Below the pieces are notes generated by a model, which was given only the letters and a program-made list of their open reading frames with translations, did no database searches and was not told the DNA's origin. From positions 1 through 28,998 of IMG/VR virus record IMGVR_UViG_3300044613_001006: 28,998 bases of DNA. The stretch is one strand, 5' to 3'. Shown piece by piece: positions 1-28,998 of the stretch (positions are counted from its first letter, which is position 1; the number at the start of each line of letters is the position of its first letter). A program made the translations under genes and the position numbers. Source of the stretch: a virus.

Positions 1-33
1 GTGGTGTTGTGGGGGTTGCCTATGTTTGACCCT

Positions 34-57
34 GCCCCCCGGTTTAGGTAGGGGGGC
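34..57 (-). other. GC-rich hairpin at the window end, possible terminator
   Basis: A perfect 7-bp stem (GCCCCCC at 34-40, GGGGGGC at 51-57) encloses a 10-base loop. It overlaps the stop codon of the HNH gene. On the minus strand it would be the end of the last gene of the leftward transcript, but no U-rich run follows it, so a Rho-independent terminator is only possible. It could also be a structured element near the genome end. Confidence 0.45.
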
Positions 58-389
58 TATCTGGGGTCTGTTAGTGGTTTGTTGCCGCGTTTGCTGTTGC
101 ATGAGCGGTGGGCCGGGGCGAGTTGACTGTTCGGGTTGCCGGGCTCGAGGTGGTCGGCTGTCCAGGGGTCGGAGGGTACCCACCCCCCCTTGCATATCCA
201 ACAAATTGTTGCGTTGTCTCTGATTTGTTTGGCTCGTCGCCGGTAGTCGGGGCCGTAGTAGGTGTCATGGTTTGGGCGGCGGGTGGCGTCCCTCTGCCTT
301 GTGCGATCAATTGTGTGTTCTTGGCAGCGTGCCCCGTGGGTTGTGAGTTTGCCGCAGTCTAGGCAGGGGTTGGGAAAGGGTCGGGTCAT
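57..389 (-). CDS. HNH endonuclease
   Basis: A 110-aa HNH-family nuclease. An N-terminal Cys cluster (C9, C12, C22, H25) is followed by the HNH core: C63-x2-C66, the D79-H80 pair, then H94 with C97-N98, and a basic tail. Phage HNH proteins of this type nick or cut DNA with a metal-bound His and often act with terminase at cos ends. I chose the ATG at 389 because it overlaps the upstream glycosyltransferase stop as ATGA; an upstream in-frame extension lies inside that gene. It is the last gene of the leftward transcript in this window. If the molecule is circular it would lie directly upstream of the small terminase, which supports a packaging role; that link is inferred. A homing-type role is the alternative. 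Confidence 0.88.
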   Translation of the reverse strand: MTRPFPNPCLDCGKLTTHGARCQEHTIDRTRQRDATRRPNHDTYYGPDYRRRAKQIRDNATICWICKGGWVPSDPWTADHLEPGNPNSQLAPAHRSCNSKRGNKPLTDPR

Positions 390-1039
390 GTCAGCCACTC
401 GCCGGCGCGTCTCCGGTCCAGATCCCAACCCCAGCTCGTGTCACCGTCACGAAGTTTGCTTCGGTATAGGTTGCCGTTCGCTTGGTAGGTTTCAGCGTTT
501 CTCGCCCGGAACGTTTCGTCCCTGTTGAGGGTGGATGAGTTGCGGTGGGTTGAGTGGACGTCCGCGAACGTCACCGCAGTGTCAGCGCCTACCGCAGCAC
601 ACCTAGTCAGGTAGTCGTCATCCTCGAAATAGGCCGGGTATAGGCGTTCATCGAACAGGCCGACACGTCGCACGATGTCCTCACCGAGGGCGAACGTGTG
701 CCAGTGGGGCCAATCCTTGGACAGTGTGAGCTGGTCGGGTTGCGCTTCCGCTAGGTTCGCTAGACCGCCCGGCTGGAACACGACGTCGTTGCTGGTGAAG
801 TACCACACCGGCTCATGCGGGAGCAGTTTCACGCCGAGGTTCCACGACCCGGACACGCCCAGGTTGGACGGCAGGCACAGCCTCGTCACACGGGTCACGT
901 GCCGGTTGTCGTACTCGTTCGGATCTCCGCCGCCGTTGTCGATGATCAGCAGATGCCCTACCGGGTAATCAATACTGTCGACCATCTCCTTGAGCAGGTC
1001 GTACCCGTTCAGCACGGGGACAATCAGGTTAGGCAGCAT
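386..1039 (-). CDS. family 2-like glycosyltransferase
   Basis: A 217-aa protein with a GT-A (family 2) glycosyltransferase layout. It starts with a short beta strand (LIVPVLNGYDLL) for nucleotide binding, continues with LLIIDNGGGDPNEY and a SNLGVSGSWNLG segment, has a TSNDVVF motif where the DxD-like metal site is expected, and an acceptor-side FDERLYPAYFEDDDY motif typical of rhamnosyl- and galactosyltransferase-like members. It would move a sugar from a nucleotide-sugar donor to an unknown acceptor. The start overlaps the 1029-1253 gene by 11 bases and the stop overlaps the HNH start, so it is co-transcribed with both. It is one of three GT-A enzymes at this end. Donor and acceptor cannot be read from the sequence. 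Confidence 0.85.
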   Translation of the reverse strand: MLPNLIVPVLNGYDLLKEMVDSIDYPVGHLLIIDNGGGDPNEYDNRHVTRVTRLCLPSNLGVSGSWNLGVKLLPHEPVWYFTSNDVVFQPGGLANLAEAQPDQLTLSKDWPHWHTFALGEDIVRRVGLFDERLYPAYFEDDDYLTRCAAVGADTAVTFADVHSTHRNSSTLNRDETFRARNAETYQANGNLYRSKLRDGDTSWGWDLDRRRAGEWLT

Positions 1040-1253
1040 CAGGGTCCGAAGGCTCAGGCTCGGGCGGGATTACGACCTCCGCGAGGATGCGACCCGCATC
1101 TGCCTTGGCCGTAGCGAACCCGACCTCCTCACCAGTGCGGTCATACGCCACCCAACCGTCGCCCCGATACTCAACACGGCCGACCATCATCCCGTCAGCG
1201 AACACACGCTCGGGCGGCAGGATGTCAGGCACGGCCCGGAATGTAATATCCAT
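1029..1253 (-). CDS. small conserved-type protein of unknown function
   Basis: I do not recognise this 74-aa protein. It has a beta-rich middle (VGRVEYRGDGWVAYD) and a Pro/Glu-rich acidic tail (PPEPEPSDPD). The ATG at 1253 has a good ribosome binding site (AGGGAGAAG, about 5 bases upstream). It overlaps the start of the following glycosyltransferase by 11 bases, which suggests translational coupling. No membrane segment or cysteine is present. The short strand pattern could be a DUF-type beta domain, but this is a guess. Confidence 0.7.
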   Translation of the reverse strand: MDITFRAVPDILPPERVFADGMMVGRVEYRGDGWVAYDRTGEEVGFATAKADAGRILAEVVIPPEPEPSDPDAA

Positions 1254-1280
1254 CGTCTTCTCCCTATTGACTAATAGTGC

Positions 1281-1655
1281 TCAGAACGCGGCACCTTGCC
1301 GCACCGGAACGGGCCGGTACGAACTGGTGCCCCGGTACCTCGCGGCGGCTGGTGACGTCGACATAATCCGCTGGATTCGCTCAAGTTCTTCCCGCCGCAG
1401 TTGAACGTGTGCCCATGCGACTGCCTCTTTTGAGGCGCGATGCTTCTTGTCGCGCGCTGTCGTCGCGGCCCGAACTGCTCGGGTGGCTTGTTGAGCCGCC
1501 CTTTCGGCGGCTTCTAACGCACGGAGAGCGGCGCCGTGTGCCTTCTCCCTCGATTCGATCTGCTCGTCAAGCCGCCGCTGATAGTCCGGGTCAATGTTTC
1601 CGGTCATGTTGTCGGTGAGTTCGTCATCTCGGGCAAGTCTGATGCGGTGAGTCAC
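1281..1655 (-). CDS. coiled-coil protein, unknown function
   Basis: A 124-aa hydrophilic protein whose middle (about residues 25-95) is almost entirely helical, with Ala/Glu/Arg heptad-like repeats that predict a coiled coil. The C-terminal 25 residues are Pro/Arg-rich and probably disordered. The GTG start overlaps the stop of the upstream coiled-coil gene as GTGA; an internal ATG at residue 17 is an alternative start. It forms a coupled pair with the 1652-2131 gene, between glycosyltransferase genes. I do not recognise a family. Confidence 0.65.
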   Translation of the reverse strand: MTHRIRLARDDELTDNMTGNIDPDYQRRLDEQIESREKAHGAALRALEAAERAAQQATRAVRAATTARDKKHRASKEAVAWAHVQLRREELERIQRIMSTSPAAARYRGTSSYRPVPVRQGAAF

Positions 1656-2131
1656 CGGCGCATCCCTCGTGCTCGCTGCACCGCTTTGACGCCAGCGGCA
1701 CCCAGCTTGCGCTGGTTCTCATCTTCGATAACGCCGCCGAAATCTACTTTTCCACTAAGCCTAAGCATCGTCTCCCAAACATCTATTTCCGGCATTGTCG
1801 TCCGAAGGTAGGTCATCAAGCGACTGGTAAACTTCTCCCACCTATCGTGGATTTCAGCGCTTGAGGCCCGCAGGCGACCGATCTCATCCTGCGCTTCCCT
1901 AAGCAGCTCTCGAGCTGCCGTCAGTTCCGCCGATACACCCTCGTCACGCTCCGCGACTAGAACGCGCACTCGCTCAGCGTGCTGCGCCTTGGTCGTTTCG
2001 ATATTTGCCCTGGCTGCGACAAGTTCCCCTCGAAGGCGAACATGCTCTCGGCGGAGCGCCGAAATATCGTCGTTCACCGCAGTGTTCTCCCGCCGCCTGT
2101 CTGCGACCTGTCCGTGCTTTCCACGTGTCAT
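1652..2131 (-). CDS. coiled-coil protein, unknown function
   Basis: A 159-aa protein with a long coiled coil at about residues 22-105 (repeated Ala, Glu, Arg and Leu heptads), then a short mixed helical C-terminal region (TYLRTTMPEIDVWETMLRL). The ATG at 2131 has a clear AAGGGAG ribosome binding site after a 57-base gap from the glycosyltransferase gene. Its stop overlaps the next gene by four bases. No catalytic motif or membrane segment is visible. It could be a structural or scaffold-like partner of its neighbour, but nothing in the sequence proves this. Confidence 0.65.
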   Translation of the reverse strand: MTRGKHGQVADRRRENTAVNDDISALRREHVRLRGELVAARANIETTKAQHAERVRVLVAERDEGVSAELTAARELLREAQDEIGRLRASSAEIHDRWEKFTSRLMTYLRTTMPEIDVWETMLRLSGKVDFGGVIEDENQRKLGAAGVKAVQRARGMRR

Positions 2132-2188
2132 TGGTGCTCCCTTCGTTGTTGTGTCAGAAACTGTGCGGTTCTTGACGCCGCGAAGGCG

Positions 2189-2812
2189 TTACCATCTTGA
2201 CGGCATCCCCAAAGTGTTCCCATGCCCGACGTGATAAATCCATGTGACCTCCGGGCTGACCGCGATCCTCGCCCCTTCATGCGCGAGACGTCGGATCAGG
2301 TGGAAGTCCTCACCGACACGGTTGCCCTGAGCGTCGACCTCGTAACTTTCCGCGTCGAAGAACGCCGAATGGCCACCCACCTCAAGCAGGTACTCCCGCC
2401 GACCCATGTAAACACCCGTCATCTGTCGGGGGTTGTCGTAGTCGAACGGGACACCCCTGAACCGCTCGAGGTGGCCCGCGTCGGGAAGGTTCGAGTAACG
2501 GAAATGGGTGTACCCAATGTCGGCGTCGTTGTCCTGCACAAGGTTCCACAGTGTCTCAAGGTGATGCGGTAGGAACTCGTCATCATCAGCGAGGATCGCC
2601 ACCCACTCCGTCTGCGCCGTCCTCAAACAGGCGTCGAGCATCTTTGGTGCCCCGACCTTCTCAAAGTCCGACAAGATCAAGTGCGCTAGCGGCTTGACCG
2701 TCTGATCCATCACGCTCTGCATTGCACGGCTCAACAGTTGACCGCGCGGCGGAATCGTCGGAGTGCAAACCGTGACCGGGATCCGGTTCTCCCCCCACGT
2801 CAGCGTTCCCAT
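2189..2812 (-). CDS. family 2 glycosyltransferase (GT-A)
   Basis: A 207-aa family 2 glycosyltransferase. It has the N-terminal strand and donor-loop pattern VTVCTPTIPPRG, a segment PLAHLILSD, and the metal-binding acidic triad ADDDEF at residues 75-80, followed by the usual LPHHLETL helix. The C-terminal part carries a GEDFHLIRRL motif, the acceptor-side ED of family 2 enzymes. I use the ATG at 2812, which overlaps the previous gene's stop by 13 bases and has AAGGGGA upstream; a longer reading frame exists but would lie inside the neighbour. It is adjacent to and co-transcribed with a second GT-A-like gene, so the two may act in sequence on the same acceptor. The sugar and acceptor are unknown. 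Confidence 0.88.
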   Translation of the reverse strand: MGTLTWGENRIPVTVCTPTIPPRGQLLSRAMQSVMDQTVKPLAHLILSDFEKVGAPKMLDACLRTAQTEWVAILADDDEFLPHHLETLWNLVQDNDADIGYTHFRYSNLPDAGHLERFRGVPFDYDNPRQMTGVYMGRREYLLEVGGHSAFFDAESYEVDAQGNRVGEDFHLIRRLAHEGARIAVSPEVTWIYHVGHGNTLGMPSRW

Positions 2813-3441
2813 ATGACCGTTCCCCTTCCCCCGCCTGTGATGACGGTTCCGCCTGGCAGGTGTCTCGTGCTTTCGTCCGTGCCTTTGAGGTGGCGCATGT
2901 ACGCGCCGACCGGAGCCCACACAGGCACCTCGTCGGCCTGCAACTTCAACGACAGCCTGTAGTCGGACTGGAACCCAGGGTCGCCTTTCGGATCGAACCC
3001 GTATTTGAGCCACATATCGCGCGACATGAACGTGAGTGAGAAGCCGGCGAAGTAGGACCGGAACAGCCCCGTCCCACCCGTCACGTACTCCCGTGAAGCA
3101 AACCCGTAGTCGGCATAACTTGGGCTGTCAAGAACGGGCAGCGGTAAGTCGGTCAGGTTGACCAGCTCGGAGGCGTCGTCAAGGTTGCAATACCCCGTGT
3201 AAACGCTAGACGGCTCGAACGCACCCAGGAGGAGGTCGAGCGAGCGCTGGGTGGGGATCACGTCATCGCTGACCAGGCCGATAACGTCATGGTCCGAATC
3301 GGCAACCACTTCGGCTATACGGTCGACCAGTTCACGCTCCGTCCAATGCTTCAACCACACTTTGTCGATGTTGAGTGCGCTGATCGCCGTGATGCACGGC
3401 TCAATGTTCCGGGGGCTCATAACCATGAGCAGCGGCTTCAT
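2800..3441 (-). CDS. GT-A-like glycosyltransferase
   Basis: A 213-aa protein related in layout to GT-A glycosyltransferases. It has an N-terminal LLMVMSPRN strand and loop, a VIGLVSDDVIP motif at about residues 53-63 that provides the DD metal site, and a conserved-looking FAGFSLTFMSRDMW acceptor region. The C-terminal 40 residues are Gly/Thr-rich. The ATG at 3441 has GAAAGGA upstream. It belongs to the group of three GT-A genes near this end, and its stop overlaps the next glycosyltransferase. The match to family 2 is weaker than for its neighbours, so the exact enzyme class is less sure. Confidence 0.75.
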   Translation of the reverse strand: MKPLLMVMSPRNIEPCITAISALNIDKVWLKHWTERELVDRIAEVVADSDHDVIGLVSDDVIPTQRSLDLLLGAFEPSSVYTGYCNLDDASELVNLTDLPLPVLDSPSYADYGFASREYVTGGTGLFRSYFAGFSLTFMSRDMWLKYGFDPKGDPGFQSDYRLSLKLQADEVPVWAPVGAYMRHLKGTDESTRHLPGGTVITGGGRGTVIWER

Positions 3442-3458
3442 CTGTCGTCCTTTCGCGG

Positions 3459-4256
3459 TTAGCGCACTATGCGCGTGCGGACGGGTTGACCGACCAAGAA
3501 TTGGTCACGCAGCCAACCAAGACAGTTCGAGCAGCGGAAAAGCGAATACTGGCGCACGAAAGCGTTCGCCACCTTGGCTTGCTTCGTGATCTTGTCGGAC
3601 CCACACCTTGGGCACGACCACTCAGCCGCAACACCCGACAGAACCCCAATATGGGGTTGGTCGACCAGCCACGGCAGAAGCCGCAGATACACCCGCTCCG
3701 TCAACCTCGTGTCCTGCACGTTGTAGGCGATCATCTTGTCCCACGACGCCCCATCACCATCCATGCAGCCCTTCCACAGACTGAAATCGGTGTGATGCTT
3801 CGACTCCCCCATATACCGGCCCGCCAGATAATCCAGGCGACGGTACGGGAGCTTGAACTGGCGGCGGTTCGTCTTGATCAGGTCGACCGACTTGAACGGT
3901 GCCGCCGGCCCGAGCCCGTAGTCCTCGAAATGCTCATTCAGCCACGGAATATCGGCACGGTCCCCGTTGTACGTGATAACGACGTCGGCCTCCGTCAGGA
4001 GATCCCACGCGCCGCGAATCATCGACTCGTGACCGTCGCGCTCATCCTGCACGATCACGTTCTTGTCACCCAGCCACTTCGCCGCGTAACAGATCGTCCG
4101 CGACGCCGAGATCATCTTGTCCGGGGTGATGTAGTCCGTCTTCGGATCCCAGAAATACGCGACCCCCGGTGCCCGCTCGATGTCGATCGTCAGGATGCGA
4201 ATGTTCCGTGCCCGCTTGTCAAGCTTCGCGGACTCGAGCCGCTCAGCGAGTCCCAC
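3459..4256 (-). CDS. DnaQ-like 3'-5' exonuclease with C-terminal zinc ribbon
   Basis: A 265-aa RNase H-like (DEDD) exonuclease. Exo I is D25-x-E27 in ILTIDIERAP, Exo II is YNGDRADIPWL with D102, and Exo III is Y178-x3-D182 in AYNVQDTRL, so all acidic metal ligands are present and the Tyr places it in the DEDDy group. A C-terminal zinc ribbon has CPRC (215, 218) and CSNC (242, 245). The family removes nucleotides from 3' ends of DNA or RNA. No polymerase domain is attached and none is encoded in the window, so it may process recombination intermediates or degrade host DNA. It starts with GTG inside the end of the HTH gene (14-base overlap). Confidence 0.85.
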   Translation of the reverse strand: MGLAERLESAKLDKRARNIRILTIDIERAPGVAYFWDPKTDYITPDKMISASRTICYAAKWLGDKNVIVQDERDGHESMIRGAWDLLTEADVVITYNGDRADIPWLNEHFEDYGLGPAAPFKSVDLIKTNRRQFKLPYRRLDYLAGRYMGESKHHTDFSLWKGCMDGDGASWDKMIAYNVQDTRLTERVYLRLLPWLVDQPHIGVLSGVAAEWSCPRCGSDKITKQAKVANAFVRQYSLFRCSNCLGWLRDQFLVGQPVRTRIVR

Positions 4257-4482
4257 AGCCGCAGTCCTGGTTACGGTGACGCTGCACGGTATGACCCTTC
4301 ATATGGTGACCCTCAGCCCGGAGAGCGGCTGCAATCACAGAACCCGAAACGTCAGAACCGAGAGCCTGCATTAGCGCAGCCCGGTCGCTTTCGTCAAGCT
4401 TATCGAGCACTTTCCCGAATGAGCATCTAGGTCCGCGAATCCGGTTATCATGCGCGGTTAGTGCGGCTGCAAGGTTTCCCAC
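4243..4482 (-). CDS. small helix-turn-helix DNA-binding protein
   Basis: A 79-aa protein from the GTG at 4482. The segment SGSVIAAALRAEGHHMKGHT reads as a helix-turn-helix: a helix, a Gly-containing turn and a recognition helix ending in TVQRHR. A Cys-rich end (DCGCGTR) and one upstream Cys (GPRCSFG) could bind a metal. Similar small HTH proteins are common in actinophages, with unknown targets. The start is uncertain: GTG 4563 or TTG 4587 would add an Arg-rich extension, but the 4482 start removes a low-complexity lead-in. It is the first gene after a 196-base gap, so it could be an autoregulated promoter-proximal regulator. Confidence 0.6.
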   Translation of the reverse strand: MGNLAAALTAHDNRIRGPRCSFGKVLDKLDESDRAALMQALGSDVSGSVIAAALRAEGHHMKGHTVQRHRNQDCGCGTR

Positions 4483-4678
4483 CGTGATCTCAACTTTCGT
4501 TTGTGATATGGGGGTGCCCCGTATGCGTCTCCGGGGCCACGAGCACTTATTCGGTTGTTGCACCCTCTCGGTGCCCGTCCAGTCCAAGATGCGCCCTCAG
4601 ACTGGAACGTGATGGAGCTGTGCGGTCACGATCCGCAATAACGGCCTAAGCCGGCACGACCAAATCCAGCCCCACGAT
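4483..4678 (-). promoter_or_regulatory. 196-base intergenic region, possible promoter or leader
   Basis: This is the longest gap in the replication segment. It carries two short hairpins on the minus strand: GCACC/GGGTGC with a four-base loop near 4557-4571, and GCCCCG/CGGGGC near 4513-4534. Neither has a U-rich tail. I see no convincing -35/-10 pair. It precedes the HTH gene and may hold its promoter or operator; part of it becomes coding if the HTH start is further upstream. Confidence 0.35.
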
Positions 4679-4867
4679 TTACGGCGTGTCGCCACGCTCC
4701 GGTTCACCAATGCCGCCCCGCATCATTTCGCGGAGTTGCCGCATCGTCGCCTTGTCGATCCGTTCAAGGATCGAGTTCCACGGATCCCGGTACGGTTCCG
4801 CCCGATACCCCTCGGTTAGTTCATCCGGCACGGGTCGGGGTGTGGGCACCCAGTCAGAAGGGGACAT
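4679..4867 (-). CDS. small protein of unknown function downstream of SSB
   Basis: A 62-aa protein with a Pro-rich N-terminal third (DWVPTPRPVPDEL) and a helical middle (ILERIDKATMRQLREMM) with a basic/amphipathic pattern. It starts in a tandem ATGATG overlapping the last codons of the SSB gene, which is why I use 4867 (4870 is the alternative). The overlap suggests translational coupling to SSB. No known family is recognised. Confidence 0.6.
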   Translation of the reverse strand: MSPSDWVPTPRPVPDELTEGYRAEPYRDPWNSILERIDKATMRQLREMMRGGIGEPERGDTP

Positions 4868-5159
4868 CATCGTCAGCAGGCGCGGCGCCAACCTGCTCGT
4901 GCTTGTCCACCTTCGGCTGATTTAGCGACACGTTCAGGTACACCTTCCCGTCACGCTCCTCCTTCCGCCACGACAGCCAGCCCTTCACCGAGATCCGGTC
5001 ACCCACCATCGCCTCGAGCCCCCAACACGTCACCCGGTCGGGGTACTGCGACCCCTCCCGCTTCACTTCGATAACCCCGAAAGGTCCGTTCTTTGCCTGC
5101 CCGACACGCGCCACGGTCCCAGACACTGCCCCGTAGATGCCGTCCTTGATCTCGCTCAC
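4854..5159 (-). CDS. ssb: single-stranded DNA-binding protein (OB fold)
   Basis: A 101-aa OB-fold protein: the first 85 residues alternate strands and basic loops (GAVSGTVARVGQ, PFGVIEVK, DRISVKGWLSW, KVYLNVSLNQP). The C-terminal tail is acidic and ends in DDDVPF, the protein-interaction tip typical of bacterial and phage SSB. It would coat single strands during replication and recombination and recruit partners through the tip. It is shorter than bacterial SSB (about 150-180 aa) because the linker is almost absent. The GTG start overlaps the upstream gene's stop as GTGA. It lies near the initiator and helicase-loader genes, consistent with a replication role. Confidence 0.85.
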   Translation of the reverse strand: MSEIKDGIYGAVSGTVARVGQAKNGPFGVIEVKREGSQYPDRVTCWGLEAMVGDRISVKGWLSWRKEERDGKVYLNVSLNQPKVDKHEQVGAAPADDDVPF

Positions 5160-5371
5160 TTTTTGCTTCCCATCCGGTCGACCATCTCGACCAACTCGTC
5201 ACTACTCATCCGCGCTAACGTCTGCTGCGCGGCCCGATACCTGAACGCCTGCTCCACCGTCTGAAACTTGAACCCCGCAACACGGAGATCAGCGAGCGTC
5301 CGCCGTTCCCACGCCGCGTGAGCGTTCAGAATCCGGTCGAGGAGTGCCGCCCGCTGCCTACCCGACCTCAC
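5156..5371 (-). CDS. small helical protein in the replication operon, unknown function
   Basis: A 71-aa, strongly helical and Arg/Ala-rich protein (RAALLDRILNAHAAWERRTL, then LADLRVAGF and EQAFRYRAAQQTLARM). I do not recognise its family. The GTG at 5371 overlaps the stop of the helicase-loader-like gene as GTGA, and its own stop overlaps the SSB start the same way. Such placement suggests a replication accessory, but the sequence shows no motif. Confidence 0.65.
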   Translation of the reverse strand: MRSGRQRAALLDRILNAHAAWERRTLADLRVAGFKFQTVEQAFRYRAAQQTLARMSSDELVEMVDRMGSKK

Positions 5372-5763
5372 GCCAGCCCCCACTCAGGGACCGGGGCGAA
5401 CCCCGCGTCCACACACTGCCGGTTGTACCTCGCACGCTCAGCCGCAATCCGCGCAGAATCCTTCGACCTGTGCGCCTCCATCAACGCCGCCTCATTGAAC
5501 GGACGGGGAGCCGAACCCACAGATGCCTCTGGAAGGCCCTGTGCGGCCCGCTGACGCGCTATCGCCTTAGCCCCCGCCACTACATGCGCGGGCGACAAAT
5601 ACTCCGTAGAGGAGCGCCTGTGCAGCCTTACAGCCTCAACCGCATCATCGAACCGCAAATAGTTGATCGTGTCATGCCACTCAGCGACCACCACGTCGGA
5701 CACCTCACGGTTATCACCGACCTGAATCTTGCCCAGCAGCGTCGCCGTCTCACTCACGTTCAT
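5368..5763 (-). CDS. putative helicase loader (G39P-like)
   Basis: A 131-aa protein. The N-terminal part has the pattern of G39P-type helicase loaders: an N-terminal helix (SETATLLGKIQ), a WHDTI helix, an F-D-D-A-x-x-A-V segment and a hydrophobic end (TEYLSPAHVVAG). A basic, helical C-terminal half follows. Family members deliver the replicative DnaB-type helicase to origin-bound initiator. The gene lies directly after the initiator gene with a four-base ATGA overlap, mirroring lambda O-P order. No replicative DnaB helicase is encoded here, so it would act on the host helicase. The family call is by pattern only and may be wrong. Confidence 0.6.
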   Translation of the reverse strand: MNVSETATLLGKIQVGDNREVSDVVVAEWHDTINYLRFDDAVEAVRLHRRSSTEYLSPAHVVAGAKAIARQRAAQGLPEASVGSAPRPFNEAALMEAHRSKDSARIAAERARYNRQCVDAGFAPVPEWGLA

Positions 5764-6518
5764 GCCAACTCCTTCTGCGCTGATTGCGCCTGCAACCGGC
5801 GACCGATCTCCACCGTGGCCATGAACCGGTCATCCTTCGACGGGCCACCTTGAGCCGGCAGCGGACCGTTCGCCCATGCGTCCGCGTTCAACCACGTAGC
5901 CGGATGTTTCGTGAACGACGCCTCCCGATTCGGATCTCCCGCATACTGCCGAGCACCCGCGATGATCGCGTCCGCCGTCGCCCGTTTCACAGCCCGCTCA
6001 AACGCCGACTCTGCGGTCCGCTTGTCGTGCTTCCGCGGATACACCGACCAAAACTCCGCGAACCTCGAGCTAGCTTTTTCTTTAGCTTTCTTTGTCTCTA
6101 TCTCTGTCTCTAACTCTGTCTCTGCCCGGATTTGCCCGGGCACTTGCCCGACGTTTGCCCCAGTTGCCTGCAATTGCTGGGCACGACCGCGACGCCCAGC
6201 CTCCGAACGCACCGCAGAAAGCGCATCACGGTCCGCCGTCGTCTGCTGATGCCGCGCATAATCGCGAATCACATACACGCCCTCCTCGAGGACCACAATC
6301 GGCCTCTCAGGGTGCGACCCGACCAGCTCCGCCAGCACCTCCCCCGACCACAATCGGGTAGCCATCGCAGCGGGGATCCGCCCATCCAAGTCCTGCATCC
6401 GCGAGTAGCCGTTCATCTCCACGAACGTCCACTTCGCCTCGGTGGAGAGTGGCGCGATCTTCGGGTGCATCCAGAAGTCGTTAGGGAACGTCATGTAAAG
6501 CCGTTCATCTTTCGGCAC
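5760..6518 (-). CDS. phage replication initiator, lambda O-like layout
   Basis: A 252-aa protein. The N-terminal 110 residues (FPNDFWMHPKIAPLSTEA, then MNGYSRMQDLDGRI) look like the winged-helix DNA-binding domain of phage replisome organisers. A linker of low sequence complexity (ETELETEIETKKAKEK, about residues 133-148) joins a C-terminal domain FAEFWSVYPRKHDKRTA...ATWLNADAW seen in many phage initiators. It would bind origin repeats and recruit helicase. The linker region of the gene itself carries the repeat array described at 6071-6180. GTG start with a GAGGAG binding site. The gene order initiator, then loader, then SSB supports the role. Confidence 0.82.
   Translation of the reverse strand: MPKDERLYMTFPNDFWMHPKIAPLSTEAKWTFVEMNGYSRMQDLDGRIPAAMATRLWSGEVLAELVGSHPERPIVVLEEGVYVIRDYARHQQTTADRDALSAVRSEAGRRGRAQQLQATGANVGQVPGQIRAETELETEIETKKAKEKASSRFAEFWSVYPRKHDKRTAESAFERAVKRATADAIIAGARQYAGDPNREASFTKHPATWLNADAWANGPLPAQGGPSKDDRFMATVEIGRRLQAQSAQKELA
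6071..6180. other. candidate replication origin: iterons plus AT-rich tract
   Basis: On the plus strand six heptamers close to TTGCCCG occur at 6122, 6132, 6144, 6155, 6164 and 6174 (variants CTGCCCG, TTGCCCG twice, TTGCCCC, TTGCCTG, TTGCTGG). Spacings are 10, 12, 11, 9 and 10 bases, near one helical turn and not multiples of three, so they are not simply a protein repeat. Two copies form an inverted repeat, CGGGCA/TGCCCG at 6137-6150. Directly beside them, 6071-6120 is a pyrimidine-rich tract with 18 G/C in 50 bases. Iterons followed by an AT-rich unwinding element inside the initiator gene is the lambda ori layout. Function is inferred. Confidence 0.6.
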
Positions 6519-6527
6519 GCGAACTCC

Positions 6528-7415
6528 TCACCCCATGTCGAACGTGGGTTGCGCCATTTCGTCAACCAGTGCGGACAGGTATTCGCACGCAGTGTTGTAG
6601 TAGGACGCCTTCAACTCGATCCCAAGGAACCTACGACCCCACTTCACTGCGACGTAACCTTCTGAACCGACGCCAGCGAATGCCGAAAACACCAACTCTC
6701 CGGGGTTGGTGTACAGCCGAACGTATCGCTCCGTGAAACCCAGTTGCAGCGGGGTTAGGTGTCTTTCATCGTCGTCCTCGCGGGCGATTCTTGCGTTCAG
6801 AGTGTCGTTCTCGCTAATCCCGTACCAGATCGGACGTGCATATTCGATCCATTCCTCGTTGGTGACGTCAGTCTTGACCTGAACATCACGCTCGCCCGGC
6901 TTCTTGAATATAAGCCCGTAATCCGCCAGCGCCATACGTGACAGTGAACTGTCGCGATTCTTCGTCACGAACATCAACGAATGCGCCTTGGTGCGAATCG
7001 CCTGAGCCTGCGGATCCTTGTCCACTACGTTCTCACCGAAGTAGATGAAGCCGGCCGCCTGGTATGCGCGAATCACATCCCCGCGAAAGTCAGTCAGCCC
7101 GACCGTACCGTGCGTGCTCTTCGTTGTAGTGGTTTGCTGGACGTGGACAATGCACTCGGTGCCCGGTTTCTGAATGCGGTAGTTTTCGCGGATGATGTAG
7201 CCGTACTGCTCGAAGAAGTCGTCCCTGTCGAGACTGTTGCCCATGTCTCGAGGCGAGGGCGAGTAGGTGTAGAGCGACTGAAACGGCGGGGAATAGATCG
7301 ACAAATCGACCGTTTCCGACTCGATCTCAGCCATGCGTTCTGCGCTGTCGCCCAGCCACATCTCCCATCCGTGACCCTTAGTCTCTTCGGTAATGTAGGC
7401 GTCTTCGTTGCTCAT
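6528..7415 (-). CDS. DNA N6-adenine/N4-cytosine methyltransferase
   Basis: A 295-aa DNA methyltransferase. The catalytic motif IV is SPPF at residues 42-45, and the AdoMet-binding motif I is FAGVGSEG at 246-253, followed by the motif II acidic segment GRRFLGIEL. The order IV first and I late is that of beta-class amino-methyltransferases. SPPF occurs in enzymes making N4-methylcytosine or N6-methyladenine, so the target base is not fixed by sequence. No restriction nuclease is beside it, so it is an orphan enzyme that may protect phage DNA from host restriction. ATG with AGGAG. It overlaps the helicase gene by four bases. Confidence 0.88.
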   Translation of the reverse strand: MSNEDAYITEETKGHGWEMWLGDSAERMAEIESETVDLSIYSPPFQSLYTYSPSPRDMGNSLDRDDFFEQYGYIIRENYRIQKPGTECIVHVQQTTTTKSTHGTVGLTDFRGDVIRAYQAAGFIYFGENVVDKDPQAQAIRTKAHSLMFVTKNRDSSLSRMALADYGLIFKKPGERDVQVKTDVTNEEWIEYARPIWYGISENDTLNARIAREDDDERHLTPLQLGFTERYVRLYTNPGELVFSAFAGVGSEGYVAVKWGRRFLGIELKASYYNTACEYLSALVDEMAQPTFDMG

Positions 7416-8701
7416 GCGGTTCTCCTAATGGCTTTTACCATGCCGTCGACGATGCGGTTGGCTTGGGTTTCTTTGCGTGCCACGTTCTCGGCAATCTGGG
7501 CCTCAATCGCGGACAGGATTATGTGTGCGTGTACGACGCGGGTTTGCCCGTATCTGTAGCAGCGGCGGATGCACTGGTAGTACGCCTCATACGAGTCGGA
7601 GAGCCCAACGAATGCCATCCGTGCGGCAACCTGGAAGTTCAGACCCATACCCGCAATCGAGGGTTTCGTAATCAGAACGCGCGTCTCACCGTTGGCAAAT
7701 GCCAGCAGCCTCGCCGCCTTGTCCTCCGGGCTCATCGAGCCCTCAACGTTCACCGCGCCGGCGATCGCATGCGTCAACGCTTCAGATTCGGCGTTGAGCC
7801 CACACCACAAGATCCACGGCTCATCCGGTTCAGCGTTTACGAGCGCGACAGTCCGCTCTACCCGCGCGTCGAGAGTTTCTCGTCGCACGCGCGACCGCCC
7901 CGAGACCCCGCCCACCGTAACTGCGAATAGTTCGTCCGGCTCCGATTCGATCTCGACATCGACAACCTCGGGGATGATCTTGAGGCCCGGCAGAATGTAC
8001 CCGTCGTCCACGTATCCCATGTCTGACGGGCGGCGGATCGCAACCGCCCATGTCGTCATCCAGTCGATCATCGGGTCGTATGCGTGGCCCTTGAGTCGCC
8101 ACCCGTCCTGATCGTGAACGAAATATGCGGCGAGCATGTTGGTGCGAGTCATCTGCCCCAAGAACTCAGCCTGATTCGTCAGTTCTTCCGGGTCGTTCGG
8201 TGCGGGCGTCGCAGACGCAGCAAGCCGAAACGGGACATTTTGGAAATGTTCGATCAGGCGGGTGCGAGTCTTGCCCGCCGACTGCTTGAGAATCGATGAC
8301 TCGTCCAGCACAACCGCCCCGAATACCTCGGGATCGAAGTGCTCGATCATTTCGTAGTTCGTGACGTAGATGCCCGGCCCGTTGACTTGATCGCCATCGC
8401 GCACATACCGCGCGGAAATGCCGATCTTGGATGCTTCTGCGACCGTCTGCTCTGCCACTGCGAGCGGGGTGACGATCAGGGAAGTGTCGGATGTGACTCT
8501 GGCGAACTCCAATTCCATTCGAGTTTTTCCAAGCCCGGTATCCGCCCACAGTGCGAACCTGCCGATGCGGGCCGCCTGGATTACCAGATCCCGCTGGAAC
8601 GGTTTGAGCGAATGGTGGAGGTCGTCGGGTTTGATTGTCGGTCCGTGCTGGTGCGTTCGGGCTTTGCGCTTCGATATGAAGTCTGCGTACGCGATCGTCA
8701 T
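7412..8701 (-). CDS. SNF2-type superfamily 2 helicase/ATPase
   Basis: A 429-aa superfamily 2 ATPase. Motif I is ADTGLGKT (53-60), motif II is DESS (133-136), motif III is SATPAPND (163-170), and the C-terminal motifs V and VI appear as GMGLNFQ and QCIRRCYRYGQ, the latter typical of SNF2-like proteins. They translocate on double-stranded DNA using ATP. Length is near the minimal size for both RecA lobes, with no extra DNA-binding domain. It overlaps the methyltransferase (downstream) and an HNH-like gene (upstream) by four bases each, so the three form one translational unit. Possible roles are replication fork restart, recombination or support of methylation; none is proven. Confidence 0.88.
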   Translation of the reverse strand: MTIAYADFISKRKARTHQHGPTIKPDDLHHSLKPFQRDLVIQAARIGRFALWADTGLGKTRMELEFARVTSDTSLIVTPLAVAEQTVAEASKIGISARYVRDGDQVNGPGIYVTNYEMIEHFDPEVFGAVVLDESSILKQSAGKTRTRLIEHFQNVPFRLAASATPAPNDPEELTNQAEFLGQMTRTNMLAAYFVHDQDGWRLKGHAYDPMIDWMTTWAVAIRRPSDMGYVDDGYILPGLKIIPEVVDVEIESEPDELFAVTVGGVSGRSRVRRETLDARVERTVALVNAEPDEPWILWCGLNAESEALTHAIAGAVNVEGSMSPEDKAARLLAFANGETRVLITKPSIAGMGLNFQVAARMAFVGLSDSYEAYYQCIRRCYRYGQTRVVHAHIILSAIEAQIAENVARKETQANRIVDGMVKAIRRTA

Positions 8702-9048
8702 TGAGTTTCCGTTTCTGAATATCTGTAGAAATTGCCGGCGTCGTCCAGATAGACGAGCCCGTGAATAACGTGCTCCACCGGAACCTTGAGGGGGTCCGCA
8801 TGGAGACTGATCTTGATGCCGCGACGTAACGCCTCGCCCTGATACAGCGGATCCGACTCGATCATCCCGTTAGTCAGACTGTCGAGCCACACGAGATTGG
8901 ACAGCCGGTGCTTGCCCTTCCGACCACCCATGCCGCCCTGCCTGTGCTGCGGAACCAACCGGCCCGTGTCCACACCAGTCCACGCACACACATGCCCGTC
9001 ACGGGCGTCCAGAGCCGCCAGGAGCGCCCTAGGAACGCTACGAGACAC
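8698..9048 (-). CDS. HNH-like protein
   Basis: A 116-aa protein that reads as a degenerate HNH nuclease. A single Cys (C21) in GHVCAWTG is followed by LVPQHRQGGMGGR with the candidate catalytic His at 35, then HRLSNLVWL with N51 and a later Asn (LTNGM). The usual second pair of zinc Cys is absent, so zinc binding is doubtful. It could be an active metal-independent variant or a structural remnant. The C-terminal third (VIHGLVYLDDAGNFYRY) resembles short beta segments. GTG start overlaps the upstream zinc/HTH gene by 11 bases. Confidence 0.68.
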   Translation of the reverse strand: MSRSVPRALLAALDARDGHVCAWTGVDTGRLVPQHRQGGMGGRKGKHRLSNLVWLDSLTNGMIESDPLYQGEALRRGIKISLHADPLKVPVEHVIHGLVYLDDAGNFYRYSETETQ

Positions 9049-9328
9049 AAGACACCCGGAACACCGAAGCCAACTCGTGCAGCCCGCTACGGTCCAACCT
9101 GCGAACCAACGTCTCCGGCGAAACCTTCAACGAGTCGCAAATCAACTCCGGCGACACCCCACCACCCAGCAACCAGTCGATTTCGTCAACCAGCTCCGTA
9201 ATCGTCAACGTCGACCGGACAAACTTTGCGCCCGTGTCCCCATGCCGTTGCCACCGTGAATAGTGGGTCGCGCACATTCCCCGCGCCTCATGCGGATTCG
9301 CGCAACCATCCACCTCGCACACCCTCAC
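9038..9328 (-). CDS. zinc-finger plus helix-turn-helix DNA-binding protein
   Basis: A 96-aa protein with two parts. The N-terminal 30 residues hold a metal-site pattern C4-x4-C9-x9-C19-x2-H22 followed by YSRWQRHGD, often seen in phage HNH- and recombinase-linked zinc segments. The second half is helical and has an HTH-like core (GVSPELICDSLKVSPETLVRRL). It is probably a DNA-binding regulator or a nuclease accessory. It is coupled by GTGA to WhiB upstream, so both would be produced together. No nuclease motif is visible. Confidence 0.7.
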   Translation of the reverse strand: MRVCEVDGCANPHEARGMCATHYSRWQRHGDTGAKFVRSTLTITELVDEIDWLLGGGVSPELICDSLKVSPETLVRRLDRSGLHELASVFRVSCVS

Positions 9329-9558
9329 GCTGCACTCACCAACCGTTTACGCTCCGCAGGCGTCAAACCTCCGTACATCCCCGAGCGTTCATCATTCGCC
9401 AACGCATACTCGAGGCATTGAACCTTCACCGGGCACCTTCCGCAGATGACCCGCGCAGCCGTGTAGTTCCCTGCTGTGCGGTTGTCCTCGTCGGGGAAGA
9501 AGAACTCGGGGCCGCTCTCGGCACACTCGGCGTCGTCCTGCCACCGCAACGACCTCAC
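9325..9558 (-). CDS. whiB: WhiB-family transcriptional regulator
   Basis: A 77-aa WhiB protein, a family confined to Actinobacteria and their phages. The four cluster-ligand Cys are C12, C39, C42 and C48 (pattern C-x26-C-x2-C-x5-C), followed by the GMYGGLTPAERKRL turn and basic tail. These proteins bind a 4Fe-4S cluster and contact the primary sigma factor to change promoter choice. The N-terminal WQDDAEC motif is typical. GTG at 9558 overlaps the coiled-coil gene's stop as GTGA; a start further upstream would lie inside that gene. Phage WhiB genes can repress host whiB2-type functions and reduce superinfection, known from mycobacteriophage TM4; here only the family is certain. Confidence 0.93.
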   Translation of the reverse strand: MRSLRWQDDAECAESGPEFFFPDEDNRTAGNYTAARVICGRCPVKVQCLEYALANDERSGMYGGLTPAERKRLVSAA

Positions 9559-9884
9559 GCGCCCTCCTCCTTCATCCACTTAAGTTCGGCCTGCAACGAC
9601 ATCAGCGACGACTCGAGCGCCCTGATCTTCGCCTTGACACGGTTCAACTCCGCACGGGCCACGAACCCCTCGTCGCGCACGACAGCGGACGCCAGGCGGG
9701 CGTGCGCCTGCTTCTCCGGCACCGACCCCTCAGCCGTCAGCAGCGCCTTATCGAGCGCCAACTGTGCGGCATCCTCAGCCCGCTCCGCCTTCAACTCCGC
9801 CTCATACAAAGCAGAAGACCCACGCTCAAGTTCGGCGCGGGTCTGACGGATCTCAGTCAGGACATCATCAGGTGTGCGGTTCAC
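9555..9884 (-). CDS. coiled-coil protein of actinophage type, unknown function
   Basis: A 109-aa, almost fully helical protein with strong heptad patterns at about residues 10-50 and 75-105 (RVKAKIRALESSLMSLQAEL). A similar Ala/Leu/Glu-rich gene sits between annealing-type and WhiB genes in many actinophages, with no assigned function. ATG start overlaps the upstream stop as ATGA. It could be a structural or protein-interaction partner in the recombination group; the sequence has no catalytic motif. Confidence 0.7.
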   Translation of the reverse strand: MNRTPDDVLTEIRQTRAELERGSSALYEAELKAERAEDAAQLALDKALLTAEGSVPEKQAHARLASAVVRDEGFVARAELNRVKAKIRALESSLMSLQAELKWMKEEGA

Positions 9885-10399
9885 GGCTGTTCATCACCCT
9901 CAGGCAACGTCTCCGCGAGATCCCGCAGCTCCGCCGCCTTCTCGAACGGCATCCCCAACGCCACAGCCGCCGCATACAGCGGACGCATCGCCGCCTTCGT
10001 CTTGGCCTTCGCCGCCAGGTCGATCGCATCCTTCAACGCCTGCGGGTCACGCTCAGCCGTCCGAGCCTGCTTCTCATCCAGCGACGAGATCCCATGCTTC
10101 TTCGTATCAGCGGCAAGAGCCGCAACGATCGCACGCCCCCACGCTGACGTCTCCGCATTCTGCATCTCCGAGTTTCGGGTGAAGTTCGTCAGCCCCGGCA
10201 CACGCTCCCACGCCGTCCCCTCGCCCGGCTTGTCGTCGTCTGCCGACCGCAAAGCCGCCGCGGTGTAGACGATCCAGTCCGCGCCGCCGAAGTCGCGCAG
10301 GAACTCGAGGGATACCTGCCGCAGACGCCCATCCGGGTACTTGCTTGTGAACTCCGAGATGCGTTCAGGGACGGTGTTGTATTCCGGGTCAATAGGCAA
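9881..10399 (-). CDS. putative recombination (annealing-type) protein
   Basis: A 172-aa protein. A beta-rich N-terminal part (RLRQVSLEFLRDFGGADWIVYTAAAL) precedes the segment MQNAETSAWGRAIVAAL, a pattern shared with actinophage proteins of the ERF/annealing type (NAETS-x-xGRA). The C-terminal third is helical (KDAIDLAAKAKTKAAMRPLY). Its placement directly after the YqaJ-type exonuclease is the standard order for an exonuclease/annealing pair. TTG start with a GAAGGA site, overlapping the exonuclease by 11 bases. Family assignment rests on a short motif and on context. Confidence 0.55.
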   Translation of the reverse strand: MPIDPEYNTVPERISEFTSKYPDGRLRQVSLEFLRDFGGADWIVYTAAALRSADDDKPGEGTAWERVPGLTNFTRNSEMQNAETSAWGRAIVAALAADTKKHGISSLDEKQARTAERDPQALKDAIDLAAKAKTKAAMRPLYAAAVALGMPFEKAAELRDLAETLPEGDEQP

Positions 10400-10964
10400 G
10401 GGTCAGTCCTTCGGATCTCAGGAAGGCGCCGAGTTCGCCGGCCTTCGTCAGTAGTTGGTCAATGCGTTCTTGGTCCCGGTCGATCCACCGCCATGACGGT
10501 TCGAGGTCGACGGGGACGCCGTTTGCGTGCTGCTCCCATCCGAGCAACGTCCGCTCGGCCCCGAAGACGTGTTGGGCGATGTAGACCTGATCGCGGTAGT
10601 CCCGCGGTGTCGTCTTCGGCAGCGGCTTAGTGGACGTCTTGAACTCGCCCAACTCCGGCTTGTCAGGGTGAACGGCGTCCGGGGTAGCAGACAGCCCAGC
10701 GCCATCAAACAGGTAGCGATTCGGGACCAGGCCAAACTTGCGTTCAGCCATCGCGCCGATCGTCGCTTCACGATCCCGGCCATGCGCGAAGTACTCGTTG
10801 TCTGCGTGCTCGAGGCCCATGAGTTTCGATGCGACCACGGCCCGCCACCCGGAAGGGGTCATCGCCTTTGCGACGTCCGTCGATGTGATCCGGGTTTGCC
10901 GTGCGTCAAGCCAGGCGTCACGGTCCTCAGCGGACACGATCGCAACAGCCCCATGCCAGATCAC
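10389..10964 (-). CDS. YqaJ-type viral recombinase (exonuclease)
   Basis: A 191-aa protein with the YqaJ/PD-(D/E)XK exonuclease core. The N-terminal motif WLDARQTRITSTDVAKAM is the helix seen in this family. The acidic and lysine catalytic set appears as SATPDAV (Asp) and ELGEFKT (Glu and Lys), and a later YRDQVYIAQ supplies the Gln. Such enzymes resect double-stranded ends 5'-3' to expose single strands. I use the GTG at 10964, overlapping the upstream stop as GTGA; a TTG at 11039 would add 25 residues inside the neighbour. It forms a pair with the annealing-type gene downstream. Confidence 0.82.
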   Translation of the reverse strand: MIWHGAVAIVSAEDRDAWLDARQTRITSTDVAKAMTPSGWRAVVASKLMGLEHADNEYFAHGRDREATIGAMAERKFGLVPNRYLFDGAGLSATPDAVHPDKPELGEFKTSTKPLPKTTPRDYRDQVYIAQHVFGAERTLLGWEQHANGVPVDLEPSWRWIDRDQERIDQLLTKAGELGAFLRSEGLTLAY

Positions 10965-11155
10965 ACCGTCACCGCCACAGGTGCAACCGTCCAGCACCAC
11001 ACCAGAGGTTTCCGGCAGCGCGAACACCGCGCCCGACAATGCACGAAATAGTCAACCCACGCTTGACACGCCAACCGGGTTTCACCATGATCCGTGACCA
11101 CCCGATGCGACGCCACACCCAGGCACTCGCCCGTCTCCTTGAAGACGTGCTGCAT
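10961..11155 (-). CDS. small Cys-rich protein, probable zinc binding
   Basis: A 64-aa protein with CSRC-type pairs: C40-x3-C44-x2-C47 and later C54, along with C11 and C30. These could form a zinc finger (C44/C47 with C40/C54). The N-terminal HVFKETGECLG is unusual and has no known family. ATG at 11155 is one base after the RusA stop. It is followed by overlap with the exonuclease. Possibly a DNA-binding accessory of the RusA or exonuclease functions; unproven. Confidence 0.6.
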   Translation of the reverse strand: MQHVFKETGECLGVASHRVVTDHGETRLACQAWVDYFVHCRARCSRCRKPLVWCWTVAPVAVTV

Positions 11156-11156
11156 C

Positions 11157-11537
11157 TCACACCCGCTCGTCCCTGTCGCCGTCGATCGCATACACCACCA
11201 CCTCCGTCCGGGCTCGGCCCTTTGTCGTGTAGAACTTCCGCGCCCGCAGGTCATGGACCCGCCAGTCGTCCGTGTACGCCCGCTTGTTCAGGGCGTCCTT
11301 GACCGACTTCACGAGATTGTCAAGGTCGACAGCGCGGCGGGTCGACCGGAAGAAGATCACATCGAGCCGCACACACTCCGGCATATCCGGGCGCGGAACC
11401 GAATCCCACACCTCACGAATCGCAGCCTCAAACGCTCGCGTAGTCGCCGGCGTGTAAGCGTGCCCCTTGACCACCCTGGCTCGGGCCTTCGGGATCGGCT
11501 CACCTATCACCGTGAACCGGGCAACCTCGACGGTCAT
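11157..11537 (-). CDS. rusA: RusA-type Holliday junction resolvase
   Basis: A 126-aa RusA-family endonuclease. The N-terminal strand FTVIGEPIPKARARV, the metal-binding acidic segment AVDLDNLVKSVKDALNK and a later TDDWRVHDL match the family pattern, where Asp residues coordinate magnesium and a Lys assists. RusA cuts Holliday junctions at symmetric positions. It would resolve recombination intermediates or debranch DNA before packaging. ATG overlaps the small upstream gene's stop as ATGA. The length is usual for the family. Confidence 0.9.
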   Translation of the reverse strand: MTVEVARFTVIGEPIPKARARVVKGHAYTPATTRAFEAAIREVWDSVPRPDMPECVRLDVIFFRSTRRAVDLDNLVKSVKDALNKRAYTDDWRVHDLRARKFYTTKGRARTEVVVYAIDGDRDERV

Positions 11538-11686
11538 GCGTCCTCCGGCTCGTTCGGGTGCTCCTTGTAGTCATGCGCCGCCAGCTCGTTCTCCGCATCC
11601 CGCAAAGGCCGCTCCCGCAACGACAACGGCCCACACAGATCACAGATCACCTCAAGCAGAGGGCGTTCTTCAATACGACCAGGCAT
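11534..11686 (-). CDS. 50-aa protein with C2H2-like ligand set
   Basis: A short protein with CDLC (15, 18) and HDYKEH (38, 43), a possible zinc finger pattern C-x2-C-x19-H-x4-H. The rest is charged. ATG at 11686 has GGGAGG upstream. Its stop overlaps the RusA start. Function is unknown; a DNA-binding partner of the neighbouring nuclease is possible but not shown. Confidence 0.6.
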   Translation of the reverse strand: MPGRIEERPLLEVICDLCGPLSLRERPLRDAENELAAHDYKEHPNEPEDA

Positions 11687-11713
11687 GACGGAACCTCCCA
11701 AGGGGCAAGAAGA

Positions 11714-11739
11714 AGACCCCCACCGCTTGGTAGGGGTCT
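11714..11739 (-). terminator. Rho-independent terminator
   Basis: A 7-bp stem, AGACCCC (11714-11720) with GGGGTCT (11733-11739), is followed on the minus strand by a TTCTTCTTG tract. It lies between two small genes and would end the transcript coming from 12045-11759. Stem and tail are visible; activity is inferred. Confidence 0.7.
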
Positions 11740-11758
11740 AGGTGAAACTTGTGTCTAG

Positions 11759-11926
11759 TCAGACACGCTCAGGTGCTTGCTTTATGCGGCCTTCCATCCA
11801 CCCGTGCACCGTATCAATCAGGTCCAGAATGTCGTCAGACTCGAACCGGTCACCCCCACCCTCGAGGTCGGTCACGAGCGCAATGTGGCGGTCCTGTGAC
11901 CGGTAGATGCGGACGGACACGTTCAC
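11759..11926 (-). CDS. 55-aa protein, unknown function
   Basis: A small protein with a beta-like N-terminal part (VSVRIYRSQDRHIALVTD) and an acidic helical end (ESDDILDLIDTVHGWMEG). The GTG at 11926 overlaps the previous stop (GTGA). It is the last gene before the terminator at 11714. I do not recognise a family. Confidence 0.55.
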   Translation of the reverse strand: MNVSVRIYRSQDRHIALVTDLEGGGDRFESDDILDLIDTVHGWMEGRIKQAPERV

Positions 11927-12045
11927 GACTCCTCCGAAGCATTGAGGAGTGTCTGTCCGGGAACCTCAAGGGGTTCCTGAATCCGATCGATAGCCTCATC
12001 CACGGCATCCCACAGATCCGGCTCCCCAATGTCCAAGCGGCTCAC
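11923..12045 (-). CDS. 40-aa acidic protein, unknown function
   Basis: A very small acidic protein (DIGEPDLWDAVDEAIDRI) with one likely helix. GTG start overlaps the previous gene as GTGA and its stop overlaps the next. Membership of a tightly overlapped run of four genes supports it being real; function is unknown. Confidence 0.5.
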   Translation of the reverse strand: MSRLDIGEPDLWDAVDEAIDRIQEPLEVPGQTLLNASEES

Positions 12046-12212
12046 CACGGCTCGTCCCTGATCGCATCCAACCGCTGCATCGTGAGCTGGAAGTCGAGTT
12101 CCTTGCGGGCCTCGTCCAGGTCGAACCGGACCAGCGGAATCCGCATGGCTTCCTCAAGTTGCCGTGTAACCCATTCGACGGATTTCTTGTCGTATCCGGT
12201 GGTGTCGATCAT
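12042..12212 (-). CDS. 56-aa protein, unknown function
   Basis: A charged, helical small protein (SVEWVTRQLEEAM, then VRFDLDEARKELDFQLTMQR). ATG at 12212 overlaps the upstream membrane gene stop (ATGA). No motif is recognised. It belongs to the same coupled operon. Confidence 0.55.
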   Translation of the reverse strand: MIDTTGYDKKSVEWVTRQLEEAMRIPLVRFDLDEARKELDFQLTMQRLDAIRDEPW

Positions 12213-12322
12213 TGGGTGCTCCTGTAGAGGTGGACGGCAAGTGCGCCGATGGCGGTCATGGTGGTGAGGATTGCGGCGGTTGTGAGTGCGCCAATGAGGA
12301 TGTCTTTCCAGTCGTCGTTCAT
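12209..12322 (-). CDS. 37-aa small membrane protein
   Basis: A tiny protein with one hydrophobic segment (ILIGALTTAAILTTMTAIG, about residues 8-26) and a short acidic N-terminus (MNDDWKD). ATG at 12322 has a strong GGAGG site. It is the first gene of the four-gene run and sits just after the hairpin at 12339-12359. It is likely to lie in the membrane; role unknown. Confidence 0.6.
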   Translation of the reverse strand: MNDDWKDILIGALTTAAILTTMTAIGALAVHLYRSTQ

Positions 12323-12645
12323 GTGGTCCTCCGTGCGTGCCGGGGGGCTCGAACCCCCGGTGCCTGCCAGTCACGCGCCGCACCCAAAGGTGCAAACTTG
12401 TGGGTTGTACTGCCTGCCTCCTACTACTCCCCGGTCAGGCCCGGATCAGCAGCAAAGTCTGAGACGTCGGGCAAGCCAGAATCAGCCCGCGTCGATAGCG
12501 CACAACAACCACCCCATTTACTTCGCAACGCCCCACACCCGGCCACTACACCGGAATCCCTGACGTGCCCTATATGTGGCGCCCACCGCTCCTAACCGGC
12601 CCCTGGTGGGGATCGGAATCTGCGGCTGCTATGTAAGTTGTGTTC
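12323..12645 (-). promoter_or_regulatory. gene-free leader region
   Basis: About 320 bases with no gene I can support on either strand. It runs from the terminator at 12646 to the start of the 37-aa gene and probably holds the promoter of the four small genes, but I see no clear -35/-10 pair. It contains a GCACC/GGTGC hairpin near 12380-12393 and the tRNA T-arm-like hairpin at 12339-12359. Confidence 0.45.
12339..12359 (-). other. tRNA T-arm-like hairpin
   Basis: On the minus strand a 7-bp stem CCGGGGG/CCCCCGG encloses the loop TTCGAGC, which has the conserved T54-T55-C56 and A58 of a tRNA T-loop. Outer bases GTGCG (12372-12376) and CGCAC (12332-12336) can also pair. No matching 5' acceptor strand or anticodon arm is present in the 75 bases upstream, so it is not a whole tRNA. 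It sits 10-20 bases before a ribosome binding site. Confidence 0.5.
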
Positions 12646-12687
12646 CCCGCCCTGGGGCGCGAGGGGGAAGTAAGACCCCAGGGCGGG
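12646..12687 (-). terminator. strong GC hairpin, probable terminator
   Basis: A perfect 12-bp stem (CCCGCCCTGGGG at 12646-12657, CCCCAGGGCGGG at 12676-12687) lies 3 bases after the stop of the 32-aa gene. It lacks a clean U-tract, so it is less sure than the other terminators, but the position right after a gene end supports it. Confidence 0.6.
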
Positions 12688-12690
12688 AAG

Positions 12691-12789
12691 TCATTTGCGG
12701 AGGTTGAACCACTCCAAAATCAGCCCGCCCGCGATCAGGACGCAGGCGGCGACAGCGACAAGTCCGCCGATAGTGCCGGGATCGCTCAC
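12691..12789 (-). CDS. 32-aa small membrane protein
   Basis: One hydrophobic segment (IGGLVAVAACVLIAGGLIL) takes most of this tiny protein, with NLRK at the end. GTG at 12789 overlaps the stop of the upstream membrane gene (GTGA) and has GGAGGTG upstream. It lies just before a strong hairpin. It may form part of a membrane pair with its neighbour, possibly for lysis or exclusion; unknown. Confidence 0.6.
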   Translation of the reverse strand: MSDPGTIGGLVAVAACVLIAGGLILEWFNLRK

Positions 12790-12950
12790 CGGGTCACCTC
12801 CGCACGGGAAGCGAGAACCCACGACTTCCAGAGCATCGCGGCGGCAGCAATCAGCAGACACACCGCGAGGAGAACGGGCTGGTAGCCGAGGGCCAACGCA
12901 AACCCGACGATGACAGCGGCGGCGAGGATGCCCCGCAGAATCCATCTCAT
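12786..12950 (-). CDS. 54-aa membrane protein with two hydrophobic segments
   Basis: Two hydrophobic segments, about residues 8-21 and 25-41, with a basic start (MRWILRG) and end. Two small coupled membrane genes here could be additional holin-like or regulatory proteins. The start is uncertain: I use ATG 12950, but a GTG 9 bases upstream (12959) or an ATG at 12980 is possible. Downstream of the lysis-module terminator, so it probably has its own promoter. Confidence 0.5.
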   Translation of the reverse strand: MRWILRGILAAAVIVGFALALGYQPVLLAVCLLIAAAAMLWKSWVLASRAEVTR

Positions 12951-13023
12951 GCCGGTCACGCTACAACCACCCGCAGACATTCCGCAACCACCAATTTTCG
13001 CGTGTCGTCCCCGGACAGCAAAG

Positions 13024-13072
13024 AAGCCCCCAGCCCGTCACCCTCCGAGAGAGGGGTCAAGGCTGGGGGCTT
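13024..13072 (-). terminator. Rho-independent terminator after the lysis genes
   Basis: A 12-bp stem (AAGCCCCCAGCC at 13024-13035, GGCTGGGGGCTT at 13061-13072) with an inner CCCTC/GAGGG helix. On the minus strand it is followed by CTTTGCTG, a weak U-tract. It would stop the late transcript. The plus-strand side also has a few T, so it might be bidirectional. Confidence 0.75.
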
Positions 13073-13090
13073 GGGTTCTGCTAGATCAAG

Positions 13091-13177
13091 TCAGATGATT
13101 TGGCAGGCGTCGCATTGCAGGTCGTCCATCGGATCCTGCGGGATCTCGTACCCGCCTACGACGTCGCGGTCACTCAC
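13091..13177 (-). CDS. possible 28-aa protein
   Basis: A 28-codon frame with GTG at 13177, 8 bases inside the holin-like gene. It reads SDRDVVGGYEIPQ and ends in a CDAC pair before the stop at 13091. Closeness and overlap support it, but length and lack of family make it weak. No clear binding site. Confidence 0.3.
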   Translation of the reverse strand: MSDRDVVGGYEIPQDPMDDLQCDACQII

Positions 13178-13388
13178 TGGTCGAGTCGCGGAAACCGCTA
13201 TCAACACCAATGTTCGGGGTGACATTTGACAGCGCCGTCACACCCGCAACCGAGGCGAGCAGCCCCGACGTCGCAACAAACGCCGTCGCCAGCTCCGGGT
13301 ACGACAGCACCAGGAAGAACGACGCGATCTGGGCGGCAATCGCAGCGACGTAGATGCCTGTGCGGATCGCAGGATAGTTGGTGAGCAT
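13170..13388 (-). CDS. putative holin
   Basis: A 72-aa protein with two hydrophobic segments (about residues 10-28 and 34-52) and an acidic tail. Size, topology and place right after the endolysin and a second membrane gene match holins, which form membrane lesions at lysis time. ATG at 13388 has an AAGGAGAA site. No holin-family signature is certain. Confidence 0.6.
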   Translation of the reverse strand: MLTNYPAIRTGIYVAAIAAQIASFFLVLSYPELATAFVATSGLLASVAGVTALSNVTPNIGVDSGFRDSTSE

Positions 13389-13401
13389 GGGAGTTCTCCT
13401 T

Positions 13402-13620
13402 TTAGCGGTTGATGACGTAGTTGATAAGTTGACCCGCACCGGCACCGACGACACCGGAAGCGCCGATCCAAATCCACAGGTACTTCTCGATCGCACGAAT
13501 GCGAACCTCGTGGTCGTCCACCTTCCGGGGGAGCGGTTCGAGCTTCTGCTCAAGGTGGAGGAGTTTGTCGTAAATCGTTGTGAGGGTAATTTTCACGACG
13601 GCCTCGGAGGTGTCGCTCAC
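13402..13620 (-). CDS. coiled-coil membrane protein of the lysis module
   Basis: A 72-aa protein with an amphipathic coiled-coil part (about 15-45: YDKLLHLEQKLEPLPRKV) and one C-terminal hydrophobic segment (WIWIGASGVVGAGAGQ). Actinophages often carry such a protein between endolysin and holin; a DUF2746-like membrane protein is a likely relation. GTG overlaps the endolysin stop as GTGA. Could be a second holin or an antiholin. Confidence 0.6.
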   Translation of the reverse strand: MSDTSEAVVKITLTTIYDKLLHLEQKLEPLPRKVDDHEVRIRAIEKYLWIWIGASGVVGAGAGQLINYVINR

Positions 13621-14405
13621 TTCGGGCTCACCACAAACTCGGTCGGCTGGTCGTCAATGTTCGCGTTCACTGCCGCAATGTCAGCCCCAAGGCGGGCAAA
13701 GTCATCCGCCAGGGACGCCTCAACCGCAGCCGCGATCGCAGCCGGATCCACCGCACCCGCCGACGTGCCCCCCAGTTGCGCTTTCAGATAGGCGAGCTTG
13801 ACCTGCGAGTTCGCCACCGCCAACTTGTACTCAGCCTGGCTCGCCGCCTGCTTGTACGGCCCATAGGTGAGCGCGTCCGCCGCGTAGGACGCCATCGTGG
13901 AGTGGTGCTGATACACGGTCCCGTCGACCGTTGTAAGCGTCCCCGTAGAAGGATCTCTGATAATGCCGGCCATGTTGTCTCCCTGTATTGGTGTGGTTCC
14001 GCCGCCTGCGGCGCCGGTGAAATAAGGTGCCGGGTCAACTGCGGTCCCGTTGCGCCGCAACTCGAAGTGCAGATGCTTCGCGGTGACGTTGCCGGTGGCA
14101 CCCATGACCGCTACCGCTTGCCCCCCGGTGACGGTGGCCCCGACCTTCACGCTCGAGGACGCGAGGTGGCAGTACCACGTTTGGAACCCGTCGCCGTGGT
14201 CGATGATGAGCCGGTTGCCGTAAGCGCCCGCAGATGCGTACGCGGTCACCTTGCCGGCGCGTGCCGCAAAGATCGTGTCTCCGCCGCCCCACCCGTAGTC
14301 CTGCCCGTAATGAATCGGAGGAGAGGTAGGCGTCGGCTTGGGGCGCGGACCAAACCCGAGCAGCATCGTCCCCTTAGCAGGCTTGTGCGTCAGATATGCG
14401 GCCAT
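13617..14405 (-). CDS. M23-family peptidase endolysin
   Basis: A 262-aa protein with an M23 (lysostaphin-like) zinc peptidase domain at about residues 1-130. The zinc ligands are H32 with D36 (IHYGQD), and H113 in HLHF (111-114), with H80 in the WYCHL strand. It cuts peptide cross-links of cell-wall peptidoglycan. The C-terminal 120 residues have a Gly-rich linker, a helical Ala-rich part and no signal sequence, so a holin or secretion path is required. The C-terminal part may bind cell wall or the virion. ATG overlaps the tail-protein stop as TGATG, and two membrane genes follow. Confidence 0.88.
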   Translation of the reverse strand: MAAYLTHKPAKGTMLLGFGPRPKPTPTSPPIHYGQDYGWGGGDTIFAARAGKVTAYASAGAYGNRLIIDHGDGFQTWYCHLASSSVKVGATVTGGQAVAVMGATGNVTAKHLHFELRRNGTAVDPAPYFTGAAGGGTTPIQGDNMAGIIRDPSTGTLTTVDGTVYQHHSTMASYAADALTYGPYKQAASQAEYKLAVANSQVKLAYLKAQLGGTSAGAVDPAAIAAAVEASLADDFARLGADIAAVNANIDDQPTEFVVSPK

Positions 14406-14995
14406 CAGTTGTACCCGTAGATTCGGATCGTGCCCGTCTGCGCGGCAGAGTAAGTAATATTGAACCCATCGTATGCCTCAGATGGGCGATGCGTGTGATA
14501 AACAATATCAATCCCGTTCGCCGTTGAAGACACCGCAGGATTAGCGTGAACACCCGCTCGAGAAATCATTGTGGTGGGAGCCTCTGAAGCGGGCGATGAA
14601 ACCTCAATGTCGCATTGAAAAACAGTGTTGTCAAAACCAATAAGGTTTCCGCTAGCGTTATTCAAGCTTGTGGCGCTAACCACCGTTGCGTTACGGGCGC
14701 GAATAACCGTTCGATCATAATTAGTAATCGAGTTGGTCGAGCCCGCTCGAAGATTGATAACAACGTTCGCGGCAGTCCCCGTCGACTCCATGTTGATTCG
14801 ATAATTGCGGTAATCGCTTGTGAAAGCATTGCTGACAATAACGCTTGTTGCTGTCGTAAACGAGACGAGGCCGGAGGAAGTATCCACCGACACGCCAGAA
14901 CCGGAAACGCTTGGGACAATAGAAGCGATCGCCTGAAGATACGTGTTGGCATCATTAGCAGTCAACACATCGCCGTCAACGAACGTTTTACCCAT
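14405..14995 (-). CDS. tail-tip or fibre-like protein, paralogue 2
   Basis: A 196-aa protein that is clearly related to the adjacent 195-aa gene along its full length: same MGKTF start, DGDV, YLQA, TNYD, TSLN, HRPSEAYD and a C-terminal RIYGYN. Its DNA is AT-richer than neighbours (27 of 60 bases G/C at 14581-14640 against 37 of 60 at 15601-15660). The fold is likely beta-rich, of the type found at tail tips. Role in receptor contact is inferred. ATG has GGGGATAATAGGG upstream. Confidence 0.7.
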   Translation of the reverse strand: MGKTFVDGDVLTANDANTYLQAIASIVPSVSGSGVSVDTSSGLVSFTTATSVIVSNAFTSDYRNYRINMESTGTAANVVINLRAGSTNSITNYDRTVIRARNATVVSATSLNNASGNLIGFDNTVFQCDIEVSSPASEAPTTMISRAGVHANPAVSSTANGIDIVYHTHRPSEAYDGFNITYSAAQTGTIRIYGYN

Positions 14996-15009
14996 AACCC
15001 TATTATCCC

Positions 15010-15597
15010 CTATTTGTAACCGTAAACGCGGACGGTACCCGACTGCGCTGCACTAAACGCTACCGCCAAAGACTCATAAGCCGTAGACGGACGGTGAGTG
15101 ATATATGCCGTCACCACTCCGTTGTTAGCGTTAGACGCGGCAGGGTTAGCCTGCACGCCCGTCTGCCCCAACATTGTCGTAGGTAAGGCCACATTGGGGC
15201 GGGCAATATCGACAACCGATTGGATCAGCGTGTTCGTCATCCCACCCGACAGAAGCCCCGAAGTCTGATTCAGGCTCGTCGTAGAAGACACCGCACCGTT
15301 AGCGGAAAGAAGGCGGGTAATGTCGTAGTTCGTTGCCGAGTTAGACGCGCCCGTCCGCATCAGGAACGCCAACGTTGACGCGGTGCCGCTTGAGGTCACC
15401 ACCACCCGATACATGCGGTAAGCGTCAGCGAACACACCGTTCAGGTTGATCGCAGTCTGGGACGTAAACTCTACGATTCCGCCCCCGACGTCTGTCCCAT
15501 TAGTTACCGACGTCGGAACCGTGATCGCCCACGCCTGCAAATAGTTGTTCAGATCCGCCGCGAACGGCACATCCCCCGGATCGAAAGTCTTACCCAT
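15010..15597 (-). CDS. tail-tip or fibre-like protein, paralogue 1
   Basis: A 195-aa beta-rich protein starting MGKTFDPGDV, with an upstream gene overlap TGATG. It ends in a SGTVRVYGYK motif shared with its neighbour. The pair follows the large minor tail protein, where tip and fibre genes usually lie. It is the better GC match to the genome and therefore probably the older copy. No catalytic motif is seen. Confidence 0.7.
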   Translation of the reverse strand: MGKTFDPGDVPFAADLNNYLQAWAITVPTSVTNGTDVGGGIVEFTSQTAINLNGVFADAYRMYRVVVTSSGTASTLAFLMRTGASNSATNYDITRLLSANGAVSSTTSLNQTSGLLSGGMTNTLIQSVVDIARPNVALPTTMLGQTGVQANPAASNANNGVVTAYITHRPSTAYESLAVAFSAAQSGTVRVYGYK

Positions 15598-17342
15598 CAG
15601 AACCCCAGCACATAGTCGTCACCGATCTTCCCGTACTCCGCATCACCGAGCACCAGCGGGAAAGTGGAGAACGTCTCCAACCCGAAAGTGATGAAGTAAT
15701 CCAGGCCCGGATCTGCGCCCTGTGAAATCCGAGACACCTTCGCATACTGCACAATCGGGGAGCCGACCCCGTTCGGGGTGAACGTCACACTCACCACGTC
15801 ACCCAGCTCAAGTTCGAGCACGTTCGCCCGGTTGGTGTCGCTCAGATTGCGGACATTCATCGACAACTCGGTGATGCGGTACAAGGGTTGACCGAACCGG
15901 GAGACGTAGAACCCGGCAAGGCTGGTCGCGTCCGTAAGGTTCTGAGCCAACGTCGTCGCAGAATCCTCAACCACCCCATACAACGCCTGCGAGGTGATGT
16001 TGTTTTCCTGCACGTCGCCACCCGACCACGTAACAGTGAACCGGTTAGTCAACTGCTCCGACCCGTACTGAACCTCAATAGTCTCGTAAGGGACACCCGT
16101 GCCGGTGTCCGCGAACGCCACCACCACATCAGCCGGGGACGGGTTGTTTACCGTCGAATTGCGGTACGTCAAATAGCCGTTCTTCGCTACGAACAGTTCC
16201 CCCAGCTCGGTGAGGCTGATCTGCTGAAAATATTCCAGCGCGTTCTCATTGCTTGTCGTGTCCGTCGTCAGGTAGCGGTTACCCGTTGCAATGTTGCGCC
16301 GCTCCGCAGGCCACTGGACGCTATCAGCGTTCAGGAGCCGGTTGATCCGCACGCCAGTCTGCTCAAGCGGTTGGGTTGCGTTAGGGACCGTCTGATTCGC
16401 TAGCAGGGTGAAGCCGTCCGCCGCCGTCAACGTCGCCACACTGTCGCCGCTCAAGTCGTATTGGAGATCCCAGTCGGTGACGAACCCGACGTACTGATAG
16501 CCGCTTTCAATGCTGAACTCGTTAGTGCTGGTCGAGTTGTGTGCGGTCCCGGTCCATTCGTAATCGTCCACGCTCGTGTCAGTGAACGACCCGTCAAAGT
16601 ATTCGAGCACGGTGATGGGTTGCGGCTGGGAGGCGAGCACGGTGCTAGACCATGCGCCGCCAAGTTTGCTCGCCGTCGTTGTGACAAGGTTTTGTGCGGT
16701 GACCCGCCAGTAATAATTCTGACCCGCTGTGAGGCCGCTGATCGTCTCACCGGAAGCCGCAACAACCGTGTTAGCGACGTCCGTCGTAAAACCCACATTC
16801 GTCGCACGCTGCACGTTGTAGCCGGTGATCGCGGAGTCGCCCGTGCTCGACGGTGCCGAGAAGGTGACCGTCGCCTGCGTGCCGGTGGACGAGGGTGAAA
16901 CGGCAACAGACGTCGGCGCTGACGGCGAGAAGGCGTAAGTGTACGTCATGGCGATGACGCCGGTGAAGTTGCCGAACGCGCCCGTAACCCCGTCGGCGCC
17001 GCTGAGACTCGACCGCGCAAAGTAGCACGACCCCGAAAGGCTTGAATAGCCGTACTGGACGCTCGTCCCGGAGTAGGTCAACCAGTCGGTACTGTTCTGG
17101 GTGCCAGTGTCGAGGGCTTCCGCCGCCGACGCCCGACTCAGGCCGACCGTCGAGCTGCCCATATACATTGTCGCCGTGCGCGTTGCGCCCCGGCCGCTGA
17201 TAGCACCGGCCAAGTTGGTAATCAGTACTGGCCGAGTTCCGTCGTTGGCCGGGTCGACGGTGACGATGGTGCCCGTGGAGTAAACAAACCCCTCGGAGAA
17301 CCCGGACCTGACGGTGAAACTGCCGAACGTTGACGTAGCCAT
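15597..17342 (-). CDS. minor tail protein with a fibronectin type III domain
   Basis: A 581-aa protein. The first 140 residues are Thr/Ser/Gly-rich beta structure; residues about 141-222 form one FN3 domain (SAPTSVAVSP start, GYNVQRA middle and YYWRVTAQN end). The C-terminal 340 residues resemble the tail-spike or baseplate proteins that hold tail fibres. FN3 domains in tail proteins probably give weak carbohydrate contacts. It is translated with a TAATG overlap from the upstream minor tail gene. No peptidase or lyase motif is visible. Confidence 0.8.
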   Translation of the reverse strand: MATSTFGSFTVRSGFSEGFVYSTGTIVTVDPANDGTRPVLITNLAGAISGRGATRTATMYMGSSTVGLSRASAAEALDTGTQNSTDWLTYSGTSVQYGYSSLSGSCYFARSSLSGADGVTGAFGNFTGVIAMTYTYAFSPSAPTSVAVSPSSTGTQATVTFSAPSSTGDSAITGYNVQRATNVGFTTDVANTVVAASGETISGLTAGQNYYWRVTAQNLVTTTASKLGGAWSSTVLASQPQPITVLEYFDGSFTDTSVDDYEWTGTAHNSTSTNEFSIESGYQYVGFVTDWDLQYDLSGDSVATLTAADGFTLLANQTVPNATQPLEQTGVRINRLLNADSVQWPAERRNIATGNRYLTTDTTSNENALEYFQQISLTELGELFVAKNGYLTYRNSTVNNPSPADVVVAFADTGTGVPYETIEVQYGSEQLTNRFTVTWSGGDVQENNITSQALYGVVEDSATTLAQNLTDATSLAGFYVSRFGQPLYRITELSMNVRNLSDTNRANVLELELGDVVSVTFTPNGVGSPIVQYAKVSRISQGADPGLDYFITFGLETFSTFPLVLGDAEYGKIGDDYVLGF

Positions 17343-18067
17343 TACCCCTCCGAAGCCTCAACCATGACGGCATCGACGTGGAAAACCTGACTCGACGCCG
17401 GCGGGCTCACCGGAATGAACACGACGTGCTGGCTGACATCAACCGACGACGGGGTGACAAATACTGCGGTAACCCTCTGCCACGCCCCCACGCCCACCGT
17501 TGACGGAATCGGCATCGTGAAGTTGGTGTACGCGACCTCCGTCGACCCGTACCGGATGCCCAGCGAGTAGGTCAGATCGACATCCGTGAGGTTGACCTTC
17601 TGCGCGCGAACGTAAGCACTTACCGCATAGCGGGTGGACGTGGCGAGTGTGTCAGTGTCGAAGCGCGGATTCGGTGAGGCGGCAGTAGTGACCGACCCGT
17701 AGTAGGTGCCGTAGTAGGCGCTGAACGTTGACTCTCGAGTGAACCCGCCAGCAGTGTACGTTGTGTTCGTTTCGAGCGACGGATTCAACACGAGGTTAGT
17801 TCGGGTGCCGCCGGGGAAGGTTGCGTAATCCCAGAAGACGCGCACCTGACCTCGAGGCACGATCGCGGACTGAACCGGCGAGGAGGAGTTCAGCGGGTCG
17901 AACGTCCGCAACCGGTTATCGAACGTGATGGACAGATCGCCCGCCTGGAACCCGGAAAGGAAACGGTCACGCCCCCGACTGAACGACCAAGACCTGACGT
18001 AGGAGGTTACGTCCGTCCACACGGGGAGCGTCGCCGTGCCAGTGTTCAGGTCAACCCGGAACGTCAT
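17342..18067 (-). CDS. minor tail protein (distal-tail-like, with carbohydrate-binding-like end)
   Basis: A 241-aa protein. The N-terminal 90 residues (VDLNTGTATLPVWTDVTSYV then FDNRLRTFDP) have the layout of actinophage Dit-like tail hubs. From about residue 100 a jelly-roll pattern (NLVLNPSLETN, ending HVDAVMVEASEG) matches carbohydrate-binding modules. It probably links the tube to the tip and may contact host sugars. ATG overlaps the tape measure stop (ATGA). Confidence 0.72.
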   Translation of the reverse strand: MTFRVDLNTGTATLPVWTDVTSYVRSWSFSRGRDRFLSGFQAGDLSITFDNRLRTFDPLNSSSPVQSAIVPRGQVRVFWDYATFPGGTRTNLVLNPSLETNTTYTAGGFTRESTFSAYYGTYYGSVTTAASPNPRFDTDTLATSTRYAVSAYVRAQKVNLTDVDLTYSLGIRYGSTEVAYTNFTMPIPSTVGVGAWQRVTAVFVTPSSVDVSQHVVFIPVSPPASSQVFHVDAVMVEASEG

Positions 18068-19599
18068 GCGCGCACCCAGACCCGCCCAGACTTACGCTCA
18101 AAGGCGCGGATCTCGTCAACGATCAGCCGGCCTACGCTGCGCCCGTCCGTACCCAGGCCAGCGTTCACCGTCACATTGATGACCGTGCCGGTGCCGCCTC
18201 CGAGGCGGTCTTCCATCCACGACAGCGGGGCGATTACCTCAGGCTGTCCCGCCTCTGCGACTGTCACGAGACTGCCGCCCATGCTGGGCATGACAACGCC
18301 GCCGTCAGCCATCATCGGAGTAGAGCCCGCGTTCCACTGCTGAGCCACAGGCACGTTAGTGATCGCGTCCCACCCGCCCGTCACACCTCGAGCGGCGGCA
18401 TTGATCACCTGGTTGTTGAACGACTGGAACCGTGACGTCAGATCGACGTTGGGAAGCGCCTGCTGCCCGATCAGACTGCGGAACCTGTTCGTGGCGTCGA
18501 TCGCCATGTTGACGGCACCCTCGATGAACTTAGCGAATCCGAGGATCAGCCCACCGACCACCTTCTGAAAGTTGACTGCGAGTGAGAAGAAGTTGTCGTA
18601 AATCCAGAACCCGGCAATCACCAATGCCGCAAGCCCAGTAATGACCGCGCCGACCGGGTTCGCCATCATCGCCAGATTGAGCGCCTTCACCGCGACGGTA
18701 ATTGCGCCGATGCCAAGCGCCCAATCGTCAAGATTCTCCACGTTGTCAGCAAGCAATGTGACAAATCCCTCAATGGCAATCTTCCCGTCGCCGGCGAGCC
18801 AATCCGCGAACCCCTCGAAGATCGGAAGCAACTCCTCCTCGATGATCGGGATGAGAGTGTCTTGCATGAACGCGACCAGTTCACCGAGCACGGGCAGGAA
18901 CGCCGCACCGATCTGCTCCTGAACGTTCCCCAACGCAGTCTCAAACTTGCCGAGCTGCCCCGCGTAGGTTTCCCCGAACGCCGCAGCCGACCCACCAAAC
19001 TGAGTGTTCAACTCCTCGAGGATGATCGCCTGCGCGTCAGCCGCGCGCCCCGTTTCCACGAGCGACCGAATCATCTTCTTCTGGTCTTCGGAGAACTGAA
19101 CACCCGCTTCACCCAAGGAACTAACGCCCAGAATCGGATCGTTCAGCGCCTTACCAACCTGGATCGCCGCAGACTTCATATCCCGATCCAGCGCGACCGA
19201 CATATCCAGAACCGCGCTCGTCGCACGATCAAAGTTCACGCCCTGAATCTTCGTGAACGTCAGCAGGATGTTCTGCCCGCCCTGGATCACCTCATCGTCA
19301 ATGCCCGACATCCGAGCGAGCTGATCCGAGAGTGCGTCGATCTGCTCCGAACTGCGCTCAGCAGCACCCCCCGTCGACCGGATCGCCGCATCCGTCTGAG
19401 CGGTAACCTTCTGCGCCTCAGCCGCCGCCCGAATACTCACCGCCAGAACCCCAGCCAGCGCAGCACCCGCCGCAACAAACCCGACCGTCAACCCTGACGC
19501 GATCCCCCCGACCGCCTTCTTGAACCCACCCAGATCCCGCTCAGCCTGCTTTAACCCCTTCGGGTCAGACTTATAAACAATCGGCAGCGTAATAGGCAT
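18064..19599 (-). CDS. tail tape measure protein
   Basis: A 511-aa tape measure protein. It has a long alpha-helical body, a Gly/Ala-rich hydrophobic N-terminal part (about 30-60), and a hydrophobic region near residues 300-345 (NPVGAVITGLAALVIAGFWIY-type). The C-terminal part has the DGGVVMPSMGG motif typical for actinophage tape measures. It sets tail length and probably helps DNA entry. At about 1.5 angstrom per residue, 511 residues would imply a short tail, near 75 nm. It follows the gp10-like gene with a TAATG overlap. Confidence 0.92.
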   Translation of the reverse strand: MPITLPIVYKSDPKGLKQAERDLGGFKKAVGGIASGLTVGFVAAGAALAGVLAVSIRAAAEAQKVTAQTDAAIRSTGGAAERSSEQIDALSDQLARMSGIDDEVIQGGQNILLTFTKIQGVNFDRATSAVLDMSVALDRDMKSAAIQVGKALNDPILGVSSLGEAGVQFSEDQKKMIRSLVETGRAADAQAIILEELNTQFGGSAAAFGETYAGQLGKFETALGNVQEQIGAAFLPVLGELVAFMQDTLIPIIEEELLPIFEGFADWLAGDGKIAIEGFVTLLADNVENLDDWALGIGAITVAVKALNLAMMANPVGAVITGLAALVIAGFWIYDNFFSLAVNFQKVVGGLILGFAKFIEGAVNMAIDATNRFRSLIGQQALPNVDLTSRFQSFNNQVINAAARGVTGGWDAITNVPVAQQWNAGSTPMMADGGVVMPSMGGSLVTVAEAGQPEVIAPLSWMEDRLGGGTGTVINVTVNAGLGTDGRSVGRLIVDEIRAFERKSGRVWVRA

Positions 19600-20105
19600 T
19601 AGCGACGCTCCAACCGTTTATTTAGCCGCCCGACGAAACTCTCAATAACCTGCTCGGCCTTCTTTATAAGATTAGCGCGATCCTTGACAAATCGGGCATA
19701 AGCGAAGCGGCCACCGCGAGGATTCCCCGGCAGGTTAGCGATCATCGCCCGACCCTGCGGGGTAGAACCCCGCGACCTCGAGCCCGCCAGCTCAGCCATG
19801 CGGAACCCCGCGTCAGGGTTCCCCCGAATCCGCAACCCGACCAGATTCGACACACCCCTACGGCCCCGCCCAGGAGTCAGCACAACCGTCCCTGAAAACT
19901 TCCCCGCCCACGCCAACCGGCCCCGGTTAGCCATCCCCGACAGCGGAGCAGTCCTCGGCATCGCCGCCGCAATCGCCTTAGCATCCGGCCCGACAGCCGA
20001 CCGCAGCGAGCGCCGCAAATCCTTCACAATATCCGGGTCAACCGTTTTTAGCATCTTCAACGATGAGCGGAAATCGGCCCCCTCAATAACCGGGCGAACG
20101 GGCAT
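19599..20105 (-). CDS. HK97 gp10-like tail protein
   Basis: A 168-aa, Arg/Gly-rich basic protein. The N-terminal VIEGADFRSSLKMLKTVDPD, then a LRRSLRSAVGPDAKAIAAAMP helix, follows the gp10-type pattern (helix ending in -A-x-x-A-P). The middle GRGRRGVSNLVGLRIRG segment would form the small beta domain. Family proteins work at the head-tail junction or tail end. The gene is here after the chaperone, not between connector and tail terminator as in HK97. ATG has AGGAGG upstream. Confidence 0.6.
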   Translation of the reverse strand: MPVRPVIEGADFRSSLKMLKTVDPDIVKDLRRSLRSAVGPDAKAIAAAMPRTAPLSGMANRGRLAWAGKFSGTVVLTPGRGRRGVSNLVGLRIRGNPDAGFRMAELAGSRSRGSTPQGRAMIANLPGNPRGGRFAYARFVKDRANLIKKAEQVIESFVGRLNKRLERR

Positions 20106-20131
20106 AATTGGGGCCTCCTAACATTCCCAGT

Positions 20132-20547
20132 TTACCGTCGACGCCGCTTTTCCTGCTCCGCATGCAAAGCGTCAAGATAACGTTCCATAGTCCACAACAT
20201 TCGGGGGGACTCCTCCGCTAGCAGATGCGGTGCGATATGGAACTCGAAAGCCAACCGCACCAACGCCCAATGATGCGACGACACCCCTAACGGGGTCAGG
20301 CTTTTGGGGAGTCAGTCTCCACATTTGCCACGCCCTCGGACCACTCCTCGAACGGCTTGTCCGTGAGCTTCGCCCGAGTCGCCGCCGACCATGCAAGGAA
20401 CAGCAGATACGTCAGACGGGGCTGCTCAGAAAGCACACTGAACGGCTTGTCAAACTTCGACTCGAACGCCAGGAAGTCCGGCGTCTTACAGGTGACCGGA
20501 GCCTTCTCACCGTCGTCAAACGTGACGGTGATGTCAATGGAAAGCAT
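20132..20547 (-). CDS. tail assembly chaperone, -1 frameshift product (138 aa)
   Basis: The long form joins 82 codons of the short chaperone to 56 codons in the -1 frame after slippage at CCCAAAA. The second part runs SLTPLGVSSHH, WALVRLAFEFH, then HLLAEESPRMLW and ends in EKRRRR at 20132. Siphovirus chaperones of the lambda G/GT type use such frameshifting so that the GT part recruits tail tube subunits and the tape measure. Overlap, heptamer and matching C-terminal frame make this convincing. The gp10-like gene begins 27 bases later. Confidence 0.85.
20296..20547 (-). CDS. tail assembly chaperone, short form
   Basis: An 83-aa short form, from ATG 20547 (TGATG overlap with the tail tube gene) to TGA at 20296. 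It starts MLSIDITVTFDDGEKAPVTC, then LAFESKFDKPFSVL, an acidic, mixed fold typical for the G-type chaperone. It binds the tape measure during tail assembly and is not in the final virion. The frameshift site is within its last codons. Confidence 0.85.
   Translation of the reverse strand: MLSIDITVTFDDGEKAPVTCKTPDFLAFESKFDKPFSVLSEQPRLTYLLFLAWSAATRAKLTDKPFEEWSEGVANVETDSPKA
20302..20308 (-). promoter_or_regulatory. programmed -1 ribosomal frameshift site (CCCAAAA)
   Basis: On the minus strand the heptamer C-CCA-AAA (X-XXY-YYZ) is in the zero frame of the short chaperone, one sense codon (GCC) before its stop. Slippage by -1 opens the 56-codon extension. The CCCAAAA pattern has the homopolymer form needed for tandem tRNA re-pairing. 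Any downstream structure was not computed. Confidence 0.85.
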
Positions 20548-20960
20548 CAGGCGGTGCCGCGCGTCACACCAGCAGTGCCAGCCGCCGGCCACGAAACGGA
20601 CAGCGTGGCAAGATCCCCAACCGAGGAAGCGAACGGCGTGTACTGAGTCACCAGGAACTCCCCCGTGTAGGAGGGGTTGGTGGCTGTCGCGCTGCCACCG
20701 GTCGGGTTGACGACAACGGTCGCGACGGAGCCGAGCAGCGGGTACAGGGTCGCATCCACAGACGACGCCCCGAAGTCCTGGTGAAAGTCAAGCGACACGG
20801 AAGCGTCTTTCAGCCCGCCGATACGCGAACGCCACGCCTGCTGAAACGCGGTCGTCTCAACCTCGTCAGCGGTAACCTCGAACGTGACAGCGGCAATCGA
20901 CTGCGAGAAGTCGACCCCGTTGATTGTCACGTCGTGGTTGATAGCCACATATTTAGCCAC
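20547..20960 (-). CDS. major tail (tube) protein
   Basis: A 137-aa beta-rich protein: VAINHDVTINGVDFSQSIAAV, VEVTAD-type segment, SVSLDFHQDFG and an Ala/Gly-rich end. It has the fold pattern of siphovirus tail tube subunits. Place between tail terminator and chaperone is the normal one. GTG at 20960 with GGAGAGG upstream. Confidence 0.85.
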   Translation of the reverse strand: MAKYVAINHDVTINGVDFSQSIAAVTFEVTADEVETTAFQQAWRSRIGGLKDASVSLDFHQDFGASSVDATLYPLLGSVATVVVNPTGGSATATNPSYTGEFLVTQYTPFASSVGDLATLSVSWPAAGTAGVTRGTA

Positions 20961-20977
20961 GGAAAGCCTCTCCTCGA

Positions 20978-21391
20978 TTACTCCGCGTAAACCTGCACCG
21001 CAAAGTCTGCAGCCAGGTAAGTTATATCGCCTGCCCCTAATGTTACATTATTGACCGCTGTAACCTCAGAACAACGAACATCAAATACGGCACTACCTAA
21101 AGTCCGGTCAGATTCGATAGCGGCTTTGATACTGGTTGTCCCCGCCGAGTTCAGAAACCCATCGAGCCGGTCCTGCCCGCTGCGCTCGTCAACCCGAGAC
21201 ACCAGCACCGACACGAGCATGTTGTAGATCGTCATGCCCCGCTGAAACGCTTGATCGAACTCGATACTGGAAACGCCCACAATGGCGATCGGGGGGGACG
21301 GGTTATCCGGCAGGGTGCTCGACGAGCGCAGCCCTGAGATCGTCGCCAGGTTCGCCGCCAGCCCGTTTCGGATCTGGGTTACGGTCGCCAT
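20978..21391 (-). CDS. tail terminator protein
   Basis: A 137-aa protein with the layout of phage tail terminators: an N-terminal helix (TQIRNGLAANLATI), a beta strand core (IAIVGVSSIEF), then a helix and strand pattern ending VQVYAE. It caps the growing tube and joins it to the head. ATG at 21391 overlaps the connector stop (TGATG); a TTG three bases upstream exists but is less likely. Confidence 0.72.
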   Translation of the reverse strand: MATVTQIRNGLAANLATISGLRSSSTLPDNPSPPIAIVGVSSIEFDQAFQRGMTIYNMLVSVLVSRVDERSGQDRLDGFLNSAGTTSIKAAIESDRTLGSAVFDVRCSEVTAVNNVTLGAGDITYLAADFAVQVYAE

Positions 21392-21987
21392 CAACCGACC
21401 GACACTTTCCGGTACGGGTAGATCAGCGCCTCCACGTCCGGGTCAGTCCTACCCACCCGCATCGCCCCAAGATCCCCAAACCCCGCCACCCCCAGCGGCG
21501 AGTCATACCGTTTGAAATGACGGATCGCCAGAATGGTCGTCGCCTGCTTGATCGCCGTCGGCACTGCCGAGAACCCGAAGGTGCCCACGATCTGCACCGT
21601 CGCCTCCTCATCCAGCGTCATCGGGAAGAAGTAATCCCCGACCGCACGCACCCGGTTACGGGGAACAACAACCCCGCCTGCGATCCCGTTCAACGGTTCG
21701 AGCTGGTAATCGGTTGCAGCCCACGTCGTATCAAACACACCATTAGCGAGGGAAGTCTTGAACGTCGTGATCGTAACAATGTCATCGGTGACAACCTCGA
21801 GGGCGCTCAGCGGGCGGTACACGCGCGTTTGCGCTGTCTGCTGGTAAAAGAACCGTTGCGTCACTCCGTCGATCTCGCGCGACGCCGACTCGACGGACAA
21901 CTCAATGAGCGCATCGTCCACCGTGTCGGTAATTCGCAGCGCGGACTTCACCTCGCTCAGAGTCGTATAGCCGTTCGTGATCGCCAT
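21391..21987 (-). CDS. head-tail connector (adaptor) protein
   Basis: A 198-aa protein of the HK97 gp6/adaptor type: helical first 45 residues (TLSEVKSALRITDTVDD, SVESASREIDG), a beta middle (RVYRPLSAL, VVTDDIVTITTF, RVRAVGDYFFP), and a C-terminal helix with ALIYPYRK. It docks on the portal ring to extend the neck. No separate stopper gene is visible. ATG at 21987; weak ribosome binding site (GGGCGG). Confidence 0.82.
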   Translation of the reverse strand: MAITNGYTTLSEVKSALRITDTVDDALIELSVESASREIDGVTQRFFYQQTAQTRVYRPLSALEVVTDDIVTITTFKTSLANGVFDTTWAATDYQLEPLNGIAGGVVVPRNRVRAVGDYFFPMTLDEEATVQIVGTFGFSAVPTAIKQATTILAIRHFKRYDSPLGVAGFGDLGAMRVGRTDPDVEALIYPYRKVSVG

Positions 21988-22039
21988 GCAGAAAGTCTAC
22001 CGCCCTAACCGTTCACTAATGCGAGACAACTAAACCAGT

Positions 22040-23227
22040 TTATCCGGGGAACCGTTTAGAAAGAAACGGCAACCAATACTCTGACCAAACCCGTTCAACG
22101 TCGAACGCCTGCGCGAACTCCACACACACATCCGACACGCCACGCGGGGCCTCATAAGCCAACTCGAGCGCGGCCACAATCGACCCGACCAGCGGCACCT
22201 GCATCCACGCGCAGTGCGGCTCATTCCACAACGGGTTACCCTGCACCAGCCAGCACTCCTCGGACACCAGATCCGGGGTTGCAGCCCAACTCGAACCAAT
22301 GACCCTAGTCCCACAAGCCTGAGCTTCGATTGTGGGGACCCCGAACCCCTCCCCGTAGGAAGGTGCCAGAAGTACATTAAAGGCGCTGTAAAAGCCTGCT
22401 AGGGCTTCCTGCGGGTACCCCACACGCAACCGTTCCGAATCGGCAATGATCACGTCATCGTCGGACAGATTGCACGCTCGCAACAGGTCGATGATCTTGA
22501 ACCCGCCGAAAGCGTTAGACGGCTCCATATGCAGATACAGCTGCGCGTCGGGTTTCGACCGCTTCAACTCCGCGAACGCCAGGAACGACTCAGCGAGCGC
22601 CTTACGATGAATCACCCCGTTCGCTTTGTTCGCCGCGACCATTCCAACCAGGAAGGCGTCGTCGTTGACCCCGAGGTAGCGGCGGGCAGGCACACCCTCG
22701 ATCGTGTCCACCGGGCGGAAGATCCGCGTATCCACCGCGTGCGGGATGTAGTGCGAGGCAATGCCGGCGTCCTCGAGTTGCCGCTGACCGTGCGGTGCCA
22801 TCGTGACCGGTGTGACGTTCGGTTTCAAGAGAAACTTTGCCACCCTCGGCGGCAGCGACACATGATCAAGAGGTGTCCACGCCAGCACAGGCGCGTCAAC
22901 TTTCGCATCGTTGAAAACCCACTGGTCATACAAGGTCACGATCGCGTCAGGCTGACCCGGATGTTTCGTCTTGTGCTGCTCATGCCACAGATTCACAACG
23001 TCCTCGGAGTACGCCTTGAATCCGCGCGGGTAGTGGTCGACTTTCCCGTGCGGGGTCTTGATAACACCAACCGACCCCTCATGCCCGTAATTGCTGAGCA
23101 TGGCAACATCCAGCCCATGCTTCACCATCCGGTCGATCAGGTAAGTGGTTTGCACCCCGTACCCGGTACTCGTCCCATACGAGTTAGAGGCGACGCTGAT
23201 AGTGCCTCGAAGTTTCGCAAACGCCAT
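22040..23227 (-). CDS. GT-B (family 4-like) glycosyltransferase
   Basis: A 395-aa GT-B enzyme. The N-terminal Rossmann half starts TISVASNSYG with the Gly-rich loop STGYGVQ, and the C-terminal half has the donor-site motif E293-x7-E301 (EGFGVPTIE) and ACGTRVIGSS. The family transfers sugar from a nucleotide donor with retention. The gene lies between capsid and connector genes, after a terminator. This suggests a moron with its own promoter. Glycosylation of the capsid or tail is known for some mycobacteriophages; here it is an inference. Modification of host surface sugar is another option. Confidence 0.9.
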   Translation of the reverse strand: MAFAKLRGTISVASNSYGTSTGYGVQTTYLIDRMVKHGLDVAMLSNYGHEGSVGVIKTPHGKVDHYPRGFKAYSEDVVNLWHEQHKTKHPGQPDAIVTLYDQWVFNDAKVDAPVLAWTPLDHVSLPPRVAKFLLKPNVTPVTMAPHGQRQLEDAGIASHYIPHAVDTRIFRPVDTIEGVPARRYLGVNDDAFLVGMVAANKANGVIHRKALAESFLAFAELKRSKPDAQLYLHMEPSNAFGGFKIIDLLRACNLSDDDVIIADSERLRVGYPQEALAGFYSAFNVLLAPSYGEGFGVPTIEAQACGTRVIGSSWAATPDLVSEECWLVQGNPLWNEPHCAWMQVPLVGSIVAALELAYEAPRGVSDVCVEFAQAFDVERVWSEYWLPFLSKRFPG

Positions 23228-23250
23228 AACAGAAAACGTACCGCAAACAG

Positions 23251-23288
23251 GGGAACCCCCCGCCGCGCAATGCGGACGAGGGGTTCCC
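23251..23288 (-). terminator. hairpin terminator after the capsid gene
   Basis: Stem GGGAACCCC (23251-23259) with GGGGTTCCC (23280-23288), with an inner CCGC/GCGG pair. On the minus strand the tail reads TGTTTGCGG and TTTTC follows a little later, a weak U-tract. It lies 16 bases after the capsid stop, where strong capsid transcription could be reduced before the glycosyltransferase. Confidence 0.68.
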
Positions 23289-23304
23289 TTGCAGTAAACG
23301 CTGG

Positions 23305-24456
23305 TTAGGCGTTGACCAGGTGCTTCACATGCGTCGTCTGCGGCAGCGCACCGTCGTACCGGTAAGTGAACCGGTAAGCCGTCACATCGTTAGCGAAGTA
23401 AGCATCCGTCGAAACGGCAACCTCGAGCCCGGTGGTGACGATCTTGTACGACGGAAGGTGACCGAAGATGACCGGCTTGGCACCAGTACCGATGTCGGCC
23501 ATCGCCGGGTTCTCGTAGACCTCGTACCCGAGCACGGTGTCAGGCTGACCAACGCGCACATCGTAGATGTACTGACCAGCGGTGTCCTTGAGCTTGCGGA
23601 TCGCACCCAGCGTCGAAGTGTTCGCCATGTAGCCAACACCCGGCAGACGGCGAGCAGCACCATTGATCGAGTACGCCAGATCAATCAGATTGTCTGCCGT
23701 AATCGTGGTGGTGCCACCGAGAACACCAGAACCGGAAGCGGTGACAATACCAGTCGCCTCCGAAGTTCCAGTACCCACGGTCGCCTTGTTGTTCACCGAG
23801 AAGCCAATAGCGTTACCGGCCTGCTCAGCGATCGCCGCCTCAATGTCGTAACCCGCATCCGTGACCAGCTCGTTAGCAATCTGGACAATGAACGCAGTCT
23901 TACGCGGCGTCAGCAGCGTGCTCGCAAACGTCGGGTTCGACTCCGAGATCGCAGACCCGGCAGCGGTAATCGCCGCAGTCGAGTACGCAGTCCACGTCGG
24001 GATCCGAAGCGACTCACCCGAAGAACGGGCGATAACCTCAGACGTTTCCAGCATCGGCCCGACAAGGCGCGCGATACCGTAAACCCGGTCAAGGAACCCA
24101 ACGGGCACCGTATCGGTCGAAGGGACAACCGCACGAGTCTCGTGGCCGAACGTGTGCGAACGGATCTCGCCACCAGCAAGCGCACGCAGGATGTCTCCCG
24201 CGCTACGGTACTGAGCAACGATCAGCGGAGCCTTGCCGGCACCAGCCGACTCAGCCTCAGCGCGGCGAGTCTCGCTACGCTCCGCGAACCCGATCGACTC
24301 ATCAAGCTGCGCGATGCGCGACTCAATGTTGCTGATCTTCGCGCCCTCTTCACCAAGAAGGCCCCGGTTCTCCTTCTCGGCAAAGTCGATAACTTCGCGC
24401 ACCTGCATGATCAGGTTGGCGCGCTCTTCCTTCTGGTTCTTGATAAACTCAGACAT
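23305..24456 (-). CDS. major capsid protein, HK97 fold
   Basis: A 383-aa capsid protein from ATG 24456 (GGAAAGGGG site); a TTG 21 bases upstream is unlikely. Residues 1 to about 105 are helical and charged (QKEERANLIMQVREVIDF, EGAKISNIESRI), the delta (scaffold) region cut off by the prohead protease. The rest has HK97 E-loop, P- and A-domain patterns: GFLDRVYGIARL, IVQIANELVTDAGYDIEAAIAEQAG near the spine, then a VLGYEVYENPAM segment. Coats form procapsids with the portal and are processed before DNA filling. Confidence 0.94.
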   Translation of the reverse strand: MSEFIKNQKEERANLIMQVREVIDFAEKENRGLLGEEGAKISNIESRIAQLDESIGFAERSETRRAEAESAGAGKAPLIVAQYRSAGDILRALAGGEIRSHTFGHETRAVVPSTDTVPVGFLDRVYGIARLVGPMLETSEVIARSSGESLRIPTWTAYSTAAITAAGSAISESNPTFASTLLTPRKTAFIVQIANELVTDAGYDIEAAIAEQAGNAIGFSVNNKATVGTGTSEATGIVTASGSGVLGGTTTITADNLIDLAYSINGAARRLPGVGYMANTSTLGAIRKLKDTAGQYIYDVRVGQPDTVLGYEVYENPAMADIGTGAKPVIFGHLPSYKIVTTGLEVAVSTDAYFANDVTAYRFTYRYDGALPQTTHVKHLVNA

Positions 24457-24576
24457 GACTATTACACCCCTTTCCAAGGTGTCAATAACTGACTAATGGA
24501 ATGGTGGCGAATGACGCGCAACCCGACCCGCCCAGCGACTAACGCTTATGGCACGTCGGAATTAGTATATAAGCAA
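24457..24576 (-). promoter_or_regulatory. capsid leader: possible promoter and hairpin with ribosome site
   Basis: A 120-base AT-richer gap before the capsid gene. It has TTGACA at 24485-24480 and TAATAG at 24464-24459 (15-base spacer, short), plus a second TATACT at 24569-24564 with no good -35. A stem ACACC (24482-24478) with GGTGT (24468-24464) places the ribosome site in its 3' arm. Extra capsid transcription or translational control is possible; unproven. Confidence 0.4.
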
Positions 24577-24735
24577 TTAGCGAATTTCTTCGGGCTCGAT
24601 AATGCGGCGTGTAACTTTAGGCTCATCCAATGCCGCGACAGCCTCGACGATCCGATCAATGTCGGCCAGCACACCCGACGACGGTGCCCCCGTGACCGCG
24701 AGAATCGCCGCCCGCAACTCCGCACGAGTAGCCAT
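24577..24735 (-). CDS. 52-aa protein between protease and capsid genes
   Basis: A small protein, first half helical (TRAELRAAILAV), then VLADIDRIVEAVAALDE and a basic/acidic end VTRRIIEPEEIR. ATG overlaps the protease stop (TGATG). Its place recalls scaffold or chaperone-type small head genes in actinophages, but no family is known to me. Confidence 0.6.
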   Translation of the reverse strand: MATRAELRAAILAVTGAPSSGVLADIDRIVEAVAALDEPKVTRRIIEPEEIR

Positions 24736-25469
24736 CACTTCATCCCCATCATCAGAACCTTAAGCTTGGCCCGCTTCAACTCAAGCAGCGCGAGATCCCC
24801 AACCTCGCCCACCACCGGCTCCGGGTCCAACGTCAGCGTTTCTTTGACGGGTGCGAGCGAGTCAATTGTCTTCGTCAGCACGTCCCGCTCGACGTCGCTA
24901 ATCTGCTCGCCGGCCTCCAACTTGAGCATCGCGTCAGCGAGCGCCTCAGCGTCAACCTCAGCCCGCACAGCCAGCCGGAAAATTGACCGAACCGAAGTGG
25001 TGCCCGCCGTCGCCTTATACGCCGGGAACGCCACAATGGAAACCTCGTGCAAGCGCACAGCCTCCAAGGTGCGCTCCTCACCATCCGGCGACCACTTATC
25101 CCGAATCGTGGAAAACCCGAACGACATCGAATCGACGTCGCCCCGGAGGATCAGCTCGCGCGTGTCCCGCCCAACAGTCGTGTTAGGCAGGTCAGCCTCA
25201 ACCCGCAACCCCTTATCATCCTCGACAAGTCGCAGCGTCTTAGAACGGGTCGACCCGAGCACCTGCCCGCTGTCGTGATTCCAAAGCAACTTCACGTCAT
25301 TGCGGGACTTGAGCGAACGGGTGAACGCGCCCGGCGCCACATACTCCCGGAACGGCAACGGCTCCGAAGGCGAGTTGAACACCGCCGCATACCCGGTGAA
25401 CGTTGCCCCCCCGTCCGCGTTCTCCCGCAACTCGAACTCGACCGGGTTAACCCGCTTCTCAATCTTCAT
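24735..25469 (-). CDS. prohead protease (HK97 family)
   Basis: A 244-aa protease. The catalytic His is H65 in WNHD and the Ser is S116 in DSMSFGF. The protease domain ends near residue 150 (HEVSIVAFPAYKA). A 90-residue C-terminal helical and acidic extension may serve as a scaffold part. It cuts the delta region from capsid proteins. ATG overlaps the portal stop, and the gene order portal-protease-capsid is standard. Confidence 0.92.
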   Translation of the reverse strand: MKIEKRVNPVEFELRENADGGATFTGYAAVFNSPSEPLPFREYVAPGAFTRSLKSRNDVKLLWNHDSGQVLGSTRSKTLRLVEDDKGLRVEADLPNTTVGRDTRELILRGDVDSMSFGFSTIRDKWSPDGEERTLEAVRLHEVSIVAFPAYKATAGTTSVRSIFRLAVRAEVDAEALADAMLKLEAGEQISDVERDVLTKTIDSLAPVKETLTLDPEPVVGEVGDLALLELKRAKLKVLMMGMK

Positions 25470-26827
25470 TATGACTCCACCTTGTAAACGCTTTCAGGAT
25501 CGTCCGGGTTGACCTGCGCCACCGGTTGCAGCAGCGTCGGCGCCAGCCCCGTGTGCGACACACCGCTAATGCCGACGAACTGTGCCGCCTCAATCGGTTG
25601 GAACCCAGAACGCACCAACCGCTCAAGCATGTTCGTTCGCTTCTCCAACGCGATCAGATCAGCAGCGTCCACGTTGATATTGGCCAACGGCACCCGAGGC
25701 ATATCCGCAGCCGCATCATTCACCGGACGCAGATCCTCCCACCGACGCACATCGTTGATCGTCAGATACCCCGAATTCAGGCCGACCGAGTAGGAGTTGT
25801 TGCGTGCCTGAATGTCCGCCCGCAGCAGCCCGTCAAGGGTGAACTTGATGAAAGCGTTTTGCCCGCCGAGGCTACGCGCCACCAATGGCGTGAACGCACC
25901 CTCCAACTTCTCCACAATCGGACGCAGGCAGTGGGTCACCCATGCAAGGTTCGACTGCTCAACCGACGCGTAAGAGTTAGTTCCCGGCAACGCCAGCAGA
26001 TGCGGCGGAACGTTGAACGCTCGAGCGACATCCGCGATCGCCTGGTTGCGGGACTCGACCATTGTCGACTTCTCAGGATCCGCCTGAGTCTGCACCCACT
26101 TAGCGCCGGCAGACAGAACCCCCGTCTGGTTCGACTTCCTCCACCCGCCATGCTTCGCATCGAACGACTTCCGCAGGCTGTCCGCCTGCTCCTCCGTGAG
26201 CGCCCCCGGATACTCGATGATCCCGCCGAGGGTTGTCCCGGATCCGAAGAACGACGCTGCGAACTTCTCCATCGCCAGAGCGAGCCCGAAGTTCTCCTTC
26301 AACGCCTCAACCCTCGAGACGCCGCGCACGCTACCAGGGCGCAGCAGATCGGGAATGAACACCATGTTCTCGGCGGCGACCCGCTCCCCGGTCGACTTGA
26401 TCCTGAACATCAGCCGACCAATACCGGACCGCTCAACCTCAACATCGCGCGGATTCAACACGACAAGGTTGACAACCTCGCCCACCGAGTTACTGAACAC
26501 GCGAACGAAAGCGTTACCGTCAAGCAGCATCGACACAACAACGGACCCGTAGAACGCCTCGCGCGGCAAATCCACGTCCGGCTTGTCAACCCACATCGGT
26601 TTGGGGCGGAATGGGAACCGTGCCCCGTCGCGCCGCACGTACACGTCAATCGGCAGTGTTGAGATGGTGTCCGAGATCAGCGACACCGCCGAGAAAACCG
26701 CGTTGACCTGGAACACGGTTTCGTCAGTGACGACAACCTTGGAGCGGGTGGCAGAACCGAAGTCGATCCCCGACTCAAACGCGGTCGCCGCAGGCACACC
26801 ACGCCGCTCGAGCAGTCCGTCGAACAT
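25469..26827 (-). CDS. portal protein (HK97 family)
   Basis: A 452-aa portal. The pattern VFQVNAVFSAVSLISDTIST followed by LPIDVYVRR is the family's N-terminal part; the LLDGNAFVRV and NPRDVEVERS segments are the wing; FNVPPHLLALPGTNSYASVEQ is the clip/stem part. It makes the dodecamer at one capsid corner for DNA entry and exit. ATG overlaps the 46-aa gene's stop (TAATG). Confidence 0.94.
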   Translation of the reverse strand: MFDGLLERRGVPAATAFESGIDFGSATRSKVVVTDETVFQVNAVFSAVSLISDTISTLPIDVYVRRDGARFPFRPKPMWVDKPDVDLPREAFYGSVVVSMLLDGNAFVRVFSNSVGEVVNLVVLNPRDVEVERSGIGRLMFRIKSTGERVAAENMVFIPDLLRPGSVRGVSRVEALKENFGLALAMEKFAASFFGSGTTLGGIIEYPGALTEEQADSLRKSFDAKHGGWRKSNQTGVLSAGAKWVQTQADPEKSTMVESRNQAIADVARAFNVPPHLLALPGTNSYASVEQSNLAWVTHCLRPIVEKLEGAFTPLVARSLGGQNAFIKFTLDGLLRADIQARNNSYSVGLNSGYLTINDVRRWEDLRPVNDAAADMPRVPLANINVDAADLIALEKRTNMLERLVRSGFQPIEAAQFVGISGVSHTGLAPTLLQPVAQVNPDDPESVYKVES

Positions 26828-26967
26828 TAGCGGGCCTTCCTAGCGGAGCCGATACCCAACGCGATCAGAAGAACGCCAGCGACAATAAACGCCCAGAAGC
26901 CTGCGAGAAATGCGGCACCGACAACCACTGAAACAGCTCCGGCAACTTGCAGCACATTCGCCAGCAT
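26827..26967 (-). CDS. 46-aa small membrane protein
   Basis: A tiny protein made mainly of two hydrophobic segments (about residues 5-20 and 22-39) with a basic end SARKAR. ATG at 26967 has AAAGGCGG upstream, 11 bases after the terminase stop. It lies between terminase and portal, an unusual place. It could be a host-membrane factor; unknown. Confidence 0.65.
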   Translation of the reverse strand: MLANVLQVAGAVSVVVGAAFLAGFWAFIVAGVLLIALGIGSARKAR

Positions 26968-26978
26968 GAGCCGCCTTT

Positions 26979-28508
26979 CTAAAAGAATTGGGGAACAGCC
27001 GGTTCAATCGTACCAATAGACGCACGATCTACCGCGATAACCGCTGCAACTGTCGCATCAATCTTACGGGGGCTATTAGGGTTTTCTTTTCGGATATGCG
27101 GCCCCGCAGGAGTATTTTTTACCACCGTGTTATTTACATGCCGCACCATTAGCGGGTCATGGTCGTGCCTAATCCACCCGGCAGTTACCCCGTCGTAAAA
27201 CTTAGCGCACGCCTTGATCATTCGTGACGGTGACTGCGGAAACTCGACTATCGGCAGGCCGCGCTCCTGTAGCGCCTGCATCGACCGCTGCCACCGGAAC
27301 GGGTCGCACACGATCTCCCGCACGTCATGCGTCGCGCAGTAGTCGATAATCGCCGTCTCAACCTCGGCAATGTCGACCCGCCAGTCGTCACCGTCGCGCG
27401 TGCGGTCCTTCTCCCACGCCTTCACCAGATGCACGTCGACCGACCCATCCTCACGGTCAGCCATCGTCGCCGCCACCAGCGCCGTAGAGTCCCCAGAAAA
27501 CGACCCATCGAACCCGAGGACCACCGGACGATCCCCGACCGGCTCCGGGGCTTCTAGCGCCTCCCACACCCCATTGGGGAGCCACGACGTCGACGACGCC
27601 ACCCACTGATTGGTCCGCTTCGTCCGAAACTCAGCCTCCGGCGTTCGCTTCACCGCCGACTCGAAATCAGACGCCGCGTTCAGATCCCCAAACCCAGGGT
27701 TCGCCGCCTGCCACGTCTCCCGCGCCCGATGATCCCCCTCAGCCTCCCACCACGCCATAAAGAACGACGGGTCATCCACCTCACCCCGCGCAACCTTCTG
27801 CCCGTACTGGTACAGGTTGTAAGCGATTGAATCCTGGCCGGCGTTGTCCGACTTCACCCCCGCAGTGGTGATCGCCACCAACGTAGCGATGTCACCCCGA
27901 GCGCCCATCGCCAGCGACATAACATCGAACAGTTCCCGGCTCGGCTGCGCGTGCAACTCGTCAAACATGACAAACGACGGGTTCAGCCCCTCCTTGGAGT
28001 ACGCCTCCGCAGACAGCACCCGGTACACGCTCCCAAACTTCGGAAACTCGATCGCATCCTTGTACAGCTTCGTGATGCCGGCCAACTCCTCCGACGCCTC
28101 AATCATCCGCTTAGCGTCAGCGTGAACGATGCGCGCTTGCTCCTTCTCCGCGGCCACCGAATACACCTCAGCGCCCCGAGGGCCCAGGATGAGCGAGTAC
28201 AGGCACAGCACCGACCCGAGCGCAGACTTGCCATTCTTACGCGGCATCCCCACGAGGCTCGTCCGGTGCCGCAACCGGTTACCGTCCCCCGCGAACAGGT
28301 GCCGAATCAGCTCACGCTGCCACGCCCGCAACACCAAAGGCGACCCCGCACGCCCCGCCACACTGTCTTTGGTGATAATGCCGAACGCTTCCGCGAACAC
28401 GGAAACCACGTCACCCTCACCATTCTGCAGCGCCACCTCCGGCACAGGCACCAACCAGCGCGGCGGAACCTGCAACCCCGTAACAGGGTTCGACCAATCA
28501 AGCACCAC
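26979..28508 (-). CDS. terL: terminase large subunit
   Basis: A 509-aa two-domain motor. Walker A is GMPRKNGKS (87-95), Walker B is FVMFDE (179-184, with E184 the catalytic Glu), and the ITTAG (213-217) is coupling motif III. The nuclease has D334 in GFDGSFSGDS, D402 in CDPFRW and D484 in KIDATVA. It cuts and packages DNA. GTG at 28508 overlaps the small subunit stop. The type fits the cos-type terminases with a P27 small subunit, but the packaging mode was not tested. Confidence 0.95.
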   Translation of the reverse strand: MVLDWSNPVTGLQVPPRWLVPVPEVALQNGEGDVVSVFAEAFGIITKDSVAGRAGSPLVLRAWQRELIRHLFAGDGNRLRHRTSLVGMPRKNGKSALGSVLCLYSLILGPRGAEVYSVAAEKEQARIVHADAKRMIEASEELAGITKLYKDAIEFPKFGSVYRVLSAEAYSKEGLNPSFVMFDELHAQPSRELFDVMSLAMGARGDIATLVAITTAGVKSDNAGQDSIAYNLYQYGQKVARGEVDDPSFFMAWWEAEGDHRARETWQAANPGFGDLNAASDFESAVKRTPEAEFRTKRTNQWVASSTSWLPNGVWEALEAPEPVGDRPVVLGFDGSFSGDSTALVAATMADREDGSVDVHLVKAWEKDRTRDGDDWRVDIAEVETAIIDYCATHDVREIVCDPFRWQRSMQALQERGLPIVEFPQSPSRMIKACAKFYDGVTAGWIRHDHDPLMVRHVNNTVVKNTPAGPHIRKENPNSPRKIDATVAAVIAVDRASIGTIEPAVPQFF

Positions 28509-28947
28509 TCACCCGCGAGTCACGCAGATCCATCAACTGCTCAAGCTTCGACTTCGCCCGAACCTCAGCCAAACCCAACCGGGCACGATCCGAAGGCGTA
28601 AACCCGAGCAGCCCAAGATTGGACGCGATCAACTTCTCCGTTTCATTCAACGACATCGCAACCTTCCGGTCCAACGGGTCAGACTCAAACGCCTCCCGCA
28701 ACACCTGCCGCCGATCCAACTGCTCACACACCATCTGCAACAGGTGGACGTCCGTCCGACCCGACACCCACAACCCGCCATCCGCAAACACCGAATCCCA
28801 CAGCCGGCGACCCGCCACCCCAAGATCCGACGCAGGCTCGACCGGCCCAGACTCCAGCACAACGACAGCAGAACGATCCGGTAAAGCACGTTTACCCGGA
28901 TTCCCTTGCAGCCGTTTCATCTCAACAGGCTTAGCAGGATTAGGCAT
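28498..28947 (-). CDS. terS: terminase small subunit (P27-like)
   Basis: A 149-aa protein with the P27-like start KRLQGNPGKR, a helical middle (GRRLWDSVF, VHLLQMVCEQLDRRQVLREA) and end helix (ARLGLAEVRAKSKLEQLMDL). It recognises the packaging site and controls the large subunit. ATG at 28947 with TAGGA upstream; the last 51 bases of the window before the gene hold no gene. Confidence 0.85.
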   Translation of the reverse strand: MPNPAKPVEMKRLQGNPGKRALPDRSAVVVLESGPVEPASDLGVAGRRLWDSVFADGGLWVSGRTDVHLLQMVCEQLDRRQVLREAFESDPLDRKVAMSLNETEKLIASNLGLLGFTPSDRARLGLAEVRAKSKLEQLMDLRDSRVSGA

Positions 28948-28998
28948 AAACGAATCCTACCGACCGAACCGTTTGAAATGCGGGTACACCTAAAAGGC

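Follow-up and report, generated by a model that had tools for sequence, protein, structure and literature searches.

Does a group of short phased repeats inside a replication initiator gene mark the site at which a phage begins to copy its genome? The question is raised by an isolated virus record 28,998 bases long (the window; it may be a fragment), in which a repeat array and an AT-rich tract lie side by side within one gene. We consider it highly likely that positions 6071–6180 are a replication origin located in the linker-coding part of the initiator gene, at which an N-terminal winged helix would bind iterons with a period of about 11 bp, the adjoining tract would unwind, and the helicase would be loaded via the C-terminal domain and neighbouring proteins.

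The initiator gene and its neighbours

The gene at 5760–6518 (minus strand, GTG start) encodes a protein of 252 amino acids, which is of the RepA-like or replisome-organizer type according to its PHROG profile matches, namely the replication initiation protein phrog_270 (E 3.4e-20), phrog_22834 and phrog_9474. Relatives were found in 144 phage records, mainly of Arthrobacter, Gordonia and Mycobacterium. Pfam gave no family for this protein, and neither sequence nor fold searches of the PDB returned a match; its neighbours in a viral fold library are replisome organizers, DUF1376 proteins and HTH proteins of actinophages. Judged by family and fold neighbours, the product is a predicted replication initiator.

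Two domains can be distinguished. The N-terminal domain (residues ~1–91; 6246–6518, minus strand) has the order H-E-H-H-E-E of a winged helix in an AlphaFold2 model, with pLDDT ~90 over residues 20–80, while confidence is low for the linker at residues 115–143. From this model and from an exchange between two mycobacteriophages described below, we propose it as the iteron reader. The C-terminal domain (FAEFWSVYPRK...FTKHPATWLN; 5841–6071, minus strand) is common to initiators with other N-terminal domains, and in tblastn searches many Arthrobacter phages match residues ~150–231 only. This domain may be the contact for the helicase or its loader.

The next gene (5368–5763, minus strand; 131 amino acids) was called helicase-loader-like in the initial annotation. 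It does adjoin the initiator gene, and it stands in conserved synteny with a gene in the related locus L002 (L002:6804–7220), whose product is 46% identical; it is a possible helicase loader. The identification as a loader found no backing in family, PDB-sequence or fold searches: its profile matches (phrog_6055 and phrog_8924) are both of unknown function, and its structural model is of low confidence (pLDDT 61.5) and matched no solved loader structure in the PDB with confidence. In phages Catfish, Birdsong, Rousseau, Howe and Kithara, the annotation places a DnaB-like helicase gene next after that of the initiator.

Iteron array and tandem tract in the window

The initial annotation described six heptamers near TTGCCCG, spaced by 9–12 bases and out of step with the codons, and all of them were located. 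On the plus strand they read CTGCCCG (6122–6128), TTGCCCG (6132–6138 and 6144–6150), TTGCCCC (6155–6161), TTGCCTG (6164–6170) and TTGCTGG (6174–6180), the last being degenerate with 2 mismatches. The array thus spans 6122–6180 and belongs to the minus strand, where the gene-strand core is (C/G)GGGCAA. Start-to-start spacings are 10, 12, 11, 9 and 10 bp (mean 10.4), which are not codon steps and are less regular than those of the arrays in relatives.

The whole window was split into 191 blocks and scanned without bias for 7-mers at 9–13-bp spacing. This array ranked first of the 191, with 29.7 bits against a 99th percentile of 25.4. When the sequence was shuffled with codons preserved and the protein kept, the array score was reached in 2 of 300 shuffles with 7-mers and in 4 of 100 with 8-mers, and by these generic de novo scores the case from the window alone is moderate. 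Five GCAA cores chained at 9–13 bp arose in only 3 of 20,000 synonymous shuffles, a figure that is somewhat optimistic because the core was picked after viewing the relatives and the window together; the chain is unique in the window, where other chains reach at most 2.

On the gene strand the array is followed by a tandem tract of (GAGACA)n variants (6089–6124, minus strand; 6/12-bp repeat in TRF), which joins the last iteron directly (CGGGCAGAGACAGAG). The tract overlaps an AT-rich segment at 6071–6120 (no strand assigned), and the two together are proposed as the DNA unwinding element. The count of 18 G/C in these 50 bases given in the initial annotation is correct, and 50-mers equally poor in G/C occur at four places only in the window. 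The same annotation stated that the encoded protein has no repeat in this region. This is true for the iterons and fails for the tract, which encodes ETELETEIET, a protein repeat arising from the 6-bp DNA tandem. The order of iterons and then AT-rich tract in the direction of the gene, which had also been pointed out, is seen in the window and is kept in relatives.

Arrays in relatives with fused genes

Viral contigs and annotated phages supplied further loci with a gene for the same N-terminal domain; many of these loci are related, and the counts below are not independent. Fused genes, which contain the N-terminal domain together with the C-terminal part, carry a clade-specific array at the same place in the linker DNA. 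Generally, these arrays have a GCAA-like core, 11–12-bp spacing and about 4–7 copies. For example, L002 contains five copies of ATGGCAA at 11, 12, 11 and 11 bp, and six copies of AGCAAA at 11–12 bp are found in L004, L005 and L007. Other clades have CGAATCG in four copies (L015), the AATCGCA type in five copies (L037, Brevibacterium phage Rousseau) or TTAGCGA/TAAGCGA (the Typha/Catfish group). In most fused loci the array runs straight into the tandem tract, as in L002 (...GGTATGGCAGAGACAGAGACAGAG...).

In 10 of 16 fused loci the array was equalled in 0–1 of 300 synonymous shuffles, next to 2 of 300 for the window, 7 of 300 for L036 and 9 of 300 for L068. Among the fused loci, the arrays of Catfish (92/300), Kithara (47/300) and ThulaThula (18/300) are not convincing by this generic test; nor, among all loci examined, are those of L085 (27/300) and BIM BV-113 (14/300) by its shuffles.

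The unit of the tract also differs among clades. It is (GAGACA)n in most fused genes, and (GAACAA)n, (GACATA)n, (AGAACC)n, (GGGGAACA)n and others are found elsewhere.

A linker array was also observed beside an unrelated N-terminal domain. Arthrobacter phage Andrew (L040:1530–2318) shares the C-terminal domain, and its linker contains four copies of GAACCGT at 11, 11 and 12 bp (3 of 300 synonymous shuffles).

Conservation of the linker at the DNA level

An array within a coding region may simply follow from its protein. According to this explanation, a low-complexity acidic/basic linker is what is constrained, and repeated codons or slippage bring about the DNA repeats as a side effect. The tract does encode ETETET-type repeats, slippage generates tandem repeats, and the window iterons by themselves are marginal. 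However, the L002 iterons stand in codon phases 1, 0, 0, 2 and 1, so that all three phases are used within one gene, and synonymous sites are conserved. At conserved amino acids, synonymous-site identity in the L005 group is 96% in the linker against 74% and 66% elsewhere in the gene, and in the Catfish group it is 88% against 55% and 40%. In the comparison of the window with L002, 11 of 13 codons are identical in the linker against 49 of 106 elsewhere (Fisher p 0.009). All of these are pairwise counts that are not independent of one another.

Codon choice in the tract is uniform as well: ACA accounts for 35 of 35 threonine codons there against 42 of 221 over the remainder of these genes, a contrast inflated by slippage and shared descent, and for 9% of threonine codons in 18 genes of the window. 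Arrays are also present in non-coding DNA (next section). On the strength of these copies, of the rotation through codon phases and of the conserved synonymous sites, the protein-coding explanation was rejected, and we regard protein-level constraint as extremely unlikely.

It is the DNA of the linker that is conserved rather than its protein. Conserved repeats with synonymous-site conservation were what the initial annotation had proposed to look for in related phages. Phased repeats and such conservation were both found while the linker protein sequence changes, the reverse of the pattern it had set against an origin (repeats lost, linker protein kept).

Arrays downstream of shorter genes and exchange of the N-terminal domain

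Relatives of ~130–175 amino acids consisting of the N-terminal domain only are encoded by Arthrobacter phages MidnightRain, Tiff81, Phrank15, Isolde, Kukla, MargaretKali, KBurrousTX and ArV1, by Glutamicibacter phage BIM BV-113 and by metagenomic relatives. In these loci the array lies 3' of the stop codon in DNA annotated as non-coding in nearly all cases (MargaretKali has a hypothetical ORF of 52 aa annotated across it), and a short tandem tract comes next in most. For example, KBurrousTX has ATCGCAA at 11–12 bp and then (AGAACC)n, MidnightRain has GCGGCAA repeats and then GCAGAGTTAAGAG, and Kukla has TAGCAAA repeats and then ATTAACC repeats. None of 300 dinucleotide shuffles equalled the array in 10 of 13 such loci. 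The position of these arrays outside the coding sequence removes the protein-coding explanation.

A natural recombinant connects the array with the N-terminal domain. In mycobacteriophages ThulaThula and Phayonce, the DNA that starts just past the tract is ~97% identical up to the end of the gene, and the DNA ahead of it is unrelated. By this comparison, the N-terminal domain, iterons and tract were exchanged as one block, and their joint replacement ties iteron identity to the N-terminal domain. The Phayonce gene (L042:1428–2309) has a different N-terminal domain, its own TCGCGAG repeats (2 of 300 shuffles) and an 8-bp tandem tract of (GGGGAACA)n in the linker. Phage PFR1 (L041:1500–2345) has an N-terminal domain similar to that of Phayonce and an EEQRNRGTGEN linker, and the two phages form a second clade of intragenic arrays.

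These positions bear on whether the repeats might instead be an autoregulatory operator, through which the HTH domain of the initiator represses its own operon or the next gene. The sites do fall within, or just past, a gene whose product is a winged-helix protein, with the next gene downstream of them, and split loci have a non-coding gap before that next gene. However, the array of fused genes is in mid-gene, away from the promoter end, a tandem or AT-rich tract adjoins it on the same side although an operator needs none, and the family of the protein carries a replication-initiation annotation. We judge an operator in place of an origin to be unlikely; autoregulation can coexist with origin function.

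Plasmid iteron arrays also have partition, incompatibility or copy-control roles, and the repeats could by this token be a parS-like site of that kind, or a prophage-maintenance element, and not an initiation site. No ParA or ParB was seen among the window genes examined, and the array is linked to the N-terminal domain of an initiator, so such a role is very unlikely here. The origin reading, which began as a candidate in the initial annotation, is supported by the phased arrays of relatives, by the synonymous-site conservation and by the non-coding arrays at shorter genes; with these relatives it is much better founded than on the window by itself.

Another element is conserved in the phages with N-domain-only genes. 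Its two complementary arms are placed around AATCGTCACCTAAGTAACGCG, past the tract and ahead of the start of the following gene (L071:2081–2145, and the same place in L073, L075–L079, L083–L089 and L092). The arms are TCAATCA...TGATTGA, with TCAGTCA...TGACTGA in Kukla and TCGTCGAA...TTCGACGA in L079. The element had no Rfam match at the gathering level. A MAFFT alignment yielded no consensus structure with RNAalifold, which may reflect register shifts of the arms.

Comparison with known origins and a proposed mechanism

The best reading of the array plus tract, from its sequence features, is an origin of the lambda ori or SPP1 oriL type, with repeats beyond chance and coding and an adjoining AT-rich tract downstream. 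As in lambda ori, where gene O contains the site of the O-some, the initiator gene contains the repeats, an AT-rich tract adjoins them and replication genes are neighbours (PMC7466680). The iterons of lambda are 19-bp imperfect inverted repeats in four copies, or six in Stx phages (PMC7466680), whereas here the period is ~11 bp with a GCAA core, about 4–7 copies and a tandem tract of short repeats. Lambda ori proper was accordingly rejected for the lack of ~19-bp inverted-repeat iterons, and no profile match to the lambda O family was seen.

SPP1, compared by its published description, has oriL in gene 38, with direct repeats and an AT-rich unwinding element inside the initiator gene, a dedicated loader and a DnaB-type helicase (G38P, G39P and G40P; PMC6316719). 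The intragenic repeats and the AT-rich element are alike. SPP1 has a second origin, oriR, whereas no second array was found in the window. Iteron plasmids such as RK2, F and R6K, and the DnaA-trio or DUE repeats, also combine phased iterons with an adjacent unwinding element that bears repeats and is contacted in single-stranded form by Rep or DnaA (PMC10797057); the array here differs in being intragenic, with a coding tandem tract, in fused genes.

In cluster A mycobacteriophages (Miko, Rachaly), RepA is sufficient for replication and the origin was suspected within or next to repA, and no repeats were reported between the tail genes and parS-L (PMC7157519). Homology of the window initiator to Miko RepA was rejected (BLASTP best E 0.24, not significant), and an array scan of Miko repA found no convincing array. 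An origin based on DnaA boxes was rejected as well: 7 one-mismatch TTRTCCACA sites occur in the window against 8.0 expected, none of them at 6.1 kb. The GC-skew profile suggested in the initial annotation for mapping the replication start was of no use, as there is no clear switch near 6.1 kb.

By analogy with lambda (PMC7466680), SPP1 (PMC6316719) and iteron plasmids (PMC10797057), we infer iteron binding, strand opening and helicase loading as follows. The winged-helix domain would bind five to six short GCAA-core iterons, and the spacing of about one helical turn would align the bound protomers on one face of the DNA. This nucleoprotein array would destabilise the tandem-hexamer/AT-rich tract next to it. 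Once open, the strand would take the replicative helicase via the C-terminal domain of the initiator and neighbouring proteins.

The tract may contribute more than easy melting. Its gene strand is T-poor in many clades, so the partner strand has short-period T residues, and single-strand contacts of plasmid Rep proteins at T residues are known (PMC10797057). One tentative idea, which we hold to be possible but on the whole doubtful, is that the tract is a second sequence-specific element, with short-period repeats read single-stranded by the initiator or helicase. It would be DnaA-trio-like but of a new kind, with the ETETET linker of many actinophage initiators as its coding by-product.

Origins inside initiator genes have precedents, from which the present case departs in its ~11-bp GCAA-core iterons, in a tandem tract that gives rise to ETETET linkers, in having two gene architectures and in its spread across actinophages; no description of the array was found in the open-access literature (subscription papers were not covered, and this is not proof of absence). 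The array plus tract is very probably the replication start of many phages of soil actinobacteria, which would provide a large group of phages, those of Arthrobacter, Gordonia, Mycobacterium, Curtobacterium and Brevibacterium, with a concrete origin that can be tested and explain the odd ETETET linkers of their initiators as the coding by-product of a DNA element. The origin would stay tied to the DNA-binding domain, lying within the gene in the presence of a fused C-terminal domain and immediately past its end otherwise. Matched initiator-origin pairs could serve as small replicons for these hosts.

Other genes of the window

Directly upstream of the initiator gene lies an N6/N4 DNA methyltransferase gene (Pfam N6_N4_Mtase; 6528–7415), and methyltransferase genes adjoin the initiator also in Rousseau, Andrew and Vulpecula. 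This small phage window contains three glycosyltransferase-like genes (386–1039, 2189–3013 and 22040–23227), with matches to the galactosyl transferase phrog_29879 and the glycosyltransferases phrog_14775 and phrog_2170.
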